Assembly (NCBI RefSeq): GCF_002930645.1
Contig: NZ_PSNW01000003.1
Location: forward strand, 124,001 to 188,000
Direction: 5' to 3'
Length of the DNA stretch: 64,000 bases
Source: Solimonas fluminis
Lineage (GTDB): Bacteria > Pseudomonadota > Gammaproteobacteria > Nevskiales > Nevskiaceae
This document shows, piece after piece, positions 1-64,000 of the stretch. Position 1 is the stretch's first letter; every line of letters begins with the position of its first letter. Made by a program: the position numbers and the translations under genes. Under the pieces are notes generated by a model, which ran no database searches, was not told the DNA's origin, and saw only the letters and a program-made list of their open reading frames with translations.

Positions 1-2
1 GC

Positions 3-563
3 ATCCCGGTGGAGATCAACCGCAGCGGCCTGCAGACCATCGCGGTGGGGCGCGGCGACGGCAAGGGCCTGCGCCTGCCCTTCCTGCCCAGCAACGTCGA
101 CATCCGCGTCGGCGACCTGCTGGTGTCCTCGGCGCTGGGCGGCCGCTTCCCTGCCGGCTACCCGGTCGGCCAGGTCTACGAGGTCAAGCACGTCGCCGGC
201 GAGCACTTCATGGAGGCCTACGCCTACCCGGCCGCCAAGCTGAACCAGGGCCGGCAGACGCTGCTGGTCTGGGTGGAGGACGTTCCCTCCGCCCCGGGCA
301 CCCCGGCCGCCGTGAAGCCGCTGCTGCCGCCCGGCCCCGCCCCGGCGGCCCCGACTGCGGCGCCGTCCGCCGCCCCGGCGGCCGCTCCCGCGGCAGCCGT
401 CCCGGCTGGCCCGGCACCGGCCACCGCCGCCCCCACGCCCACGCCTCCTGCGGCAGCACGCCCCGCGGCAGCCGTGGCGGCGCCTGCCGCCGCTACGCCC
501 GCCGCCGCGCCGCGCCCGGCACCGCCTCCTGCGGCGCCCGCGGCCCCGGGCGCCGGCCGATGA
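3..563 (+). CDS. mreC: Rod shape-determining protein MreC (3' part)
   Basis: This is the C-terminal part of MreC, the periplasmic scaffold of the elongation machinery that links MreB/MreD to PBP2. The reading frame is already open at the window edge, so the 5' end is missing. The beta-domain runs to about codon 95 (NRSGLQTIAVG, then RVGDLLVSSALGGRFPAGYPVG, typical of MreC). It is followed by about 85 residues made almost only of Ala and Pro, a low-complexity tail that many MreC proteins lack or keep shorter. The stop overlaps the mreD start (ATGA), so the two genes are probably translationally coupled. Identification is firm; the function of the tail is unknown. Confidence 0.93.
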   Translation: MPVEINRSGLQTIAVGRGDGKGLRLPFLPSNVDIRVGDLLVSSALGGRFPAGYPVGQVYEVKHVAGEHFMEAYAYPAAKLNQGRQTLLVWVEDVPSAPGTPAAVKPLLPPGPAPAAPTAAPSAAPAAAPAAAVPAGPAPATAAPTPTPPAAARPAAAVAAPAAATPAAAPRPAPPPAAPAAPGAGR

Positions 564-1039
564 CCGGCATGCTCAACGCGGGCTTCCTCATCAGCCTGCT
601 GCTGGCCCTGGTGCTGCAGATGGTGGTCCTGCCGGACTGGCTGGCGGCGGCGCGGCCGCTGTGGATTCCCCTGATCCTGTCCTACTGGGCGCTGCGCGAG
701 CCGCGCGTGCCGGTGCTGCTGCCGGCCTTCCTGGTCGGACTCTGCTGCGACGTGCTGTTCGGCAGCGTGCTGGGCCAGCATGCCCTGGGCTTCGTGCTGG
801 TCACCTTCCTGGTAGCCCGCCTGCGCGCCTTCTTCGTGCTGTTCCCGCTGTGGCAGGCCACGCTGGCGCTGATCCCGGCCTGGGTCGCCTACGCCTTCCT
901 GATGTTCTGGATCGACGGCCTGACCAAGCACCGCGGCGACGACTGGCTGCGCTGGCTGCCGGTGGTCTCGACCTCGCTGTTCTGGCCGCTGGTCTACACC
1001 ATCATGGAGCTCATCCGGCAGCCGCCGGAAGAGGAATAA
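560..1039 (+). CDS. mreD: Rod shape-determining protein MreD
   Basis: MreD is a small polytopic inner-membrane protein of the elongasome. The 159-residue product is almost entirely hydrophobic with about five membrane segments and ends in a short charged tail (RQPPEEE). Its length matches the family (about 160). The start ATG overlaps the mreC stop, and the gene is followed 9 bp later by mrdA, the canonical mreCD-mrdA-rodA order. Family assignment rests on hydrophobic pattern and position, because MreD sequences are poorly conserved. Confidence 0.9.
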   Translation: MTGMLNAGFLISLLLALVLQMVVLPDWLAAARPLWIPLILSYWALREPRVPVLLPAFLVGLCCDVLFGSVLGQHALGFVLVTFLVARLRAFFVLFPLWQATLALIPAWVAYAFLMFWIDGLTKHRGDDWLRWLPVVSTSLFWPLVYTIMELIRQPPEEE

Positions 1040-1048
1040 GGCCGCCCC

Positions 1049-2989
1049 ATGGCCCTGGGCTCCATCAAGAACCTCCACCGGGAGCGCCAGGCCTTCCTGG
1101 CCCGTGCCCTGTTCGGCACCGTCTTCTGCCTGGTCTGCAGCTCGATCCTGATCGCACGCCTGTTCGACCTGCAGGTGCTGCAGAACGAGTACTTCCAGAC
1201 CCGCGCCAACGAGAACCGCATGCGCGTGATGCCGGTGGCGCCGGTGCGCGGCCTGATCTACGACCGCCATGGTGCACTGCTGGCGCAGAACAAGCCGGCC
1301 TTCGTGCTGGAAGTGGTGCCCGAGCAGGTGGAGGGCATGGACACGCTGCTGCAGCGGCTGTCCGGCGTGGTGCAGCTCACCGACCAGGACATCGCCCGCT
1401 TCAAGGACCGCGTGCGCAAGACGCCGCGCTACCGGCCGGTGCCGCTGCGCAACAACCTGACGATGGAGGAACTGGCGCGCTACGAACTGGACCGCCATGC
1501 CTTCCGCGGCGTGGACGTGTCCGCCGGACTGACGCGCAACTATCCGCTGGGAGCCTCCGGCGCCCACATCATCGGCTACGTCGGCGGCATCACCGAGAAG
1601 GAACTCTCCGATGCGCCGGAGAACACCTACGAGGGCCTGTCGCTGATCGGCAAGACCGGCGTCGAGAAGAGCCACGAGGACACGCTGCGCGGCAAGTCCG
1701 GCGCCAAGATCATCGAGGCCAATGCCTATGGCCGCCCCCTGCGCGAGCTGGACTACCGCCGCGGTTACCCCGGCCGCAACCTCTATCTCAGCGTCGATTC
1801 CAAGGTCCAGCTGATCGCGGAACAGGCCCTGGGCGAGCTCGACGGCGCCGTGGTGGCGATCGACCCGCGCTCGGGCGAGGTCATCGCCCTGGTCAGCAAG
1901 CCGGGCTTCGATCCGCACCTGTTCATCGAGGGCATCGACGTCAAGACCTACAAGGCCCTTTCCAACGACCCCAAGCGGCCGCTGTTCAACCGCGCCCTGC
2001 AGGGCACCTACCCGCCGGGCTCCACGGTGAAGCCGGCCATGGCCATGGCCGGCCTGGAGTATGGCGTGGTGACGCCGGAGGACGGGGTCTACTGCCGCGG
2101 CGAGATGAGCCTGCCCGGCTCCAGCCGCAAGTACCGCTGCTGGAAGCGCAGCGGCCACGGCTTCCAGGACATGGTCGGCGGCGTGATGCGCTCCTGCGAC
2201 ATCTATTTCTACGAGCTGGCGATCAAGCTCGGCATCGACCGCATGCACGATTCGATGACCCGCCTGGGCCTGGGCCACAAGACCGGCGTGGACCTGCCGC
2301 TGGAGGGCTCCGGCCTGTTTCCCTCGCGCGAGTGGAAGCTGCGGCGGCGCAAGGAGCAGTGGTATCCCGGCGAGACCCTCAACATCGGCATCGGCCAGGG
2401 CTACACGCTGACCACGCCGCTGCAGCTGGCGCAGATGACCGCGCGCATCGCCATGCGCGGCAAGGGCTTCAAGCCGCACGTGGTCTACGCCACGCAGGAC
2501 GCGATCACGCGCGAGGTGACGCGCGTGCCGCCGGAGCCGCTGGAACCGATCGAGCTGAAGGACAACCACAACTGGCAGCGCGTGATCGACGCCATGATCG
2601 ACGTGGCTCATGGCGCCGGCGGCACCGCGGCGCGCATCGGCCGCGACTCGCCCTACCGCATCGCCGCCAAGACCGGCACCGCCCAGGTCGCGGCCATGCG
2701 CCAGGACGAGAAGAAGGCGCGTTCACTGGAGTCCACGCCGCTGCACCTGCGCGACCATGCGCTGTTCGTGGCCTTCGCCCCGGCCGACGATCCCAAGATC
2801 GCCGTGGCGGTGATCGCCGAGCATGCCGGCCACGGCGGTTCCGTGGCGGCGCCGATCGCGCGCCAGGTGATGGACATGTACCTGCTCGGCGAGGTGCGCT
2901 ACAACGCCGCCGCCAAGCCGGCCGCGGCCGCTCCGGTCGCGACTCCCGATGCCGACGGGCATGTCCACGATGAAGACGTGGAGGATTGA
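1049..2989 (+). CDS. mrdA: Penicillin-binding protein 2 (elongasome transpeptidase)
   Basis: PBP2 is the peptidoglycan DD-transpeptidase that works with RodA in side-wall synthesis. The 646-residue protein has an N-terminal membrane anchor (about residues 20-40), a pedestal/dimerisation region (RGLIYDRHG near 68) and a C-terminal transpeptidase domain. The catalytic motifs are visible: STVK with nucleophile Ser325, SCD in the SxN position (RSCDIYFYELA), and KTGT (AAKTGTAQVA). The C-terminus ends in an Ala-rich then acidic tail (HVHDEDVED). The length fits E. coli PBP2 (633). It is in an operon with mreD upstream and rodA downstream. Confidence 0.97.
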   Translation: MALGSIKNLHRERQAFLARALFGTVFCLVCSSILIARLFDLQVLQNEYFQTRANENRMRVMPVAPVRGLIYDRHGALLAQNKPAFVLEVVPEQVEGMDTLLQRLSGVVQLTDQDIARFKDRVRKTPRYRPVPLRNNLTMEELARYELDRHAFRGVDVSAGLTRNYPLGASGAHIIGYVGGITEKELSDAPENTYEGLSLIGKTGVEKSHEDTLRGKSGAKIIEANAYGRPLRELDYRRGYPGRNLYLSVDSKVQLIAEQALGELDGAVVAIDPRSGEVIALVSKPGFDPHLFIEGIDVKTYKALSNDPKRPLFNRALQGTYPPGSTVKPAMAMAGLEYGVVTPEDGVYCRGEMSLPGSSRKYRCWKRSGHGFQDMVGGVMRSCDIYFYELAIKLGIDRMHDSMTRLGLGHKTGVDLPLEGSGLFPSREWKLRRRKEQWYPGETLNIGIGQGYTLTTPLQLAQMTARIAMRGKGFKPHVVYATQDAITREVTRVPPEPLEPIELKDNHNWQRVIDAMIDVAHGAGGTAARIGRDSPYRIAAKTGTAQVAAMRQDEKKARSLESTPLHLRDHALFVAFAPADDPKIAVAVIAEHAGHGGSVAAPIARQVMDMYLLGEVRYNAAAKPAAAAPVATPDADGHVHDEDVED

Positions 2990-3006
2990 ATGAACGGGCT
3001 GCCGTC

Positions 3007-4152
3007 ATGATCGCCGAAGTCATCTACCGCGTCCGCCGCGGCGGCCCCGACAAGCCCGAGCCGGGCATGGCCGACCTGCTGGAAAGCTGGCACATCGACA
3101 TGTGGCTGCTGCTGCTGCTGGCCACCGTGGCCGGCCTGGGCATGTTCGTGATCTATTCCGCCTCGGGCCATTCGATCCCGGCGGTGGTGAACCAGGCCGA
3201 GCGCTTCCTGCTCGGGCTGTTCGTGATGGCGGTGGTGGCACAGGCCCCGCCGGAGTTCTACCGCATGCTGGCGCCCTGGCTCTACGGCCTGACGCTGCTG
3301 CTGCTGCTGCTGGTGGAGGTGATCGGCGACCACGCCATGGGCGCGCAGCGCTGGCTGGACCTGGGCTTCATCCGCTTCCAGCCCTCGGAACTGATGAAGC
3401 TGGCCATGCCGATGACGCTGGCCGCCTTCCTGCACCACCGCCGCCTGCCGCCGCGGCCGCTGACGCTGCTGGCCTCGCTGGTGATCCTGGGCGTGCCGAC
3501 CGTGCTGATCATGGTGCAGCCCGACCTCGGCACCTCGATGCTGGTGATCGCGGCCGGCGGCTTCACGCTGTTCTTCGCCGGGCTGCAGTGGCGCTGGATC
3601 CTGGGCGCGCTGGCCGCGGTGGGCGCCGCCGCGCCGATCCTGTGGGAGCGCCTGCACGACTACCAGCGCAAGCGCATCCTGACGCTGCTGGATCCGGAGA
3701 GCGATCCGCTGGGCGCCGGCTACCACATCACGCAGTCCAAGATCGCCATCGGCTCCGGCGGCCTGTTCGGCAAGGGCTGGCTGGAAGGCACCCAGGCCAA
3801 GCTGGAATTCCTGCCCGAGGCGCATACCGACTTCATCTTCGCGGTGTTCGCCGAGGAGCTGGGGCTGATCAGCGTGCTGGTGCTGCTGTCGGTGTACCTC
3901 TGCATCGTCGGACGCTGCCTGTGGATCGCGGTGCGTGCGCAGGACAGCTTCCAGCGCCTGCTCGCCGGCGCCCTGGGCATGACCTTCTTCATCTACGTCT
4001 TCATCAACATCGGCATGGTCATCGGCCTGCTGCCGGTGGTGGGCGTGCCGCTGCCGCTGTTCAGTTTCGGCGGCACCTCCATGGTGAGCCTGCTGGCGGG
4101 CTTCGGTATGCTCATGTCCATCCATACCCATCGAAAGCTACTGGCCAACTAA
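3007..4152 (+). CDS. rodA: Peptidoglycan glycosyltransferase RodA
   Basis: RodA is the SEDS-family glycosyltransferase that polymerises lipid II for cell elongation with PBP2. The protein has about ten membrane segments and the SEDS landmarks VQPDLGTSM, the periplasmic loop with LPEAHTDFIFAVFAEELG, and the C-terminal PLPLFSFGGTSM. With the ATG used here it is 381 residues, close to the family norm (370-380). An in-frame TTG at 2986 overlapping the mrdA stop would add seven residues and cannot be excluded, since neither start has a strong ribosome binding site. Confidence 0.95.
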   Translation: MIAEVIYRVRRGGPDKPEPGMADLLESWHIDMWLLLLLATVAGLGMFVIYSASGHSIPAVVNQAERFLLGLFVMAVVAQAPPEFYRMLAPWLYGLTLLLLLLVEVIGDHAMGAQRWLDLGFIRFQPSELMKLAMPMTLAAFLHHRRLPPRPLTLLASLVILGVPTVLIMVQPDLGTSMLVIAAGGFTLFFAGLQWRWILGALAAVGAAAPILWERLHDYQRKRILTLLDPESDPLGAGYHITQSKIAIGSGGLFGKGWLEGTQAKLEFLPEAHTDFIFAVFAEELGLISVLVLLSVYLCIVGRCLWIAVRAQDSFQRLLAGALGMTFFIYVFINIGMVIGLLPVVGVPLPLFSFGGTSMVSLLAGFGMLMSIHTHRKLLAN

Positions 4153-4160
4153 GGACCTGC

Positions 4161-5168
4161 ATGCGCCTACCCCTCGCACTGGCCCCGTTGCTGCTGCTGT
4201 GCACCGCCGCCGCCTCGGCCGACTACGGCAGCCACCCCAAGGCCGCGACGCTGCTGGAACGGCTGCGCCAGGAGCATGGCTTCAGCGCCGCGGAGCTGGA
4301 TTCGGTCCGTGCCGCGCTGAGCGAGGCGCAGCGCCTGCCGCAGCTGGTGGAGATGGAGCAGAAGGCACCCGAGCGCACCGAGACCTGGACGCGCTATTCC
4401 AGCCGCATCGACCAGAGCCGCATCGACGGCGGCGTCGCGGTGCTGCGCGACCAGCAGCCCTTCCTGGACCGGGCGGAAGAAGAGTTCGGCGTGCCGCCGG
4501 CCGTGATCGCCGCGATCCTGGGCATCGAGACCCGCTACGGCCGCATCACCGGCAACATCCGCGTGCTGGACGCCCTGGCCACGCAGGGCTTCGAGCACCC
4601 GACGCGCTCGGCCTTCTTCGCCAGCGAGCTGGAGCACTTCTTCGTGTTCTGCCGCGACTTCCGCCGGGACCCGGCCGCCATCAAGGGCTCCTATGCCGGC
4701 GCCATGGGCGCGGCGCAGTTCATGCCCAGCAACTACCGCCGCCTGAGCCTGGACTACGATGGCGAGAACGGGCGGGACCTGTGGACCCTGCCGGATGCGG
4801 TCGGCTCCATCGGCCACTACTTCATGCGCTACCGGCCGTCGCAGGCCTGGCGCCGCGGCGAGCCGCTGATCATCCCGGCGCGCCTGCTGGCGCCGCTGCC
4901 GGCGGGCACCGAGGTCAACGGCAAGGCCACGGCCTACAACGCCGGCGCCCTGCTGCGCGCCGGCTGGCTCGCCGCCGACGTCGACCTGCCGCCGGACACG
5001 CCGGTCGGCATCATCCAGCTGCCGCTGGATGACGGCAGCCAGGAATACTGGCTGGCGCTGCACAATTTCTACACCGTGATGACCTACAACCCGCGTACCT
5101 TCTACGCCATGGCCGTGGCGCAGCTGGCCCAGCGCATCCAGCAGCGGCTGGCGGCGGAGGCCCGGTGA
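4161..5168 (+). CDS. mltB: Lytic murein transglycosylase B
   Basis: MltB cleaves the MurNAc-GlcNAc bond of peptidoglycan to give 1,6-anhydro ends. The 335-residue protein starts with a Sec-type signal peptide (residues 1-20, ending AASA) without a lipobox Cys at the usual place, so it may be soluble periplasmic rather than a lipoprotein. The catalytic Glu123 lies in GIETRYGRITGN, and AMGAAQFMPSNYR is the family's substrate-binding stretch. The ATG is preceded by AAGGA at 4151. It follows rodA by 8 bp and overlaps rlpA, so it is cotranscribed with the elongation genes. Confidence 0.94.
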   Translation: MRLPLALAPLLLLCTAAASADYGSHPKAATLLERLRQEHGFSAAELDSVRAALSEAQRLPQLVEMEQKAPERTETWTRYSSRIDQSRIDGGVAVLRDQQPFLDRAEEEFGVPPAVIAAILGIETRYGRITGNIRVLDALATQGFEHPTRSAFFASELEHFFVFCRDFRRDPAAIKGSYAGAMGAAQFMPSNYRRLSLDYDGENGRDLWTLPDAVGSIGHYFMRYRPSQAWRRGEPLIIPARLLAPLPAGTEVNGKATAYNAGALLRAGWLAADVDLPPDTPVGIIQLPLDDGSQEYWLALHNFYTVMTYNPRTFYAMAVAQLAQRIQQRLAAEAR

Positions 5169-6136
5169 GATTGCGCGCGGCGGGCATCGTCCTGCTCTGC
5201 ACGCTGCTGGCGGCCTGCGTCACCGCGCCGCCCGCACCCGAGCGCAAGGCGCCGCGGCGTCCGCCACCCCCGCCGCAGCAACCGGCGCCCAAGGTCTCCC
5301 GCACGCCGGGACTGCCGCCCGAATTCGTTCCCGGCCCGGCGCCGCTGAGCGAGCGCGACCGCGGCCCCGCTCCCGAGGAAATTCCGGCGGGCATCGAGCT
5401 GACGCCGGACGCCGTGCCGCAGGAAGAGCCGCGCAGCCGTTCCGGCAACTCGCCGGAGTACCAGGTCTTCGGCAAGACCTACCGCACCATGAGCCAGGCC
5501 GGCAGCTTCCGGGAGCGTGGGCATGCCTCCTGGTACGGCAAGAAATTCCATGGCCGCAAGACCGCCAACGGCGAGATCTACGACATGTTCAAGATGACGG
5601 CGGCGCACAAGACCCTGCCGCTGCCGAGCTACGTCCGGGTCACCAACCTGGCCAACGGCAAGAGCACCATCGTGCGCGTCAACGACCGCGGCCCCTTCCA
5701 CAAGGGACGCATCATCGACCTGTCCTACGCCGCGGCCGCCAAGCTCGAGATCATCAACCACGGCGCAGTGGAGGTGGAGATCGAGGCCGTGAATCCCGAC
5801 AGCCCGGCGCCGCCCACGGCCGTCGCGGCGGTGCCGGCTCCGGTGCCGGCGGAGAGTCCGCCCCCACTGGAACCGAAGGCCGAGCTCCGTTCCGCACCCG
5901 CGGCCGGCCAGGGCTGGCTGCAGGTGGCCAGCTTCATCGATCCGATCAACGCGGTGGCCCTGCGCGAAGAGCTGCAGGGCAAGGGCTTCGCCGGCGCCAC
6001 GGTGATCACCACCGATCTCGGCGGCGAAGTCCTGCATCGGGTGGTGACCGGGCCGTTCCACGACGAGACCTCGGCCGCCGACCTGCGGCGGCGGCTGCGC
6101 GGGCATGGATACGCGGCGGAGTGGATGACCCAGTGA
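5165..6136 (+). CDS. rlpA: RlpA-like septal ring lytic transglycosylase with SPOR domain
   Basis: RlpA acts on naked glycan strands at the septum. The GTG start overlaps the mltB stop. The 323-residue product has a lipoprotein signal with lipobox LLAAC near residue 18, then a Pro-rich linker. A double-psi beta-barrel follows (HASWYGKKFHGRKTANGE to VRVNDRGPFHKGRIIDLS, about residues 118-195). The C-terminus is a SPOR domain (GWLQVASF to GHGYAAEW, about residues 250-320) that would bind denuded peptidoglycan at division sites. The domain order and length fit RlpA. About 200 bp separate it from dacC, so dacC may have its own promoter. Confidence 0.95.
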   Translation: MRLRAAGIVLLCTLLAACVTAPPAPERKAPRRPPPPPQQPAPKVSRTPGLPPEFVPGPAPLSERDRGPAPEEIPAGIELTPDAVPQEEPRSRSGNSPEYQVFGKTYRTMSQAGSFRERGHASWYGKKFHGRKTANGEIYDMFKMTAAHKTLPLPSYVRVTNLANGKSTIVRVNDRGPFHKGRIIDLSYAAAAKLEIINHGAVEVEIEAVNPDSPAPPTAVAAVPAPVPAESPPPLEPKAELRSAPAAGQGWLQVASFIDPINAVALREELQGKGFAGATVITTDLGGEVLHRVVTGPFHDETSAADLRRRLRGHGYAAEWMTQ

Positions 6137-6336
6137 GGGCAGCGAACCCGCCTGCGGCGCAGGCCGATCCTGCACCCGCGATGCCCGCCGGACCGTGGTA
6201 CGGCCGTGCGTCGCGGGCGCAATCTCGACGCGCCCGCGACGGCCTCTTCGCTACCCTCGAGGAGCCCTTACAGGCCGGCCCCGATTTTGCTGCACTGCGA
6301 TAAACTAGTGAATCTTTGTTGCAACACCAGAAGACC

Positions 6337-7470
6337 ATGAAACGCCTGCTCGCCCTGCCCCTGCTGTCCCTGTCCCTGTCCCTGCATGCCGCCATTCCCG
6401 CGGCGCCGACCCTGGAAGCCTCGAGCTATGCCCTGCTCGACTACGACAGCGGCGAGCTGCTGGCCGCCAGCAACCCGGACCAGCGCGTGGGCCCGGCCAG
6501 CATCACCAAGGTGATGACCGCCTATGTCGTGCTCGAGGAGATCCGCCAGGGCCGCATGAAGCTGGAGGACACCGCCTTTGTCAGCGAGAAGGCCTGGCGC
6601 CAGGGCATCGACTCCTCCGAGTCGCGCATGTTCGTGCAGGTCGGCACGCGCGTGCCACTGGAAGCGCTGCTGCACGGCGTCATCACGCAGTCCGGCAACG
6701 ACGCCAGCGTGGTGCTGGCGGAGCACGTCGCCGGCAGCGAGGAGGCCTTCGCCGAGCTGATGAACCAGCAGGCCGCCAGGATCGGCATGAAGAACACCCA
6801 CTTCGCCAATGCCCCCGGCATGCCGGACCCGCAGCACTACAGCACCGCGCGCGACCTGACCCTGCTCGGCCGGGCGCTGATCCAGAGCTTCCCGGAGCAG
6901 TACAAGTGGTTCGCGCTGCCGGACTACACCTACAACGGCATCACCCAGCCCAACCGCAACCTGCTTCTGAAGAAGGACCCGAGCGTCGATGGCATCAAGA
7001 CCGGCCACACCTCGGAAGCCGGCTACTGCCTGCTGGCCTCGGCACAGCGCGACGGCCGCCGCCTGATCTCCGCGGTGATGGGCACCAAGAGCTGGGCCTA
7101 CCGCGAGCAGGCCAGCCTGGAGCTGCTGAACTGGGGCTTCCGCTTCTTCGAGAGCGCCCAGTTGCTCGGCCCCACCAAGCCCGCGGGCACGGTCAAGGTC
7201 TGGAAGGGCGCCGCCGGCGAAGTGCAGGTGGGCACGCTCAAGCCGGTCGCCATCACCCTGCCCCGCGGCGAAGCCGCTCGCGTGCAGGCCAGCTGGCAGC
7301 AGGAAGGCGAGGCCATCGCGCCGTTCGCCGCCGGCCAGAAGCTGGGCACGCTGACGCTGACGCTGGACGGCAAGCTGCTGCGCACCGAACCGCTGGTGGC
7401 GCTGCAGGACGTGGGCAAGGGCGGCTTCTGGCGCCGCCTGATCGACACGATCCGTCTCTGGTTCGCTTGA
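6337..7470 (+). CDS. dacC: D-alanyl-D-alanine carboxypeptidase (PBP5/6 type)
   Basis: This enzyme trims the terminal D-Ala from peptidoglycan pentapeptides. The 377-residue protein has a signal peptide (1-18), the active-site motifs SITK (Ser55, Lys58), SGN (119-121) and KTG (221-223), the PBP5-type C-terminal beta domain, and a final amphipathic segment (GFWRRLIDTIRLWFA) for membrane attachment. I chose the ATG at 6337 because it starts the signal peptide; a TTG at 6316 is in frame but adds a charged leader. dacA and dacC cannot be separated from sequence alone. Confidence 0.93.
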   Translation: MKRLLALPLLSLSLSLHAAIPAAPTLEASSYALLDYDSGELLAASNPDQRVGPASITKVMTAYVVLEEIRQGRMKLEDTAFVSEKAWRQGIDSSESRMFVQVGTRVPLEALLHGVITQSGNDASVVLAEHVAGSEEAFAELMNQQAARIGMKNTHFANAPGMPDPQHYSTARDLTLLGRALIQSFPEQYKWFALPDYTYNGITQPNRNLLLKKDPSVDGIKTGHTSEAGYCLLASAQRDGRRLISAVMGTKSWAYREQASLELLNWGFRFFESAQLLGPTKPAGTVKVWKGAAGEVQVGTLKPVAITLPRGEAARVQASWQQEGEAIAPFAAGQKLGTLTLTLDGKLLRTEPLVALQDVGKGGFWRRLIDTIRLWFA

Positions 7471-7520
7471 AAATACGGATAAGCCTGCTGCGCGGCCCGA
7501 TCTTGCATCTCCGGTGCTCG

Positions 7521-7536
7521 CCGTACTTCAGTACGG
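7521..7536. repeat. Short palindrome in dacC-lipB gap
   Basis: CCGTACTTCAGTACGG is a 6-7 bp inverted repeat inside a longer stretch (about 7490-7570) with the look of a dispersed gene-end repeat (CTCGCC-palindrome-CCCGCTCCTCGC). It has no T-run, so I do not call it an intrinsic terminator. The ybeD gene that often lies between dacA and lipB is absent here. Confidence 0.45.
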
Positions 7537-7613
7537 CCCCGCTCCTCGCTGCAACCCCGGACCGCTCGCGGCGGCTTCTCCGCATTTTCGGAAAGTTTGG
7601 GTAAGGTTCAGCA

Positions 7614-8246
7614 GTGAATCCCCTGCCGCCCCTGATCGTCCGCCACCTGGGCCGCCGCGACTACGCGGAGGTCTTCGAGGAGCAGCGTGCCTTCACCGAT
7701 GGGCGTGGGCCGGATACGGCCGACGAGCTGTGGTTCCTGGAGCATGACCCGGTATTCACCCAGGGGCAGGCCGGCAAGGCCGAGCACCTGCTGATGCCGG
7801 GGGCCATCCCGGTGGTCCAGTCGGACCGCGGCGGGCAGGTGACCTACCATGGCCCGGGCCAGATCGTGGTCTACCTGCTGATGGACCTGCGGCGCCTGGG
7901 CTACTCGATCCGCTCCCTGGTGACGCGGATCGAGCAGTCCCTGGTCGATACCCTGGCGGGCTACGGCATTGCCGCCGCCGCCGACCCCCAGGCCCCAGGC
8001 GTCTATGTCGACGGCGCCAAGATCGCCTCCCTGGGGCTGCGCGTGCGCCAGGGCTGCAGCTACCACGGCCTGTCGCTCAACGTGGACATGGACCTGGAGC
8101 CCTTCTCGCGCATCAATCCCTGTGGTTACCAGGGCTTGCGCATGGCCCAGCTGCGTGAACTGGGCGGGCCGGCGGACTTGTCCGTGGTGGCAGCGGAGCT
8201 CGAAAAGCACTTGCGCTTGCGCCTATCCCCCCATAGTGGGGTGTGA
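7614..8246 (+). CDS. lipB: Octanoyltransferase LipB
   Basis: LipB transfers octanoyl from octanoyl-ACP to lipoyl domains, the first step of protein lipoylation. The 210-residue protein shows the substrate-pocket motif [12 protein letters not shown] (72-83), the conserved Lys136 in [12 protein letters not shown], and the catalytic Cys170 in INPCGYQGL; the pair matches E. coli Lys135/Cys169. The start is GTG. lipA, often adjacent, does not follow; the next gene is mlaF. Confidence 0.96.
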
Positions 8247-8286
8247 TACAGGTCCGTTCCGGCGGCCCGGCCTACCCGGTCTGGGC

Positions 8287-8292
8287 TAAAAT
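8287..8292 (+). promoter_or_regulatory. Possible -10 element upstream of mlaF
   Basis: TAAAAT lies in the GC-rich 104-bp gap before mlaF, in the context GGGCTAAAATGGCC. No convincing TTGACA-like hexamer is found 16-18 bp upstream, so this is only a candidate extended -10 for the mla operon. Confidence 0.3.
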
Positions 8293-8350
8293 GGCCCCTT
8301 CGCAGCCGGGGTCATGAACCGAATGGCGGCGAGGGCATCCAAGAACAAAT

Positions 8351-9175
8351 ATGACGAACCCCACCCCACAAGCCGACGATGTGCTGGTACGCGTGCGTGG
8401 CCTGTCCTTCGGTCATGGCAGCCGCGTCATCTATGACGGCATCGATGTCGACATCCCGCGCGGGAAGGTCACGGCCATCATGGGCCCCTCCGGCACCGGC
8501 AAGACCACCCTGCTGCGCCTGATCGGCGGCCAGTGGCATCCCAAGGCCGGCACGGTCTCCTTCGACGGCGTGGACGTGCACCAGCTCAAGCGCCGCGAAC
8601 TCTATGCGCTGCGCAAGCGCATGGGCATGCTGTTCCAGAACGGCGCCCTGCTGACCGACCTCAATGTCTTCGACAACGTCGCCTACCCGCTGCGCGAGCA
8701 CACCCGGCTGCCGGAGTCGGTCATCCGCGACCTGGTGCTGATGAAGCTGCAGGCCGTGGGCCTGCGCGGCGCCCGCGATCTCTGGGTCTCGCAGCTTTCC
8801 GGCGGCATGGCACGGCGCGTGGCGCTGGCCCGCGCACTGGCGCTGGACCCGGAAATGGTCATGTACGACGAACCCTTCGCCGGCCAGGACCCGATCACCA
8901 TGGGCGTGCTGATGCGCCTGATCCGCACCCTGAACGATGCCCTGGGCCTGACCTCGATCGTAGTGTCCCACGACATCACCGAGGTGCTGTCGATCAGCGA
9001 CTACGCCTACGTCATCGCCGACGGCAAGATCGCCGCGCACGGCACGCCGGCGGACCTGCGCGACCATGCCTCGCCCTGGGTGCAGCAGTTCCTGACCGGC
9101 GCCGACGACGGCCCGGTGAGCTTCCACGCCAAGGCGCCGGAGTACCTCGCCGACCTGATGGGAGAAAAGGCTTGA
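8351..9175 (+). CDS. mlaF: Phospholipid ABC transporter ATPase MlaF
   Basis: MlaF is the cytoplasmic ATPase of the Mla system, which carries mislocalised phospholipids between outer and inner membranes. The 274-residue protein has Walker A GPSGTGKT (45-52), the signature [15 protein letters not shown], Walker B with VMYDEPFAG, and the switch His in VVSHD. LSGGM in place of LSGGQ is usual for MlaF. It is the first gene of a six-gene cluster. Confidence 0.96.
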
Positions 9176-9939
9176 GCGCCGCCGTCGAAATCATCGCCAG
9201 CTTCCTCGCCGGCCTGGGCCGGGCGCAGTTCTTCCTGCTCAGCGTCCTCGGCGGCGTGCCGGCGGCGCTGGCGCGTCCGCGCCTGGTGATCCAGCAGCTC
9301 TACATGGTCGGCGCCCTGTCGCTGATCATTATCGTCATCTCGGGCAGCTTCATCGGCATGGTGCTGGCGCTGCAGGGCTACCGCACCCTGGTGCGCTTCG
9401 GCGCCGAGGATTCGCTGGGCGTGCTGGTGACGCTGTCGATCATCCGCGAACTGGGTCCGGTGGTGACGGCCCTGCTGTTCGCCGGCCGCGCCGGCTCGGC
9501 CCTGGCCGCCGAGATCGGCCTGATGAAGGCCACCGACCAGCTCTCCGCCATGGAAATGATGGCCACCGATCCGGTCAAGCGCGTGATCGCGCCGCGCTTC
9601 GTCGCGGGCGTGATCGCCGTGCCGCTGCTGACGGCGATCTTCTGCGTGATGGCGATCGGCATCGCCGGCGGCCACGCCATCGGCGTGGAGCTGCTGGGCG
9701 TGGATGCCGGCAGCTACTGGTCGCAGATCCGCGCCAGCACCGAGGCGGCCGACATCCGGCAGATGCTGATCAAGGCCGGCGTGTTCGGCTTCACCGTCAG
9801 CTGGATCGCGGTCTACCAGGGCTACCACGCCGCCCCCACTTCCGAGGGCGTCTCGCGTGCCACCACCGGCACCGTGGTGGTGTCCTCCCTGGCGATCCTG
9901 GCCCTGGACTTCATCCTGACGGCGTTCATGTTCCGTTAA
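9172..9939 (+). CDS. mlaE: Phospholipid ABC transporter permease MlaE
   Basis: MlaE is the inner-membrane permease of the Mla complex. The TTG start overlaps the mlaF stop (TTGA), giving 255 residues. The MlaE family stretch is clear: [17 protein letters not shown], then [24 protein letters not shown] and [17 protein letters not shown], with five hydrophobic segments. A TTG start and overlap suggest reduced or coupled translation relative to mlaF. Confidence 0.95.
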
Positions 9940-9969
9940 ACCGTCCCCGAATAAGTTAGAGCACAAGAC

Positions 9970-10461
9970 ATGCAATCGAGAGCGCTGGAAATACTGGTTG
10001 GCCTGTTCGTCTGCCTCGGCGTGGCCGCGGTGTTCGTCCTGACCTTCCGCGTCGCGAGCCTGGACGCCGTGGGCAACGGCGACGGCTACCGCGTCACGGC
10101 GATGTTCGAGAACATCGGCGGGCTCAAGGCGGGATCGGCGGTGACCCTGTCGGGCGTCAAGGTCGGCCGCGTGCAGGGCATCGCGATCGACCCGGACACC
10201 TTCGAGGCCGTGGCCACGCTGTACATCAGCAAGGCCTACAGCACGCTGCCGGAAGACAGCTCGGCCAAGATCCTGACGGCCGGCCTGCTCGGCGAGCAGT
10301 ACATCGGCCTGGAGATCGGCGGGGCCGAGGAAGTGCTGAAGGAAGGCAGCCGCATCAAGTCGACCCAGTCCGCCCTGGTTCTCGAGAACCTGATCGGTCA
10401 GTTCCTCACCAACATGGCGTCGCGCAGCAATGACGCTGGCAATGCAGCGAAGCAGGAGTAA
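9970..10461 (+). CDS. mlaD: Mla substrate-binding MCE protein MlaD
   Basis: MlaD forms the hexameric periplasmic MCE ring of the Mla complex. The 163-residue protein has one N-terminal membrane anchor (about residues 7-28) and one MCE domain (FENIGGLKAGSAVTLSGVKVGRVQGI). It has the usual short C-terminal hydrophobic helix (LVLENLIGQFLTNMA), a region important for lipid passage in E. coli MlaD. Its length is near the E. coli protein (183). Confidence 0.95.
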   Translation: MQSRALEILVGLFVCLGVAAVFVLTFRVASLDAVGNGDGYRVTAMFENIGGLKAGSAVTLSGVKVGRVQGIAIDPDTFEAVATLYISKAYSTLPEDSSAKILTAGLLGEQYIGLEIGGAEEVLKEGSRIKSTQSALVLENLIGQFLTNMASRSNDAGNAAKQE

Positions 10462-10468
10462 GGCAGTG

Positions 10469-11113
10469 ATGATCAAGCAATGGTTGACGGGTGTCGCCGC
10501 GGCGCTGGGCCTGGCCGTGGCCGCGCAGGCGCTGGCCGCCCCTTCCGCGCCCGACGAGACGCTGAAGGCCGCCGTGGCCGAGATCCAGGACCTGCTGGCC
10601 AAGAACCACGCCAAGTACAAGGCCGACAAGCCGGGCTACTTCAAGATGGTGGACGAGAAGATCGTTCCCCATTTCGACGTGCCCTACATCGCGCGCAGCG
10701 TACTGGCGCGCAACTGGAAGACCGCCACCCCGGAGCAGCAGGCGCGCTTCCAGGATGCCTTCAAGAACATGCTGATCCGCTCCTACGCGGACGCCATGAT
10801 CGAGAACTATGACTCCGTGAAGGTGGAGTGGAAGCCGGTGCGCATGGCCGAGGGCGCCACCGACGCCACCGTCAACACCAACCTGCTGCGCAACGGCAAG
10901 CCGCCGGTGGGCATCGGCTTCTCCATGCGCCTGGTCGGTGCCGACTGGAAGATCACCGACATCACCATCGAGAACCTGTCGCTGGTGCAGAACTTCCGCG
11001 GCCAGTTCGCCTCGGAGCTGAAGAAGAGCGACCTGAACAGCCTGATCACGCGCATGGAAGGCGGCCAGTTCACCACCGACACGCCCAAGTCGGGCGGCTC
11101 GGCTCCGCAGTGA
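10469..11113 (+). CDS. mlaC: Periplasmic phospholipid shuttle MlaC
   Basis: MlaC ferries phospholipid across the periplasm between MlaA at the outer membrane and MlaFEDB. The 214-residue protein has a signal peptide (about 1-23, ending AQALA) and the MlaC/Ttg2D fold with the conserved pattern PHFDVPYIARSVLARNW. ATG at 10469 follows AGGAG at 10454; a GTG three bases earlier (10466) is in frame. It lies 7 bp after mlaD. Confidence 0.94.
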   Translation: MIKQWLTGVAAALGLAVAAQALAAPSAPDETLKAAVAEIQDLLAKNHAKYKADKPGYFKMVDEKIVPHFDVPYIARSVLARNWKTATPEQQARFQDAFKNMLIRSYADAMIENYDSVKVEWKPVRMAEGATDATVNTNLLRNGKPPVGIGFSMRLVGADWKITDITIENLSLVQNFRGQFASELKKSDLNSLITRMEGGQFTTDTPKSGGSAPQ

Positions 11114-11364
11114 GCGTCCTGCCGGAAAGGCTGGACCTGGCCAGCGTGCCGGGGCTGATGTCCCGCGCCGACGCGCTGGCGGCCGGCGGTACGCTGGACC
11201 TGTCCGGCGTGCGCGAGGTGGACAGCGCCGGAGTGGCTTTCCTGGTGGAGCTGCAGCGCCGGGCGCAGCGCCAGCAGCGCACGCTGGCTTTCACCGGCGC
11301 GGGCGAGGGCCTGCGCCGCCTGGCGGCATTCTTCGAACTGGACACGCTGCTGAAGCTGGCGTGA
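11110..11364 (+). CDS. mlaB: STAS-domain protein MlaB
   Basis: MlaB is the small cytoplasmic STAS subunit that stabilises MlaF. The GTG start overlaps the mlaC stop (GTGA), giving 84 residues. The STAS core is visible as TLDLSGVREVDSAGVAFLVEL followed by LAFTGAGEGLRRLAAFF; the Ser-Ala-Gly loop is the family hallmark. Position in the operon supports the call. Confidence 0.9.
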   Translation: MSVLPERLDLASVPGLMSRADALAAGGTLDLSGVREVDSAGVAFLVELQRRAQRQQRTLAFTGAGEGLRRLAAFFELDTLLKLA

Positions 11365-11395
11365 GAGCGGTAGGGCCGCGGGGGGCGGCGGAGCG

Positions 11396-12112
11396 ATGCG
11401 TATCCAACTGATTGCCGTAGCAGGCCTGCTGCTGGCGGGCTGTGCCCACAGCCCCAGCTACGACCCGCAGGACCCGCTGGAACCGCTCAACCGCAAGGTC
11501 TACGCCTTCAACATGAAGGTCGACCGCTACGTGGCCAAGCCCCTGGCGGAGACCTACGTCGCCGCCACGCCGCCGGAGGTCCGCACCGGCATCCACAACT
11601 TCCTGGACAACCTCGTCTATATCCGGGTGATCGCCAACGACCTGCTGCAGGCCAAGTTCAAGCAGGCGGGCCTGGACACCACGCGCTTCCTGATGAACAC
11701 CACCTTCGGCCTGGCCGGCTTCCTGGACCCGGCGACGATGGTGGGCCTGGAGCGCAACAACGAGGACTTCGGCCAGACCCTGGGGCGCTGGGGCGTGGGG
11801 CAAGGCTGGTACCTGATGCTGCCCTTCCTCGGGCCCAGCACCAACCGCGACCTGGTCGGCAACAACGTCGGCGACTATTTCACCAACCCGCTGCTCTACG
11901 CCGACCTGCATGACCGGGTGGAACTGGGCTACCAGGGCGTGCGGCTGGTGGATGCCCGCAGCGGCCTGCTGGGCAGCGAGAGCTTGCTGGAGCAGCAGCT
12001 CGATCCCTACGTCTTCGTGCGCGGCCTCTACCTGCAGCGCCGCCAGAACCTGGTCTACGACGGCAACCCGCCGCCGGAAGACGATTTCGACGACGAAGAC
12101 GACAACGGCTAG
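11396..12112 (+). CDS. mlaA: Outer-membrane lipoprotein MlaA (VacJ)
   Basis: MlaA removes phospholipids from the outer leaflet and passes them to MlaC. The 238-residue protein has a lipobox LLAGC (Cys16), the family signature DPLEPLNRKVYAFN, and the typical STNRDLVGNNVGDY stretch. The acidic C-terminus (EDDFDDEDDNG) is ordinary for the family. Having mlaA directly behind mlaFEDCB, 31 bp away, is a compact arrangement; in E. coli mlaA is unlinked. Confidence 0.95.
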   Translation: MRIQLIAVAGLLLAGCAHSPSYDPQDPLEPLNRKVYAFNMKVDRYVAKPLAETYVAATPPEVRTGIHNFLDNLVYIRVIANDLLQAKFKQAGLDTTRFLMNTTFGLAGFLDPATMVGLERNNEDFGQTLGRWGVGQGWYLMLPFLGPSTNRDLVGNNVGDYFTNPLLYADLHDRVELGYQGVRLVDARSGLLGSESLLEQQLDPYVFVRGLYLQRRQNLVYDGNPPPEDDFDDEDDNG

Positions 12113-12239
12113 CGGCGCGCTGCGCCAGGCGCGCCGGGAGCCGGAAGCGGCGGCGATGGCCTTCAGGGCATCGCACGCGCAGCGGCGGCATCCATGACGG
12201 GACTTCCTCCTCCCCCGGCTTCTCCAGGGCCGGACGTTC

Positions 12240-12280
12240 GGCGATGCAGGCAATGCCTTTGAGGCATCGCCTGCATCGCC
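12240..12280. terminator. Bidirectional hairpin between mlaA and AraC gene
   Basis: An 18-bp inverted repeat (arms 12240-12257 and 12263-12280, loop TTTGA) with one mismatch (GGCAATGCC against GGCATCGCC) ends exactly at the stop codon of the convergent AraC gene. No T-run follows, so termination efficiency is uncertain, but the position between convergent genes fits a shared terminator. Confidence 0.6.
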
Positions 12281-13294
12281 TCACCCAGCCAGGTTGCGTT
12301 GGCGGCGGCTCTCGCGGTACTGCACCGGGGTGATGCCGGACCAGCGCTTGAAGGCGCGGTAGAAGGTGCTGGGCTCGGAGAAGCCGGTCAGGTAGACGAT
12401 GTTCTCGATCGGCTCGTCGGTGGAGCGCAGCAGCTTGCGCGCCAGCGCGTAGCGGAAGTCGGCCAGCACTTGGCTGAAGCTGGTGCCGGCGCGGGACAGC
12501 TCGAAGCGCAGGCGCCGCGTCGGCACCCCGAGTTCCCGCGCCACGTCCTCCAGGTCGCACTTGTCCAGCTCCAGGCGCTGCGAGAACACCTTGCGGATGC
12601 CCTCGATCAGGTCCTGGCGCTTGAGATTGGACAGGCGCTTCTCCGCCAGCTCCTCGTGCAGCTTGAGCAGGTCCGGGTCCCAGCGCGGCGAGCGGTAGGC
12701 CAGCAGCTTGGGGTCGAACCAGATCTCGCTTTCGGGGGCGTCGAACTCCACCGGGCAGCCGAAGACCTTCTCGTACTCGGCCGGGTCGATGCGGCGGTCG
12801 AAGCGCAGGCGCACCTTCAGGGGTGCGAAATTGCGCTCCGTCACCGACCGGGCGAAGGCGATCAGCTCGTAGAGCACGCAGATCTCGGTATGGCGCAGCT
12901 GCGGTGCGTCCAGGGCGCCACCCTGCACCACCAGCCGCGAGCCCCGCTCGTCCTGGATGATGCGCACGTTCATGGCGTCGCTGAGCAGGCGCATGTACTT
13001 GAGGGAGCGGCCTACGCCCTCGCCCAGGGTCTGGCTGCTGAAGATCAGGTATTCCAGCACCTCGCCATGGAACACCGGCAGGTGCGGGCAGAGGTGCAGG
13101 CCCACTTCCTGGTCGCCGCTGACCTGCTCCACCACCTGCCAGAACAGGGTCTGCAGGGCGTGCTCGGTCCGGATTTCGCGCAGGGGCAGCTTCTCGGCGT
13201 GGTAGCCCAGCTGGCGGTAGATCGCGTCCACGTCCAGACCGGCCTTGACCATCCCGGCATGGATGATCTGGAGCAGTTGCCCCGAATCCTTCAT
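12281..13294 (-). CDS. AraC-family transcriptional regulator (arabinose-binding-like N-domain)
   Basis: The 337-residue regulator has an N-terminal effector domain of the type found in OruR/ArgR-like AraC proteins (about residues 15-200) and a C-terminal double helix-turn-helix (about 235-330; DVARELGVPTRRLRFELSRAG and NIVYLTGFSEPSTFYRAFKRW). The ATG is preceded by GGAGAG. It stands alone, convergent with mlaA and with no divergent partner. It is clearly more distant from the two AraC proteins at 20.9 and 26.6 kb than those are from each other. Its targets are unknown. Confidence 0.88.
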   Translation of the reverse strand: MKDSGQLLQIIHAGMVKAGLDVDAIYRQLGYHAEKLPLREIRTEHALQTLFWQVVEQVSGDQEVGLHLCPHLPVFHGEVLEYLIFSSQTLGEGVGRSLKYMRLLSDAMNVRIIQDERGSRLVVQGGALDAPQLRHTEICVLYELIAFARSVTERNFAPLKVRLRFDRRIDPAEYEKVFGCPVEFDAPESEIWFDPKLLAYRSPRWDPDLLKLHEELAEKRLSNLKRQDLIEGIRKVFSQRLELDKCDLEDVARELGVPTRRLRFELSRAGTSFSQVLADFRYALARKLLRSTDEPIENIVYLTGFSEPSTFYRAFKRWSGITPVQYRESRRQRNLAG

Positions 13295-13651
13295 CGGCTC
13301 GTCTCTCCTGCGGGCTTCTGTGTCGTAGGTCTTGGCCCTGCGGCCATTCTAGGTTTGCCGGGCCGCCAGTGTCACTTCCGCCCCAGGGCTTCGATTCCAG
13401 CGTCCGATGGCAATGTTAGCCTGCCGGGGAACGGCGCATAAACTGCGGCCCCAGGGGCAGGACACCCCGAAGAGGGGATGGAAGCGGCAGGAGGATGCCG
13501 GCCGGGCGGCCGGACAGGAGGAATCGGGCGCCAGGGCGCCCGGCCGGCCCGGAAGCCGGGGAAAAGCCCGGGCGTGCGGCCCTGCGCCGCCGCGCCGCCC
13601 GGAAGGCCCTGCCGGCGGCCGCCGGCCAGGCCCGCGACGATCCGCCGGGGG
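13295..13651. other. Non-coding gap, GC-rich
   Basis: This 357-bp stretch separates the AraC gene from the LuxR-type gene. Its last 200 bp are extremely GC-rich with a purine-rich GGCAGGAGG-like texture. I see no convincing promoter, RNA gene or repeat; the AraC promoter should lie in its first 100 bp. Confidence 0.6.
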
Positions 13652-13915
13652 TCAGACCCGGGCGAGATAGAACTCCACCGCCCGGCGGCGGTTGCCGACG
13701 CCGAACTTGGAGTAGATGTTGCGCAGGTGGTGCTTGACCGTGTTGATCGACACCTTCAGGGAGTCCGCGATCTCCTTGTCCATCATCTTGCGAGAGAGGC
13801 AGTCCAGCACCTCGCGCTCGCGCGGCGTCAGCGGCTCGGTCACCGGCATCGCCAGGCTGCCCATGCGGCCCGTGTCACCGCGCGGGTTCCAGGAGGAAAG
13901 ATTCGTATCCATCAT
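13652..13915 (-). CDS. HTH-only LuxR/GerE-type regulator (87 aa)
   Basis: The 87-residue protein is little more than a GerE-type DNA-binding domain: PLTPREREVLDCLSRKMMDKEIADSL and VSINTVKHHLRNIYSKFGVGNRRRAV are the typical helix-turn-helix segments. There is no receiver or autoinducer domain, only about 28 residues before the HTH. Its ATG overlaps the stop of the PaaG-like gene (TGATG), so translation is probably coupled and the protein is made whenever the catabolic unit is expressed. It may be an autoregulator of that unit; its sites are unknown. Confidence 0.85.
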   Translation of the reverse strand: MMDTNLSSWNPRGDTGRMGSLAMPVTEPLTPREREVLDCLSRKMMDKEIADSLKVSINTVKHHLRNIYSKFGVGNRRRAVEFYLARV

Positions 13916-14715
13916 CAACGCCCCTTGAAGTTCGGCTTGCGCTTCTGCACGAAGGCCATCGCCCCTTCCATGAAATCCTGGGATTGGCCGCAGTCGCGCT
14001 GCAGGTCGCTCTCCAGGTCCAGCTGCTTGTCCAGCTCGTTGGCCGCGGCGGCGTGGATCGCGCGCTTGATGCGCTCGATGGCCACGGCCGGGCCTTCCGC
14101 CAGGCGCTTCGCCATCGCCAGCACCGTCGGCATCAGTTGCTCGTCGTCCACTACGCTCCAGATCAGGCCCCACTCCTTCGCCTGCTCGGCCGACAGCTTC
14201 TCGCCCATCAGGGCCAGGCCCATGGCGCGCTGCGGACCGATGGCTCGCGGCAGGATCCAGGTGCCGCCGGCATCGGGAATCAGGCCGACGTTGACGAAGG
14301 CCTGCAGGAAGGATGCGGAGCGCGCCGCCACGGTCAGGTCGGCCATCAGCGCCAGGTTGGCGCCGGCCCCGGCGGCGATGCCGTTGACCGCCGAGATGAT
14401 CGGCTTGGGCAGCTCACGCATCTTCAGGATCAGCGGGTTGTAGTAACGGTCCAGCACGAAGCCGAGATCCAGCCGGCCCTGCAGGTCCAGCGGCGGCTTG
14501 TCGCTGGTGGCCGCCAGGTCCGCGCCGGTGGAGAAGCCGCGGCCCTCGCCGGTCAGCACGATGGCACGCACCGCGGCATCGGCCGCGGCGGCGTCGAAGG
14601 CCTGGCCCAGCTCCTCCATCAGTTCCAGCGTCATGGCATTGAGCGCCTTGGGCCGGTTGAAGCTGATGACGGCGATGCCCTGCTCGATGCGGTACAGGAG
14701 GTTCTTGAAGTCCAT
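13915..14715 (-). CDS. PaaG-like enoyl-CoA hydratase/isomerase
   Basis: This 266-residue crotonase-fold protein carries the PaaG-type pattern NGIAAGAGANLALMADL and GLIPDAGGTWILPR, followed by LSAEQAKEWGLIWSVVDD. In this family the first catalytic Glu of hydratases is missing and an Asp (GLIPD) is kept, which suits isomerisation (in PaaG, 1,2-epoxyphenylacetyl-CoA to oxepin-CoA, or delta3/delta2-enoyl isomerisation). No paaABCDE genes are nearby, so an acyl-chain or alicyclic substrate is as likely. It lies 16 bp behind the aldehyde dehydrogenase and overlaps the LuxR gene. Confidence 0.85.
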   Translation of the reverse strand: MDFKNLLYRIEQGIAVISFNRPKALNAMTLELMEELGQAFDAAAADAAVRAIVLTGEGRGFSTGADLAATSDKPPLDLQGRLDLGFVLDRYYNPLILKMRELPKPIISAVNGIAAGAGANLALMADLTVAARSASFLQAFVNVGLIPDAGGTWILPRAIGPQRAMGLALMGEKLSAEQAKEWGLIWSVVDDEQLMPTVLAMAKRLAEGPAVAIERIKRAIHAAAANELDKQLDLESDLQRDCGQSQDFMEGAMAFVQKRKPNFKGR

Positions 14716-14731
14716 CAGGTGTTCGTTCCGT

Positions 14732-16210
14732 TCAGAGGTTTTCGCGGCGCGGCCGGTTGTGCAGCATGAAGCCCAGCACCCAGGCGGCCAGCGCGCCGAA
14801 GGGCGGGCGCAGGAACACGCTGGCCTTGGTCAGCCGGCTCATGAACAGCACCGGCTTGAGATGCGAGAAGCGGTCGAAACCGGCTTGGCCGTGATAGGCA
14901 CCGATGCCGCTGGCGCCGACACCGCCGAAGGGCAGGTTGTGCTGGATGGCGTGGTAGCCGCAGCCGTTGATGCTGACGCCGCCGGAGATGGTGCGCTTGA
15001 GCACGCGCTCCACTTCGGCGCCGCGGTTGCTGAAGAAGTACAGCGCCAGCGGACGCTCGCCGGCGTTGACGTGCGCCAGCGCCGCATCCAGCGTCTTGTA
15101 GCCCAGCACCGGCAGCACCGGCCCGAAGATTTCCTCGCGGCACAGCGTGGTGTCGGCGGGACAGTCGGACACCAGCGTCGGCGGGAACACGCGGTTGTCG
15201 GGGCCGAAGCTCTCGTCGGCGGGGTTGAAGGTTTCCACCTTCGCCCCCCTGCCCCGCGCTTCCTCGACCCAGTTCGACAGGCGCGTCCAGTCGCTGCGGA
15301 TCAGCACGCGGCCATAGTCGGGGTTGTCCACCAGCTTCGGGTAGAACGCCTTGATCGCGTTGCGCGCGTGCTCCAGGAATTCCGGCACCGAAGCCTCCGG
15401 CACCAGGGCGTAGTCGCCGGTGACGCAGGTCTGACCGGCATTGAGGAACTTGGTCTGGACGATGGTTTCGGCTGCCGTCTTCAGGTCGTAACCCTCGCCG
15501 ACGATGGCCGGGCACTTGCCGCCCAGTTCCAGCGTCACCGGCACCAGGTTCTCGGCGGCGTCGCGCATGATCAGCTTGCCGACGCGCGTGGAGCCGGTGA
15601 AGACCAGGTGATCGAAAGGCAGCTTGGAGAACTGCTTGGCCACGCTGCTGTCGCCGGCGACCACGGCCACCTGCTCCTCCGGATACAGGCCCGAGACGAT
15701 CTGCCGCATCAGCTCGGTGCTGCGCGGCGTCAGGCTGGAGGGCTTCATCATCACGTGGTTGCCGGCCGCGATGGCGCCCACCACCGGCGACAGAGTCGTC
15801 ATCACCGGGTAGTTGTAGGCGCCGATCACGCCGATCACGCCCAGCGGCTGCGGGATCAGGCAGGCACGGCTCGGGAGGAATTGCCAGTTGGCGGAAACGC
15901 GGCGCGTGCGCATCCACGACTTGAGCTTCGCCTGGGCGTAGCGCAGGTCGTCGATCACCACGAACAGCTCCAGCAGCGACTCCTGGCGCGCACGGCCGCC
16001 GAAGTCGGCGGCCATGGCGTCGGCCAGGGCCAGGCGCTGGTCCATCAGCGCCTGCTCCAGCTTGCGCAGCATCTCGCGGCGCTCGGCCAGCGAGGAGGGT
16101 TCGCCCCTGGCGTTGAATGCCGCCCTCTGCCGGTCGAGCAGCACCGGCAGAGGGTTGTCGCCGGCCGGCGCAGCGGCCAGCTTCGTCACGGTATCAAGGA
16201 CGGCGGACAT
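14732..16210 (-). CDS. Aldehyde dehydrogenase (coniferyl-aldehyde-dehydrogenase type)
   Basis: This NAD(P)-dependent aldehyde dehydrogenase has 492 residues. It belongs to the short class-3-like/CalB branch: PLGVIGVIGAYNYPVMTTL, the nucleotide-contact FTGSTRVGK, general base in VTLELGGKCP and nucleophile Cys in NAGQTCVTGDYAL. The C-terminal hydrophobic stretch (LAAWVLGFMLHNRP) resembles the tail of membrane-associated fatty aldehyde dehydrogenases. In this gene set a fatty or alicyclic aldehyde is a reasonable substrate, but that is inference. Confidence 0.88.
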   Translation of the reverse strand: MSAVLDTVTKLAAAPAGDNPLPVLLDRQRAAFNARGEPSSLAERREMLRKLEQALMDQRLALADAMAADFGGRARQESLLELFVVIDDLRYAQAKLKSWMRTRRVSANWQFLPSRACLIPQPLGVIGVIGAYNYPVMTTLSPVVGAIAAGNHVMMKPSSLTPRSTELMRQIVSGLYPEEQVAVVAGDSSVAKQFSKLPFDHLVFTGSTRVGKLIMRDAAENLVPVTLELGGKCPAIVGEGYDLKTAAETIVQTKFLNAGQTCVTGDYALVPEASVPEFLEHARNAIKAFYPKLVDNPDYGRVLIRSDWTRLSNWVEEARGRGAKVETFNPADESFGPDNRVFPPTLVSDCPADTTLCREEIFGPVLPVLGYKTLDAALAHVNAGERPLALYFFSNRGAEVERVLKRTISGGVSINGCGYHAIQHNLPFGGVGASGIGAYHGQAGFDRFSHLKPVLFMSRLTKASVFLRPPFGALAAWVLGFMLHNRPRRENL

Positions 16211-16240
16211 GGACGGCTCCTCCTGTGATGGAGACGGGCT

Positions 16241-18400
16241 TCAGCCCGCCTTCTTGTAGAACAGCTCGCCGGAGGCGCCGCGCGCCTTCAGCCACTCCGA
16301 GGGCTCGAAGCGCGGCCCCCAGGCGGCGGCCAGGCGCGCGCACTCGTCGGCGAAGGCCTTGGGGCCCTGCGTGTCGATGTAGGACAGCGTGCCGCCGGTC
16401 CAGGCCGGGTAGCCGATGCCGAGGATCGAGCCGATGTCGGCGTCGATCGGCGAGGCGATCACGCCCTCCTCGAAGCAGCGCGCCGTCTCCAGCGCCATGA
16501 TGGTCAGGAAGCGCGACTTCACCTCCGCCAGCGTCGGCTGCTCGGCCTTCACCGGGAAGACATCCTTCAGGCCCTTCCACAGCTTCTTGCCGCCGCCCTC
16601 CGGGTAGTCGTAGAAGCCGGCGCCGAAGCGGCGGCCCGGGCGCTTGAGTTCGTCCACCATCCTGTCGACGACCGGACGACCGAGCTTGCCGCGGTACTTC
16701 TCCGGCAGGTTGTCGGCTTCCTGCTGCTTGTAGATGCTCTGCTGCAGGAACATGGTCACTTCGTCGGACACGGCCAGCGGGCCCACCGGGAAGCCGGCGA
16801 GCTTGGCGCCGTTCTCGATCAGCGTCGGCTCGATGCCGTCGAGCAGCATCTTCTGGCCTTCCGAACAGAAAGTGCCGAACACGCGGCTGGTGTAGAAGCC
16901 CGGGAAGTCGCGCACCACGATCGGGGTCTTCTTGATCTGCGCGACGTAGTCCAGGGCCTTGGCCAGGGTCTCGTCGGAGGTCTGCTCGCCGAGGATGATC
17001 TCGACCAGCGGCATCTTCTCGACCGGCGAGAAGAAATGGATGCCGATGAACTGCTTCGGGCGCCTGGAGGCCTTGGCCAGGCCGGTGATCGGCAGCGTGG
17101 AGGTGTTGGAGCCGAAGGTCGCCGTCTCGGGGATCACGGCCTCGGTCCTGGCCGTGACGTCGGCCTTGATCTCGCGCTTCTCGAACACGGCCTCGACGAT
17201 CAGGTCGCAGCCTTCCAGGTCGGCGTAGTCGGCCGTGGCCTTGATGCGGCCGAGGATGGCGTCGATCTTGTCCTGCGTGGTCTTGCCCTTGGCCAGGTCC
17301 TTGGCCTGCATCGCGGCGATGCCGGCCTTGCCCTTCTCGGCCTGCTCCAGGGTGGAGTCGAGCAGCACGACCTGGATGCCGGCCTTGGCGCTGACATGCG
17401 CGACGCCGGCGCCCATCATGCCGGCGCCGAGCACGCCCAGCTTCTGCACCTTGGACTTGGCCACGCCCTTGGGGCGGCCGGCCAGCTTGTCGGCGGCGCC
17501 CTTGTTGATGAACATCGTGCGGATCAGGTTGCGCGCCACGGCGCCCGACAGCAGCTTGCCGAAGTACTTGCTCTCGATGCGCAGGCCCGTGTCCATCGGC
17601 ACCTGGGTGCCTTCGAAGACGCAGGACAGGATGGCGTTGGGGGCCGGATAGTTGCCGTTGGTGTTGGCCGAGGTCAGCGCATTGCCGGCGACGAAGGTCT
17701 GGCTGGCATGTGCGGCCATAGGGCCGGCGCCGCCGGGCACGCGGAAGTTCTTCTTGTCCCAGGGCTGTTCGGCGCTGGGCGTGGCCAGCAGCCACTCGGT
17801 GGCCTTGGCCACCAGCTGGTCGGCCGGGGCCAGGGCGTGGACGATGCCGAGCTTGAGCGCCTCGGCCGGCTTCACCTGCTTGCCCTGCAGCAGCAGCGGC
17901 AGCGAGTTGGGGATGCCGATCAGGCGCGGCAGGCGCTGGGTGCCGCCGGCGCCCGGCAGCAGGCCGACATTGACCTCGGGCAGGCCGACGACGGCCTTGG
18001 GATCATCGCTCAGCGCGCGGAAATGGCAGGCCAGGCAGAGCTCCAGGCCGCCGCCCAGGGCCAGGCCGTTGATCGCGGCGGCGAAGGGCTTGCCGCTGGT
18101 CTCGATGCGGCGGAACAGGGCGGAGAGCTCGAACGAGGCCTTGGAGCCCTCGACGGCGTCGATGCCCTTGTCGAAGGCCGTGACCAGGTCCTTCAGGTCG
18201 GCGCCGGCGACGAAGGCGCCCGGCTTGCCGGAGGTGATGATGGCGCCCTTGATGGCGGCGTCGGCGGCGATGCGCTCGACGGCCTGCGTCAGCTCGGCGG
18301 TCAGCTCCGGCGTGATGACGTTCATCGGCCGCTCGGGCACGTCGATGGTGAGGATGGCGAAGCCGTTGCGGTCGAGGTCGAATTTCAGTGCGGTAGTCAT
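16241..18400 (-). CDS. FadB/FadJ-like bifunctional enoyl-CoA hydratase/3-hydroxyacyl-CoA dehydrogenase
   Basis: This is the multifunctional beta-oxidation enzyme of 719 residues. The N-terminal crotonase domain (about 1-190) keeps both catalytic Glu residues ([11 protein letters not shown] and [18 protein letters not shown]). The NAD-binding 3-hydroxyacyl-CoA dehydrogenase domain begins at [16 protein letters not shown] (near residue 320), with the catalytic His in [16 protein letters not shown], and is followed by the C-terminal HCDH domains. It is preceded by a thiolase gene in the same direction, so the pair forms a hydratase-dehydrogenase-thiolase set. Confidence 0.94.
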
Positions 18401-18440
18401 GTTGAATCCAGGTATTCGTTGCGAAGTCCTGCGCCGATTC

Positions 18441-18510
18441 CGTTCATCCCTCGACTGGCCCGGGGCGAACGGAACCCACCGGTTCCCGATCGTTCCGAGC
18501 TTGTCGAGGC
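18441..18510. repeat. Inverted pair of CCTTCGAC/GTCGAGG-type repeats
   Basis: Between the thiolase and FadB-like genes lie two diverged copies of the dispersed palindromic repeat also seen at 24.36, 37.53, 39.98, 60.1 and 63.9 kb. One copy reads CATCCCTCGACTGGCCCGGG (18445-18464) and an inverted partial copy reads CGTTCCGAGCTTGTCGAGG (18491-18509). They could fold as a large stem-loop in the operon mRNA. Confidence 0.6.
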
Positions 18511-18532
18511 GTGGCAGGAACCTGCGCCGCCC

Positions 18533-19741
<1,209 letters not shown>

Positions 19742-19779
19742 GGTTTTCTCTGGTTTGAAGTGAAAAGGCTTCGCTTTCG

Positions 19780-19838
19780 CGGGAGCGGCCTTGGCCGCGA
19801 TTCAGGGTGGAAAGATCGCGGCCAAGGCCGTTCCCACG
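19780..19838. repeat. REP-like inverted repeat (GGGAGCGGCCTTGGCCGCGA type)
   Basis: Arms 19780-19801 and 19815-19838 are near-perfect inverted copies (GGGAGCGGCCTTGGCCGCGA against its complement ending GTTCCCAC). This is the classic architecture of GGGAGC-headed REP doublets found in Pseudomonas and relatives. It sits between two cotranscribed genes. Confidence 0.75.
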
Positions 19839-19852
19839 AGGGTGACGGTCGT

Positions 19853-20620
19853 TTAGCGCGGCGCCATGCGGATGGCGCCGTCCAGGCGGATGCATTCGCC
19901 GTTGAGCATCGGGTTCTCGACGATCTGCACGGCGAGCTGGGCGAACTCGGACGGACGGCCGAGGCGCGGCGGGAAGGGCACCGACTTGTTCAGCGAGTCC
20001 AGTGCCTCCGGCGACAGGCCGGCGAGGATCGGCGTCTCGAAGATGCCGGGGGCGATGGTCATCACGCGGATGCCGATGCGCGCGAACTCGCGCGCCAGCG
20101 GCAGCGTCATGCCGACCACGCCGGCCTTGGACGCCGAGTAGGCCGGCTGGCCGATCTGGCCGTCGAAGGCCGCGACCGAGGCGGTGTTGATGATCACGCC
20201 GCGCTCGCCGCCCTCGTTGGGCGCTTGCAGGCTCATCGCATGCGCCGCCAGGCGGATCACGTTGAAGCTGCCGACGAGGTTGACGCTGATGATGCGGTTG
20301 AAGCGCTCCAGCGCCAGCGGGCCTTCCTTGCCCAGCGCCTTCTCGGCGGCGCCGATGCCGGCGCAGTTCACCGCGCCGTGCAGGCCGCCCAGTTCGGCCA
20401 GCGCCAGCGTCACGGCCTGCTGCACGTCGGCTTCGCTGGCCACGTCCACGCGCGCATGGCGCGCGGCGGGGCCCAGCTCCCGCGCCAGTTCCTGGCCGAG
20501 CTTGTCGTTGAGGTCGGCGATCACCACCTTGCCGCCGCGGGCGACCAGTGCGCGCGCCGTGGCGGCACCCAGGCCCGAGGCACCGCCGGTGATCAGGAAG
20601 ACGCGGTTTTCGATATGCAT
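19853..20620 (-). CDS. SDR-family 3-hydroxyacyl-CoA dehydrogenase (HSD10-like)
   Basis: This 255-residue short-chain dehydrogenase has the cofactor motif TGGASGLG (11-18), NNAG-equivalent NCAG, and the catalytic triad Ser148, Tyr161 and Lys165 (YSASK). Sequence features such as [27 protein letters not shown] and [12 protein letters not shown] are typical of the type II 3-hydroxyacyl-CoA dehydrogenase/HSD17B10 group. I chose the ATG at 20620 because GGGGAG lies 7 bp upstream. It is the promoter-proximal gene of the minus-strand unit that continues with the thiolase and FadB-like genes. Confidence 0.92.
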
Positions 20621-20635
20621 CTGGAACTCCCCAGT

Positions 20636-20666
20636 AAAAAAACGCCGGCGCCTGTTGCGGCGCCGG
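20636..20666 (-). terminator. Intrinsic terminator in the leader of the SDR gene
   Basis: On the minus strand an 8-bp perfect GC stem (CCGGCGCC/GGCGCCGG, loop GCAACA) is followed by CG and seven U residues, only 15 bases before the SDR start codon and in the same direction. There is no room for a promoter between the U-run and the ribosome binding site, so transcripts of this unit must read through it. It may be an attenuator or a relic terminator. Confidence 0.7.
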
Positions 20667-20726
20667 GCTCTGTTTTCATGGCTGGGAATGCTGCCGCCCG
20701 TCACCACCCGCGGGGAATGAGTCCAG

Positions 20727-20754
20727 GGGACAAACAGTTAATGATTTCGGCCAG
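20727..20754 (+). promoter_or_regulatory. Operator-like site A (two GG[AC]CA half-sites, 21 bp apart)
   Basis: Half-sites GGACA at 20728 and GGCCA at 20749 enclose TTAATGATT. The site lies about 107 bp upstream of the SDR start. It shares the 21-bp phasing and central A/T core with sites B, C and D, which suggests binding by the neighbouring AraC paralogues. Confidence 0.6.
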
Positions 20755-20820
20755 ATGATCGTCCTTCCGTGGCATCGCGGCAGACTTGCTCCGAGGGGGA
20801 AACCCGAAAAATGACGTTTT

Positions 20821-20849
20821 CGGCCAACTCACTGATAATTGCGGCCAAC
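20821..20849 (+). promoter_or_regulatory. Operator-like site B upstream of AraC gene
   Basis: An exact direct repeat CGGCCAAC (20821-20828 and 20842-20849) with 21-bp phasing encloses CTGATAATTG. It ends 29 bp before the ATG of the AraC gene at 20879, the position expected for autoregulation. It is the most regular of the four sites. Confidence 0.65.
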
Positions 20850-20878
20850 CACCTCCCGCCGCCGTCGGAGTCCGATCC

Positions 20879-21922
20879 ATGCCCGTCGCCGAAGTACGCC
20901 GCCCGGTCATCAGCGCACAGTTGCTCACGCGGCTCGGGGCCGAGCGTGGCCTGCCGGTGGAAGCCTGCCTGCGCAATACCGGGATCGACGCCGCCGACCT
21001 GTCCAACCCCGCCACCGAGATCAGCGCCGCGCAGGAACTGCAGCTGATCCGCAACCTGCTCTCCGGGCTCGGCCCCGCAGCGAGCCAGGGCCTGGGCCTG
21101 GACGCCGGCCTGCGCTATCACCTCTCGGCCTACGGCATCTGGGGCTTCGCGCTGATCAGCAGCCCCAACTTCCGCAGCGCGGCGGAGATCGCGGTGCGTT
21201 ACCTGGATCTTTCCTATGCCTTTGCGCGCTACCGCCTGGAGAACGTCGGCAAGGACCTGCTGATCGTGCTCGATGACAGCGAGGTGCCCGAAGACCTGCG
21301 CCAGTTCCTGGTGGAGCGCGACTTCGCCGCCTGGGCCAACGCGGCCTGGGAGATGCGCCCCGGCGGCTTCCCCGGGCGCAGTGCGCAATTCCGCTTTCCG
21401 CGCCCCGACTACGCCTGGCGCTTCGACAAGCTCTGCGGCGTGCGCCCCAGCTTCGAGGCACCGCTCAACGCCATCCTGATCGCCGCCAAGGACCTGGACG
21501 CCCCGCTGCCGCAGGCCAACCCGATGATGGCGCGCATGTGCGAGGAGCAGTGCCGCCAGCTGCTGGCCAAGCGCAGCGTGCGCTCCGGCCTGGCGGGCCA
21601 GATCCGCGACCGCCTGCTGCGCAATCCCGGCGAGATGCCCTCGCTGGAAACCGTGGCGGAGGAGCTGCACATGGCCTCGCGCAGCCTGCGCCGCCGGCTC
21701 GACGAGGAGGGCACCACCTTCCGCGCGCTGGTGGACGAGGTGCGCCAGACGCTCGCGGAGGAGTTGCTGCTGTCCGCCCACATGAAGCTGGCCGAGATCG
21801 CCAGCCGCCTCGGCTACACCGAGCCTGCCGCCTTCATCAGCGCCTTCAAGCGCTGGAAGGGCATGTCGCCCACCGCCTACCGCAAGCTCAAGCGACCGGG
21901 GGCGGGCGACGCCGACGCATGA
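20879..21922 (+). CDS. AraC-family regulator, paralogue 1
   Basis: The 347-residue protein has an N-terminal ligand-sensing domain (about 10-210; GIWGFALISSPNFRSAAEIA) and a C-terminal AraC double HTH (about 240-340; EELHMASRSLRRRLDEEG, EIASRLGYTEPAAFISAFKRWKGMSP). It is strongly similar along its whole length to the product at 26613-27647 and is transcribed divergently from the SDR/thiolase/FadB unit. The ATG at 20879 follows GGAG; an upstream in-frame start at 20786 would place site B inside the gene. I expect it to control the fatty-acid-type genes nearby. Confidence 0.9.
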   Translation: MPVAEVRRPVISAQLLTRLGAERGLPVEACLRNTGIDAADLSNPATEISAAQELQLIRNLLSGLGPAASQGLGLDAGLRYHLSAYGIWGFALISSPNFRSAAEIAVRYLDLSYAFARYRLENVGKDLLIVLDDSEVPEDLRQFLVERDFAAWANAAWEMRPGGFPGRSAQFRFPRPDYAWRFDKLCGVRPSFEAPLNAILIAAKDLDAPLPQANPMMARMCEEQCRQLLAKRSVRSGLAGQIRDRLLRNPGEMPSLETVAEELHMASRSLRRRLDEEGTTFRALVDEVRQTLAEELLLSAHMKLAEIASRLGYTEPAAFISAFKRWKGMSPTAYRKLKRPGAGDADA

Positions 21923-21982
21923 TGCGGGAGCCAGCTTGCCGGCGACTTCCAGATCGAGCTCGCCGGCGAGCTGGCTCCTGCA
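21923..21982. repeat. REP-like inverted repeat (GGGAGCCAGCTTGCCGGCGA type)
   Basis: Arms at 21923-21945 and 21960-21982 are inverted copies of TGCGGGAGCCAGCTTGCCGG with a central AGATCGAGCT-like loop. It lies between convergent genes (AraC and SDR) and has the same GGGAGC head as the repeats at 19780 and 40064 but a different core. Confidence 0.75.
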
Positions 21983-21991
21983 GACACGAGC

Positions 21992-22774
21992 CTAGATACC
22001 CCACTTCTCGATCAGCCCCACCATCTCGCGGCGCAGCCAGAACGGCTGGTACTTCATGCCCTGCACCGCGAGCCGGTTCATCAGGCCGTTGATGTGCAGC
22101 GCCCTGCCGGTCATGCAGGCTTCGTAGGACTCGCGCGCCACCTGCTCCGGCGTCAGGTTGGGCACCAGCGGCAGGGTCATGGGCTTGCGGCCCTCCTGCG
22201 CGATCATCGCCGTCTCCGTGAAGCCGGGGCAGACCGCCGTCACCGTGACGCCGCGCTCGCGCAGCTCCAGGTTCAGCGCCTCGCTCCAGGACAGCAGGTA
22301 GGCCTTGCTCGCGGCGTAGCTGGCCAGCGAGGGTACCGGGTTGAAGGCCGAGGTGGAGGCGATGTTGAGGATACGCCCCGCCCCGCGTGCCAGCATCGGC
22401 TGCAGGAACAGGTGCGCCAGCGCCGTGGGCGCGGCGATGTTCACCTGCAGCAGGTTGAGGTGTCTTTCCAGCGCGATGCCGTCGAACTCGCCCTCCCACA
22501 GCACGCCGGCGTTGTTGACCAGGATGTCCACCTCGAGATTGCGCCGCTGGCAGGCCTCGAACAGCTCCTGCGGCGCCTGCGGCCGCGACAGGTCGGCGGC
22601 GATCCATTCGCTGGCGGTGCCGTGGCGGCGGCGCAGATCGGCCGCGATCTCCTTCAGCCGGTCCGCCGATCGCGCCACCAGCAGCAGCGGATGGCCGCGC
22701 GATGCGAATTCGCCGGCCAGCGCCAGGCCGATGCCGGCCGAAGCCCCGGTGACCAGCACCGTTTCCCGGCTCAT
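21992..22774 (-). CDS. Short-chain dehydrogenase/reductase coupled to WS/DGAT
   Basis: This 260-residue SDR of the DltE/YqjQ type has TGASAGIG (9-16), LVNNAG and the catalytic YAASK. Its ATG overlaps the stop of the acyltransferase gene (ATGA), so the two are coupled. In this context an acyl-CoA/fatty aldehyde reductase or 3-oxoacyl reductase role feeding wax ester synthesis is plausible. The C-terminal part (RALHINGLMNRLAVQGMKY) is common in SDRs found beside WS/DGAT genes. The substrate cannot be read from sequence. Confidence 0.85.
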   Translation of the reverse strand: MSRETVLVTGASAGIGLALAGEFASRGHPLLLVARSADRLKEIAADLRRRHGTASEWIAADLSRPQAPQELFEACQRRNLEVDILVNNAGVLWEGEFDGIALERHLNLLQVNIAAPTALAHLFLQPMLARGAGRILNIASTSAFNPVPSLASYAASKAYLLSWSEALNLELRERGVTVTAVCPGFTETAMIAQEGRKPMTLPLVPNLTPEQVARESYEACMTGRALHINGLMNRLAVQGMKYQPFWLRREMVGLIEKWGI

Positions 22775-24162
22775 GCCGCCTTCTCCACGGCGATGCCCAG
22801 CACGCGCTCCAGTTCTTCCAGCGCCTCGCCGGTATAGACCGCGATCTTCTGCATGCTGGGCAGGCTGTCGCGACAGCCGGTGAAGCCCAGGCAGAAACTG
22901 CCGGCATAGCTGACCACCGAGATGTTCAGGGCCTGGCCGTTGAACAGCAGAGAGATCGGGTAGATCTGCTCCAGCCTCGCGCCATTGAGATACAGCGTCT
23001 CCGAGGGGCCCGGCACGTTGGAGATGATCAGGTTGTACATCGGCCGCGTGTAGCCGCCCAGGCCCAGGCTCACCTGCAGCATCTGCGGCGTCATCAGCAT
23101 CATGGTGTAGTGGTTGATGGCCGCCTTGGGCAACTGCTGCAGCGGCTGCTTGGCCGCCTGTGCCGAGGCATGGCAGGCCTTGAGCCGCTCCAGCGGATCG
23201 GCGATCTCGGTGTGCAGTTGCGCCATGATGAAGCTGATGGCATTTCCGACGCTCTGGTCTCCGGCCGGCCGCACCGACACCGGCATGCCGGCCGTGAGCG
23301 AGGCCTCCGGCAACTGTCCCAGCTCGCCCAGGTAGCGCCGCAGCGCGCCCGAGCACAGCGCCATGAACACGTCGTTGAGCGTGACCCCGGCGATGCGCGC
23401 CACCCGCTTGATGCGGTCCAGTTCGTAGTGCTGCGTGGCGAAGCGGCGCTTGCCCAGGATGCGTCCGTTGAACGGCGTCATCGGCGCCGCGAAGGGCCGC
23501 GCCGTTTCGTCCTCATGCTCCTGCGCCGGGCCGGATACCAGCGTCTTCACCGCCGGCACCAGGGCCTGCACCTGCTCACGCAGGACCTGCCTGAGCGGCA
23601 TCGGCCTCGGGCGGGCCCGGCGCTCGCCGCCTTCGGCGCGCCGTCCCTCCCAGGGCGGCGCCAGGTTGCGGGCCTCGGGGTCGGTGGACATGCTGCCCTG
23701 GATCATGCGTGCGCCGCCCACGCCGTCGATCTGCGAATGGTGCAGCTTGGTGTAGAGCGCGAAGCGGCGGTTCTCCAGGCCCTCGATCAGGTGCACCTCC
23801 CAGAGCGGGCGGCGGCGATCCAGCGGGTAGGAATGCAGGCGCGAGATCAGCGTGCCCAGCTCGCGCTCGCCGCCCGGCTGCGGCAGCGCCGAATGGCGGA
23901 AGTGATAGTCCAGGTCGATCCGGTCCGGCGACAACTCCTCCCAGGCCGGCAGCAGCTTGCGCAGGGCACCGCGCTGCAGCCGGTAATTGAAGGGCGGCGC
24001 GAAGATGCGCGTGGCGCGGAAGCGCGCCGCCATCTGCAGCAGGTAGTCCGAGGGCGCGTCCGGCGGCAGCGAGAAGATCGCCAGGCAGCCGATGTGCGTC
24101 GGCATCTCGCGCTGCTCCATGAACAACCAGGCGGCGTCGTTGGGCTTGATCAGGATGGACAT
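22771..24162 (-). CDS. Wax ester synthase/diacylglycerol acyltransferase (WS/DGAT)
   Basis: The enzyme esterifies acyl-CoA with fatty alcohols or diacylglycerol to make storage wax esters or triacylglycerol. The 463-residue protein carries the catalytic HHxxxDG motif (HHSQIDG, His141-Gly147), the family PLWEVHLIEGL just before it, and the C-terminal NLIISNVPGP motif. The length is typical (450-480). Site D lies about 80 bp upstream of its start. It heads a two-gene unit with the SDR. Confidence 0.94.
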   Translation of the reverse strand: MSILIKPNDAAWLFMEQREMPTHIGCLAIFSLPPDAPSDYLLQMAARFRATRIFAPPFNYRLQRGALRKLLPAWEELSPDRIDLDYHFRHSALPQPGGERELGTLISRLHSYPLDRRRPLWEVHLIEGLENRRFALYTKLHHSQIDGVGGARMIQGSMSTDPEARNLAPPWEGRRAEGGERRARPRPMPLRQVLREQVQALVPAVKTLVSGPAQEHEDETARPFAAPMTPFNGRILGKRRFATQHYELDRIKRVARIAGVTLNDVFMALCSGALRRYLGELGQLPEASLTAGMPVSVRPAGDQSVGNAISFIMAQLHTEIADPLERLKACHASAQAAKQPLQQLPKAAINHYTMMLMTPQMLQVSLGLGGYTRPMYNLIISNVPGPSETLYLNGARLEQIYPISLLFNGQALNISVVSYAGSFCLGFTGCRDSLPSMQKIAVYTGEALEELERVLGIAVEKAA

Positions 24163-24242
24163 GCGGTGTCTCCCGGCACGGCAGCGTCGCGATTCGACGG
24201 CGGCATGGTGCCGGTGAGCGGCGGCTCATCCAATGCGAGGGC

Positions 24243-24270
24243 GGGACAGGCCGTTGATAGAATCGGACAG
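24243..24270 (+). promoter_or_regulatory. Operator-like site D upstream of WS/DGAT
   Basis: Half-sites GGACAGG at 24244 and GGACAG at 24265 are a direct repeat with 21-bp phasing around GTTGATAGAAT. The orientation is the same as in sites A, B and C. It lies about 80 bp upstream of the acyltransferase start, and no regulator gene is adjacent, so one of the AraC paralogues would act in trans. Confidence 0.55.
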
Positions 24271-24360
24271 GCGGGGACCTGTTCCAAGCAGTTCATACCA
24301 TCGGCAGGGACGCTTAGGGCGCGCGAATCGGCCAGATATTGAGCGGCGTGGTTCCCGCCG

Positions 24361-24390
24361 TTCACCCTTCGACAGGCTCAGGGCGAACGG
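24361..24390. repeat. CCTTCGACAGGCTCAGGG-type dispersed repeat
   Basis: TTCACCCTTCGACAGGCTCA (24361-24380) followed by GGGCGAACGG is a palindromic element recurring in this window at 37531, 39981, 60123, 60176 and 63926. Confidence 0.75.
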
Positions 24391-24641
24391 TGGGTTTAAT
24401 CGCTTTACGATTCACAGAAACCCTCTCCTCGGCAACTGCTCCTGCGTTGCCCTACCTCGGGCATCCATGCCCTCGCCTGCCCGTCTCCCGCTTGCGGGAG
24501 AGGGGTTCTGCTTTTCTCCCAACCAGCAGAGATCAACGAAGGAATTTCGGAATCACTCTTCCGAGGTCTTCATGAGCGACTGCGAATGCTTTGGATGTAC
24601 GGGCCAGCGGGGCCGTCCGCGCCCAGGGTGTGTTTCTCTTG

Positions 24642-24672
24642 GTTACTTTCTTTTCACAAGAAAGAAAGTAAC
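24642..24672. repeat. GTTACTTTC-type dispersed hairpin
   Basis: A perfect 12-bp inverted repeat GTTACTTTCTTT/AAAGAAAGTAAC encloses TCACAAG and is followed by CTCGCCCTTGGGCGA, a second small palindrome. It resembles a dispersed element seen in several gammaproteobacterial genomes. No coding role. Confidence 0.65.
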
Positions 24673-24767
24673 TCGCCCTTGGGCGAAACCAACCCTTAGA
24701 GATCCACTGTGCCTGACCGGCGTCGTCGCCGGCACCTCCGTCGTGGCTTCCAGCCGAAAGTCCGCAG

Positions 24768-24812
24768 CCCCTCACCCTAGCCCTCTCCCCCCAAGCGGGG
24801 AGAGGGAGAGAA
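24768..24812. repeat. CCCTCTCCC/GGGAGAGGG-type dispersed repeat
   Basis: CCCTCACCCTAGCCCTCTCC (24770-24789) leads into a hairpin CTCTCCCC/GGGGAGAG at 24783-24804. The same arrangement (CCCTCACCCCTGCCCCTCTC) recurs at 57031 inside flgJ. Confidence 0.7.
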
Positions 24813-24856
24813 GAGGCAACGCCATCAATGAGAATGGCGAAAACAAAGGGCAGGAA

Positions 24857-26473
24857 TTAAGACCGCAGGATCATCTCCGCCGCCTTCTCCGCGATCATCG
24901 TCGTCGGCGCATTGGTGTTGGCGCCGATCAGCGTCGGCATGATGGAGGCATCCACCACGCGCAGGCCCTGCACGCCGCGCACGCGCAGCTGCGGGTCCAC
25001 CACCGCCATCTCGTCCACGCCCATCTTGCAGGTGCCCACCGGGTGATAGGTGGTCTCCGCGGCTTTGCGCACCCAGGCCGCGATGTCGGCGTCGGACTGC
25101 ACCGCCGGGCCGGGGCTCAGTTCCTCGCCGCGGTGCGGGTCCAGCGCGCGCTGCTTGAGCACCTCGCGCGTCAGCTTCACGCCCGCCACCAGCTTGTCCA
25201 CGTCGCGCGGCTCGGCCAGGTAGTTCGGGTCGATGCGCGGCGGCGCCAGCGGATCGGCGCTGTGCAGGCCGACGCGGCCGCGTGACAGCGGACGCAGGTC
25301 GTAGAGATAGGCGATGTAGCCGTAGCGCAGGAACATCGGTACCAAATTGAAACCGTGCGTCACGTTGGGAAACGGGCCGAAGTGCCACTGCAGGTCCGGA
25401 ATCGGCTCGGCCGGCGAGGACTTCAGGAAGCCGCCGGCCTCCGGGCCGTTGCTGGTCAGCATGCCGCGCTTGCCGAACAGGTACTGGAACAGGGCGACGA
25501 TCGACTTCAGCAGCGAGGTCGGGTGGTAAGAGATGCCGGCACGGCTCTTCGCCTGGGTCTCCACGATCACTTCCAGGTGATCCTGCAGGTTCTCGCCCAC
25601 GCCGGGTAGGTCCTGCTGCACGGCGATGCCGTGCTTCTGCAGCTCCGCCTTCGGGCCGATGCCGGAGAGCATCAGCAGCTGTGGCGACTGGAAGGCGCCG
25701 GCGGAGAGGATCACCTCGCGCTGCGCGCGCAACTCCTCGTCGCGGCCGCCGCGGCGCAGCTTCACGCCGATGGCGCGGCCGTTCTCGATCAGCACCCGGG
25801 TGGCCTGCGCGCCGGTGAGGATGTGCAGGTTGCGGCGCGCACGCACCTCCGGCGTCAGGTAGGCGCGCGCGTTGCTGCAACGCTGGCCGCCCTTCTGGAA
25901 CACCTTGAACTGGCCGGCACCGGCCTGCGCGGCGCCGTTGAAGTCCTCGTTATGGACATGCCCGGCCTGCACGGCAGCCTCGACCATCGCCGAGCTGACC
26001 GGGTTGGTATAGCGCCGCGCCGTGACGTTCAGCGGACCGCCCTGGCCGTGGAAGGGACGATCGCGCTCGGCCAGCGGCGCCTCGTAGTTCTCGGACTTGC
26101 GGAAATAGGGCAGCACCTCGTCATAGGACCAGCCGCTGCAGCCCAGCTCGGACCAATGGTCGTAGTCCCAGCGGTGGCCGCGGGTACAGACCGTGGCATT
26201 GATGCTGCTGCAGCCGCCCAGCACCTTGCCGCGCGGCTGGTAGGTGCGGCGCCCGCCGAGCTGCGGCTGCGGCTCGCTCCAGAACCGCCAGTTGGCAAAC
26301 CAGCCGCGCACCAGCGGCACCACGCCCAGCGGCATGTGGATCAGCGGATTGCGGTCGTCCGGGCCGGCCTCCAGCAGGCAGACCTGGTAGCGCCCGTCGG
26401 CACTCAGGCGGTTGGCCAGCACACAGCCGGCGGAACCGCCGCCGACGACGATGTAGTCGAAACTCTGGGGCAC
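24857..26473 (-). CDS. GMC-family FAD alcohol dehydrogenase (choline dehydrogenase-like)
   Basis: This 538-residue flavoprotein has the FAD motif GGGSAG (13-18), the GMC signatures GKVLGGCSSIN and GAFQSPQLLMLSGIGP, and the catalytic His in YHPVGTCKMG with a C-terminal Asn in GANTNAPTTM. The family oxidises primary alcohols including long-chain and terpenoid alcohols. I chose GTG at 26473 because GAGGAG lies 8 bp upstream and the FAD motif follows at once; longer in-frame starts lack this. It is divergent from AraC paralogue 2, with site C between them. Confidence 0.9.
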   Translation of the reverse strand: MPQSFDYIVVGGGSAGCVLANRLSADGRYQVCLLEAGPDDRNPLIHMPLGVVPLVRGWFANWRFWSEPQPQLGGRRTYQPRGKVLGGCSSINATVCTRGHRWDYDHWSELGCSGWSYDEVLPYFRKSENYEAPLAERDRPFHGQGGPLNVTARRYTNPVSSAMVEAAVQAGHVHNEDFNGAAQAGAGQFKVFQKGGQRCSNARAYLTPEVRARRNLHILTGAQATRVLIENGRAIGVKLRRGGRDEELRAQREVILSAGAFQSPQLLMLSGIGPKAELQKHGIAVQQDLPGVGENLQDHLEVIVETQAKSRAGISYHPTSLLKSIVALFQYLFGKRGMLTSNGPEAGGFLKSSPAEPIPDLQWHFGPFPNVTHGFNLVPMFLRYGYIAYLYDLRPLSRGRVGLHSADPLAPPRIDPNYLAEPRDVDKLVAGVKLTREVLKQRALDPHRGEELSPGPAVQSDADIAAWVRKAAETTYHPVGTCKMGVDEMAVVDPQLRVRGVQGLRVVDASIMPTLIGANTNAPTTMIAEKAAEMILRS

Positions 26474-26564
26474 GCGAAACACTCCTCGATGCACGGTCTT
26501 GCAGCCGCGTTGGGGCAATCCATCCATCATGAGGGACCGTTGACAGCCTTGTAGATGACGCCAA

Positions 26565-26592
26565 GGGACAAGGTATTGATAATTGTGGCCAG
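26565..26592 (+). promoter_or_regulatory. Operator-like site C between GMC and AraC genes
   Basis: Half-sites GGACA at 26566 and GGCCA at 26587 have 21-bp phasing around ATTGATAATTG. Over 32 bases it matches site A at 23 positions. It lies about 92 bp from the GMC start and 21 bp before the AraC ATG, so it could serve both divergent genes. Confidence 0.65.
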
Positions 26593-26612
26593 GCCACTCC
26601 CCCCACTTTCGC

Positions 26613-27647
26613 ATGGTCCCCGAGGACGCAACGCGCAGCGCGATCAGTGCCAACCTGCTGACCCAGCTCGCGGTCTCGCGCGGGATGGAGGCGGCCGAGT
26701 GCCTGCAGGGCACGGGTATCGACCCGGACACGCTGGCCGACCCGCAGAGCGAGATCACCGCGGGCCAGGAGCTGCGCCTGGTGCGCAACATCGTGCGCCG
26801 GCTGCGCCACCTGCCGGACCTGGGACTGGATGCCGGGCTGCGCTATCACCTGGCGGTGTACGGCATCTGGGGCTTCGCCCTGGTCAGCAGCCCCAACTTC
26901 CGCAGCGCGGCGGACATCGCCACCCGTTACCTCGATCTGTCCTATGCCTTCGTGCGCTTCCGCATGGAGCCGCGCGGGCGCGACATCGCCGTGCTGCTGG
27001 ACGACAGCGGCATCCCCGAGGACCTGCGCCAGTTCCTGCTGGACCGCGACTTCGCCGCGCTGACCAATGCCGTGCGCGAGATCCGCCCGGGCGGCATTCC
27101 GCCCACGCGCGTGCTGCTGCGCGGGCCGCGCCCGGCGCATGCCGCGCGCTACGCCGAACTCTGTGGGCTGGAGCCGCAGTTCGATGCCGCCGAGAACTCG
27201 GTGCTGTATTCGGCCGCCGTGCTGGACGCGCCCCTGCCGCAGGGCGACAGCCAGCTCGCGCGGCTCTGCCTGGACCAGTGCCGGCAACTGCTGGCGCAGC
27301 GCCAGTCGCGCGCCGGCATCGCCGGCAAGGTGCGCGACCTGCTGCTGCGCGCGCCGGGAGAGATGCCCGACATCCAGCGCATCGCCGACAGCCTGCACCT
27401 GTCACCGCGCAGCATGCGCCGCCGCCTGGAAGAGGAAGGCACCTCGTTCCGCGCCCTGCTCGACGAGGTGCGCCAGACCCTGGCGGAGGAAATGCTGAGC
27501 ACCGGCCGCATCAAGCTCAGCGAGATCGCGCTGCGCCTGGGCTACTCCGAGCCGGCCAGCTTCATCCACGCCTTCAAGCGCTGGAAAGGCATGTCGCCCT
27601 CCGCCTTCCGCGAACAGCAGACCGGCGAGACCTCCTCCGATCAGTAA
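26613..27647 (+). CDS. AraC-family regulator, paralogue 2
   Basis: The 344-residue protein has the same two-domain layout as the AraC protein at 20879: sensing domain (GIWGFALVSSPNFRSAADIA) and double HTH (DSLHLSPRSMRRRLEEEG, EIALRLGYSEPASFIHAFKRWKGMSP). The similarity in the HTH suggests overlapping DNA targets. I chose ATG at 26613 over GTG at 26583, which would put the gene start inside site C. The 3' end overlaps the convergent crotonase gene by 7 bp. Confidence 0.9.
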   Translation: MVPEDATRSAISANLLTQLAVSRGMEAAECLQGTGIDPDTLADPQSEITAGQELRLVRNIVRRLRHLPDLGLDAGLRYHLAVYGIWGFALVSSPNFRSAADIATRYLDLSYAFVRFRMEPRGRDIAVLLDDSGIPEDLRQFLLDRDFAALTNAVREIRPGGIPPTRVLLRGPRPAHAARYAELCGLEPQFDAAENSVLYSAAVLDAPLPQGDSQLARLCLDQCRQLLAQRQSRAGIAGKVRDLLLRAPGEMPDIQRIADSLHLSPRSMRRRLEEEGTSFRALLDEVRQTLAEEMLSTGRIKLSEIALRLGYSEPASFIHAFKRWKGMSPSAFREQQTGETSSDQ

Positions 27648-28444
27648 TCGCGCTCGCGCGGCTTGAACTGCGGCGCCTGCTTGGCCAGGCCGGCCTTCAC
27701 CGCGATGCGCTGGTTCTTGCTGCGGAACATCAGCAGCTGCAGTTTGCGCTCCAGCTTCAGGGCCTTGTTCTCGCCGCAGAGCCAGTTGGCGTTGAGCAGC
27801 TGCTTGCCGGCCGCCACCGCGTCCGGCGACTTGGCGGCGATCTCCCGCGCCAGCGCCAGGGCATCCGCCTGGGGGTCCGCCGACAGGCGCGTCACCAGGC
27901 CCAGCTCCTTGGCCTCTGCGCCGGAGACGATGCGCCCGGTCAGCGTCAGGTCCTTGGCCACGTCGATCGGCATCAGCTCGCGCAGCAGCACGGTGCCCGA
28001 CATGTCGGGGATCAGGCCCCACTTGACCTCCATCACCGACAGCCTGGATTCCGGCGTGGCGATGCGGATGTCCGCGCCCAGCGCGATCTGCAGGCCGCCG
28101 CCGAAGCAGTTGCCGTGGATGGCGCCGATCACCGGCACCTGCAGCTCGCGCCAGCACAGGCTGACGTCCTGGAAGATGTTGCGCTTCTTCACGCCGAAGG
28201 TGGCGAAGTGCTTGAAGAACTTGGGCAGGCTGGAAAAGGCGCTGGCCACGTCCAGGCCGGAGCAGAACGAGGGGCCGTTGCCCTGCAGCACCACCGCCCG
28301 CACCGAGCGGTCGGCCTTGATGGCCTTGGCCGTGTCCACCAGCGCCTGGATCAGCGGGATGTCGAGGGCGTTGTGCTTCTCGGGACGGTTGAGGCCGACG
28401 GTGGCGATGCCGTCGGCAATCTCGAGGGTGACACGGTCGGTCAT
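27641..28444 (-). CDS. Crotonase-family enoyl-CoA hydratase/isomerase
   Basis: The 267-residue crotonase-fold protein has an oxyanion-hole region FCSGLDV and HGNCFGGGLQIALGADIRIA, then EVKWGLIPDMSGTVLLREL. As in the PaaG-like protein, the second acidic residue is Asp (GLIPD) while the first Glu position is Gln (GGLQI), so isomerase or hydrolase chemistry is possible rather than classical hydration. It is convergent with AraC paralogue 2. Confidence 0.86.
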   Translation of the reverse strand: MTDRVTLEIADGIATVGLNRPEKHNALDIPLIQALVDTAKAIKADRSVRAVVLQGNGPSFCSGLDVASAFSSLPKFFKHFATFGVKKRNIFQDVSLCWRELQVPVIGAIHGNCFGGGLQIALGADIRIATPESRLSVMEVKWGLIPDMSGTVLLRELMPIDVAKDLTLTGRIVSGAEAKELGLVTRLSADPQADALALAREIAAKSPDAVAAGKQLLNANWLCGENKALKLERKLQLLMFRSKNQRIAVKAGLAKQAPQFKPRERDY

Positions 28445-28556
28445 GGGAAGGGATCCGGAAAGGGGTCAATGGCGGGCATGCTGCCCCTTATGCCGGCAAA
28501 TTGGAATCGCCCACCGGACAGCATCGGGAGCCGGACTCGTTTGACCCTGGAAACGA

Positions 28557-28578
28557 AAAGGCCCGGCGGAGCCGGGTT
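28557..28578 (-). terminator. Terminator-like hairpin
   Basis: On the minus strand CCCGGC/GCCGGG with loop TCC is followed by CCTTTTCG. It lies about 340 bp after the diguanylate cyclase stop and could end that transcript. Confidence 0.5.
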
Positions 28579-28629
28579 TCGGGTTCCTGCGGGCGCAAGC
28601 TCCCCAGGGACCATTCTAGGCGGAGGAGC

Positions 28630-28660
28630 CAGAAGCTCATAACGGAGTTCTGTTTTTTTT
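28630..28660 (+). terminator. Orphan plus-strand intrinsic terminator
   Basis: CAGAA-G-CTC pairs with GAGTTCTG (loop ATAACG, one bulged G), followed by TTTTTTTT. No annotated plus-strand gene precedes it, so it may end a small RNA. Confidence 0.55.
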
Positions 28661-28687
28661 AGCGGCCGCTTTGTGCCAGGAGTAGAA

Positions 28688-28714
28688 GATGGCGAACGAC
28701 TGCTTTGAGGAAGG
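28688..28714. repeat. Left copy of 27-bp direct repeat flanking signalling unit
   Basis: GATGGCGAACGAC followed by 14 bases ending AGGAAGG matches 35254-35280 at 23 of 27 positions (by eye). The two copies lie in the same orientation, one on each side of the low-GC two-gene unit. Confidence 0.55.
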
Positions 28715-28916
28715 CCTCTGCTTCCCCAACGGTTGCTGCGATTGCACTGGCCCGTTACAACCATCGTTGAAGTGCGGCTATCAGGCTGTCGCCGCCTGCT
28801 TGGCCTGAGAAGACTGTCCAGCCTCAGAATACCTGCAGACGCAGCGGGATTTCTTGCCCGTGATCAAGATTTCTAGGAATGCCCTAGCGCCTCTCACGCC
28901 TGCCTGACAAAGAGCT

Positions 28917-29873
28917 TTAAAGGCGAGGTTTCTGTGCGTTCGTCCCGTTTGATGGCTCGGCTAACACCCTGTTTCTTCCAGACTGCTTCGCAGCGTAAAG
29001 GCTCCTGTCTGCGCTTTGCATCAGTACGTCGGGGCTCTCGCCGAATCGAGGATAAGCAACTGCGATGCCGATACTGACAGTGACTACATCCGAACAGTCT
29101 GATCCGCCATGTGGGATCATCGCCGACTCGACGGCACTCCGAAGGCCTTCGGAAATATCCCTCAAAGCGTCCAGGCTAGCCCCCGGAATCATGCAGACGA
29201 ACTCCTCGCCTCCATATCGTGCAATCAGATCGCGAGGGCGCCGTAGCAGGCCTCGGAGCTTCTGGGCGACGGTCTTAAGACACGTATCGCCGGCCTGATG
29301 ACCGTATTGGTCATTGAAGCGCTTGAAGTAGTCCACGTCGATCATGGCCAGGCCAAGTGACTCTCCGGATCGAGAGCAGACGCGCCACTCCAAGTCCAGA
29401 GCATCATCGAAGCATCTCCGATTCGCAACTCCAGTCAGGCCATCGATAAGCGCCATGCGCCTCAGCAGGTCGGCTTGCCATTTGAGCAAGAGATGAGTGC
29501 GAACACGGGCCCGGACAACAGCCGGGTGGATCGGCTTGGCAATGAAATCCACCGCACCGACTTCCAATCCCAGGGCCTCCTGCTCAGGAGAGGTGTGTCC
29601 GGTCACAAAAAGCACGGGAATATTCTTGGTCACCTCACCGCTCTTGATCCGTCGACAAACCTCGATGCCGTCAATATCGGGCATTTCGATATCGAGTAAC
29701 ACAAGATCTGGCCGTTCACGCGCACAGATCTCCAGCGCCTGGAGTCCGTTGGTCGTCATGAATATCTCGTAGTCCACGCTAAGAGCTTCATGCAGTACCC
29801 GAATATTGATGGGCTGATCATCGACAATTAGCAAGCGAAACCGATGGGAGGCATCTGGAGTCAGATCTCGCAT
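28917..29873 (-). CDS. Response regulator diguanylate cyclase (REC-GGDEF)
   Basis: This 318-residue protein makes cyclic di-GMP. It has a receiver domain (about 12-130) with phospho-acceptor Asp61 in LVLLDIEMPDIDG and a GGDEF domain (about 140-305) with active-site GGEEF (221-225). The product-inhibition I-site RxxD is present as RPRD (212-215). The start overlaps the stop of the histidine kinase by one base (TAATG), so the kinase-cyclase pair is coupled and the kinase is the likely phosphodonor. Codon use and GC are unlike the flanking genes. Confidence 0.94.
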   Translation of the reverse strand: MRDLTPDASHRFRLLIVDDQPINIRVLHEALSVDYEIFMTTNGLQALEICARERPDLVLLDIEMPDIDGIEVCRRIKSGEVTKNIPVLFVTGHTSPEQEALGLEVGAVDFIAKPIHPAVVRARVRTHLLLKWQADLLRRMALIDGLTGVANRRCFDDALDLEWRVCSRSGESLGLAMIDVDYFKRFNDQYGHQAGDTCLKTVAQKLRGLLRRPRDLIARYGGEEFVCMIPGASLDALRDISEGLRSAVESAMIPHGGSDCSDVVTVSIGIAVAYPRFGESPDVLMQSADRSLYAAKQSGRNRVLAEPSNGTNAQKPRL

Positions 29874-32800
29874 TACTCATCCCCTCCGAGATCGATCTTT
29901 CGGCATGCCTCTAAAGCCCCGGCGAAATCGAGCTTGTCCGCGAATGTCCTTAACTCCCGAGCGGCATGAGAATCAAGCTTCTCGATCGCGGGGATAACTA
30001 GATCCAGCAACGCCAGCGCCCGCGTGTTGTTCTGGGCCAACAAACCCATGAGCTCGATCAGGTTGGATCTCAACATGTCGTCAGAGACGCGAGTCGGAAC
30101 CACCGCTTTCGAGTCAGGCGACAGTCGGTCGGCTTCGCGCTGAAGCTCAGTCACAGCGCGAGCGAGAGCCCCTTCCAGACCCATGAGGTCCGGATTGAAC
30201 ACCGCTTGGTCTCCAGCCTCCTTGATCTGCAACTCAAGCATCGCCGCACTATCGGCCAAACCCTCGGCGCCTAGCGTCCCGGCAACGCCCTTAAGGGCAT
30301 GCAAGATCCGGCCGGCTCCGAGCTTGTCTCCTGCCAGCAATGAAGCTCGCAATTCGGGCGCAACTGAACCATGGTTGACTCCAAAAGCCTTGGCCTGGCG
30401 AGCAAACAAGTCTGCTTTGCCGCCCAGGCGGGCAATCGCTGCGGGGAAGTTGAACTCTGCTTTCGGTGACAACTGGAAACGGGCTGGAAGAGACCCGGGG
30501 ACCCCATCTCCGCGCAGATGTAGACGCAGAACTCTTACTAGTTCATCGATGTGGAAAGGCTTCCCAACATGGTCATTCATACCGGCAGCCAAGCAGGCTT
30601 CCCGATCCTGGGGCATTGCATTTGCTGTCATCGCGATAATAGGTAAGCGTCCGCGGGCAGAATATTCTCGAATCCTCCGGGTTGCTTCGTATCCATCCAT
30701 GCCCGGCATTTGGATATCCATGAGCACCACGTCAAAGGGCGGAGTGCCGTTCCGGACTGCGGCCACACCTGCCTCGCCGTCATTGGCGATCGTGACGGTA
30801 GCTCCCTCAGAAACCAGGAGGTCGTGCGCGATCTGCTGGTTGGTCGTATTGTCCTCGACCACGAGGACGCGGGCGCCATCAAGCCTGCGCTCGGACACTA
30901 CCATCGCCCGTTGGGCCCAAAGCGTACCGTGCCGGGCGCGGGCGTCCGCCACTGCGTCCAGAATCATGGATGCGGTTATCGGCTTGACCAGAAAGGCATC
31001 GACCAGAGACGGTGCCTGCTCCAGCTTCTCGCCAAGTGCACCTCGACCGTGTGCGGTAGCCATGATGATCAGGGCCGCCTTGCTAGGCTGTGGGCGAGAC
31101 CTGATGCGCTCGCATATTTCCCATCCACTCATATCAGGCATCTGCCAATCGATAAGAAGCACGTCATGCTCAATCCCGCTGATCGATCCCGTCTCCAAAA
31201 GCGCAAGTGCCTCCTTCCCGTTGGAGGCCATCTCAACACGCCAACCAAGCGATTCGGCATATCCGCGCAGAACCATGCGTGCCATTGGGTTGTCATCGAC
31301 CAGAAGAACACGCAAATCCCTCAGGCTGACACCCCCATTGCTCGAGGTCAGATTAGCCGGACAGGTGTCTGCGAGTTCAATCTCCAGCGAGAACCAGAAA
31401 CGGCTTCCTTTTCCCATTGTACTTTCGACACGTAGATCGCCTCCCATCAGGGCCACCAAACGTCGGCTGATTGCCAAGCCAAGGCCGGTCCCCCCGTAGC
31501 GGCGGCTCGTAGACGCCTCGGCCTGTTCGAAGCCACGGAATATCTTTCCCATCTGCTCAGGAGCGATTCCAATGCCGGTGTCGGTGATGAAGAAATCGAG
31601 GACTGATACACTCCCACGACGCTCTCGCTCATGCACCCCGACTACAACCTCACCACGCTCGGTGAACTTGATCGCGTTTCCGGCCAGATTGAGAAGCACC
31701 TGCTGAAGTCGTAGTTTGTCTCCCACAAGCGACGAGGACACATTGGGATCGATATCAAAGAGTATCTCTACATCCTTGGCTCCCAGCATCTCGGATAGAA
31801 CAGCGCCCGTCTGACGCAGCAGTTCATCCAGCTTGAACAGCTCCCGCTCCACCTGCATTTTGCCGGCTTCGATTTTGGAGAAGTCCAGGATGTCGTTGAT
31901 GAGCGCGAGCATTGCACGCGCCGCAGCCTCGGCCTTGTCCGTGTAGTCGGCTTGCAACCTCGTCATTGGTGTTCGTTGCAGTAGCTGAAGCATACCAATC
32001 ACGGCATTCATCGGCGTCCGTATCTCGTGGCTCATGTTGGCCAAGAAGAGACTCTTGGCCTGTGTGGCAGCCTCAACCTCCCGATTCCGCTGTTCGAGTA
32101 TGCGGTTGGTCGCCTCGAGCATTTCCTGCGCCTTTTTCAGCTCCGTTATATCGGTGACCAGAACATAGAAGCCCTTTACCGTTGCACCATCCATGTCCGG
32201 AATATAGTGCGCCCATGTATGACCATGGCTACCGTCTGCTCGCTTCAACCTACGTTCGAACTTCTGAGCCTCTCCCTTCAGGGCACCCCGAATGAGGGGC
32301 TCATTGCGGTGGAATAATTCTTCTCCCAGCAGATCTCTGATATGAATGCCGATCATCTGCTCCTTGGCTCTCCCAAACCACGACAAGTAGGAGGCATTAG
32401 CGAAGCGGCAGTGCAGTTCGGAATCCCAATATCCGATCATCCCGGGGATGCTGTCCGTTACCTCGTTAAGGAAGCGCTCTCTTTCCCGAAGTGTTCGTTC
32501 AAGTTCGCGCCTCTCCGTGATATCGACCACCATGCCCAGGAACCCGAATAGCTCCCCATCGTCCCGCCTTAGTGCGCTTACAGAGAGCCAGACCGGCACC
32601 CGCCCGCCATCTTTTCGCACATAGGTCCACTCGTTGGCATCAACCGCCCCGAGCCGGGCCTTTGCGATGAAGGTTTCGAACCCGACGTCTACCGGATAAC
32701 CGAGTTCCAGGCTCAGGGATTCCGCACGAACCGCGACCTCGCCCGGATCATGGATGATGGCCGGTGTAGCCTTGCTAATAACCTCTGCCGCCGCGTAACC

Positions 32801-34753
32801 CAGAAGTCGTTCCGCCGCCGGGTTGAACACCTTGATTGTTCCATCAACCTCCGTGGCGATGATGGCGAATCCGGCGTTGCTGAGGATGGCGCCCTGCAGG
32901 GCAAGGACCTCGCGCAGTTCCTGGGTGCGAGCGACAACTTGTTGCTCCAGCGTAGCGTTCAGTGTCCTGAGCGCCTCCTCGGCTTGCTTTCGGTGCTCGA
33001 TGTCAGTGTTGCTACCGAACCACCGAACGACCGCTCCACTGACTGGATCGAGAAGAGGCACAGCCCTCGTATCGAACCAGCGATAGATGCCATCATGTCG
33101 GCGGATGCGGAACTCGACGCTGAAGATGCCGCGGCTTTCGACCGCAGCCTGCCAGCGCTCCATAAGCTGCGGGCGATCATCGGGATGAACCTGCTCCAGC
33201 CAGCCCGAGCCCAATTGCTCGGCCTCCGGAACTCCGGTATACCGGACCCACTGCTCGCTCAGGAAGTCGCAGGGGCCATCGCCTTGGCAGGTCCAGACCA
33301 ATTGTGGCATCGAGTTGGCCAGTTCGCGCCAGCGGGACTCACTCGCTTGCAGATGCGCCAGCGTGGCTAACCGCTCAGTGACGTCCGTTACCGAAGCTAC
33401 AACCAACTCTTGGCGGCCCAGCGTCAAGGGGCTCAGGCTGACCTCCACCGGAAACCCATGTCCGTCGAAATGGCGCGCCGCCAGTTGTCGATTCGGGGCC
33501 ATAGGCCGCGCCAATCGGTCATACCTCCTGCGATGGGCCACATGCGCGTCGCGACTGTTTTCGGGCAATAGCAGGTCGACGGACTTTCCAGTGAGAGCGT
33601 CCAGTGAGTAGCCGAACAACGTGAGTGCCTGGCGGTTGGCTTCCAATATCACGCCGGTTTGATCGACCACCAGGATCGCTTGTGGCGCAGCGTCGATGAC
33701 CCCCTTGGTCAAGGCAAGTTGATCAGCCAGCGCCCTCCGTTGGCGTAATCGGAACCGGTAGACCAGAATTCCCAGTGCGACGAGCAGCAGATACAACGTC
33801 AGTGATATCAAGACCGCGAGCGGTTTTGGAACCACAGAGGTTTGCTGTTTCAGGGAAGGCTTGGAGGTCAATACGGCTTGCCAACGGCGTCCGTACACAT
33901 CGAATTCACGGGTATTCTGGATAAATTCTGCGTCGATAGTGGCCGACGATGTGGAATAGAAGCTAGATGCTTCCGCCCCGGGGGTTACGTCGCTGAGGGA
34001 CACGGCCAATCCAAAATCTTGCGCAACCAAGTCGGCCAGAATTTCGTCGATGATCAGTGGCGCGTAGCTCCAACCGATCGTAGCCTCGAATCGTTCCGCT
34101 TCGGTGCGCAAGGGCGCGCCTGGCCGATAGACCGGAAGCAGCAGGAGAAAGCCGTTCGCTTCCTTGCTTTGTGCCTGCACCAGGGGAATCGGGCCAGTGA
34201 GTGTGGCTTGGCCGCTGAGCATTGCCCTACGTGCTGCAGCGAGACGCACAGGGTCGGACGCGATATCCAGACCGACGGCCCGACGGTTTATCTCCTCGGG
34301 TTCGATGTACTGGATCACGTACCGATCGCTGCTATTCGGCCCCAGCGTCCGGATGCTGAAGTCGGTGCGGCCTTCAGCGCGTGCCTGCTCCAGGAATGCA
34401 TTCTCTGAGTCGCGCGTAACCCGACGTATGAATCCGAAACCGCGGGCACCTGGAAACTCCCGACTCGCATCCCTGGTTGAGATGTAGTCGCGAAAGCGTG
34501 CGAGAGTTAGGCCGCCGTCAGAGTTGGCAACGACAGCGGCACCACGAGCTCCACGCACACCGTACTCGTACTTTCGCATGCGGTCGTCAAGTTGCCGCAC
34601 AAACTGTTTTTCAGCGCGGTCGAATGCATCCTGCAGACGTGTCCGGCTCGAAGCATTAACCATCAAGACGGAAGCAAGAATAACAACTGCCCCCCCAGCG
34701 GCAACGAGCGCCACAGCTGTAGTTCGCGGCCGTATGACTCCGGGTTTAGTCAT
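29873..34753 (-). CDS. CHASE-PAS hybrid sensor histidine kinase with two receivers and Hpt
   Basis: This 1626-residue membrane phosphorelay kinase has these domains in order: TM1 (about 13-32), a periplasmic CHASE domain (about 80-250), TM2 (about 310-332), four PAS domains (about 345-460, 470-590, 615-750, 760-875), HisKA with His909 (ANMSHEIRTPMN), HATPase (NAIKFTERG, DTGIGIAP, GGTGLGLAISRRL), REC1 (LIDWQMPDMSG), REC2 (VLMDIQMPGMDG) and a C-terminal Hpt with LHALKGVAGTLGA (His near 1485). The ligand is unknown; CHASE domains bind small molecules outside the cytoplasm. The sequence is lower in GC than the surroundings, which suggests transfer. Confidence 0.95.
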   Translation of the reverse strand: MTKPGVIRPRTTAVALVAAGGAVVILASVLMVNASSRTRLQDAFDRAEKQFVRQLDDRMRKYEYGVRGARGAAVVANSDGGLTLARFRDYISTRDASREFPGARGFGFIRRVTRDSENAFLEQARAEGRTDFSIRTLGPNSSDRYVIQYIEPEEINRRAVGLDIASDPVRLAAARRAMLSGQATLTGPIPLVQAQSKEANGFLLLLPVYRPGAPLRTEAERFEATIGWSYAPLIIDEILADLVAQDFGLAVSLSDVTPGAEASSFYSTSSATIDAEFIQNTREFDVYGRRWQAVLTSKPSLKQQTSVVPKPLAVLISLTLYLLLVALGILVYRFRLRQRRALADQLALTKGVIDAAPQAILVVDQTGVILEANRQALTLFGYSLDALTGKSVDLLLPENSRDAHVAHRRRYDRLARPMAPNRQLAARHFDGHGFPVEVSLSPLTLGRQELVVASVTDVTERLATLAHLQASESRWRELANSMPQLVWTCQGDGPCDFLSEQWVRYTGVPEAEQLGSGWLEQVHPDDRPQLMERWQAAVESRGIFSVEFRIRRHDGIYRWFDTRAVPLLDPVSGAVVRWFGSNTDIEHRKQAEEALRTLNATLEQQVVARTQELREVLALQGAILSNAGFAIIATEVDGTIKVFNPAAERLLGYAAAEVISKATPAIIHDPGEVAVRAESLSLELGYPVDVGFETFIAKARLGAVDANEWTYVRKDGGRVPVWLSVSALRRDDGELFGFLGMVVDITERRELERTLRERERFLNEVTDSIPGMIGYWDSELHCRFANASYLSWFGRAKEQMIGIHIRDLLGEELFHRNEPLIRGALKGEAQKFERRLKRADGSHGHTWAHYIPDMDGATVKGFYVLVTDITELKKAQEMLEATNRILEQRNREVEAATQAKSLFLANMSHEIRTPMNAVIGMLQLLQRTPMTRLQADYTDKAEAAARAMLALINDILDFSKIEAGKMQVERELFKLDELLRQTGAVLSEMLGAKDVEILFDIDPNVSSSLVGDKLRLQQVLLNLAGNAIKFTERGEVVVGVHERERRGSVSVLDFFITDTGIGIAPEQMGKIFRGFEQAEASTSRRYGGTGLGLAISRRLVALMGGDLRVESTMGKGSRFWFSLEIELADTCPANLTSSNGGVSLRDLRVLLVDDNPMARMVLRGYAESLGWRVEMASNGKEALALLETGSISGIEHDVLLIDWQMPDMSGWEICERIRSRPQPSKAALIIMATAHGRGALGEKLEQAPSLVDAFLVKPITASMILDAVADARARHGTLWAQRAMVVSERRLDGARVLVVEDNTTNQQIAHDLLVSEGATVTIANDGEAGVAAVRNGTPPFDVVLMDIQMPGMDGYEATRRIREYSARGRLPIIAMTANAMPQDREACLAAGMNDHVGKPFHIDELVRVLRLHLRGDGVPGSLPARFQLSPKAEFNFPAAIARLGGKADLFARQAKAFGVNHGSVAPELRASLLAGDKLGAGRILHALKGVAGTLGAEGLADSAAMLELQIKEAGDQAVFNPDLMGLEGALARAVTELQREADRLSPDSKAVVPTRVSDDMLRSNLIELMGLLAQNNTRALALLDLVIPAIEKLDSHAARELRTFADKLDFAGALEACRKIDLGGDE

Positions 34754-35368
34754 TCAGTCACCCCGGGGCTCAATAGTGCTTGCTATGCCAGAGACGTCAC
34801 TAACCGACCTGAATCCGCGCATTTGCTCCAGTACTCCTTCAGGGGTTTGGCGGCTGCTTGACTGATGAACGAGAAGGGACAGCGTCCACTTAGTGTGAGC
34901 CAGACCAGACGTTATTTCACGGGCCCAGACGGCCAGCCATAACCTTCTATCGGGTAAGGCATTTTTAACCACCGCCCTGTGGATAAGCCGCAACTCTTCG
35001 GCTACTTCTGATAGGCCGACGAGTGAACGTAGACTGATCGTCTAAGCAGCGGAACCTCTGGGATGCGCCAGTTCTGGAGCAGTGTCCCGTAGAGAGATCC
35101 GCGACCGACGGACAATGATTTGGAATCTCAGCGGCGGGCCCGAGAAGGGACAATGCATCATCTAGTGACTGTCCACTTTATGAAGTAGGGCGCACCGAAA
35201 GCCGCATGGGCGATTTGTTTGCTGATCCCGACTTCTATGGGCGGGTGCCAGACGATGGCGAACGACCGCCTCTAGGAAGGACAATAGGACAACTGAAAGG
35301 CGGCTTCGGGCTGCAAGTTGCCGCCACCGACATACCTCCATGCGCCCCGCAAGCACAACGCAGCCCGA
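34754..35368. other. Non-coding gap upstream of the histidine kinase
   Basis: This 615-bp stretch is also relatively AT-rich for the window. It should contain the promoter for the kinase-cyclase unit and holds the right copy of the flanking direct repeat. The short ORFs in it overlap one another in all frames and look random. I could not assign a promoter. Confidence 0.6.
35254..35280. repeat. Right copy of 27-bp direct repeat flanking signalling unit
   Basis: GATGGCGAACGACCGCCTCT then AGGAAGG matches 28688-28714 at 23 of 27 positions in the same orientation. It could be a mobile-unit boundary or two members of a dispersed repeat. Confidence 0.55.
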
Positions 35369-36691
35369 TCAAGCTTCCGTCCGCAACTGATCGAGCGCCG
35401 CCCGGTACGGCCGCAATCCCGCCCAAAGCAGTGCCGCGGCGGCGGCGCAGGCGACGCTGCCCACGATGAGCAGCGACCAGCGCAGCGCCGCGTCGTCGTG
35501 GAAGACGTAATCGGTCACCAGCGCCACCGCGGTGGGGCCGATGCCCAGGCCCACCAGGTTGACGATGAACAGGTAGATCGCCGAGGCCTGCCCGCGCATG
35601 CGCGGCGGCACGATCTCCTGGATCGCCGCCGGCGCGGCGCCGAAGGGCATGCCGAGGGCGAATACGGCCGGCACCATCGCCAGCAGGGCCAACTCTGCGG
35701 TGGGCATCAGCAGGTAGGCCCAGCTGCCGGCAACGCAGACGGCGCAGGACCAGAGGCCCACGCGCAACGCGGCGTCACCCCGGCCCTGCTGCACCCAGCG
35801 ATCCGTCAGGCGCCCGCCCCAGACGATGCCGGCGGTGCCGAAGACCATCACCACCAGGCCGTAGACGATGCCTACCTGGCCGGCGTTCCAGCCGTAGGTG
35901 CGGATGTAGAAGCTCGGGATCCAGGCCGCGGCGCCATAGGAGCAGAAGGCGATCATCGCGAAGCCGAGGTTATGACAGAGAACGGCGCGGCGATGGCGCC
36001 ACAGGTAGGCGATGACCTCGCCCAGCGGCACCACCGCATGCGTGCCCTGCCGCGGCGGCTCGCGCACCAGCAGGAAAGCCAGGCTGAAGACCAGGCCGGC
36101 GGCGCCGAGGATGTAGAACACCACCTGCCAGGGCCGCGTGCTGCCCACCAGCGGTAATACCACCTCGCCCTGCGCGCTGACGTAGTGGATCACTAGGCCG
36201 CCGAGCAGGAAGGCGATGCCCGAGCCCAGGTAGATGCCGGCGGAGTAGACGCTGATCGCGGTGGCGCGGCGCTGCGGCGGAAAGTAGTCGGCGATCAGCG
36301 AGTAGGCGGCCGGCGACAGCGCCGCCTCGCCCACGCCCACGCCGATGCGGTAGAGGAACAGTTGCAGGTAGGAGCGCGCCGAGCCGCAGAGCGCCGTCAT
36401 CAGGCTCCAGAACACGATGCCCGCGGTGATCAGCCCGCGCCGGCTGCGGCTGTCGGCCAGGCGCCCCAGCGGAATGCCGAGCAGGCTGTAGAAGATCGCG
36501 AACGAGAAGCCCATCAGCAGGCTCATCTGCGTGTCGCTGATGCCGAGGTCGCGCCGGATCGGCCCCACCAGCAAGTTGAGGATCTGCCGGTCGATGAAGG
36601 AGAACACGTAGGCGACCATGAGGATCGCCACCACCGTCCAGGCATAGGCCATCGAGGCTGGCGCCGCAGCGGCACCGCGCGAATCGTTCAT
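35369..36691 (-). CDS. MFS transporter (spinster-like)
   Basis: The 440-residue integral membrane protein has 12 predicted segments and MFS motif A-like GRLADSRSRRGLI between TM2 and TM3, with early FSFIDRQILNLLVGPI as in spinster-type and aromatic-acid-type carriers. I chose the ATG at 36691 because GGAGAG lies about 5-6 bp upstream, and the longer ORF adds a basic non-membrane leader. No catabolic partner is adjacent, so the substrate is unknown. Confidence 0.87.
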   Translation of the reverse strand: MNDSRGAAAAPASMAYAWTVVAILMVAYVFSFIDRQILNLLVGPIRRDLGISDTQMSLLMGFSFAIFYSLLGIPLGRLADSRSRRGLITAGIVFWSLMTALCGSARSYLQLFLYRIGVGVGEAALSPAAYSLIADYFPPQRRATAISVYSAGIYLGSGIAFLLGGLVIHYVSAQGEVVLPLVGSTRPWQVVFYILGAAGLVFSLAFLLVREPPRQGTHAVVPLGEVIAYLWRHRRAVLCHNLGFAMIAFCSYGAAAWIPSFYIRTYGWNAGQVGIVYGLVVMVFGTAGIVWGGRLTDRWVQQGRGDAALRVGLWSCAVCVAGSWAYLLMPTAELALLAMVPAVFALGMPFGAAPAAIQEIVPPRMRGQASAIYLFIVNLVGLGIGPTAVALVTDYVFHDDAALRWSLLIVGSVACAAAAALLWAGLRPYRAALDQLRTEA

Positions 36692-36856
36692 CGCTCTCTC
36701 CTCCGGTGCCGGCGCTGCGTGGCGCGCGGCTATGCGGCGGATACTGGAGTGCTGGGGGCGCGATGGCAAGCGCCGAGGGTGTTCAGGGCTCGTGCGGGGC
36801 GGCTTCCGGGCCCGCCAGCCGGAAGGCAGGTCAAGACCCGCCCTGTACGGGCTGAG

Positions 36857-37414
36857 TCAGTGCGCGCGCCGGTAATGCACGGCGACTGCGCCGCAGCGAA
36901 GCGGATTCGCCGAGACCAACTCCAGCCGTCGCGTGCTGGGCAGCCCGCTCTCATACAGCGTCGGGCCGTGGCCGGAGATCCTGGGGTGGACGAGGAATTT
37001 ATACTCGTCGATCAGGTCCAGCCGGTCCAGTTCGGCCGCGAGCTTGCCGCTGCCGAGAAGCACGCCGGCCGGGGTCGCGTCCTTGAGCTTCTGTATGCCC
37101 GTGCGCAGGTCGCCGGCGATGTGGTGGCTGTTGGTCCAAGGAAAGTCCTCTCGCGTCGCGGACACCACGTACTTCGGCTTGGCCTCCAGCTTGACCGCCC
37201 ACTCGCGCATCGCCGGCGGCGCCTCCGCATCGCCGCGGGCGACCGCGGGCCAGTAGCTCTCCATCATCTCGTAGGTGACCCGGCCCCACAGCATCGCCCC
37301 GCCCTCGTCCATGAGGCGGGTGAAGAAGGCGTGAGTCTCGTCGTCGGCGATTCCTTCCTGGTGGTCGACACAGCCGTCCAGGGTCAGGTTGAGGCTGAAG
37401 GTCAACAGTCCCAT
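36857..37414 (-). CDS. RibD C-terminal/dihydrofolate reductase-like protein
   Basis: The 185-residue protein belongs to the RibD_C/DHFR-fold family often annotated as dihydrofolate reductase family protein: SLNLTLDGCVD at the N-terminus, MLWGRVTYEMMESYW, VVSATRE and GVLLGSGKLAAELDRLDLIDEY. These proteins bind NADPH, but most have no assigned substrate. It is a single gene upstream of a repeat-bearing gap. Confidence 0.85.
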   Translation of the reverse strand: MGLLTFSLNLTLDGCVDHQEGIADDETHAFFTRLMDEGGAMLWGRVTYEMMESYWPAVARGDAEAPPAMREWAVKLEAKPKYVVSATREDFPWTNSHHIAGDLRTGIQKLKDATPAGVLLGSGKLAAELDRLDLIDEYKFLVHPRISGHGPTLYESGLPSTRRLELVSANPLRCGAVAVHYRRAH

Positions 37415-37510
37415 GGTGTTCTCCGCTCGCGGTACCGAATGCCCTAGCTTAAGCCGCGTCGGCTTGAAGCGCTTGTCGGCCCAGTGGACGACAGCTCATT
37501 GACCAACGGT

Positions 37511-37575
37511 GGAAAAAGTCCGCCCCTGCTTCGACCCTTCGACAAGCTCAGGGCTCAGCACGGACGGACTTTTCC
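37511..37575. repeat. Nested inverted repeat around a CCTTCGACAAGCTCAGGG element
   Basis: GGAAAAAGTCCG (37511-37522) and CGGACTTTTCC (37565-37575) bracket a CCCTTCGACAAGCTCAGGG copy (37535-37553). The whole could form one long stem-loop downstream of the LuxR-type gene and could act as a terminator for it. Confidence 0.6.
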
Positions 37576-37676
37576 AGAGCTTCGCCAGGCACCGAGCAGA
37601 TCCACTGGATACCGGCTTTCGCCGGAATGACGAGCAGGGAGAAGCGGGCAACGAGCCTGGATGGGAATAGCGCGCC

Positions 37677-38315
37677 CTACAGCGTGCCGCTGTCCATGCC
37701 CAGGCGGATGGCATAGCGCATCAGCGCGTTGGTGCCGTAGAGCCCCAGCGACTGCATCATGCGGGCGCGGTGGGTCTCCACGGTCTTGATGCTGACGCCC
37801 ATCAGGGAGGCGATCTCCTTGGTGGAGCGGCCTCGCGCGATCAGCTGCAGCACCTGCTTCTGGCGCGGCGTCAGGGCCACGTGGTCTTCGGCGCGCTGCG
37901 AGGCACTGCGGCGTTCGAAGGCCAGGTGGGCGATGCCGGGGCTGAGGTAGACCTGCCCTTTCTGCACGGCCTGCAGCGCCAGGGCCAGTTCCTTGGGGTC
38001 GGCGTTCTTGCCGAGGAAGCCGGCGGCGCCGAGCTTGAGCGCGGTACGCACCGAGTGGCTGTCGAGCTGGGCGGAGATCATCAGCACGGCGATCTCGGGA
38101 TAGTGGCGGCGCAGCTGAGAGAGCAGCTCCAGGCCGCTCATGCGGCCCAGGGCCAGTTCGCTGACGATCACGTCCGGGCGCAGGCGGGCGGCCAGTTCCA
38201 GCAGTTGCTGGCCGTCGTCCGCTTCGCCGATCACCTCGGCGCCGGCGTGCTGCTCCAGCAGCCGCGCCAGGCCGGCACGGACCAGCGTCTGCGGTTCGGC
38301 GAGTATCAGCCGCAT
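37677..38315 (-). CDS. NarL/FixJ-type regulator with atypical receiver (Asp to Glu)
   Basis: The 212-residue regulator has a receiver domain (1-120) and a GerE HTH (about 145-205; LTPRQKQVLQLIARGRSTKEIASLMGVS read in two parts, then IKTVETHRARMM). The phospho-acceptor position is Glu53 (DVIVSELALG) instead of Asp, and the acidic pair near the N-terminus is Glu7-Pro8 (LILAEPQTL) instead of Asp-Asp. The receiver may therefore be permanently active-like or controlled otherwise. SD GGAGGAG precedes the ATG. It borders the flagellar PilZ-like gene, so a motility role is possible. Confidence 0.88.
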   Translation of the reverse strand: MRLILAEPQTLVRAGLARLLEQHAGAEVIGEADDGQQLLELAARLRPDVIVSELALGRMSGLELLSQLRRHYPEIAVLMISAQLDSHSVRTALKLGAAGFLGKNADPKELALALQAVQKGQVYLSPGIAHLAFERRSASQRAEDHVALTPRQKQVLQLIARGRSTKEIASLMGVSIKTVETHRARMMQSLGLYGTNALMRYAIRLGMDSGTL

Positions 38316-38368
38316 CCCGGGATCTCCTCCAAGAGTCTGGGAAGATACTACCCCCGTCAGGGAGCGCC

Positions 38369-38917
38369 CTACGCGCTCCGGGCGGCAGGCGGTCGGGAGA
38401 CGGCGACTGAACGGCGGTGGTGCAGGAAGACGTGCTTCTCCAGGGCGGCCTCCAGGGCCTCGCCCAGGGGCTCGAAGCGGGCCTCGCCCACGGCGCCGGC
38501 GTTGGTCGCCCGGGCCGGCCAGGTGAAGGGCTCCGGCATGCAGGGGTGCAGCATGACCGACAGCAGGCCGTAACCCTCCAGGGCGCTGCCGCCCTCCCAG
38601 CTCAGGCCGGCGGAGGTCAGCCGGACCGGCCGCGGCGGTGCCGAGGGGTCCATGCGCCGCAGGAACTGGCCGAACAGCACCAGCAGCATGTCCAGCTTCT
38701 GGTGGATGCGTTCCAGCTCCTGCTCCACGCGCTCGTCGTTCTCGCCGCGCGGGGAGTGGCGCTCCTCCAGCGCCGCGACCACGGCCAGCACGCGCAGGTT
38801 GTTCTCCTGCAACTGCTGCAACTGCTCGGGCGGCGGCGGCGTGGCCAGCGGCACCCAGCTCAGCGGCAGGGTGTCGCGGTAGCCCAGCTGCTGGTCGAGG
38901 GAGGTCGGATCGTTCAT
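38369..38917 (-). CDS. PilZ-like domain protein next to fliS
   Basis: The 182-residue protein has an N-terminal helical, probably coiled-coil region (LQQLQENNLRVLAVVAALEE to ELERIHQKLDMLLVLFGQFL, about 30-90). A C-terminal beta region follows, resembling atypical PilZ domains (RPVRLTSAGLSWEGG, LLSVMLHP, then EKHVFLHHRR). The RxxxR arginines that grip cyclic di-GMP in classical PilZ are not evident, so binding is doubtful. Position directly downstream of fliS (67 bp) suggests a flagellar-motor or chaperone-linked role. Confidence 0.65.
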   Translation of the reverse strand: MNDPTSLDQQLGYRDTLPLSWVPLATPPPPEQLQQLQENNLRVLAVVAALEERHSPRGENDERVEQELERIHQKLDMLLVLFGQFLRRMDPSAPPRPVRLTSAGLSWEGGSALEGYGLLSVMLHPCMPEPFTWPARATNAGAVGEARFEPLGEALEAALEKHVFLHHRRSVAVSRPPAARSA

Positions 38918-38983
38918 GGACGGAACTCGGTCGGGATCACCGGGACCCTGCAGTCCCTGTGCCATACGGCCTTGCCGAGCGCC

Positions 38984-39391
38984 CTAGCGCAGCCGCGGAC
39001 CCGGGCGGCCTACCTCGTCCCAGGCGGCCTTGATGGTGCGCAGCAGGCCCGCCACTTCGTCCACGCCCTCGGCGTCGTTGTCGAGGTTGGCGCGCAGCAG
39101 GCGGCGGCCCATGTAGTCGTAGAGCGCATCGAGGTTGCGGGCGATCTCGCCGCCAGCCTGGTGATCCAGGCACAGGCGCAGATGCTCGATGATGGCGGAG
39201 GCGGAGGCGATCAGTGGCGCCTTGCGCAGCAGGTCGCCGGCCAGGATGCAGCCGCGTGCCGCGTTGAGCCGCTCCAGCGCGCCCGACAGCAGCATGGCGA
39301 TCAGCTGCTGCGGCGGAATGTCGGCGCTGGCCGCGTCGATCACCGCGGTATTCTGGTACTGCCGGAGAGCGCCGGATTGCGGGGCGGGCAT
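38984..39391 (-). CDS. fliS: Flagellin export chaperone FliS
   Basis: FliS binds the flagellin C-terminus and keeps it unpolymerised until export. The 135-residue, all-helical protein shows the family pattern [28 protein letters not shown] (in two parts) and [26 protein letters not shown] lies 8 bp before the ATG, and a sigma-28 site is centred about 43 bp upstream. Unlike most genomes, fliS is not directly behind fliD; a sugE cassette lies between them. Confidence 0.93.
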
Positions 39392-39420
39392 GGGAGAAAC
39401 TCCTGTTGTCGTCCAGACCC

Positions 39421-39447
39421 TTATCGGCGGCGATGGACTAGACTTGA
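39421..39447 (-). promoter_or_regulatory. Sigma-28 (FliA) promoter of fliS
   Basis: On the minus strand TCAA, 15 bases, then GCCGATAA. The -10 is the exact flagellar sigma consensus and the -35 differs by one base from TAAA. It lies about 30 bp upstream of the fliS ATG, so fliS can be expressed independently of fliD. Confidence 0.75.
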
Positions 39448-39504
39448 GCCCTGGAACAGCCGGGGAACTCCCCTGCCGACGGCCGGTCCAAGCGGCCGAC
39501 CACC

Positions 39505-39570
39505 GACACGGGGACGACCCCGGCGAATCGTCGGATTACCCCGGGGACGACCCCGCATCGCGGAGCGTCA
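39505..39570 (+). ncRNA. Guanidine-II (mini-ykkC) riboswitch
   Basis: Two identical hairpins CGGGGACGACCCCG at 39509-39522 and 39542-39555 each have a four-G/four-C stem and the ACGA loop that defines guanidine-II riboswitches; the 19-base linker is within the known range. GGAG, the ribosome binding site of sugE, lies 6 bases after the second hairpin. In this class guanidinium dimerises the loops and frees translation of the exporter. Confidence 0.92.
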
Positions 39571-39572
39571 TC

Positions 39573-39887
39573 ATGTCCTGGCTGCTGCTGGTCCTGGCGG
39601 GCCTGTTCGAGATCGGATGGGCCATCGGCCTGAAGTACACGGAGGGCTTCACCCGCCCCCTTCCCACTGTCCTCACCGTGGGCGCCATGGCGATCAGCCT
39701 GGGCCTGCTGGGCCTGGCGATGCGCTCGCTGCCGGTGGGCACGGCCTACGCGGTCTGGGTGGGCATCGGCGCCGCCGGCACCGTGCTGCTGGGCATCCTG
39801 CTGCTGAACGAGCCGGCCACCATCGCCCGCATGGTCAGCGTGCTGCTGATCCTGGCCGGCGTGATCGGGCTGAAGCTGGCGCACTAG
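39573..39887 (+). CDS. gdx: Guanidinium exporter SugE/Gdx (SMR family)
   Basis: This 104-residue SMR protein has four membrane helices. The proton/substrate Glu13 lies in [18 protein letters not shown], the Gdx-type signature rather than EmrE, and TM3 shows [17 protein letters not shown]. It exports guanidinium in exchange for protons. The guanidine-II riboswitch directly upstream supports the function independently of the protein sequence. It is the only plus-strand gene within the fliC-to-PilZ block and splits fliD from fliS. Confidence 0.93.
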
Positions 39888-39980
39888 GGAAGCGCTGGAA
39901 AAGTCTGTTCATGCCGAAGTCCTGCGCTTGTCGGAGGACAGAAGCACGGGCGGTTCCCCATGGGTCAACGAGCTACCATC

Positions 39981-40008
39981 TGCCCTTCGACAGGCTCAGG
40001 ATGAACGG
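39981..40008. repeat. CCTTCGACAGGCTCAGG-type dispersed repeat
   Basis: TGCCCTTCGACAGGCTCAGG followed by ATGAACGG is another copy of the family seen at 24361, downstream of sugE. Confidence 0.7.
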
Positions 40009-40063
40009 CAGCTTATTCAGCCACTGTTCGGGGCTGACCGCCGCTCCTGCGAGAGACGACCTC

Positions 40064-40124
40064 ATGCGGGAGCGACGCGGGTCGAGATCTTTCGGGGGTA
40101 ATCGCGACTCGCGTCGCTCCCACA
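40064..40124. repeat. REP-like inverted repeat (GGGAGCGACGCG type)
   Basis: Arms 40064-40087 and 40101-40124 match as inverted copies at about 21 of 24 positions (TGCGGGAGCGACGCGGGTCG and the complement ending CGCTCCCACA). It abuts the 3' end of fliD. Confidence 0.75.
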
Positions 40125-40137
40125 TGGAAGAACGGCG

Positions 40138-41469
40138 CTAGGAATTGTTGGCCGCCAGCGCCGCGAGCTGCTGGGTGAGGTAGTTGCTGGTCGTGCTCAT
40201 GCGCGTCATCAGCGTGTCCAGCGCGGTGAACTGCGCGGTGTAGCGCGCCTGCACCTGGGTCATGCGCCGGTCCAGCGCGTCCTTCTGGCTGCTGATGTCC
40301 TTGAGGCGGGCCTGCAGGGTGTCGGTCTGCGCGTCGATGCCGGCGCCCTCGGCCAGCATGGCGTCGATGTTCTTGCTGATCTTGCTGGCGTAGCCGTCCT
40401 CGCCGCCGAACATCCGCGCGATGCTGCTGGCGTCCTTGGCGATGGCCTCGCCGAGCTTGGCGCTGTCCACCGTCAGCAAGCCGTCGGACCCGGTCTTGAT
40501 GCCCAGCTGCGACAGGTAGCTGACCGAGCCGCCCGGCGCGGAGCCGCCCATGATGGCGCGCAGCTCGTTGGCGGCCTGGCGCGCGGTGCTGTCGCCGGTC
40601 AGCGTGGATGCGGTCTTGGTCGCCGGATCGTACTTGGTCAGGTTGTTGATCGTGGTCAACACCTGGTTGTACTTGGTGACGAAGTCCTGCACCGCCTTGG
40701 AAGCGGCGCTGTTGTCGGTGGTCAGCGCCAGCGTGCCGGTGGTGCCGGGCTCTGCCTTGACCAGGTTCAGCGTCACCCCGTCCAGCGCGCCGGTCACGGT
40801 GTTGCTGGCGCTGTAGACGTCGAAACCTTCCACCTTCACGTGCGCGTCGACCGCTGCCTGCGTCTGGCTCAGCGAGATCAGGGGCGAGCTGACGCTCACC
40901 GCCTGGCTGGCGCCGGTCTGGTTGCCGGTGAGCAGCAGGCGCACGCCGCCCGACTCGGTCACCAGCGAGGCGGTGACGCCCGGATTGTCCGTCGCGTTGT
41001 TGATGGCGTCGCGCAGGGCGCCCAGGCTGTTGCCGGTGCTGCCCAGCGTGACCTTGAAGCTCTCGGAGCCCACCGTGATATCCACATCGCCGGCACCGAG
41101 GATGGTATCGGCGCTGGCCATGGGCGCGGACACCAGCTTGGTCGACTGCGCCAGGGACACCACCTCCACCGCGAAGCTGCCGCGCGCGGCACCCGCCGCG
41201 GCCGTGGCGGTGAACAGGTCCTCGCGGGAGGACTTCACGGCCGGCGTGGCCACCGCGCCGCCGCCGACCAGGGTCTTGGCCGTGGTCTGCAGGTTGGACA
41301 GGGCGGACTTCAGCACGCCCATCGCGGAGAGGCGCGTCTGGGCCTTGGACTGCGCGGCATTGAGCCGGGCGTCCGGAGCCGCGCGTTCCGCAGCGACGAG
41401 CTGCGATACCAGGCTGACCACGTCGAGCCCGGAGCTGAAGCTGGAAGCATTGATGGAACTGGTCGCCAT
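40138..41469 (-). CDS. fliD: Flagellar filament cap FliD
   Basis: FliD caps the growing filament and folds flagellin subunits. The 443-residue protein has the N-terminal FliD motif (GLDVVSLVSQLVAAERAAPDARLN in two parts), a Ser/Thr/Gly-rich middle domain, and C-terminal coiled coil with DRRMTQVQARYTAQFTALDTLM. It lies 32 bp behind flaG and is likely cotranscribed with it. The length is in the normal 430-480 range. Confidence 0.94.
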   Translation of the reverse strand: MATSSINASSFSSGLDVVSLVSQLVAAERAAPDARLNAAQSKAQTRLSAMGVLKSALSNLQTTAKTLVGGGAVATPAVKSSREDLFTATAAAGAARGSFAVEVVSLAQSTKLVSAPMASADTILGAGDVDITVGSESFKVTLGSTGNSLGALRDAINNATDNPGVTASLVTESGGVRLLLTGNQTGASQAVSVSSPLISLSQTQAAVDAHVKVEGFDVYSASNTVTGALDGVTLNLVKAEPGTTGTLALTTDNSAASKAVQDFVTKYNQVLTTINNLTKYDPATKTASTLTGDSTARQAANELRAIMGGSAPGGSVSYLSQLGIKTGSDGLLTVDSAKLGEAIAKDASSIARMFGGEDGYASKISKNIDAMLAEGAGIDAQTDTLQARLKDISSQKDALDRRMTQVQARYTAQFTALDTLMTRMSTTSNYLTQQLAALAANNS

Positions 41470-41501
41470 GTTCGCTCTCTGGTGAGGGGCCTATGCAGTT
41501 T

Positions 41502-41888
41502 TCAGGCCAGGGCGTCGAGCAGGCCGCTGCCGCCCTCGTCGGCCAAGGCCCTGGCGATGCGCAGGGCTTCCTCGCTGGGCATCTGGCGCAGCACCGTGCC
41601 GTCGCGCGGGTCCACCACCGACACCACCACGCGGTTGAGGTCGCGGTCCACGCGGAACTCCAGGCCGGTGCGGCTGGACTCCAGGTAGCGCTCGATCTGC
41701 TGGACCACCTTCTGCAGCTCCGCCGCCGTGGGCGCCTGCAAGGCTTCTCCCGCGCCGGGGGCGGGTGCCGCGGCGGCCGCTGCCGGCGGAGCCGCCGCGG
41801 ATGCCGGAAACGCGGAAACGGCAGCGCGCTGGCCCTCGCCTCCCCTGGAGGCCGCCAACGCCGCTACCGCTGAAATCTCTGTACTCAT
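41502..41888 (-). CDS. flaG: FlaG family flagellar protein
   Basis: The 128-residue protein has an Ala-rich N-terminal half and a conserved C-terminal FlaG domain (VVQQIERYLESSRTGLEFRV, VVVSVVDPRDGTVLRQMPSEEALRIARAL). FlaG affects filament length and lies between fliC and fliD in many polar-flagellate bacteria, as here. Confidence 0.9.
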   Translation of the reverse strand: MSTEISAVAALAASRGGEGQRAAVSAFPASAAAPPAAAAAAPAPGAGEALQAPTAAELQKVVQQIERYLESSRTGLEFRVDRDLNRVVVSVVDPRDGTVLRQMPSEEALRIARALADEGGSGLLDALA

Positions 41889-41927
41889 CTTCTACTCCTT
41901 GGACGACTCCGGAGTGGGAGTCCCTTG

Positions 41928-41951
41928 GGGGCGGGCCTCGCGGCCCGCCCC
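41928..41951 (-). terminator. Hairpin between fliC and flaG
   Basis: A perfect 10-bp GC stem (GGGGCGGGCC with its complement, loop TCGC on the plus strand) follows the fliC stop. There is no U-run, so it may protect the flagellin mRNA 3' end or only partly terminate. Confidence 0.55.
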
Positions 41952-41967
41952 GTCGGGTTTCCGTCGC

Positions 41968-43122
41968 TTAGCCGCGCAGCAGGCTGAGGACGTTGTTCGG
42001 CGCCGAGTTGGCCTGGGCCAGCATCGCCGTACCGGCCTGCTGCAGGATCTGCGCGCGGGTCAGGTTGGCCGTTTCCGCCGCGAAGTCCGTGTCCTGGATG
42101 CGGCTGCGGGCAGCCGACAGGTTCTCGGAGGTCGTGGCGAGGTTGGCGACCACCGACTCGAAGCGGTTCTGCACCGCACCGATGGTGGCGCGAGCCGAGT
42201 TGACCTGCGACAGAGCGCTGTCCACCTGCTGGATGGCGAGCGAGGCGCCGGCGTAGGAGGCCACGCTCAGGCCAGTGAGGCCCGTGGTGGTGCTGGCGGT
42301 GGCGTCGCCGTCGGCGCCGGTCACGTCGAAGCCGGTCAGGCTGCCGTCGTCGGTGCCGGTGGCGGCGATGTTGCCGGCCGAGGTCAGCACGATGCGGTTG
42401 GTGGCGCTGTCGTAGGCCGCGTTCACGCCGGTGGTGCTGGCGTAGTTGTTGATCGCGTCCACGACCTGGCCCACGCGCTGCTGGGCGGAGCCCGCGGCGC
42501 CGATGCCGGCGCCCACGTCGGTGCCGTTGATCACCAGGGCGCCAGCGCCGACCGCGGTCAGCGTGTCGATGCTGGTGACGGCGCTGGACTGGCCGGTGGC
42601 GGCGGTGACCGAACCCAGGGCGGCGACGTTGGAGTCCACCAGGCTGGAGATGCTGATGGTCTCGCCGGCGTTGGCGCCGACCTGGAACACGGCGGAGCTG
42701 AAGCTGCCGTCGAGCAGCTTGACGCCGTTGAACGAGGTCTGGTTGGCGACGCGGTCGATTTCGCTCAGCAGCTGCGAGGCTTCGGCCTGCAGGGCGGCGC
42801 GGTCGGTCGAGGAGTTGGTGGCGTTGGCGGACTGCACGGCCAGCTCGCGGATGCGCTGCAGGTTGTTGGTGACCTGGCCCAGCGCGCCTTCGGCGGTCTG
42901 CGCCAGCGAGATGCCGTCATTGGCATTGCGCTGCGCCTGGTTCAGGCCCTTGATCTGGCTGCTGAAGCGCTCGCTGATCGCGAGGCCGGCGGCGTCGTCC
43001 TTGGCGCTGTTGATGCGCAGGCCCGAGGACAGGCGCTGGATCGAAGTGGAAAGGGAAGACTGTGACGAGTTCAGATTGCGCTGGGCATTCAGAGACATCA
43101 CGTTGGTGTTGATACCTTGCAT
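41968..43122 (-). CDS. fliC: Flagellin FliC
   Basis: The filament protein, 384 residues, has conserved D0/D1 ends: [20 protein letters not shown] (1-20), [20 protein letters not shown] after it, and the C-terminal half ending in [14 protein letters not shown]. The central domain is short and rich in Ala, Gly, Thr and Val. I chose ATG at 43122 because AGGAG lies 7 bp upstream and the conserved N-terminus starts there; an upstream in-frame start at 43215 would overlap the sigma-28 promoter. Confidence 0.95.
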
Positions 43123-43195
43123 GGCTTTCTCCTGGGTGGATGTTGCCGGTGACGTTGTTCCGGCCCTTCGCAGCTCATTGCCGCTACTGAGGCCC

Positions 43196-43222
43196 TTAAC
43201 GGCGTCGTCTGACAAACCTTTA
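43196..43222 (-). promoter_or_regulatory. Sigma-28 (FliA) promoter of fliC
   Basis: On the minus strand TAAA, exactly 15 bases, then GCCGTTAA (consensus GCCGATAA, one mismatch). It lies about 75 bp upstream of the flagellin ATG. Confidence 0.85.
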
Positions 43223-43313
43223 GGAGTTTTTCTGAAGATGGATCAGCGGTAGGGATCGCCGGAGGAACGGACTTGCGGGGTCCTGTGCCCGGAAATCGCC
43301 GGCGGCGGCAGCC

Positions 43314-45548
43314 CTACCAGCGCCAGGCCAGGGTCAGCGACCAGCGCCGCGGCGGGTCCACCTCGGCCCAGTGGTTGCCGCTGAACAGCGAGACATCGGT
43401 GGCGGCATTGCGCACCAGTTCATCGGTCAGGTTGCGCCCCTCCAGCGCCAGCGCCCAGCCGCCCCCGGCGGATGAAAGCCCGAGCTGCGCGTTGAGCGTG
43501 GTCACCGCCGGCTGCGCGTCGGCCGGGTCGTTGTCCAGCGACAGGAAGCTGCGCTCGCGGTGCAGTACGTCCGCCGCGGCGCGCCAGCCCCATCCGCCGC
43601 CGAGCACCGCGGCGTACTCCAGGCCCAGCGCGCCGGACGCGGCGGGCGCGCGCGACAGGCGCTGGCCGCCGAGATCCTGCGAGTCCGTGGACTGGTCGGC
43701 GCGCGCCGGGGCGTTGGGGAACGAGCGGTAGCGCGCATCGAGCCAGCCCAGGCTGCCCTGCAGGCTCCAGCCCCGCCCCAGCCGCCAGCGCGTCTCCAGC
43801 TCCGCGCCGCGCAGGCGGGCCGCGGCGGCGTTCTGCACGTAGAAGGAACTGCCGTCGAAGGCATTCACCTGCAGGTCCTTCACGCGGCTGTCGAAGAGGT
43901 TGAGGTTCAGCGACAGGCGGCGGGCCAGCCACAGCGCCTTGAAGCCGCCTTCCAGCGTGGTGGCGCGCTCGGGCTCGAACTCCAGGCGGTCCGGGCGGGC
44001 CGCCAGGTCGTTGTAGCCGCCGCCCTTGAAGCCTCGCGCGGCCAGCAGGTACCAGGTGGCCTGCGCGTCGGGCCGGTACTGCAGCACCAGCCGCGGCGAC
44101 CAGTCATCCTCGCGGCGCCGCCGGCTCGCCTGGTAGGCCTGCTCGTCGAGGAAGCTGCGGAACAGCAGCCCGCTGTCCTCGAAGCTCTGGCGCATGCGTA
44201 CCGCCTTGCGTTCCTGCGTCCAGCGCAGGCCGGCCGCCAGCTCCCAGCGGGGGGCGAAGCGCCAGCCCCATTGCCCGAACAGCGCCAGGCTGGCCGCCTC
44301 CTGGCGGAAGCGCTTGCGGCTCTGGTCGGACACCGGGTCCGGCAGGCCGGGGCGGCGCAGGGCGTCGAGGATCGGCGCCAGCAGGGCCGGCGTCGCCGAC
44401 AGTTCGCCCGCCACCGCCTCGGCGCCTCCCGGCAGCGCGGTGATGCGGCTGTCCACGCCCAGGTCCGCATGCAGCAGGTAGGCACCCAGCAGGTATTCGC
44501 CCGCGGCGTGACGCCCATCCAGCCGCAGTTCCTGGCTCCACTGCCGGTAGTCCTCGTCCAGCCCCAGCGTCAGCAAGGGGATCGGGCTGTAGTCGGCGTC
44601 GTAGTCGTAGTCCAGGCGTGAACCAGAGACATTGGACAGCGAGGTCAGCCGCAGGCGGTCGTCACCCCAGGCCAGGTTCAGCGTCGCGCTGGCGGCATGG
44701 CGCCCGGCGCCGCTGTGCTCCATGTCCGTGGAACTGCGGTAGTCGTCCAGCCGCGCCTCGGTCTGCGGATCGAACTGGCGGTACAGGGCCAGGCTCTCCG
44801 GCGTGGCCGCGGAAAGCTGGCTGCCGAAGTGCCGCAGCCGGCCGCTGTTGACCTCCAGCCCCAGCCAGCCGGACCAGTCGCCGTCCGGCTGCCACTGCAG
44901 GCGCGCGCGCAGGCCCTGGTTGCGGCGGCCCAGCGTCTCCTCGTCCAGCGTGCGGTTGTCCACATAGCCGCCCAGCGTTTCCGCCAGCGCGGAGACGCGC
45001 AGCGCCCAGTCCTGGGCCAGGGGCAGGTCCGCCGCGGCGCGCAGCGTCAGCGGATCCAGGTCGCCGTGCACCGCGGCCAGCGTGCCGCCGAAACCCTCCT
45101 GCGGTGCCGCGGTGCGCAGGCTCAGCGCGCCGCCGAGAGTGTTCTTGCCCAGCAGCGTGCCCTGCGGGCCGCGGATCACCTCGATCTGATCGAGATCCCA
45201 GAACGGCATCAGCGCCGCGGTGCCGCGGCCCAGGTAGACGCCATCCACGAACAGCGCCACGGAAGGATCGAAACCGAAATTGGCGCCGGTGCCGATGCCG
45301 CGGATGAAGAGCTGGTTCTTGCTGAACTGCGTGTTGGCGGCATAGCGCGACAGATCGTCCACCGTGCTGATGCGCGCGTCCTGCAAGCGCTCCGCATCGA
45401 GCACGGTGAGGGACAGCGGCACGTCGCGCTCGTCCTGCGGCTTGCGCTGGGCCTGGACCTCCACCGGCGCCAATTCCACCGGCGCCTGCGCCCGGACCGC
45501 CAGGGGCAGCAGCCATACCAGTACGGCGCACAGGGCCCGCCCGTGCAT
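43314..45548 (-). CDS. TonB-dependent outer-membrane receptor
   Basis: The 744-residue protein has a signal peptide (about 1-22, ending AVRAQA) and a plug domain (DERDVPLSLTVLDAERLQDA to GTLLGKNTLGGALSLRTAAP, about 40-150). The 22-strand barrel follows and ends in LTLAWRW. The plug type (QFSKNQLFIRGIGTG, VIRGPQGTLLGKNT) is that of the large family used for siderophores, sugars and many organics in sphingomonads and relatives. No FecIR-type regulator or transport genes are adjacent, so the ligand is open. I chose ATG at 45548 as the start of the signal peptide. Confidence 0.9.
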   Translation of the reverse strand: MHGRALCAVLVWLLPLAVRAQAPVELAPVEVQAQRKPQDERDVPLSLTVLDAERLQDARISTVDDLSRYAANTQFSKNQLFIRGIGTGANFGFDPSVALFVDGVYLGRGTAALMPFWDLDQIEVIRGPQGTLLGKNTLGGALSLRTAAPQEGFGGTLAAVHGDLDPLTLRAAADLPLAQDWALRVSALAETLGGYVDNRTLDEETLGRRNQGLRARLQWQPDGDWSGWLGLEVNSGRLRHFGSQLSAATPESLALYRQFDPQTEARLDDYRSSTDMEHSGAGRHAASATLNLAWGDDRLRLTSLSNVSGSRLDYDYDADYSPIPLLTLGLDEDYRQWSQELRLDGRHAAGEYLLGAYLLHADLGVDSRITALPGGAEAVAGELSATPALLAPILDALRRPGLPDPVSDQSRKRFRQEAASLALFGQWGWRFAPRWELAAGLRWTQERKAVRMRQSFEDSGLLFRSFLDEQAYQASRRRREDDWSPRLVLQYRPDAQATWYLLAARGFKGGGYNDLAARPDRLEFEPERATTLEGGFKALWLARRLSLNLNLFDSRVKDLQVNAFDGSSFYVQNAAAARLRGAELETRWRLGRGWSLQGSLGWLDARYRSFPNAPARADQSTDSQDLGGQRLSRAPAASGALGLEYAAVLGGGWGWRAAADVLHRERSFLSLDNDPADAQPAVTTLNAQLGLSSAGGGWALALEGRNLTDELVRNAATDVSLFSGNHWAEVDPPRRWSLTLAWRW

Positions 45549-45670
45549 CCGCCGCCGATTCCTGCGTCCCCCCAATGCCCGCACCGGTTCCCGCTTTCTG
45601 GTTATGGAATGCCGCTACTGTTGCAGCGCTCCGCCTGCGGCGCAATGCGCCGCCCGGCCCCGGAAACAAA

Positions 45671-45706
45671 GCAGCCTCCCGGAACGTCCTTGTTCCGGGA
45701 GGCTGC
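45671..45706 (-). terminator. Strong intrinsic terminator
   Basis: A perfect 15-bp inverted repeat (GCAGCCTCCCGGAAC and its complement, 6-base loop) is followed on the minus strand by TTTGTTT. It lies 15 bp after the stop of the small gene at 45721 and ends that transcript. Confidence 0.85.
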
Positions 45707-45720
45707 AAGACCACTGCCCA

Positions 45721-46038
45721 TCAGGCCGCGAGGCTGGACTCGCGCGTCGGCTCTTCGTAGCTGTGGGGGATCGCCAGGCGCAGCGTCTCGATGGCCTGGC
45801 TCGCGGCACGCATCTGCTGCGGCTCCTGGGTCTGCGTCAGGCCGGCCTGCAGACAGTCCTGCACCGCCGCCACGGCCGCCGATACCTTCAGCACCAGGAA
45901 ATGGTCGCCGGGACGGTCCAGCAGGAAGCACTGTTCGATCTGCTCGAGCTGGCCCAGCGCCTTGATGGGCTCCACCGCCCAGGCGCGCACCATGCGCGAG
46001 AGATCGTTGCAGAAGTCGAGGGCATCTTCGAGAGTCAT
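45721..46038 (-). CDS. Conserved-looking small helical protein of unknown function
   Basis: I do not recognise this 105-residue protein. It is predicted to be mostly helical, with no signal or membrane segment (MTLEDALDFCNDLSRMVRAW, LDRPGDHFLVLKVSAAVAAV). ATG at 46038 has GGAG 8 bp upstream, and a strong terminator follows, so it looks like a genuine single-gene transcript. The neighbouring TonB receptor is in the same direction but beyond the terminator. Confidence 0.7.
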   Translation of the reverse strand: MTLEDALDFCNDLSRMVRAWAVEPIKALGQLEQIEQCFLLDRPGDHFLVLKVSAAVAAVQDCLQAGLTQTQEPQQMRAASQAIETLRLAIPHSYEEPTRESSLAA

Positions 46039-46289
46039 CCGTTTCTCTCCTTGTTCCGAAGTCAGGGCCGGTTGACTGGCCGGCATCATCCGCCCTGGAT
46101 GCGGCGGGCGTATGACAAGGATGCGGAGCGAGGCTGAACGCCGGCTGAAAATCGCGGCGGTGCAGCAAAACTTTTTGTCATTTATTCAGCATCTTGCAGA
46201 CTGCGCCGGATTTGGCGGCGAGGCGTGCAGGATGCATGGGCGACGGGAAATCCGCGTCCCGAAGAGATTGTTACATCGGCCCTGCGCGG

Positions 46290-46901
46290 CTAGTCCGGCC
46301 CGAATCCCCTGCTCATCTGCCGTATGACCTGCCGCATCATCAGGCGCAGGTCTGCTCGCCCCCCGCCCTGGGTCCAGATATCCGCCATGCTGCGCACGGC
46401 GGACAGCGTGGCGGAGACCAGGATGCGCGGCCGCAGGTCGTCCTTGCGCAGCCGGCCGAAACGCGGCCGGAGTGCTTCCGTCAGTACTTCCTCATGCACC
46501 GTGGCCTGGTGCTGCAGGGCAATGGCCTGCAGCGATGGATGCTGTTGCAGCAGCAGGAACTGCCGCAGCACCGCCGGCTTCTCCTGGACATGCAGGTCCA
46601 CCATGCGGTCGAACATCCAGCCCAGGGCTTCCGCCGGCCCCAGCGAGGCGGGAGCCTCCCGCACCAGGTTCACCATCGAGCGCAGGCGGTGATCGTAGAA
46701 GCCCACCACGATCGCGGCGTTCAGCGAATCGAAATAGCGGAAGAAGGTAGCGCGCCCCACGCCGGCGCGGGCGGCGATCTCGTCCGCCGTGAACCCGTCC
46801 AGGCCGCGCTCCTCCACCAGTTCCACGGTCACGGCGATCAGCCGGTCGCGCAGCTGGCTTTTTTTGCGCTGCCGCAAAGAAGTCTCATCAGTTTGGGGCA
46901 T
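46290..46901 (-). CDS. TetR/AcrR-family repressor
   Basis: The 203-residue regulator has an N-terminal HTH (TVELVEERGLDGFTADEIAA, then ARAGVGRATFFRYFDSLNAA, about 20-65) and a C-terminal all-helical ligand domain. It is divergent from the DUF1329-DUF1302 pair, with a palindrome between them, so it most likely represses that pair and itself. I chose ATG at 46901 because the longer ORF would cover the operator. Confidence 0.9.
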   Translation of the reverse strand: MPQTDETSLRQRKKSQLRDRLIAVTVELVEERGLDGFTADEIAARAGVGRATFFRYFDSLNAAIVVGFYDHRLRSMVNLVREAPASLGPAEALGWMFDRMVDLHVQEKPAVLRQFLLLQQHPSLQAIALQHQATVHEEVLTEALRPRFGRLRKDDLRPRILVSATLSAVRSMADIWTQGGGRADLRLMMRQVIRQMSRGFGPD

Positions 46902-46909
46902 TCTTAAAA

Positions 46910-46924
46910 TGATACTACGTATCA
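46910..46924. promoter_or_regulatory. Probable TetR operator
   Basis: TGATAC-TAC-GTATCA is a perfect 6-bp palindrome with a 3-bp spacer in the 86-bp gap between the divergent TetR and DUF1329 genes, 9 bp from the TetR ATG. Confidence 0.65.
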
Positions 46925-46987
46925 AATAATACTGCGAACCAGATTCAAGGCGCGGCACAGCGCCCGACCTTTTGCGAGGAGAACCCG

Positions 46988-48364
46988 ATGAACCGCAGCA
47001 GTCTCACCCGCCTTTCCGCAATGGCGCTGGCGCTGGCCCTCACGGGCACCGTCTTCGCCAAGAGTACCTCCGGGGAAGCAGCGAAGCTCGACGGAGATAC
47101 CCTGACCTGCGCCGGCGCCCTGCGCGCCGGCAGCGACAGCGGCGTGGCCCCCTACACCGGTCAATGGTTGGATGGCTGGCCCGGCATCACCCCGGCGGAA
47201 AGGATCGGCTATACCGCCGGACCCTATGCTGCCGAGAAGCCGCTGTTCACGATCACGGCCGCCAACATGGCCGAGCATGCGGTGCGGCTGACGCCCGGCC
47301 AGCAGAAGATGCTGAAGGCCTACCCGGACTTCCGCATCCCGGTGTACCCCAGTCACCGTGACTTCCGCATGCCCGACTGGGCCTGCGAGGTGACGAAGAA
47401 GAATGCCGCGAGCGCCCAGGTAAAGCCCAACGGCAAGGGCCTGGAGGGCATCAACGCCGGCATCGCCTTCCCCTTTCCCGCCAGCGGGCTGGAGGCGATC
47501 TGGAACGTCGCCACCGTGCGTCGCCCGGCCTCCGAGCAGGTGGTCAACGACATCGCCGCGGTCTACCCCAATGGCGCCATCACCATGGCGCAGCAGTTCT
47601 ACATGTCGATGAACCCCTCGCACGGGCCCGACAGCATCAAGCCCTTCAGCGACAAGGTGCAGGCGTACTTCCTCAGCGAGTTCTACGCGCCGCCGCGCGA
47701 CAAGGGTTTCATCTCCACCGGCTGGCAGCCCAATGACTTCACCGATGACGCCACCTCGGCCTGGCAATACCTGCCCGGCACCCGCCGCGTCCGCCAGGCG
47801 CCCAACATCTGCTGCGACTACCCGGTGCCGCCCGCCGGCATGCACACGGTGGACGACAACTACATCTTCAACGGCTCGCCCGAGCGCTACGACTGGAAGC
47901 TGGTGGGCCGGCAGGAGTTCTACATGCCGTCGCACATGTTCCGCATCAATGACCCGACGCTGAAGTACAAGGACGTGCTCGGCAAGCAGGGCATCAATCC
48001 GGAACTGCTGCGCTTCGAACTGCACCGGGTCTGGGTGATCGAGGGCAACCTCAAGCCCGGCATGCGCCATGTCTACAAGAAGCGCGTCATCTACGCCGAC
48101 GAGGACACCTGGCTGCCGGCTTGGGGCGACAACTACGACAGCCGGGGCGAACTCTGGCGCAGCAAGTACATCGCCTACCGCTACGCGCCGAACGCACAGG
48201 CCTACCACCGCACCGTGGCCGTCTACCATGACCTGAAGAGCCATGCCTACGAGGCCACCTACCTGGTCAACGAGGTCGGCAAGGACAACTGGTGGAAGGT
48301 CAACGACTTCTCGCTGAAGCCCGAGATGTTCGGCCCCAAGGCGGCACAGTCGCGCGGCCGCTGA
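46988..48364 (+). CDS. DUF1329-family exported protein
   Basis: The 458-residue protein has a signal peptide (about 1-24) and the DUF1329 fold, with EGINAGIAFPFPASGLEAIWN and a Trp/Tyr-rich C-terminal half. DUF1329 proteins resemble lipoprotein carrier folds (LolA/LolB-like) and are almost always paired with a DUF1302 outer-membrane protein, as here, often near hydrocarbon, sterol or lipid catabolism genes. Its exact role is not established; periplasmic transfer of a hydrophobic compound is a reasonable guess. Confidence 0.85.
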   Translation: MNRSSLTRLSAMALALALTGTVFAKSTSGEAAKLDGDTLTCAGALRAGSDSGVAPYTGQWLDGWPGITPAERIGYTAGPYAAEKPLFTITAANMAEHAVRLTPGQQKMLKAYPDFRIPVYPSHRDFRMPDWACEVTKKNAASAQVKPNGKGLEGINAGIAFPFPASGLEAIWNVATVRRPASEQVVNDIAAVYPNGAITMAQQFYMSMNPSHGPDSIKPFSDKVQAYFLSEFYAPPRDKGFISTGWQPNDFTDDATSAWQYLPGTRRVRQAPNICCDYPVPPAGMHTVDDNYIFNGSPERYDWKLVGRQEFYMPSHMFRINDPTLKYKDVLGKQGINPELLRFELHRVWVIEGNLKPGMRHVYKKRVIYADEDTWLPAWGDNYDSRGELWRSKYIAYRYAPNAQAYHRTVAVYHDLKSHAYEATYLVNEVGKDNWWKVNDFSLKPEMFGPKAAQSRGR

Positions 48365-48384
48365 AGCACTGCCAGGAAACCGAC

Positions 48385-50139
48385 ATGAACAAGCACCAGC
48401 TGAACGGCATCCTGGGCCTGCCCTTCGCGTTCTGTGCCGCCATCGGCACCGCTCGCGCCGGGACGATCGACCTGGGTATGGACTGGAAGGCGGAGTACCG
48501 CGCCCTGCTGACCTACGGCGCCGCCATGCGCACCGGGGAGGCGGACGACCGCCTCGTCAACGGCCCGATCAACTCCTCCAACATCCCCTCCACCGCCAAT
48601 GGCGACGACGGCAACCGCAACTTCGACAGGGGCAGCCTGATCTACAACCGTGCGACGCTGTTCGGCGAACTGGCCCTGGGCCGCGACAACATCGGCGCCC
48701 TGTTCAGCGGCAGTGCCTTCTACGACGGGGCCTACCTCGGCAGCAACGACAACGACTCGCCTCAGACCGTCAACAAGACCGGGCCGCACGACGAGTTCAC
48801 CCGCGAGACCGAGCGCTACGACGGCCGCCGCGCGCGCCTGCTCGACGCCTATGCCTACGGCCGCTGGGACCTGCCGGGCAGCATGACGCTGGACCTGCGC
48901 GCCGGCCGCCAGGTCGTGGCCTGGGGCCAGAGCCTGTTCTTCCTCGGCATTGCCTCCGCCCAGGGGCCTTCGGATGCCACCAAGTCCAATTCGCCGGGCG
49001 TGGAAACCAAGGACCTGCTGCTGCCGTCGTCGCAGGTGTCCTTCCAGCTCGGCGTGACGCCGGAGACGACGCTGCGCGGCTACTACAAGCTGGAGTTCGC
49101 CGAGACCGAGCTCACCCCGCAGGGCGACTACTTCGCCAGCTCCGACATCATCGGACCCGGTGCCCGCTTCCTCTACGGCGGCCGCAACCCGCTCTATCCG
49201 CTATTCGGCCAGCTCATCCCCGGCACGCCGGAACAGCTGATCGTCACGCGCGGACCCGACATCAAGCCCGGCAGCGGCGGCCAGTGGGGCCTGGCGCTGA
49301 ACTACCAGCTCACCGAGGTCACCGAAGTCGGTGCCTACTACCTGCGTTACCACGAGAATATCCCGGGCGTGAGGCTCAACACCGGCGCGCTGACCCTGGT
49401 GCCTCCGGTGATCGAGCCGCCGGCGCAATTGGTCAACGCCGTCACGCCGATCTTCGGCGCGCTCGGCATTCCCGCCGCCGCCGTGCCCGGCCTGCTGACG
49501 CAGGGAATCACCACTGCCACGCTGGGCCAGTCCGCGCCGGTGAGCTACCAGCTGGAATACTTCGACGACGTGGGGCTCTACGGCGCCGACATCTCCACGA
49601 CGATCGGCGACGCGCAGGTCTCCGCCGAGTACAGCTACCGCGACGGCGCCTCGACCATGGTCAACGCCGCTCTCCCGGCCTATACGCGCGCCGACATGAG
49701 CCAGGTGCTGCTCTCCAGCCTCTACATCGTCAACCCCACTGCGCTCTGGGACTCGCTGACCCTGACCGGGGAGGCCGGCTACATCCGCGTTCACGACGTG
49801 GAGCCGGTGGAGGGCAGCGACGACCTCGCCAAGGACCGCGAGGCCTACGGCTATTCCACCCAGGTCTCGGCGGACTACCGCGATGTCTGGCCGGCCACCG
49901 ATCTGAACCTCAAGCTCAGCTTCTCCCACATGCTCAAGGGCAACTCGCCGATGGCCGGCGCCTTCGGCAGCCTCACGGGCGAGCATGACCGGCGCGCCGG
50001 CGTCGGCATCACGGCCACCTACCTGCAGCGCTACCAGGTCGGCCTGAGCTACGCCTGGTTCCTCGGCACGCCGGACCCGACCGAGCGGCCGCTGGCGGAT
50101 CGCGAATACCTGTCGCTGGCGGTCAAGCTGGGTTTCTGA
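48385..50139 (+). CDS. DUF1302-family outer-membrane barrel protein
   Basis: The 584-residue protein has a signal peptide (about 1-25, ending TARA), beta-barrel-like alternation throughout and a C-terminal Phe (SLAVKLGF) as expected for Bam-inserted barrels. GRQVVAWGQSLFF is a family landmark. It follows the DUF1329 gene by 20 bp, and a strong terminator follows. It probably forms the outer-membrane partner of the DUF1329 protein. Confidence 0.87.
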   Translation: MNKHQLNGILGLPFAFCAAIGTARAGTIDLGMDWKAEYRALLTYGAAMRTGEADDRLVNGPINSSNIPSTANGDDGNRNFDRGSLIYNRATLFGELALGRDNIGALFSGSAFYDGAYLGSNDNDSPQTVNKTGPHDEFTRETERYDGRRARLLDAYAYGRWDLPGSMTLDLRAGRQVVAWGQSLFFLGIASAQGPSDATKSNSPGVETKDLLLPSSQVSFQLGVTPETTLRGYYKLEFAETELTPQGDYFASSDIIGPGARFLYGGRNPLYPLFGQLIPGTPEQLIVTRGPDIKPGSGGQWGLALNYQLTEVTEVGAYYLRYHENIPGVRLNTGALTLVPPVIEPPAQLVNAVTPIFGALGIPAAAVPGLLTQGITTATLGQSAPVSYQLEYFDDVGLYGADISTTIGDAQVSAEYSYRDGASTMVNAALPAYTRADMSQVLLSSLYIVNPTALWDSLTLTGEAGYIRVHDVEPVEGSDDLAKDREAYGYSTQVSADYRDVWPATDLNLKLSFSHMLKGNSPMAGAFGSLTGEHDRRAGVGITATYLQRYQVGLSYAWFLGTPDPTERPLADREYLSLAVKLGF

Positions 50140-50193
50140 ATCCCGCTCCCCCGGGATATCACGGCACCCCGGATCCTCCTCCGGGACTGCACT

Positions 50194-50225
50194 GGGCCTG
50201 CCCTCGCGGCAGGCCCTTCTCTTTT
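50194..50225 (+). terminator. Intrinsic terminator after DUF1302 gene
   Basis: Perfect 9-bp stem GGGCCTGCC/GGCAGGCCC with loop CTCGC, followed by TTCTCTTTT, 55 bp after the stop. Confidence 0.85.
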
Positions 50226-50247
50226 CAGGAGGGAGCGCCGGCCTGCC

Positions 50248-50589
50248 TCAGCCGCGCCCATCCGGCTCGAAAGCCCAGCCTCCGTCCTTCAGGTAGACCC
50301 CGCCCTCGTCGTCCTGCACGCGCGCGCCGAGCGCCGCGGCGATGCGCAGCATCTTCCGGTAGAGCGCCGTATCGGGCCATTTCGTACTGACATTGCCCTG
50401 GTCCCCGTCGAGCCCGGGCTTGGCATGGGCCGACTTGCCGAGCCACAGCACGAAGCCCTCGCCGTTGTCCGGAAGCCGGCGCAACTCGGTGTCGGAGGCG
50501 CCTTGGGCCAGCCACTCCTCCAGAGTGCTCGGATCGTCGTCGTTCCCGGCCCCAAACTCCGCCCGGGTGATGCAGAGCTCCACGCTCAC
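50248..50589 (-). CDS. Small hypothetical protein downstream of thioesterase
   Basis: I do not recognise this 113-residue soluble protein (SVELCITRAEFGAG, PSTLEEWLAQGASDTELRRL, YLKDGGWAFEPDGRG). GTG at 50589 has GGAGGAG about 7 bp upstream. It starts 22 bp after the thioesterase stop on the same strand, so it is probably cotranscribed. Confidence 0.7.
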   Translation of the reverse strand: MSVELCITRAEFGAGNDDDPSTLEEWLAQGASDTELRRLPDNGEGFVLWLGKSAHAKPGLDGDQGNVSTKWPDTALYRKMLRIAAALGARVQDDEGGVYLKDGGWAFEPDGRG

Positions 50590-50611
50590 GCCGGCTCCTC
50601 CGGGAAACCCG

Positions 50612-51445
50612 CTATTCCTTGAAGTAGACCACCTGGTGGCTGGTGGCCAGCAGCAGGCCCTCCGGACTCCAGATCTCCGCCGACTGGTCGAAGAAGCCGC
50701 CGTGGAAGCGCTGGCCGCGTGCATGCGCCAGCAGTCCGCGTTCGCCCTGCGCCGCCAGGGCCGCCGCGCCGGCATGGAAATACACCGTCATCGACACCGT
50801 ACCCGCCATCGCCATGCGCTGGCGCCGGATGAAGCTGCGCGGGAAGAACACGTCGCAGATCGAGGCCAGCGAGACGAAGTCCAGCGGACGGGGCGGTTCG
50901 TCGCGCACCCACAGCAGCGTCTCGGAGCTGTCGGCCTGCGGCGGCTCGTGTTGCGGCAGCGGCGGGATGCCGCCGCGCACCAGGCGCAGGTCGTAGCAGC
51001 CGACCCATTTCGGCAGGCCCGGCAGCTTCTTCAGGCTGCGCAAGCCCTCCATGGCGGGCGCCTGCGGAAACGCCCGGTCGGTCGCTTCCCAGGTTTGGCG
51101 GCGGACCGCCGTGATGGCGGTGGCGGTGGCTGCCACCTGCCCGCCCTGCGTCAGCTCCACGGTCCAGTGCTGCGTCGTGCGGCTGGTGCGCGCCGCCCGT
51201 GCCAGCACCTCGAATCCGCCGTCGGCGATCGGTGCCGCGAAGTTCGCCGTCAGCGCCACCGGCTCTCCCAGGCGATCCGGATGCTGCACCACCGCGCGCA
51301 GCAGCGTCGCCGCGATCACGCCGCCGAAGGGCCCGACCATGTTGGCGTAGGCCGGCGAGGTCTGGCCGGCGAGGCGGCCGCCCTGCTCCGTCAGCCGGGT
51401 CGCCTGGTCGAAGGGATGAAGTGCCGCGGCCGTATCCTGGTTCAT
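50612..51445 (-). CDS. TesB-like acyl-CoA thioesterase
   Basis: The 277-residue double-hotdog protein resembles TesB/acyl-CoA thioesterase II-like enzymes: NMVGPFGGVIAATLLRAV in the first hotdog, and SICDVFFPRS plus FFDQSAEIWSPEGLLLATSHQ in the second. It would hydrolyse acyl-CoA to free acid and CoA. It is divergent from nothing and lies about 130 bp downstream of the Rieske oxygenase terminator on the same strand. Confidence 0.85.
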   Translation of the reverse strand: MNQDTAAALHPFDQATRLTEQGGRLAGQTSPAYANMVGPFGGVIAATLLRAVVQHPDRLGEPVALTANFAAPIADGGFEVLARAARTSRTTQHWTVELTQGGQVAATATAITAVRRQTWEATDRAFPQAPAMEGLRSLKKLPGLPKWVGCYDLRLVRGGIPPLPQHEPPQADSSETLLWVRDEPPRPLDFVSLASICDVFFPRSFIRRQRMAMAGTVSMTVYFHAGAAALAAQGERGLLAHARGQRFHGGFFDQSAEIWSPEGLLLATSHQVVYFKE

Positions 51446-51520
51446 GTGGAGCCCGATCCTGAAGGTGATCGGGAAAGCCTAGCGCATCGGAATCGCAGCG
51501 GCACCGCACCCGCCACGGAC

Positions 51521-51556
51521 AAAAAAAGGGCGCCGTGGAAGGAATCCACGGCGCCC
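51521..51556 (-). terminator. Strong intrinsic terminator after Rieske oxygenase
   Basis: A perfect 12-bp stem (GGGCGCCGTGGA and complement, loop AGGAA on the plus strand) is followed on the minus strand by seven T residues, 15 bp after the oxygenase stop. Confidence 0.88.
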
Positions 51557-51571
51557 TTCGTCATGGCCCGC

Positions 51572-52621
51572 TCAGATTTTCGCCATCACGTCCGGCTCGG
51601 CGACGTAGAACTGCCGGAACCATTCGCGGAACTGGAAGATCGGACCGTCGCCGTCGCAGAGCAGCGGCTTGTGGCGGTACTTCTTGTTGTTCCAGATCAC
51701 CATGTCGACGCTCTCGAAGCCGGCGCCCTGCTCGCCTTCGGCCTCGTGCTGCATGTGGTCGATCAGCTTGCGGGCGATGTACAGCTCCCTGGAGCCTTCC
51801 GGGTAGGCCTTGTGGCGGAAGCTCATGTTCATCCGGGTCAGCTCGCGCGTGATCGGCTGGGTATAGGAGAACAGCGTGGCGCTGACGCCCTCCTGGGTGA
51901 AGGTCACGGTGCCGACGGACCCCGCGCCCCAGGTCTCGCCGACGATGTAGCCGCCGCCGAGGTTGAAGCGCTGCATGTGGCGGTCGAACTCCACCTGGAT
52001 CGGCGGGACGCCCGCCGCGCCGTGGAGGAATTTCAGGTGCGCGATGTCGACGCTGTTCTCGACGATCTCCTGGATCGCCGTGCTGGCCTGCCAGGTGCCG
52101 CGCTGGTCGCCCACCCAGCCCTCGTCCTCCATGCAGGGGATATGCGGCAGCTCCCAACTGGGCGGCTCCATCTTCGGGTGGAACCAGGCCCAGATCTGGC
52201 CGTAGCGCTCCTGCACCGGCAGCGTGCGCAGGATGGGGCGGAGCTTGGTGATGGCCGGCGCGTTCTTGCCGTAGGGCACCTGCTTGCACCAGCCCTCGGC
52301 GTCGTACTCCCAGTGGTGGAAGGGGCAGCGGATGTGGTCGCCGCAAACCTTGCCGCCATGGCCCAGGTGCGCGCCCAGGTGCGGGCAATAGGGGTCGGAC
52401 ATGCCCACCTTGCCGCTCTCGCCACGGAACAGCACCCATTCCTGGTCGAACAGCTGGATGTTGCGCACCTCGCCGACCTTCAGGTTCCCGGAGAAGTCCA
52501 CGAAGAACCAGCTGCTGGGAATGGGGAATGGGCAGCGCTCCAGCCGCGTGGACTCCAGCAGCTGGGCCAGCTTGAGGTCGGCAGGAGGCGATGGGGCGGA
52601 GGCTTCGGCGGTATTGGACAT
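51572..52621 (-). CDS. Rieske non-heme iron oxygenase, KshA/Neverland-like
   Basis: The 349-residue oxygenase component has a Rieske [2Fe-2S] site, Cys79-x-His81 and Cys99-x2-His102 (YCPHLGAHLGHGG, RCPFHHWEYD). Its mononuclear iron site is VDIAHLKFLH (Asp192, His195, His200). The single-subunit size and WFFVDFSGNLKVGEV start resemble 3-ketosteroid 9-alpha-hydroxylase (KshA) and cholesterol 7-desaturase (Neverland) type enzymes. A ferredoxin reductase partner is not in the window. It has its own strong terminator and probably its own promoter. Confidence 0.85.
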   Translation of the reverse strand: MSNTAEASAPSPPADLKLAQLLESTRLERCPFPIPSSWFFVDFSGNLKVGEVRNIQLFDQEWVLFRGESGKVGMSDPYCPHLGAHLGHGGKVCGDHIRCPFHHWEYDAEGWCKQVPYGKNAPAITKLRPILRTLPVQERYGQIWAWFHPKMEPPSWELPHIPCMEDEGWVGDQRGTWQASTAIQEIVENSVDIAHLKFLHGAAGVPPIQVEFDRHMQRFNLGGGYIVGETWGAGSVGTVTFTQEGVSATLFSYTQPITRELTRMNMSFRHKAYPEGSRELYIARKLIDHMQHEAEGEQGAGFESVDMVIWNNKKYRHKPLLCDGDGPIFQFREWFRQFYVAEPDVMAKI

Positions 52622-52916
52622 GGTGTCACCCCGTAGGGAGATGGATGCGGGCTTGCGGAGCGCAAGCCAGGCACCGGACGCCGTCCGACCAGAGGAATGA
52701 CCCTGGGTTACGGCGCCTGGGGGCTGGCATGCACCAGCGCCCAGACTAGGGAGGTGAGGACCCCGGATTCATCCCTCATATGCAGGGGTGATGAACTCCG
52801 CGGATCACGGGCTGCCGCCGGCAGGTCAGTCGGGGAGGCCACGGAGGGCCGCCCGCGGGCACGCCAGGAACCTGGAATCCGCGATGGATGTTCCATCCAT
52901 CGCGGGACGTTCGAGA
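52622..52916. other. Non-coding gap
   Basis: Between the oxygenase start and the small membrane-protein gene I see only the inverted repeat at 52879-52905. The oxygenase promoter should lie in the first 100 bp but no clear hexamers stand out. Confidence 0.5.
52879..52905. terminator. Perfect 12-bp inverted repeat
   Basis: CCGCGATGGATG and CATCCATCGCGG enclose TTC. It lies 12 bp beyond the stop of the small minus-strand gene; it lacks a U-run, so it is a possible but not typical terminator. Confidence 0.5.
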
Positions 52917-53102
52917 TCAGCGCAGCGGCGGCTGCACGGTCAGGCGGGCCGTCGCCGCCTGCACTGCCAGGCTGCTTTCTCCCGACACCCGGGGTCCGGC
53001 CGGAGCTACCTTGAAGGTCTTCGCCCCGCCGTCGAACACCAGCTCCCAGGCCCCGATGGTCAGGGCCACGAGAACAGCGGCGTAGATGCTGAAAACCCTC
53101 AC
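52917..53102 (-). CDS. Possible small single-span membrane protein (61 aa)
   Basis: GTG at 53102, with AGGA 6 bp upstream, opens a 61-residue protein with one N-terminal hydrophobic helix (FSIYAAVLVALTIGAWELVF) and a basic/Val-rich extracytoplasmic tail. A hairpin follows the stop. It lies downstream of flgL on the same strand, 193 bp away. I cannot link it to a known family; it could still be a chance ORF in GC-rich DNA. Confidence 0.45.
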   Translation of the reverse strand: MRVFSIYAAVLVALTIGAWELVFDGGAKTFKVAPAGPRVSGESSLAVQAATARLTVQPPLR

Positions 53103-53295
53103 GGGACATCCTGGAACGAAGATGGCCCATGATAGGACCCGCAGGACGCGGCAGGGCTACCGCCGGGCAGCGTATTCCGACCCCTCGGCGCGGATCGGGG
53201 TTCTCTGCATGCAGGCATCGGCTTTCCATGCCCCTCCGGGCAGCGAGCTCGCCATTGCGGCCCGGGGAGCAGGGCATCCGGAAGCGGCTTGCGCG

Positions 53296-54483
53296 TCAGC
53301 GCAGGTAGTCGAACAGGCTCATCCCCTGCACCTTGGCGAAGGTCTGCTGCGCCGCCTGCAGGGCGGTGAGCTGCTGCGACAGCCGCGTGGCGGCCTCGGC
53401 GTAATCCAGCCCGCGAATCTGGTCGAGCGCGGCCTCGGTTTCCACCTGCTGGGCGCCGTTCTGGCTTTCGGCGTCGTCCAGCGCCGCCAGGCGGTTGCCC
53501 ACCGCGGCGCGCACGTCCGACAGGTGCAGGCTGGCATTGTCGATGGCGCTCAGCGACTGGTGCATCGCCGTCTGCACCTGGGCGCGCTGCGCCGCGGTGT
53601 CCTGCGGCATGCCGGCGATGCGGGCCAGTTCGTCGATCTGGGCGAACATGTCCCTCTGCGCGCTGGCGCCCACCGTGAAGCGGTCGCCATCCGCCGGCGT
53701 GCCGGTGAAGCTCAGGTCCAGGCCGCGGAAGGCGATGGTCTGTCCTTCCGCATAGGCGCCGCCGGCCACCACCGCGTTGCCGGCATCGCGCACCTCGTAG
53801 TTGCCGCCGCTGAAACTCAGCGTATAGCTGCCGCCGTCCCACAGCGAGGCATCGGTGAGCCGCGCGCTCTTCAGGCCCGCCGTGCCGGCATTGGCGCCGG
53901 ACGACACCGTGAAGGTGCCGTTGCCGTCGCGCAGGCGCAGGAACACCTCGCTGCCGGGGTCGGCGTCCGCCACCGTGCGGCTGCCGGTCACCTGCAGCAG
54001 GCGCTGCTGCTGGTCGCCGGCATAGCTGACCGTGCCGCTGCCCGCGAAGGGCGCCACGCTGTCCTGCGAGCCGCCGAAAAGATAGCGCCCCTGGCCATCG
54101 TCGGCATTGGCGTAGGACACCAGTTGCTCGCGCAGGCTCTTCAGCTCGTTGGCCAGGATGCCGCGGGTCTGCGCGGACTGCGTGCCGTTGTTCAGTTCCA
54201 CCGCGATCTCGCGCACGCGCTGCAGCAGTTCCACGCTGTCGGCCAGCACGTTCTCCTCCAGGCCGAGGCGGTTGCGCGCGGTGTCGATCTGCTGCTGGTA
54301 GCGGCCGTACTGCGCATTGGCCTGGTCCAGGCGCACCGCCGAGGCAGCGCCGGAAGGATCGTCGGCCGCGCTCTGCAGGCGCTGGCCGGTGGCCAGCTGC
54401 AGTTGCGTCTTGGCCAGCGCCGCCTGCTGCTTCTGCAGCTGGCCGATGGCGCTCTGCTGCAGCATGGAGGTGGAAACTCTCAT
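53296..54483 (-). CDS. flgL: Flagellar hook-filament junction protein FlgL (HAP3)
   Basis: FlgL joins hook and filament together with FlgK. The 395-residue protein has the flagellin-like N-terminal D0/D1 (MRVSTSMLQQSAIGQLQ, ATGQRLQSAADDPSGAAS) and the C-terminal helix with ALQAAQQTFAKVQGMSLFDYL. It is the last gene of the flgBCDEFGHIJKL set, 18 bp behind flgK. No fliC follows it, unlike many relatives; fliC lies 10 kb away. Confidence 0.94.
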   Translation of the reverse strand: MRVSTSMLQQSAIGQLQKQQAALAKTQLQLATGQRLQSAADDPSGAASAVRLDQANAQYGRYQQQIDTARNRLGLEENVLADSVELLQRVREIAVELNNGTQSAQTRGILANELKSLREQLVSYANADDGQGRYLFGGSQDSVAPFAGSGTVSYAGDQQQRLLQVTGSRTVADADPGSEVFLRLRDGNGTFTVSSGANAGTAGLKSARLTDASLWDGGSYTLSFSGGNYEVRDAGNAVVAGGAYAEGQTIAFRGLDLSFTGTPADGDRFTVGASAQRDMFAQIDELARIAGMPQDTAAQRAQVQTAMHQSLSAIDNASLHLSDVRAAVGNRLAALDDAESQNGAQQVETEAALDQIRGLDYAEAATRLSQQLTALQAAQQTFAKVQGMSLFDYLR

Positions 54484-54501
54484 GGTTCTTCCCCTTGTCC
54501 G

Positions 54502-56385
54502 CTAGTTCCGCGCCGCGTCGAGCAGCGACTGGAACACCTCGTTGGCCACCGCGATCACGCGCGCCGCCGCCTGGTAGGCCTGCTGGAAGCGCACCAGGTC
54601 GGCGGCCTCCTCGTCCAGGTTCACGCCCGACAGCGAGGCCTGCTCGGCCTCGGTCTGGGCGCGCACCGAGGCCTGCGCGTCGAGCTGCAGGCTGGCCTGC
54701 TGGGCGCTGGCGCCGGCACGGCCCACCAGGGCCGCCTGCGAATCCGACAGCGTGCTGCGGCCGCCGTCGAGCACGCCGAGCGTGGACAGCTTGGCCAGCG
54801 CGCGGGCATTGCCGTTGTCGTTGCTGCCGGCGGTGTTGGCCCCCACGCTGAAGCTGTCGCCCGCGGCGGGAGAACCGCTCAGCTTCAGGCTCCAGCCGTT
54901 GACCTCGATGCTGTCTCCGGCATTCCAGCTGTAGCTGCCGCTGCCGTTGATGCTGTAGGTGTTGGGACCGGTGAACTGGATGCTCACGCCGCTCAGCAGG
55001 CCGGCGTTCGACGGATCGGTCACGCCGATGCTGCCGACCGTGGCCGACCCGGTGTTGGACAAGCCCGCGCTGGCGCGCACCGGCGAGGCGGCGGCGAGGC
55101 GCGAGGCATCCGTGATCGCCACGCGCAACTGGGCGGCGCCGTTCGCGGTGGGCTTGAGCAGGTAGCGGTCGCCCGCGGCCGGCGTGCCGCCGAGGCTGAT
55201 CGACAGGCCCTCGGCGCGCAGCGGATCGGCGGCGGTGCCGCTGCCGGTCAGGGGCACGCTGCTGCCGTCGCGGGCGCGGGTCAGCTGCCAGGCGCTGCCG
55301 TTGAAGGACAGCGCGTAGTCGTCTCCGGTCAGCGCGCCGGCATCGCTCAGGCCGACGGAGACCGTCGCGCTGCCGGTGTTGGCGCGTGCCGGGTAGACCG
55401 AGCCGGCGATGTCGGCGAAGAAGTCGCCGCCCATCTGGCCCTTGGCATCCATGCCCTGGGCATGCTGCTCGTTCATCGCCTCGGCCAGGCCCGCGGCCAT
55501 GCGGCCGAGGTCGCTCTTGGCCGGGTCCAGCACCTCGCGCCGGAAGTCCAGCAGGCCGCCGATCACGCCGCCGCTGGTCTGGGCGGTGATGTTCTGCCCG
55601 CCGGAGAAGAACAGCTCCTTGCGGCCGCTGCCGTAGGGATCGTCGCCCACCGTCAGGGAATTGGCCTGCCGGCCCAGCACCAGGGCCTGGCCGCTGCCGG
55701 TGAAGACATTGATGCCGCCGTCATCCTGCTCGGTGGTGGTGATGCCGATGCGGCTGGCGATCTCCTTGATCAGGCTGTCGCGCTGGTCGAGCAGGTCATT
55801 GGGCGGCTGGCCGCCCGACTGGCCCTTGGCCAGCACGATGCGCTCGTTGAGGTCCGCCACCTGCTGGGCATAGCGCGTCACCTCGTCGGCGGTCTGGCTG
55901 AGGCGCTGGTTGATCTCGCCCTCCAGGCCGTCGAACTGCGCCTGCATGTCGTTGTAGCGGGTGGCCAGGCTCTGGCCGGCGGAAATCAGGCTCTGCCTCG
56001 CGGCCGTGCTGGCCGGGTTGGAGGACAGGCCGCTCAGGGCATCGTAGAAACCCTGCAGCGGCTTGCCCAGGCCGGAGTCGGCATCCGACAGCCATCCGTC
56101 CACGCGCGAGGCCAGGCCGGCGAAGGTCTCCGCCCGGGAATAGGCGGAGGCGTCGCCCTGCAGGCGCGTGGTGATCAGCGCATCCGCCAGGCGCCTGACC
56201 GTGCTGGAACTGACGCCGGCGCCGATGTAGCCGTCGCCCTGCGGGCTGCCGATGCGCGAGCCCAGTTCCACGCGCTGGCGCGAGTAGCCCGGCGTATTGA
56301 CGTTGGCGATGTTGTGGCCGGCCGTGTCCAGGGCCTTGCGGTAGGCCAGCAGGCCGGAGACGCCTATGGAGAGAAGATCACTCAC
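54502..56385 (-). CDS. flgK: Flagellar hook-associated protein FlgK (HAP1)
   Basis: FlgK forms the first junction ring between hook and filament. The 627-residue protein has the N-terminal rod/hook motif (GVSGLLAYRKALDTAGHNIA, NVNTPGYSRQRVE) and the C-terminal NLDEEAADLVRFQQAYQAAA helix. The GTG start overlaps the flgJ stop (GTGA). The length is within the family range (550-680). Confidence 0.94.
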   Translation of the reverse strand: MSDLLSIGVSGLLAYRKALDTAGHNIANVNTPGYSRQRVELGSRIGSPQGDGYIGAGVSSSTVRRLADALITTRLQGDASAYSRAETFAGLASRVDGWLSDADSGLGKPLQGFYDALSGLSSNPASTAARQSLISAGQSLATRYNDMQAQFDGLEGEINQRLSQTADEVTRYAQQVADLNERIVLAKGQSGGQPPNDLLDQRDSLIKEIASRIGITTTEQDDGGINVFTGSGQALVLGRQANSLTVGDDPYGSGRKELFFSGGQNITAQTSGGVIGGLLDFRREVLDPAKSDLGRMAAGLAEAMNEQHAQGMDAKGQMGGDFFADIAGSVYPARANTGSATVSVGLSDAGALTGDDYALSFNGSAWQLTRARDGSSVPLTGSGTAADPLRAEGLSISLGGTPAAGDRYLLKPTANGAAQLRVAITDASRLAAASPVRASAGLSNTGSATVGSIGVTDPSNAGLLSGVSIQFTGPNTYSINGSGSYSWNAGDSIEVNGWSLKLSGSPAAGDSFSVGANTAGSNDNGNARALAKLSTLGVLDGGRSTLSDSQAALVGRAGASAQQASLQLDAQASVRAQTEAEQASLSGVNLDEEAADLVRFQQAYQAAARVIAVANEVFQSLLDAARN

Positions 56386-57425
56386 GCCATCACCTGACGA
56401 TTCTGGTTAAGTGCGGCCTGCACGGTCGGCCCGTAGGCGATGCGCATGATCTTCTGCGCATAGGACGGGTCGGTGGCATAGCCGGCCTTCTGCAGGCCGG
56501 CGGCGAATTGGTGCGCGCTGCCCTGATGACGCAGGGCCTGCTCGTATCGCGGGTTGGACTTGAGGAAGCGCGCGTAGTCTTCGAAGGACTCGGCGATCGA
56601 TCCGTACGAGCGGAACTTCGCCTCCTGCCGCTCCATGCGGCCGCCTTCGTATTCATGCGTCATGGTGCGGACACGGTCGCCGTCCCAGGACTTGTCGGCC
56701 TTGATGCCGAAGAGGTTGAACGATGCCTTGCCGTCGGCATGGCGAATCTGGTGCTTGCCCCAGCCGGTCTCCAGCGCCGCCTGCGCCACCAGCACGCGGG
56801 CCGGGATGCCCAGTTCCCTGGCGGCCTTCTCGGCATGCGGCAGCACGGCGTCGATGAATTCCTGCGGGGTCTTGGGGCGGAACTCGGACAAGGTCTCGTC
56901 CGTCTTGAGTGCCAGCGGCGGGTTGATGCCATCAATGTCCGTCTTGCCTCTCCCCTGGGGAGAGGTCGCGCCGTAGGCGCGGGTGAGGGACGCATTTTCA
57001 GATGGCGCCTCAACCCCTTCCGCCGGCAGTCCCTCACCCCTGCCCCTCTCCCGGAGGGAGAGGGGAAAAATGCTGGCGCCAGACGACAGGCTCGTATCCA
57101 CCGCCGATCCGCCCTCGCCCAGGCCCTGGCTCATCCTGAGCTGCCGCACCAGCATGTCGGCCAGGCCCACGCCCTTGCCGCTGGACAGCTGCACGGCCAG
57201 CTGCTGGTCGAACATGTCGCGGTAGAAGCTGCCCTGCTCGCTGCCGCCCAGGGCATCGTCGCCCGGCGTCGCCGCGCGCATGGCCTTGAGCATCTGCTGC
57301 AGCATCAGGGATTCGAACTGCCTGGCCGCCTTCTGCAGGGCGGCCGGGTCCTGCTCGCGCGCCTGCGCCTTCAGGCCCGCGAACTGGCCGAAGTCGGTGA
57401 CGGAATCGAGCGGGGACAGGGCCAT
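56382..57425 (-). CDS. flgJ: Flagellar rod-assembly peptidoglycan hydrolase FlgJ with repeat-derived linker
   Basis: FlgJ caps the growing rod and opens peptidoglycan with its glucosaminidase domain. The 347-residue protein has the N-terminal rod-cap domain (about 1-100; AARQFESLMLQQMLKAMR, SFYRDMFDQQLA). The C-terminal muramidase-type domain (about 173-345) contains RVLVAQAALETGWGKHQI, where the Glu of ALETGWG is catalytic. The linker (residues 119-161; PLSLRERGRGEG to AYGATSPQGRG) is translated from the dispersed CTCTCCC-type repeat that is otherwise intergenic, and the frame stays open. The start overlaps the flgI stop (TGATG). Confidence 0.93.
   Translation of the reverse strand: MALSPLDSVTDFGQFAGLKAQAREQDPAALQKAARQFESLMLQQMLKAMRAATPGDDALGGSEQGSFYRDMFDQQLAVQLSSGKGVGLADMLVRQLRMSQGLGEGGSAVDTSLSSGASIFPLSLRERGRGEGLPAEGVEAPSENASLTRAYGATSPQGRGKTDIDGINPPLALKTDETLSEFRPKTPQEFIDAVLPHAEKAARELGIPARVLVAQAALETGWGKHQIRHADGKASFNLFGIKADKSWDGDRVRTMTHEYEGGRMERQEAKFRSYGSIAESFEDYARFLKSNPRYEQALRHQGSAHQFAAGLQKAGYATDPSYAQKIMRIAYGPTVQAALNQNRQVMA
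56943..57070. repeat. CTCTCCC/GGGAGAG composite repeat inside flgJ
   Basis: TGCCTCTCCCCTGGGGAGAG (56945-56964) with GGGTGAGGGAC at 56981-56991 faces GTCCCTCACCCCTGCCCCTC (57029-57048) with the hairpin CTCTCCCGGAGGGAGAG (57046-57062). The two halves form a large inverted repeat of the same family as 24768-24812. Confidence 0.8.
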
Positions 57426-58525
57426 CAGATGATCACCAGCTCGGCGCGCAGCGCGCCGGCTTCCTTGAGCGCCTCCAGGATCGCCACCAGGTCGCCGGGA
57501 GCGGCGCCCACCTGGTTCACCGCGCGGACGATGTCGTCCAGGCTGACGCCGGCGTCGAACTTGAACATGCGGCCGCCGTCCTGCGTGACCTCGATCGCCG
57601 AGTCGGGCACCACCACGGTCTCGCCCTTGGAGAACGGCGCCGGCTGGCTGACGCGCGGCTTCTCGGAGATGGTCACCGACAGCGAGCCATGCGCCACCGC
57701 CGCCGGCAGCACGCGCACGCCGCTGCCGATCACCACCGTGCCGGTGCGGCTGTTGACGATCACGCGCGCCGGAGCGTCGCCGGGCTGCACCTCGATGTTC
57801 TCCAGCATGGAGAGGAAGGCCACGCGGCTGTTGCTGTCGGCCGGGGCGCGCACCGCCACCGTCACCGGATCCTGCGCGGCAGCCACGCCGCCGCCCAGGG
57901 CCGCGTTGATGCCTTCCGCCAGACGCGTGGCCGTGGTGAAGTCCGGCACGTGCAGGTTCAGGCGGATGTCCGGCGAGGCGGTGAAGCTGCCGGGGACCGC
58001 GCGCTCCACCATCGCGCCGTTGGGGATGCGGCCGGAGCTGGGGATGTTCACCGACACGCGCGAGCCGTCCTTGGCCGAGATGCCGAGCCCCCCGACCACC
58101 ACGTTGCCCTGCGCCACGGCGTAGACCTGCCCATCCGCGCCCTTGAGCGGTGTCATCAGCAGCGCGCCGCCGCGCAGCGAGCCGGCGTTGCCGATGGAGG
58201 AGACCGTCACGTCGATGGCCTGCCCGGGCTTGGCGAAGGCCGGCAGCTCGGCGTGGATCGCCACCGCCGCCACGTTCTTGAGCTGGGGGTTCACGCCCGG
58301 CGGAATGGTGACGCCCAGCTGCGCCAGCATGGCCTTGAGGCTCTGCACCGTGAACGGCGCCTGCGTGGTCTGGTCGCCGCTGCCGTCCAGGCCCACCACC
58401 AGGCCGTAGCCCACCAGCGGGTTGCCGCGCACGCCGGCCACGCTGGCCAGGTCCTTCACGCGCTCGGCCTGGGCCGGCAGGGCGAGGGCCAGCAGCAGCG
58501 TGAGGAGGGAAATCTTGCGGATCAT
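57425..58525 (-). CDS. flgI: Flagellar P-ring protein FlgI
   Basis: FlgI builds the periplasmic P ring around the rod. The 366-residue protein has a cleavable signal (about 1-20, ending PAQA), then [20 protein letters not shown] and [19 protein letters not shown], which are highly conserved. I chose ATG at 58525 because it begins the signal peptide; longer in-frame extensions run into flgH. It lies 10 bp behind flgH. Confidence 0.95.
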
Positions 58526-58535
58526 GTCGACGCCC

Positions 58536-59213
58536 TCAGAACGGGAACCAGCCCGAGTTGAAGAAGCGGCTGGCCCAGCCCATGACGTTGCTGTCGGCCA
58601 CCGCGCCCTGCCCCGAATAGGAGATCGCCGCATTGGCCACGCGGTCGGAGGTGATGCTGTTGTCCGGGCGGATGTCCACCGGCCGCACGATGCCCTCGAT
58701 GCTGACGGTCTCGCTGCCCTGGTTGATCTGCACCTGCTTGCGGCCGCTGACCACCAGGTTGCCGTTGGGCAGCACCTGCATCACCACCGCGCCGACGCTG
58801 CCCTGCAGCTGGTTGGACTGGCTGCTGTCGCCATTGCCCTTGAAGGTCTTGGACGAGCCCAGCTCCGCTTCCAGCACCGGCACGCCGTTGACCGTCACCG
58901 GCCGGCCGAACAGTTTCGGCCCGTCGATGCTGGCGTTGGAGTCCTTCGCGGTGCTGGTGCTGGCCTTCTTCTGCGCCGTGGTGGATTCCACCAGCACGAT
59001 GGTCAGCGTGTCGCCCACGCGGCGCGCCTTCTGGTCCTCGAACAGCGCCATGCCGCCGGCGGCGTAGATCGAGCCCTCGCTGGCCGCGGCGGCCGGCATG
59101 GCCGGCATCGGCAGCGTGGCGGGGGCCGGCATGGCCGGCGCGGATGCGCAGGCCTGCAGCATCAGGCTGGCGGCGGCGAGCAGGGCGAGGGAGGCTTTCA
59201 TCGCGGTGCTCAC
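58536..59213 (-). CDS. flgH: Flagellar L-ring lipoprotein FlgH
   Basis: FlgH forms the outer-membrane L ring. The 225-residue product has a lipoprotein signal ([18 protein letters not shown]) and the family region [30 protein letters not shown] at 59213 overlaps the flgG stop (GTGA); ATG at 59201 four codons later is the alternative and starts the signal directly. The C-terminal FFNSGWFPF is typical of a membrane-embedded end. Confidence 0.94.
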
Positions 59214-59995
59214 AGGTTGTTGTTGACGTACTGCAGCATCTGGTCGGCCGTCGAGATCGCCTTGGAGTTCATCTCGTAGGCACGCTGCGTCTCGATCATG
59301 TTCACCAGTTCCTCCACCACGTTGACGTTGGAGGATTCCAGCGAGCCCTGCTGGAGGTTGCCCAGGCCGTTGAGACCCGGCGCGCCGCTCTGCGGGCTGC
59401 CGCTGGCGGCGGTCTCGGTGTAGAGGTTCTCGCCCTTGGGCTGCAGGCCCGCCGGGTTGATGAAGTCCGCGATCAGGATCTGCCCCACCTGCTGGGGAGC
59501 CGACTGGCCCGGCACGGTCACGCTGACGGTGCCGTCGGCGCCGATGGTGACGTTCTGCGCGTTTTCCGGCAGCGTGATGCCCGGCTGGATCGGGTAGCCG
59601 CTGGAGGTCACCAGTTCGCCCTGGCTGCTGACCTGGAAGGAGCCGTCGCGCGTGTAGGCGGTGGAGCCGTCCGGCATCGTCACCTGGAAGAAGCCGCGGC
59701 CGTTGATCGCCGCATCCAGGCCGTTGCCGGTCTGCAGCATGTTGCCCTGGGTGAACATCTTTTCCGTGGCCACCACGCGCACGCCGGTGCCCAGGTTGAG
59801 GCCCGAGGGCGCTTCGGTCTGCTGGGTGGTGGCGCCGCCCGCCTGCTTGACCGTCTGGTACATCAGGTCCTCGAAGGCCGCCCGGCCCTTCTTGAAGCCC
59901 GTGGTGTTGACGTTGGCGAGGTTGTTGGAAATGACCGTCATGCGCGTCTGCTGCGCATCGAGGCCGGTCTTGGCAACCCAGAGCGATTGGGTCAT
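59210..59995 (-). CDS. flgG: Flagellar distal rod protein FlgG
   Basis: FlgG forms the distal rod. At 261 residues it matches the family (260). It has the rod N-terminal motif ([40 protein letters not shown]) and the C-terminal [20 protein letters not shown] with [11 protein letters not shown]. About 230 bp with a repeat pair separates it from flgF, an unusually long gap within this operon. Confidence 0.95.
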
Positions 59996-60122
59996 GGCTG
60001 TATTCCTGCTAAGCGGCGGAAATCCGCCTTTGCTTTAGGGGAGTACAAGTTCCGGACCAGCAGGAGGGGTGACGGGATGTTGGCGCGGCCCGGAGGGCGG
60101 TTTGCTGCGGGTGGGAGACTTC

Positions 60123-60208
60123 GGTTCGTACTGAGCCTGTCGAAGTACGGGCGGAAGCTGGACGCGCGACGGCGGCCGTTCACCCTTCGACCGGCTCAGG
60201 GCGGACGG
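60123..60208. repeat. Inverted pair of GAGCCTGTCGAAG-type repeats between flgF and flgG
   Basis: TACTGAGCCTGTCGAAGTAC (60129-60148) and the opposed CCCTTCGACCGGCTCAGGG (60183-60201) are two copies of the dispersed repeat in inverted orientation and could pair in the mRNA. Confidence 0.7.
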
Positions 60209-60224
60209 CTGAAAGGTCCGCCAA

Positions 60225-60965
60225 CTAGCCCATCCTGACCAAGCTGGATGCGGCCTGGGCATTGTCTTCCGCCGCCCGCATCAGCTTGGTCTGCATCTCG
60301 AAGGCCCGGGCCAGCTGGATCATGTTGACCATGGCCTCGGAGATGTTGACGTTGCTGGTCTCCACGGCCCCGGGCGTCATCACCTTGCCGGCTGCGGCCT
60401 CCAGGGCCTGGCCGGCCTTGGCCCGGAACAGGCCGTCCGGGCCGCGTTCCAGCTGCTCCGGCCGCGCTTCCACCACGCGCAGGCGGCCGACGGTGGCGGT
60501 GGTTTCCGCCCCCTGGCCCAGCGGCACGATGGAGATGCTGCCGTCGCTGCCCAGCGTCAGCGAACTGCTCTGCGGAATCGACACCGGCCCGCCGTCGCCC
60601 AGCACGGCCAGCCCGGAAGCGGTGCGCAATTGCCCGTTGACGTCCAGCGACAGTTCGCCGCCGCGGGTATAGGCCTCGGAACCGTCGGGGGCCTGCACCG
60701 CCAGCCAGCGGTCCTGGTCCAGGGCGATGTCGAGATCCCGCCCGGTCTGCTGCACCGAGCCCATGCTGGAATCCCAGCCGCTGCCCTTGAGCTGCGTATT
60801 GACGCGGCTGGGCAGGCCGCCGCCCTGCACGTCCATGGCCTGCTGCGCCGCCAGCTCCGCCTTGAAGCCCACCGTGCTGGCGTTGGCCAGGTTGTGGCTG
60901 TTGACCGCCTGCGCCTGCAGGGTCTGCTTGGCGCCGGTCATCGCAACGTACAGGGCTCTATCCAT
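60225..60965 (-). CDS. flgF: Flagellar proximal rod protein FlgF
   Basis: FlgF is a proximal rod subunit. The 246-residue protein has the rod motif AVNSHNLANASTVGFKAELA near its N-terminus, the FlgF/G-type beta region, and the C-terminal ETSNVNISEAMVNMIQLARAFEMQ. Its place between flgE and flgG is canonical. Confidence 0.94.
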   Translation of the reverse strand: MDRALYVAMTGAKQTLQAQAVNSHNLANASTVGFKAELAAQQAMDVQGGGLPSRVNTQLKGSGWDSSMGSVQQTGRDLDIALDQDRWLAVQAPDGSEAYTRGGELSLDVNGQLRTASGLAVLGDGGPVSIPQSSSLTLGSDGSISIVPLGQGAETTATVGRLRVVEARPEQLERGPDGLFRAKAGQALEAAAGKVMTPGAVETSNVNISEAMVNMIQLARAFEMQTKLMRAAEDNAQAASSLVRMG

Positions 60966-61003
60966 GGCAGCTCTCCTGTTTCCCGCCCCGCCGGACCGTT
61001 CGT

Positions 61004-61090
61004 GCCGAGTAGCCTCGTGAGCGCAGCGAGCGTGCGTATCGAGGCAGGGTGGCGCACCTCGATACGCGACGCTGCGCGGCGCTACTCGGC
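61004..61090. repeat. Large cruciform-type repeat between flgE and flgF
   Basis: Arms 61004-61042 and 61055-61090 are inverted copies (GCCGAGTAGC at one end, GCTACTCGGC at the other, with TGCGTATCGAGG and CCTCGATACGC inside). It resembles a dispersed GTATCGAG-type element and is unrelated to the other families in the window. Confidence 0.75.
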
Positions 61091-61124
61091 GTGAACGGGG
61101 CGTTATGCATACTTGCTGGTGCTA

Positions 61125-62345
61125 TCAACGGATGTTGATGATGGTCTGCGTGATCTGGTCGCTGGTGGAGATCATCTGCGCGTTCGCCTGGAAGTTGCGC
61201 TGCGCGGTGATCATGTTGACCAGTTGCTCGGTCAGGTCGACGTTGCTGGCCTCCAGGGCACCGCTCTGGATCTCGCCGAAGTTGGTGCCGCCAGCCTGTC
61301 CGCGCAGGGCGGAACCGGAGCTGAAGGTCTCGCCCCAGGTGCTGTCGCCGAGCTGCTGCAGGCCCTGCGGATTGGCGAAGTTGGTCAGCGCCACCTGGCC
61401 CAGCGGGGTCGCCTGGCCGTTGGTGAATCGGGCCTGCACGATGCCCTCGTCCGTCACCTCGATGCCGGTCAGCCGGCCGGTGGCGTAGCCGTCCTGGCGC
61501 AGGCTGCTGACGCTGAAGCGCTCGCCGTACTGCGTGGAATTGTTCAGGGCCAGCGTCAGGTTCAGCGGCGCCGAGCCGGTGGTGGTGTTCACCGCCGGCA
61601 GCGTGATGTTGCCGCCCGCCGGAGTCAGCATCTGGCCGCTGTCCGAGTAGGTCAGCGTGGTGGCCGGGCCGACCGCGGCGCCATCCACCTGCATGTTCAG
61701 GCTCCACTCGTTGGGGTTCGCCGTCTTGGAGAAGTAGAGGTTCGCCGTGTGCGGCGCGCCCAGCGAGTCGTACACCGTCACCGAGGTGGTGTGGTTGTAG
61801 CTGGTGGGGTCGGTGGCGCTGAAGGTCGCCGTGGCCGGCACGGTGGCATTGGCCGGCAGGTTGATGCCGGTGTCGATGCGCGTGGTGGCGGCGGGGGGAT
61901 TGTCGTTGGTGGACAGCTGCAGGTCTGCCAGCTGCGCCGTGTCGAAGGCCGAGCCGCCGGCCACCGGCGGGTAGACCTGCAGGCGCTGGCCATTGGCATT
62001 GACCACGTAGCCGTTGCGGTCGGTGCCGAAGGCGCCGGCGCGGGAGTAGACCGTGGCGCCGTTGTCGCTCAGCGTGAAGAAGCCCTGGCCACTGATGGCC
62101 AGGTCCAGGTTGTTGTTGGTGAAGTTCACCGAGCCCTGCGAGAACTGCTGGGCCACCTTGTCCAGGCGCACGCCGGCGCCCACCGCGTTGTCCGAGATGC
62201 CGCCGGAACTCTGCGGGAAGAAATCCACGAACTGCGCGCGCGAGCCCTTGAAGCCCGTGGTGTTGGCGTTGGCGATGTTGTTGGCGGTCACGCCGAGATC
62301 GGCGGAGGCGGCATTGAGGCCGGACAGGGCGATGCGGAAGGTCAT
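61125..62345 (-). CDS. flgE: Flagellar hook protein FlgE
   Basis: FlgE polymerises into the hook. The 406-residue protein begins with FRIALSGLNAASADLGVTAN and NIANANTTGFKGSRAQF and ends with LTEQLVNMITAQRNFQANAQ, the conserved D0 helices. Its size is normal for short hooks (about 400). It lies 9 bp behind flgD. Confidence 0.95.
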   Translation of the reverse strand: MTFRIALSGLNAASADLGVTANNIANANTTGFKGSRAQFVDFFPQSSGGISDNAVGAGVRLDKVAQQFSQGSVNFTNNNLDLAISGQGFFTLSDNGATVYSRAGAFGTDRNGYVVNANGQRLQVYPPVAGGSAFDTAQLADLQLSTNDNPPAATTRIDTGINLPANATVPATATFSATDPTSYNHTTSVTVYDSLGAPHTANLYFSKTANPNEWSLNMQVDGAAVGPATTLTYSDSGQMLTPAGGNITLPAVNTTTGSAPLNLTLALNNSTQYGERFSVSSLRQDGYATGRLTGIEVTDEGIVQARFTNGQATPLGQVALTNFANPQGLQQLGDSTWGETFSSGSALRGQAGGTNFGEIQSGALEASNVDLTEQLVNMITAQRNFQANAQMISTSDQITQTIINIR

Positions 62346-62354
62346 GGGTGACTC

Positions 62355-63017
62355 CTAGAAGATCTGGCGGACATCGGCGAGCTTGGTGGCGCCGAGCCCG
62401 GAGAGATTGAGCGTGAGCCCGTCGCTGCCCAGCGAAACGCTGTCGACCACGTCGAGCCCGTAGGTGGAAAGGGATTGCGTGCTGCCGCCCTGGTCGAGCG
62501 TGGCGCGCAGGGTGTAGGTGCCGGCTTCCATGCGCTTGCCGGACTCGTCCTTGCCGTCCCAGGTGAACTGGTTGAGTCCCGCGGCGCGCGTGCCGAGGTC
62601 CAGGCGGCGCACGACCTGGCCGGAGCCGTCGACCACGTCCACCTGCAGCGTGCCGCCGGCAGGCAGCTCGGCCGCGGCGCCCATGGCGCCCTCGTCCGGC
62701 AGCAGCGACGTCTTGGACGGCACCAGCACGCCGCGCCCCACCATCTGGGCGCCCTGCAGGGCCTGCGACGACTGCAGGGAGGCCGCCATGGCGGAGAACG
62801 ACTCCTGCATCTGCTGGATGCCGGAGACGGTGCTGAACTGCGCGATCTGGCCCAGGAACTGGGCGTTGTCCATCGGCTTGGTCGGGTCCTGGTTCTGCAG
62901 CTGCGTGGTCATCAGCTTCAGGAATTCCTCCTGGCCGAGCTGCTGCTTCTTCTTGCTGCCGTCCTGCTGCAGCGAGAGCCCGAGGTTGTCGAAGGTGGTG
63001 CTGCCGACGGCGGCCAT
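62355..63017 (-). CDS. flgD: Flagellar hook-capping protein FlgD
   Basis: FlgD is the scaffold that caps the growing hook. The 220-residue protein has the conserved N-terminal GQEEFLKLMTTQLQNQDPTK and PMDNAQFLGQIAQFSTVSGI, followed by the FlgD Ig-like/Tudor part (FTWDGKDESGKRMEAGTYTL). It lies between flgC and flgE with a 10-bp gap. Confidence 0.95.
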   Translation of the reverse strand: MAAVGSTTFDNLGLSLQQDGSKKKQQLGQEEFLKLMTTQLQNQDPTKPMDNAQFLGQIAQFSTVSGIQQMQESFSAMAASLQSSQALQGAQMVGRGVLVPSKTSLLPDEGAMGAAAELPAGGTLQVDVVDGSGQVVRRLDLGTRAAGLNQFTWDGKDESGKRMEAGTYTLRATLDQGGSTQSLSTYGLDVVDSVSLGSDGLTLNLSGLGATKLADVRQIF

Positions 63018-63027
63018 GGATGGGTCC

Positions 63028-63432
63028 TTACTTGCCGAGGTTGAGCGTACGCAGGGTCATGTCCTTGGCGGTGTTCATCACCTCCACGCTGGCCTGGTAC
63101 GAGCGGGAGGCCGAGATCATGTTGACCATCTCCTCCACGATGTTGACGTTGGGTGCGTAGACGTAGCCGTCCTTGTCCGCCAGCGGGTTGCCCGGCTCGT
63201 AGCGCTTCTGCGCCTCGGCCTGGCTCTCGACCACGCCGCGCACCTGCACGCCGGAGCCCTCCGGGTTCTGGGCGTCGGCGATGGCCTGGAACACCGGCAG
63301 CCGCGCCTTGTAGACCGAGTTGGCGTCGCCGCTGACCGAATCCGCGTTGGCCAGGTTGGAGGCCACCGTGTTGAGTCGCACCGACTGCGCGCTGAGCGCG
63401 GAACCGGCGATGTCGAAGATCTTCATGGACAT
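63028..63432 (-). CDS. flgC: Flagellar proximal rod protein FlgC
   Basis: FlgC is a proximal rod subunit of 134 residues. [20 protein letters not shown] and [11 protein letters not shown] at the N-terminus and [20 protein letters not shown] near the C-terminus are family hallmarks. ATG at 63432 follows GGGAG by 9 bp; ATG two codons later (63426) is possible. Confidence 0.95.
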
Positions 63433-63446
63433 GGCGGGCTACTCCC

Positions 63447-63836
63447 TTACTGTCCGGTGATGGCGGTCAGCAGGGAGCGCAGCCGGCCGTCCATGAAGCT
63501 CAGGCTGGCCTGGTACTGCAGCGAGGCCTGCGCGAACTGCGACTGCTCCACCTGCGTATCCACGGTATTGCCGTCCACCGCGGGCTGCGTCTGCAGGCGG
63601 TAGACCGTGGCGGCCTTCAGTTTTGCGTCGTCGATGCCGCTATCCGTGGCAGCAGCGCCTCCGGCTGCAGTCGCGGCGGGCTGTTGCGCCGCCGCGAGCA
63701 GCTTCTGGAAATCGATGTCGCGCGCACGGTAGCCCGGGGTGTCGGCATTGGCGATGTTCGCGGCCAGCAGCTCCATGCGGCGCCGCTGCAGTTGCAGGGC
63801 GTCGGCGTGGATACCGAACAGCGGGTCGTTGGCCAT
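63447..63836 (-). CDS. flgB: Flagellar proximal rod protein FlgB
   Basis: FlgB is the most basal rod subunit, 129 residues here. RMELLAANIANADTPGYRAR and DIDFQKLL are conserved. The middle contains an Ala-rich variable stretch. ATG at 63836 has GGAGG about 6 bp upstream, and a sigma-54 site lies about 40 bp upstream, so this is the first gene of the flgBCDEFGHIJKL unit. The in-frame extension to 63980 would cover the promoter and a repeat. Confidence 0.95.
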   Translation of the reverse strand: MANDPLFGIHADALQLQRRRMELLAANIANADTPGYRARDIDFQKLLAAAQQPAATAAGGAAATDSGIDDAKLKAATVYRLQTQPAVDGNTVDTQVEQSQFAQASLQYQASLSFMDGRLRSLLTAITGQ

Positions 63837-63874
63837 GAGGTCCTCCGGGCGAAAAGCCTTTGTGGAGGAACCAA

Positions 63875-63891
63875 GGCAACTGCCGTACCAG
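63875..63891 (-). promoter_or_regulatory. Sigma-54 promoter of flgB operon
   Basis: On the minus strand CTGGTACGGCAGTTGCC matches the sigma-54 consensus (TGGCACG-N4-TTGC) with one change in the first block. It places transcription start about 27 bp before flgB and implies control by a FleQ/FleR-type enhancer protein. Confidence 0.8.
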
Positions 63892-63925
63892 ACCAGGGGC
63901 CGGATATCGGACAGAGCTTGGGGGG

Positions 63926-63958
63926 CCGTTCGCCCTGAGCCTGTCGAAGGGCGGGCGG
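63926..63958. repeat. GCCCTGAGCCTGTCGAAGGGC-type dispersed repeat
   Basis: CGCCCTGAGCCTGTCGAAGG (63931-63950) flanked by CCGTT and GCGGGCGG is a good copy of the dispersed repeat, just upstream of the flgB promoter. The remaining sequence to the window end holds no gene I can support. Confidence 0.75.
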
Positions 63959-64000
63959 CGGATGCGGCGGCGCGGGTCAACCAGGCCGCCCGCGCTTCGG

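Follow-up and report, generated by a model that had tools for sequence, protein, structure and literature searches.

A predicted 37-bp tandem operator of PF12625-type AraC regulators at lipid and alcohol oxidation genes of Solimonas fluminis

Four elements, A to D, in a 64,000-nucleotide stretch of the Solimonas fluminis genome (the window; NZ_PSNW01000003.1:124001-188000, positions counted from its first letter) are real, conserved operator-type elements and not chance occurrences. They are very probably the operators of the adjacent PF12625-type AraC proteins and of a third paralogue, serving class II activation of metabolic genes together with autoregulation of the araC genes. We infer binding, activation, autorepression and the ligand from the sequences of the elements, their conservation, their geometry and their genomic association. 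The four elements are:

20717..20753, plus strand: operator A, 37 bp, ATGAG-N6-GGACA-N5-TTAAT-N6-GGCCA, at the leftward SDR-thiolase-FadB-ALDH-ECH unit
20811..20847, plus strand: operator B, 37 bp, ATGAC-N6-GGCCA-N5-CTGAT-N6-GGCCA, containing the predicted araC1 promoter
26555..26591, plus strand: operator C, 37 bp, ATGAC-N6-GGACA-N5-TTGAT-N6-GGCCA, between GMC and araC2
24233..24269, plus strand: operator D, 37 bp, ATGCG-N6-GGACA-N5-TTGAT-N6-GGACA, upstream of WS/DGAT

The first-pass annotation had reported these sites as pairs of GG(A/C)CA half-sites exactly 21 bp apart, and all four pairs are present at these places on the plus strand. They lie outside the called coding sequence, which makes up 86.5% of the window. 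The half-site pair had been proposed as the pattern to scan for, but without the core it is unspecific and was dropped as the motif: GGMCA-N16-GGMCA matches 15 times in the window, compared to a mean of 1.1 in dinucleotide shuffles, and 452 times in the genome (4.67 Mb, 68% GC), compared to 101 matches of a reversed-pattern control. The genome was searched by pattern and by model, and the pattern becomes far more specific once the TTGATAATT-like core is included. The core-inclusive pattern GGMCANNNNNYTRATRATTNNGGMCA has four exact matches in the genome, which are A, B, C, and a site upstream of a third araC gene, and one match with a single mismatch upstream of a tlpA-like gene. Site D has an aberrant core (GATAGA) and three mismatches to this pattern, the level at which chance matches begin, and it scores far below A to C.

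A weight-matrix scan had been proposed earlier as a check. To avoid circularity, only sites found in the family's other genera, none from Solimonas, entered the matrix, and the four sites still take ranks 1 to 4 among about 128,000 window positions (A 32.6, B 28.5, C 33.0, and D 16.4, with the next best position at 3.4). With a matrix built from Pseudomonas and Actinobacteria sites alone, B, A, and C take the first three ranks and D the fifth; the match outranking D, at 6494, is located inside the reading frame 6337-7470. These leave-out matrices are not circular, whereas the E-values of model R1 for the Solimonas sites partly are, because the sites were in the model. Operators A and C are each kept in three other Solimonas genomes, and the 94 bp between A and B, about nine helical turns, are kept in four Solimonas genomes. 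Two other Solimonas genomes also have site D in front of this WS/DGAT gene, and these copies show that GGACA and GGCCA half-sites are interchangeable.

Aligning the flanks of the Nevskiaceae, Pseudomonas, and Actinobacteria sites gives an operator of 37 bp, ATGAc-N6-GGMCA-N5-TTGAT-N6-GGMCA, with an additional conserved box ATG(AC) at -11 to -7 from the left GGMCA. Because this box and the left GGMCA are placed relative to each other exactly like TTGAT and the right GGMCA, the operator can be read as a tandem of two 16-bp half-sites WTGAY-N6-GGMCA, directly repeated with a period of 21 bp. Comparing the two halves with each other gives 9.1 matching positions out of 16 at a shift of 21 bp and only 2.7 to 4.9 at neighbouring shifts, and at one locus (L031) the tandem is nearly perfect, ATGATACTTTCGGACA-atgga-TTGATACTTTCGGACA. 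Of all columns of the alignment, those of the GGMCA boxes are the most conserved. Two direct repeats, boxes about 10 bp apart, and a 21-bp period correspond to a class II operator of the XylS type. The motif described before thus had the AraC/XylS geometry of two GGMCA boxes at 21 bp right but missed the first box. The missing box accounts for another observation of the first-pass annotation, a minus-strand TGTCCC followed at a constant offset by CAT in A, C, and D, which is correct: CAT is the reverse complement of the ATG at -11 to -9. Operator B has this ATG box as well.

The regulator genes, the target genes, and the predicted promoter elements around the operators are:

20879..21922, plus strand: AraC paralogue 1 (AraC1), Arabinose_bd PF12625 (E 7e-39) and HTH_18 PF12833 (E 6e-20)
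26613..27647, plus strand: AraC paralogue 2 (AraC2), PF12625 (E 7e-44) and PF12833 (E 8e-20)
19853..20620, minus strand: SDR1, a short-chain dehydrogenase encoded by the first gene in the operon of operator A
18533..19741, minus strand: acetyl-CoA C-acetyltransferase (thiolase), NF006090 above cut-off
16241..18400, minus strand: FadB-type enoyl-CoA hydratase/3-hydroxyacyl-CoA dehydrogenase
14732..16210, minus strand: aldehyde dehydrogenase
13915..14715, minus strand: enoyl-CoA hydratase
22771..24162, minus strand: wax ester synthase/diacylglycerol acyltransferase (WS/DGAT), TIGR02946 above cut-off
21992..22774, minus strand: short-chain dehydrogenase SDR2, downstream of WS/DGAT
24857..26473, minus strand: GMC oxidoreductase (choline dehydrogenase-like, alcohol oxidation)
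20688..20693, minus strand: predicted -10-like box CAGCAT for SDR1 and its operon, at the fixed spacing to operator A
24205..24210, minus strand: predicted -10-like box CACCAT of WS/DGAT
26526..26531, minus strand: predicted -10-like box CATGAT of GMC
20811..20839, plus strand: predicted araC1 promoter ATGACG-17 bp-GATAAT inside operator B, from a sigma70-like promoter search
26555..26560 and 26578..26583, plus strand: araC2 promoter inside operator C, ATGACG and GATAAT separated by 17 bp, read from the sequence

On the side of the metabolic gene, a -10-like hexamer (xAxxxT) is found at a fixed distance from the operator in 25 of 26 family sites, 19 at one offset and six one base further, and at a fixed offset in 33/33 Pseudomonas rows, which are closely related and comprise 19 distinct 37-mers. 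The hexamers are weak (CANNAT). No -35 element is evident for the leftward metabolic promoters, and its place is occupied by the ATG-box end of the operator. A promoter-proximal operator end beside the -35 region and a -10-like box at a fixed distance would be the layout of class II activation. Because of this fixed distance towards the metabolic gene, AraC probably activates the metabolic genes from the -35 region. Between 20500 and 21000 the search finds a single sigma70-like promoter, the one within B. Since the regulator promoters lie inside operators B and C, the araC regulators probably also control themselves there, and one element can serve two divergent promoters.

These features suggest the following scheme. 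Each half-site would be bound by one AraC monomer, with one helix-turn-helix in each of its two boxes. The leftward metabolic promoters at A, C, and D would have the ATG-box end directly next to their -35 region, so that the liganded dimer could activate the three units SDR-thiolase-FadB, GMC, and WS/DGAT in the class II manner. In B and C a bound dimer would cover the araC promoter, by which araC would be shut or tuned. Operator A would thus drive SDR1-thiolase-FadB-ALDH-ECH and B would serve araC1, while C would do both for GMC and araC2. Such a set of target genes would be consistent with a pathway that oxidises long aliphatic substrates.

AraC1 and AraC2 have the C-terminal AraC DNA-binding domain with two helix-turn-helices and the N-terminal PF12625 domain. 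The third paralogue, AraC3, is encoded elsewhere in the genome, is 60% identical, and has one of the exact operator matches upstream. It faces a Baeyer-Villiger monooxygenase operon (L069), whereas the pairs in the window face GMC and SDR-thiolase. The DNA-recognition helix segments of the three proteins are nearly identical and their ligand domains are 57-61% identical. The operator is not a feature of the entire clade, because it is absent at the AraC5-7 paralogues of the same genome, which belong to the same broad clade, and AraC4, also of this clade, has only half-sites with another core. The best structural match of the predicted AraC2 model is CdpR of Pseudomonas aeruginosa (PDB 5chh, E 5e-15); the model also matches the N-terminal domain of VirS (8rcw, TM 0.78 by target, 16% identity), and VirS was matched at 8rcx with an E-value of 1.7e-12.

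A model search within the genus gives six clear sites in the genome: A to D, the araC3/monooxygenase-lipase-GMC locus, and the tlpA-DUF3570 locus. Further model matches (e.g. C31:94787, E 0.04) align with a portion of the model, look like coding matches, and were rejected. Site D and the tlpA site have no araC of their own, and for this reason the regulator is likely to act in trans on a common regulon. Judged by their family membership, the regulon genes together would turn long aliphatic ketones, esters, and alcohols into acids that enter β-oxidation, and would store wax esters. The first-pass annotation had assigned the sites to an AraC-controlled lipid regulon under one signal. The tie of operator elements to the AraC genes, which are of the PF12625 type, and to lipid, alcohol, and β-oxidation operons stands, but the content was incomplete, as the monooxygenase-lipase-GMC operon and the tlpA module elsewhere in the genome belong to it too. 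While A, C, and D are indeed placed at metabolic units, B looks like a self-control site of araC1 and not like a lipid-operon site. A single signal does not follow either, because three paralogous AraCs with ligand domains of only 57-61% identity share the operator; on near-identical operators the three may answer to different ligands. The predicted six-site regulon would join the synthesis of wax esters to the oxidation of alcohols and of ketones or alkanes and to β-oxidation.

The element is not confined to Solimonas. In 58 genomes of the family the motif has about 50 matches compared to none for the reversed-pattern control, and the majority of these matches have an araC homologue on one side and an operon for a monooxygenase, GMC, or thiolase on the other. 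Motif and close AraC homologue co-occur in the family (Fisher p = 3e-4), and five of the seven apparent exceptions carry a variant site. The element lies 10-100 bp upstream of most close AraC1/AraC2 relatives in Nevskiaceae and Pseudomonas and, in a weaker form, in several Actinobacteria, the partner usually being a Baeyer-Villiger monooxygenase gene opposite, in pairs that resemble APR1/almA and VirS/mymA. We scored 14 box bases upstream of 80 close AraC homologues drawn from named genomes. A Baeyer-Villiger-type monooxygenase gene faces the AraC in 52 of these 80 loci, and all 14 bases are present in 40/52 and at least 13 in 47/52 of them; control windows from the same loci have 14/14 in 2/4624 and at least 13 in 41/4624 cases. 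The PF12625 AraC gene is divergent from the monooxygenase operon at the araC3 locus, in most Pseudomonas, and in several actinobacterial relatives. Pseudomonas loci are usually arranged as AraC // monooxygenase - lipase - SDR, and the weaker actinobacterial sites (Amycolatopsis, Nocardia, Saccharopolyspora, and others) mostly have GA instead of ATG in the left box. The element is absent at the Aquabacterium homologues and at a tandem mycobacterial araC pair (L218/L219); the mycobacterial loci examined keep at best one half-site, such as TTGATATATTCGGACA at an araC-monooxygenase locus (L268). On the homologue tree site presence is clustered and needs about 11 changes, and the site is therefore not the mark of a single clade. 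Across 369 genomes of the class, matches to the family motif outside the family are near the control level because other clades use a different core, like TTGTGA in Pseudomonas.

It could be that three local circuits exist instead of a regulon, each AraC controlling only its neighbouring operon without a common signal, and that the operators are alike because the paralogues are young. Most family sites adjoin their own araC, the ligand-binding domains have diverged as described, and AraC1-type proteins retain the thiolase-FadB partner in another genus (L048/L077). We nevertheless regard this as rather unlikely, because the WS/DGAT and tlpA sites without araC imply at least one regulator acting in trans, and cross-binding is expected from the similarity of the recognition helices. 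Conversely, the 37-bp tandem might be the ancient operator of a VirS/APR1-like group spanning Proteobacteria and Actinobacteria, the regulator having been copied several times in Solimonas with an unchanged operator to give an OR-gate regulon, in which paralogues with different sensors would converge on one lipid gene set, a tentative idea that we would not favour at present.

It is much harder to imagine that the core is mainly the araC promoter (-35 ATGACG, -10 GATAAT) combined with a divergent promoter, with incidental GGMCA boxes and no AraC bound. The core does read as a plus-strand promoter in B and C and the -10-like box faces the opposite way, but the best conserved boxes are no promoter elements and recur at 21 bp, the orphan sites without araC still have TTGAT and GGMCA, and the Pseudomonas core is not a -10 although the box spacing is kept. 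Equally improbable is another transcription factor co-regulating these operons: some sites have no adjoining araC, but in Nevskiaceae, Pseudomonas, and several Actinobacteria the element accompanies AraC proteins of this group, and a tandem of two-box units is how sites of AraC/XylS dimers such as XylS are built (PMC5481539). Chance or an artefact of codon structure has a negligible probability. With 452 matches, the half-site pair alone is frequent in a genome as GC-rich as this one, but the counts from the core pattern, the family genomes, the leave-out matrices, and the homologue upstream regions are all contrary, which refutes chance for A, B, and C, while the case of D rests on conservation in two congeners.

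Operators of AraC-family regulators, to which we thus assign the four sites, are a known kind of element. A literature search for the half-site sequence returned no relevant paper, and the searchable literature yielded no description of this particular operator. Its occurrence beside related regulators in Pseudomonas and some Actinobacteria was apparently unmapped. A similar plan is that of XylS at Pm of the Pseudomonas putida TOL plasmid, where two 15-bp direct repeats TGCA-N6-GGTA beside RNA polymerase define an activated promoter (PMC5481539). The tandem of two-box repeats is shared, here with two 16-bp repeats, N6 between the boxes, a 21-bp period, and a fixed -10-like box, but the boxes are WTGAY/GGMCA instead of TGCA/GGTA, the regulator has a PF12625 ligand domain, and the operator can also hold the regulator's own promoter. 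In Acinetobacter venetianus RAG-1 the AraC/XylS activator APR1 of the flavin monooxygenase gene almA binds its target promoter and its own, has a long-chain alkane as ligand, and represses itself without ligand, a negative autoregulation (PMC11784139). By analogy, the target activation and autoregulation proposed for Solimonas would match this behaviour. In contrast to the window, apR1 is not adjacent to almA (PMC11784139, which defines no operator motif), and the targets in the window are GMC, SDR-thiolase-FadB, and WS/DGAT. In Mycobacterium tuberculosis, VirS is an AraC regulator opposite the Baeyer-Villiger monooxygenase operon mymA, and its DNA has been treated as the whole intergenic region (PMC13234193). 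In these two papers the APR1-almA and VirS-mymA sites were handled as whole promoter regions; the tandem offers a base-resolution predicted operator for AraC regulators of monooxygenase and lipid operons, and its matrix could be used to find such regulons in other genomes and to build sensors. CdpR, finally, represses itself from a promoter region common to a divergent activated gene, as would be the case here, but its footprinted motif, CTGCGCCTGGATGAT, is different (PMC4847859).

The leader of the operator-A operon (the leftward operon behind the predicted AraC-type operator A) contains a strong intrinsic-terminator-like hairpin between the operator-A promoter on one side and the start codon of its first gene, the short-chain dehydrogenase gene SDR1, on the other:

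20645-20666, minus strand, hairpin of 8 GC pairs followed by TTTTTTT

The T-run reaches to about 20636 on the same strand, and three congeners have a hairpin at the equivalent place of the SDR1 leader. It is possible that this hairpin acts as an attenuator. Two further genes lie at the distal end of the operon:

13652-13915, minus strand, free-standing LuxR-type HTH protein (GerE, PF00196) of 87 aa, overlapping the end of the operon's enoyl-CoA hydratase gene
12281-13294, minus strand, further, more distant PF12625 AraC gene directly downstream of the operon

Half-sites are also found at the fourth AraC paralogue of the genome, which apparently faces a GMC gene in opposite orientation:

L123 5900-5925, minus strand, GGACA half-sites 21 bp apart

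The core differs at this site (GGACAGTCTATAGACCAAAACGGACA). A palindrome-like variant, GGCCAATTCGTTATTCGAATCGGCCA, is present at about 4873-4898 of L146, at an AraC1-like gene of an uncultured Salinisphaerales that faces a thiolase gene.

Elsewhere in the genome, the operator in locus L070 sits in the promoter of a tlpA-DUF3570 module, which is preceded by:

L070 3565-8801, protein with a linalool dehydratase/isomerase domain (PF18566), and a flavodoxin-like oxidoreductase

Genome G042 (L075) also has a site at a similar tlpA-like module. In one Pseudomonas subgroup the half-site period is 20 bp instead of 21 bp:

L150, L156, L158, L159, L164, L166, L171, L172 and L186, Pseudomonas loci with the 20-bp period

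Follow-up and report, generated by a model that had tools for sequence, protein, structure and literature searches.

In the bacterium Solimonas fluminis, a NarL-type regulator encoded beside flagellar genes is best explained as the Solimonas orthologue of FsnR whose receiver has become a pseudo-receiver, that is, a domain recognised as a receiver in which key phosphotransfer residues are missing (PMC12632262), and whose control of the flagellum would be independent of phosphorylation. We give this reading a probability of about 0.68. The gene and its critical residues are placed as follows in the window, the whole stretch of 64,000 nucleotides that was analysed:

37677-38315, minus strand: NarL/LuxR-type regulator with receiver (REC) and GerE helix-turn-helix (HTH), FsnR orthologue with a predicted pseudo-receiver (translation, Pfam, trees, model and BLASTP)
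38292-38297, minus strand: Glu7-Pro8, an Asp-Asp metal-binding pair in the compared orthologues outside the clade described below
38157-38159, minus strand: codon GAA, Glu53, the phospho-acceptor position (translation and BLASTP)
38073-38075, minus strand: Ser81, the active-site Ser/Thr, retained
38007-38009, minus strand: Lys103, the active-site lysine, retained
37845-37847, minus strand: Gln157, the position of the c-di-GMP-binding Arg157 of Stenotrophomonas maltophilia FsnR

The product has 212 amino acids, contains the stretch DVIVSELALG, and has the two domains of a NarL/LuxR-type regulator by both Pfam and fold, with a receiver (Response_reg, PF00072, 6.6e-23) and a GerE/LuxR helix-turn-helix (PF00196, 1.1e-15) that both exceed their cut-offs; among the best 25 NCBIfam families listed, none scored above its cut-off. 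In an AlphaFold model built on an alignment of 37 relatives (mean pLDDT 87.4, pTM 0.61) the receiver fold is seen, and residue 53 is the last of strand 3 (E49-53). The best structural matches by Foldseek and profile search were LiaR, VraR and RcsB, which have an identical two-domain fold and whose receivers can be phosphorylated, unlike the pseudo-receiver predicted here. The earlier note had read a Glu where the phospho-acceptor Asp is expected and a Glu-Pro in place of the N-terminal acidic pair, and both observations hold: translation, the model position and a gapless BLASTP alignment in which Glu53 pairs with the phospho-Asp of the S. maltophilia orthologue agree on the former, and Glu-Pro-Gln stands at positions 7-9, with Pro in place of Asp8, the second metal ligand, and Gln in place of the His next to it. 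The protein is recognised as a receiver and lacks the acceptor Asp and the acidic pair, in agreement with the definition of a pseudo-receiver; the conserved Ser/Thr and Lys are retained as Ser81 and Lys103. In the same genome, all seven paralogue loci fetched from 26 other matches have Asp at the position equivalent to 53. Receivers of the VpsT type bind c-di-GMP through a W[FLMT][TS]R motif, which was not found in the window regulator, a protein without any Trp.

At the equivalent place in S. maltophilia lies a gene (L158, 6039-6677, minus strand) whose product aligns without gaps to 204 residues of the window protein at 45% identity, and which we take to be FsnR, its numbering reproducing the published Asp53, Arg153, Arg157 and Arg158; residue 154 is Glu here and Gln in the strain of PMC9600515. 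The assignment of the window gene as an orthologue comes from synteny with fliS-tPilZ and/or rpoN-fleQ together with clustering in the trees. FsnR activates flagellar genes; RavS phosphorylates it at Asp53, and c-di-GMP inhibits it via Arg157 (PMC9600515). Both proteins consist of a receiver and a LuxR-type HTH and have fliS and tPilZ upstream, the flagellar role being demonstrated for FsnR only. They differ in that FsnR has Asp-Asp-His, Asp53 and Arg157 where the window regulator has Glu-Pro-Gln, Glu53 and Gln157, so that the target of RavS and the c-di-GMP-binding residue are both missing, and in that, of the two, only FsnR is followed by rpoN and fleQ. A coupling between the loss of Arg157 and Glu53 was considered and rejected, for within the clade Arg157 occurs with Glu (five) and Asp (four) alike; outside it, just 13 of 24 rows have Arg157.

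Upstream of the regulator, all on its own strand, are the following genes:

38369-38965, minus strand: tPilZ (atypical PilZ) protein, Pfam PF16823, 8.7e-18
38984-39391, minus strand: fliS, flagellin chaperone, Pfam PF02561, 5.3e-33
40138-41469, minus strand: fliD, filament cap, Pfam PF07195/PF02465
41502-41888, minus strand: flaG, Pfam PF03646, 4.9e-18
41968-43215, minus strand: flagellin gene (fliC), Pfam PF00669/PF00700

The tPilZ gene is only 53 bp away, an adjacency retained in most relatives, and the order fliS-tPilZ-regulator recurs at loci of Solimonas, Sinimarinibacterium, Fontimonas, Nevskia, Stagnimonas, Stenotrophomonas and Xanthomonas, tPilZ not being detected at the loci of some relatives (for example L060 and L116). 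In two genera (g4 and g7) the regulator adjoins rpoN instead, with FleQ nearby and fliS elsewhere in the genome. At two loci (L124 and L147) the regulator is followed by a single-domain receiver and then by FleQ, as confirmed by Pfam; this receiver, which resembles VemR, has the normal Asp-Asp and Asp. The FleQ of the window genome lies on another contig and is 68% identical to that of L124. Among 58 genomes of the family, the orthologue was found in 43 of the 47 that have FliS versus one of the 11 that do not (Fisher p = 2e-7) and, conversely, FliS was present in 43/44 carriers versus 4/14 non-carriers. One of the four FliS-positive exceptions (G001), for which the best match in the family search was another locus, so that the gene was overlooked there, has a very diverged regulator after tPilZ (L174, 5772-6590, plus strand), with Phe-Pro at the positions of the acidic pair. 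The flagellar association suggested in the earlier note is strong, through synteny either with genes of the filament or with the rpoN-fleQ pair, and through co-occurrence with FliS, and on the same basis we infer that the window regulator activates flagellar genes. The sigma-54 promoter pattern gave four matches in the window versus 6.2 expected. An insertion on the opposite strand between fliD and fliS (39506-39887, plus strand), made up of a Guanidine-II riboswitch (Rfam, 40.8 bits) and, after it, a gene of the small multidrug resistance (SMR) type, separates fliS-tPilZ-regulator from fliC-flaG-fliD; the SMR gene was matched at the loci of all four genomes of the genus that were examined, and the riboswitch was present in the window and the three relatives of the genus that were tested and absent from the Fontimonas locus L041.

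The 150 proteins extracted comprised 112 distinct ones, and in a first tree of these 31 rows with Glu53 and eight with Asp53 formed one clade of 39 (SH-aLRT 99), and the remaining 73 rows all had Asp53. A second tree of 68 chosen rows (39 from the clade, 24 from outside and five outgroup), from which the active-site columns were omitted, recovered the identical clade (bootstrap/SH-aLRT 100/99). Asp-Asp-His with Asp53 was present in all 24 rows chosen from outside the clade for the second tree, a count that leaves out L137 and other Asp rows of the first tree, versus Asp-His in 0/39 rows of the clade. Position 8 of the clade is Pro in 22 rows, Ser in nine, Glu in five, and Thr, Gln and Gly in one each. 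L137, from another family of the order (G068), is in the first tree and absent from the second, and L174 is in neither; L137 belongs to the same flagellar locus, and its active-site positions read Glu-Ile-Tyr, Asp, Val and Cys, which looks like an independent degeneration of the receiver. A canonical NarL-type paralogue (L149-L157), with Asp-Asp-His and Asp53 and about 34-37% identity to the window protein, was present in a number of the genomes that carry the regulator.

As for the history of these changes, a two-state model on the maximum-likelihood tree placed the loss of Asp-His at the base of the clade with probability 1.0 and Glu53 there with 0.999, and a model without return to Asp fitted worse (lnL -25.8 vs -20.1). 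When scored over 40 bootstrap topologies that carried no branch lengths, the probability of an ancestral Glu53 had a median of 0.92 and was above 0.5 in 21/40 only. An old Glu53 in the ancestor of the clade, with later returns to Asp, is accordingly favoured but not proven. Three sequences of the Stagnimonas type have D-E-L, Asp53, Ser/Thr and Lys, a complete acidic set; judging from these residues, such proteins could be phosphorylatable and the loss of the active site may be partly reversible.

The degenerate active site might be taken as the mark of a decaying gene, or even of a meaningless sequencing error, an explanation that we regard as very improbable. Glu53 was found in all four genomes of the genus examined, encoded by GAA in the window copy and by the synonymous GAG in the other three, and in the four within-genus pairs computed dN/dS ranged from 0.08 to 0.12 in the receiver and from 0 to 0.013 in the linker plus HTH. 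Both parts are under purifying selection within the genus, and these observations argue that Glu53 is held by selection and is not a lapse; on the same evidence, a strain-specific change or sequencing error was ruled out. Close relatives with Asp throughout would have pointed to such a change or error according to the earlier note, and this is not what was seen: within the family, too, Glu53 occurs in 32 of 44 carrier genomes and Asp53 in 12, four of the latter (G009 and G032-G034) being canonical and outside the clade. The closest named relative found is Solimonas sp. SE-A11 (97% identity). Position 53 is moreover acidic in 39/39 rows of the clade, which free decay hardly explains, since receivers that lack the aspartate generally have Glu, the commonest replacement, in 26% of cases, with Asn, Ser, Gly and Ala next in frequency (PMC4395418). 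The losses are also concentrated: the 24 outside rows share 36 conserved receiver positions, nine of which were lost in the clade, 7/10 near active-site residues versus 2/26 elsewhere (Fisher p = 0.0004, with "near" defined as four short stretches after the list had been seen, and with positions that share one phylogeny and are not independent).

A more serious alternative, although still an unlikely one, is that Glu53 is a true phosphomimetic that contacts Ser81 and Lys103 as a phospho-Asp would and keeps the regulator permanently phospho-like. Its frequency as a replacement and the partial activation of some regulators by Glu (PMC4395418, PMC12632262) speak for it, as does the retention in the clade of Lys103 (35/39) and Ser/Thr81 (32/39), but position 81 is Ala in 6/39 rows, and five of the eight clade members with Asp53 are without an acidic second ligand. 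In FsnR itself, D53E did not act as a phosphorylation mimic, with swimming not above that of D53A, both in a sisP deletion (PMC9600515), a comparison made with Arg157 intact, in which inhibition by c-di-GMP may have masked an effect. ChxR, which has a natural Glu and binds DNA constitutively, keeps this binding when the Glu is replaced (PMC4395418). Hence the constitutive activity through Glu mimicry put forward in the earlier note is unproven, while its other suggestion, sensing by other means, fits the pseudo-receiver. The interchange of Asp and Glu without an acidic second partner suggests instead that the carboxylate at position 53 matters structurally.

Persisting phosphorylation of the receiver, whether weak or at a different residue, in what would remain an ordinary two-component regulator seems to us improbable, more so than mimicry. 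The acidic residue 53, Ser81 and Lys103 are retained and the acidic set of the Stagnimonas type is complete, but residue 8, a direct metal ligand, is non-acidic in 34/39 rows and the His that follows is kept in 4/39. Furthermore, the closest kinase gene identified within the annotated part of the window (29873-34753, minus strand) encodes a hybrid histidine kinase of 1626 aa, with CHASE, several PAS, HisKA, HATPase, two receivers of its own and an Hpt. With regard to the kinase of FsnR, S. maltophilia was found to encode RavS and RavR beside a gene fitting SisP, with His503 and RavR Asp496 in agreement with PMC9600515. At a threshold of E <= 1e-35, RavS matches occurred in 3/85 genomes of the order and in 8/13 control genomes with Asp53 (three full-length and five partial C-terminal, with none in the other five), figures that are not strictly comparable because at most 13 candidates per genome were searched in the order and all of them in the controls. 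Two of the three matches in the order (G006 and G007, both with Glu53) cover the kinase domain only, at 40-42% identity, and lie directly beside the canonical paralogue of the L149-L157 type, and the third (G033, an Asp53 genome) covers residues 215-687 at 35%. Among the Glu53 genomes of the order, none gave a match covering most of RavS, and the window genome had no match at this threshold among the 13 of 47 candidates that were scored. The absence of RavS was rejected as decisive evidence, several canonical genomes being also without it, and its distribution is compatible with kinase independence without proving it.

Under the preferred reading, a pseudo-receiver on an FsnR orthologue, the regulator would receive no phosphoryl group from a kinase, as its active-site residues lead us to infer. 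The carboxylate at position 53 and Lys103, probably joined in a salt bridge, would keep the receiver fixed in a single functional conformation, and the unphosphorylated regulator would bind flagellar promoters as a monomer or dimer. How much of the regulator is present, or else a partner or ligand, would determine its output in place of Asp phosphorylation, and the product of the adjacent tPilZ gene is an obvious candidate for such a partner. Whether the fixed state is the "on" state is, even granting the rest of the explanation, a guess with about even odds.

Pseudo-receivers are already well known (PMC12632262, PMC4395418). The window regulator resembles receivers without the aspartate in having Glu for the phospho-Asp, Glu as the first acidic residue, a lost second one and a retained Lys, each of which is common among them (PMC4395418, PMC12632262). 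From pseudo-receivers like that of ChxR it differs in its NarL/LuxR-type output and its probable flagellar role. There is also a likeness to FleQ, a flagellar transcription regulator with a degenerate, unphosphorylated receiver whose gene lies close to that of the regulator at L124, at L147 and in S. maltophilia; FleQ, however, is a sigma-54 enhancer-binding AAA+ protein, whereas the window regulator is NarL-type. FleQ is itself counted among the pseudo-receiver structures (PMC12632262). The novelty lies in a branch of pseudo-receivers within a group of orthologues of which the studied member is under kinase control. A search by title for literature on Solimonas response regulators, Solimonas flagella and FsnR pseudo-receivers, in which subscription journals were mostly not covered, found no paper on this branch and none pairing Solimonas with a response regulator.

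Control by RavS and by c-di-GMP, as described for FsnR, should not be transferred to these relatives by annotation. A wider reading, which we consider doubtful, is that a whole flagellated gammaproteobacterial clade has swapped kinase control of an FsnR-type activator for another input, with the carboxylate at position 53 as a structural latch in which Glu and Asp are freely exchangeable, and with tPilZ bringing c-di-GMP or another signal in trans in place of direct binding at Arg157. According to a review of 2025 (PMC12632262), the question of how pseudo-receivers are switched is still open. Here, orthologues at one locus comprise the kinase-controlled FsnR and natural forms with Glu53/Pro8, Asp53/Ser8, Asp53/Glu8 and Glu53/Glu8, and with this natural series of residues the roles of the Glu and of the lost metal ligand become directly testable.
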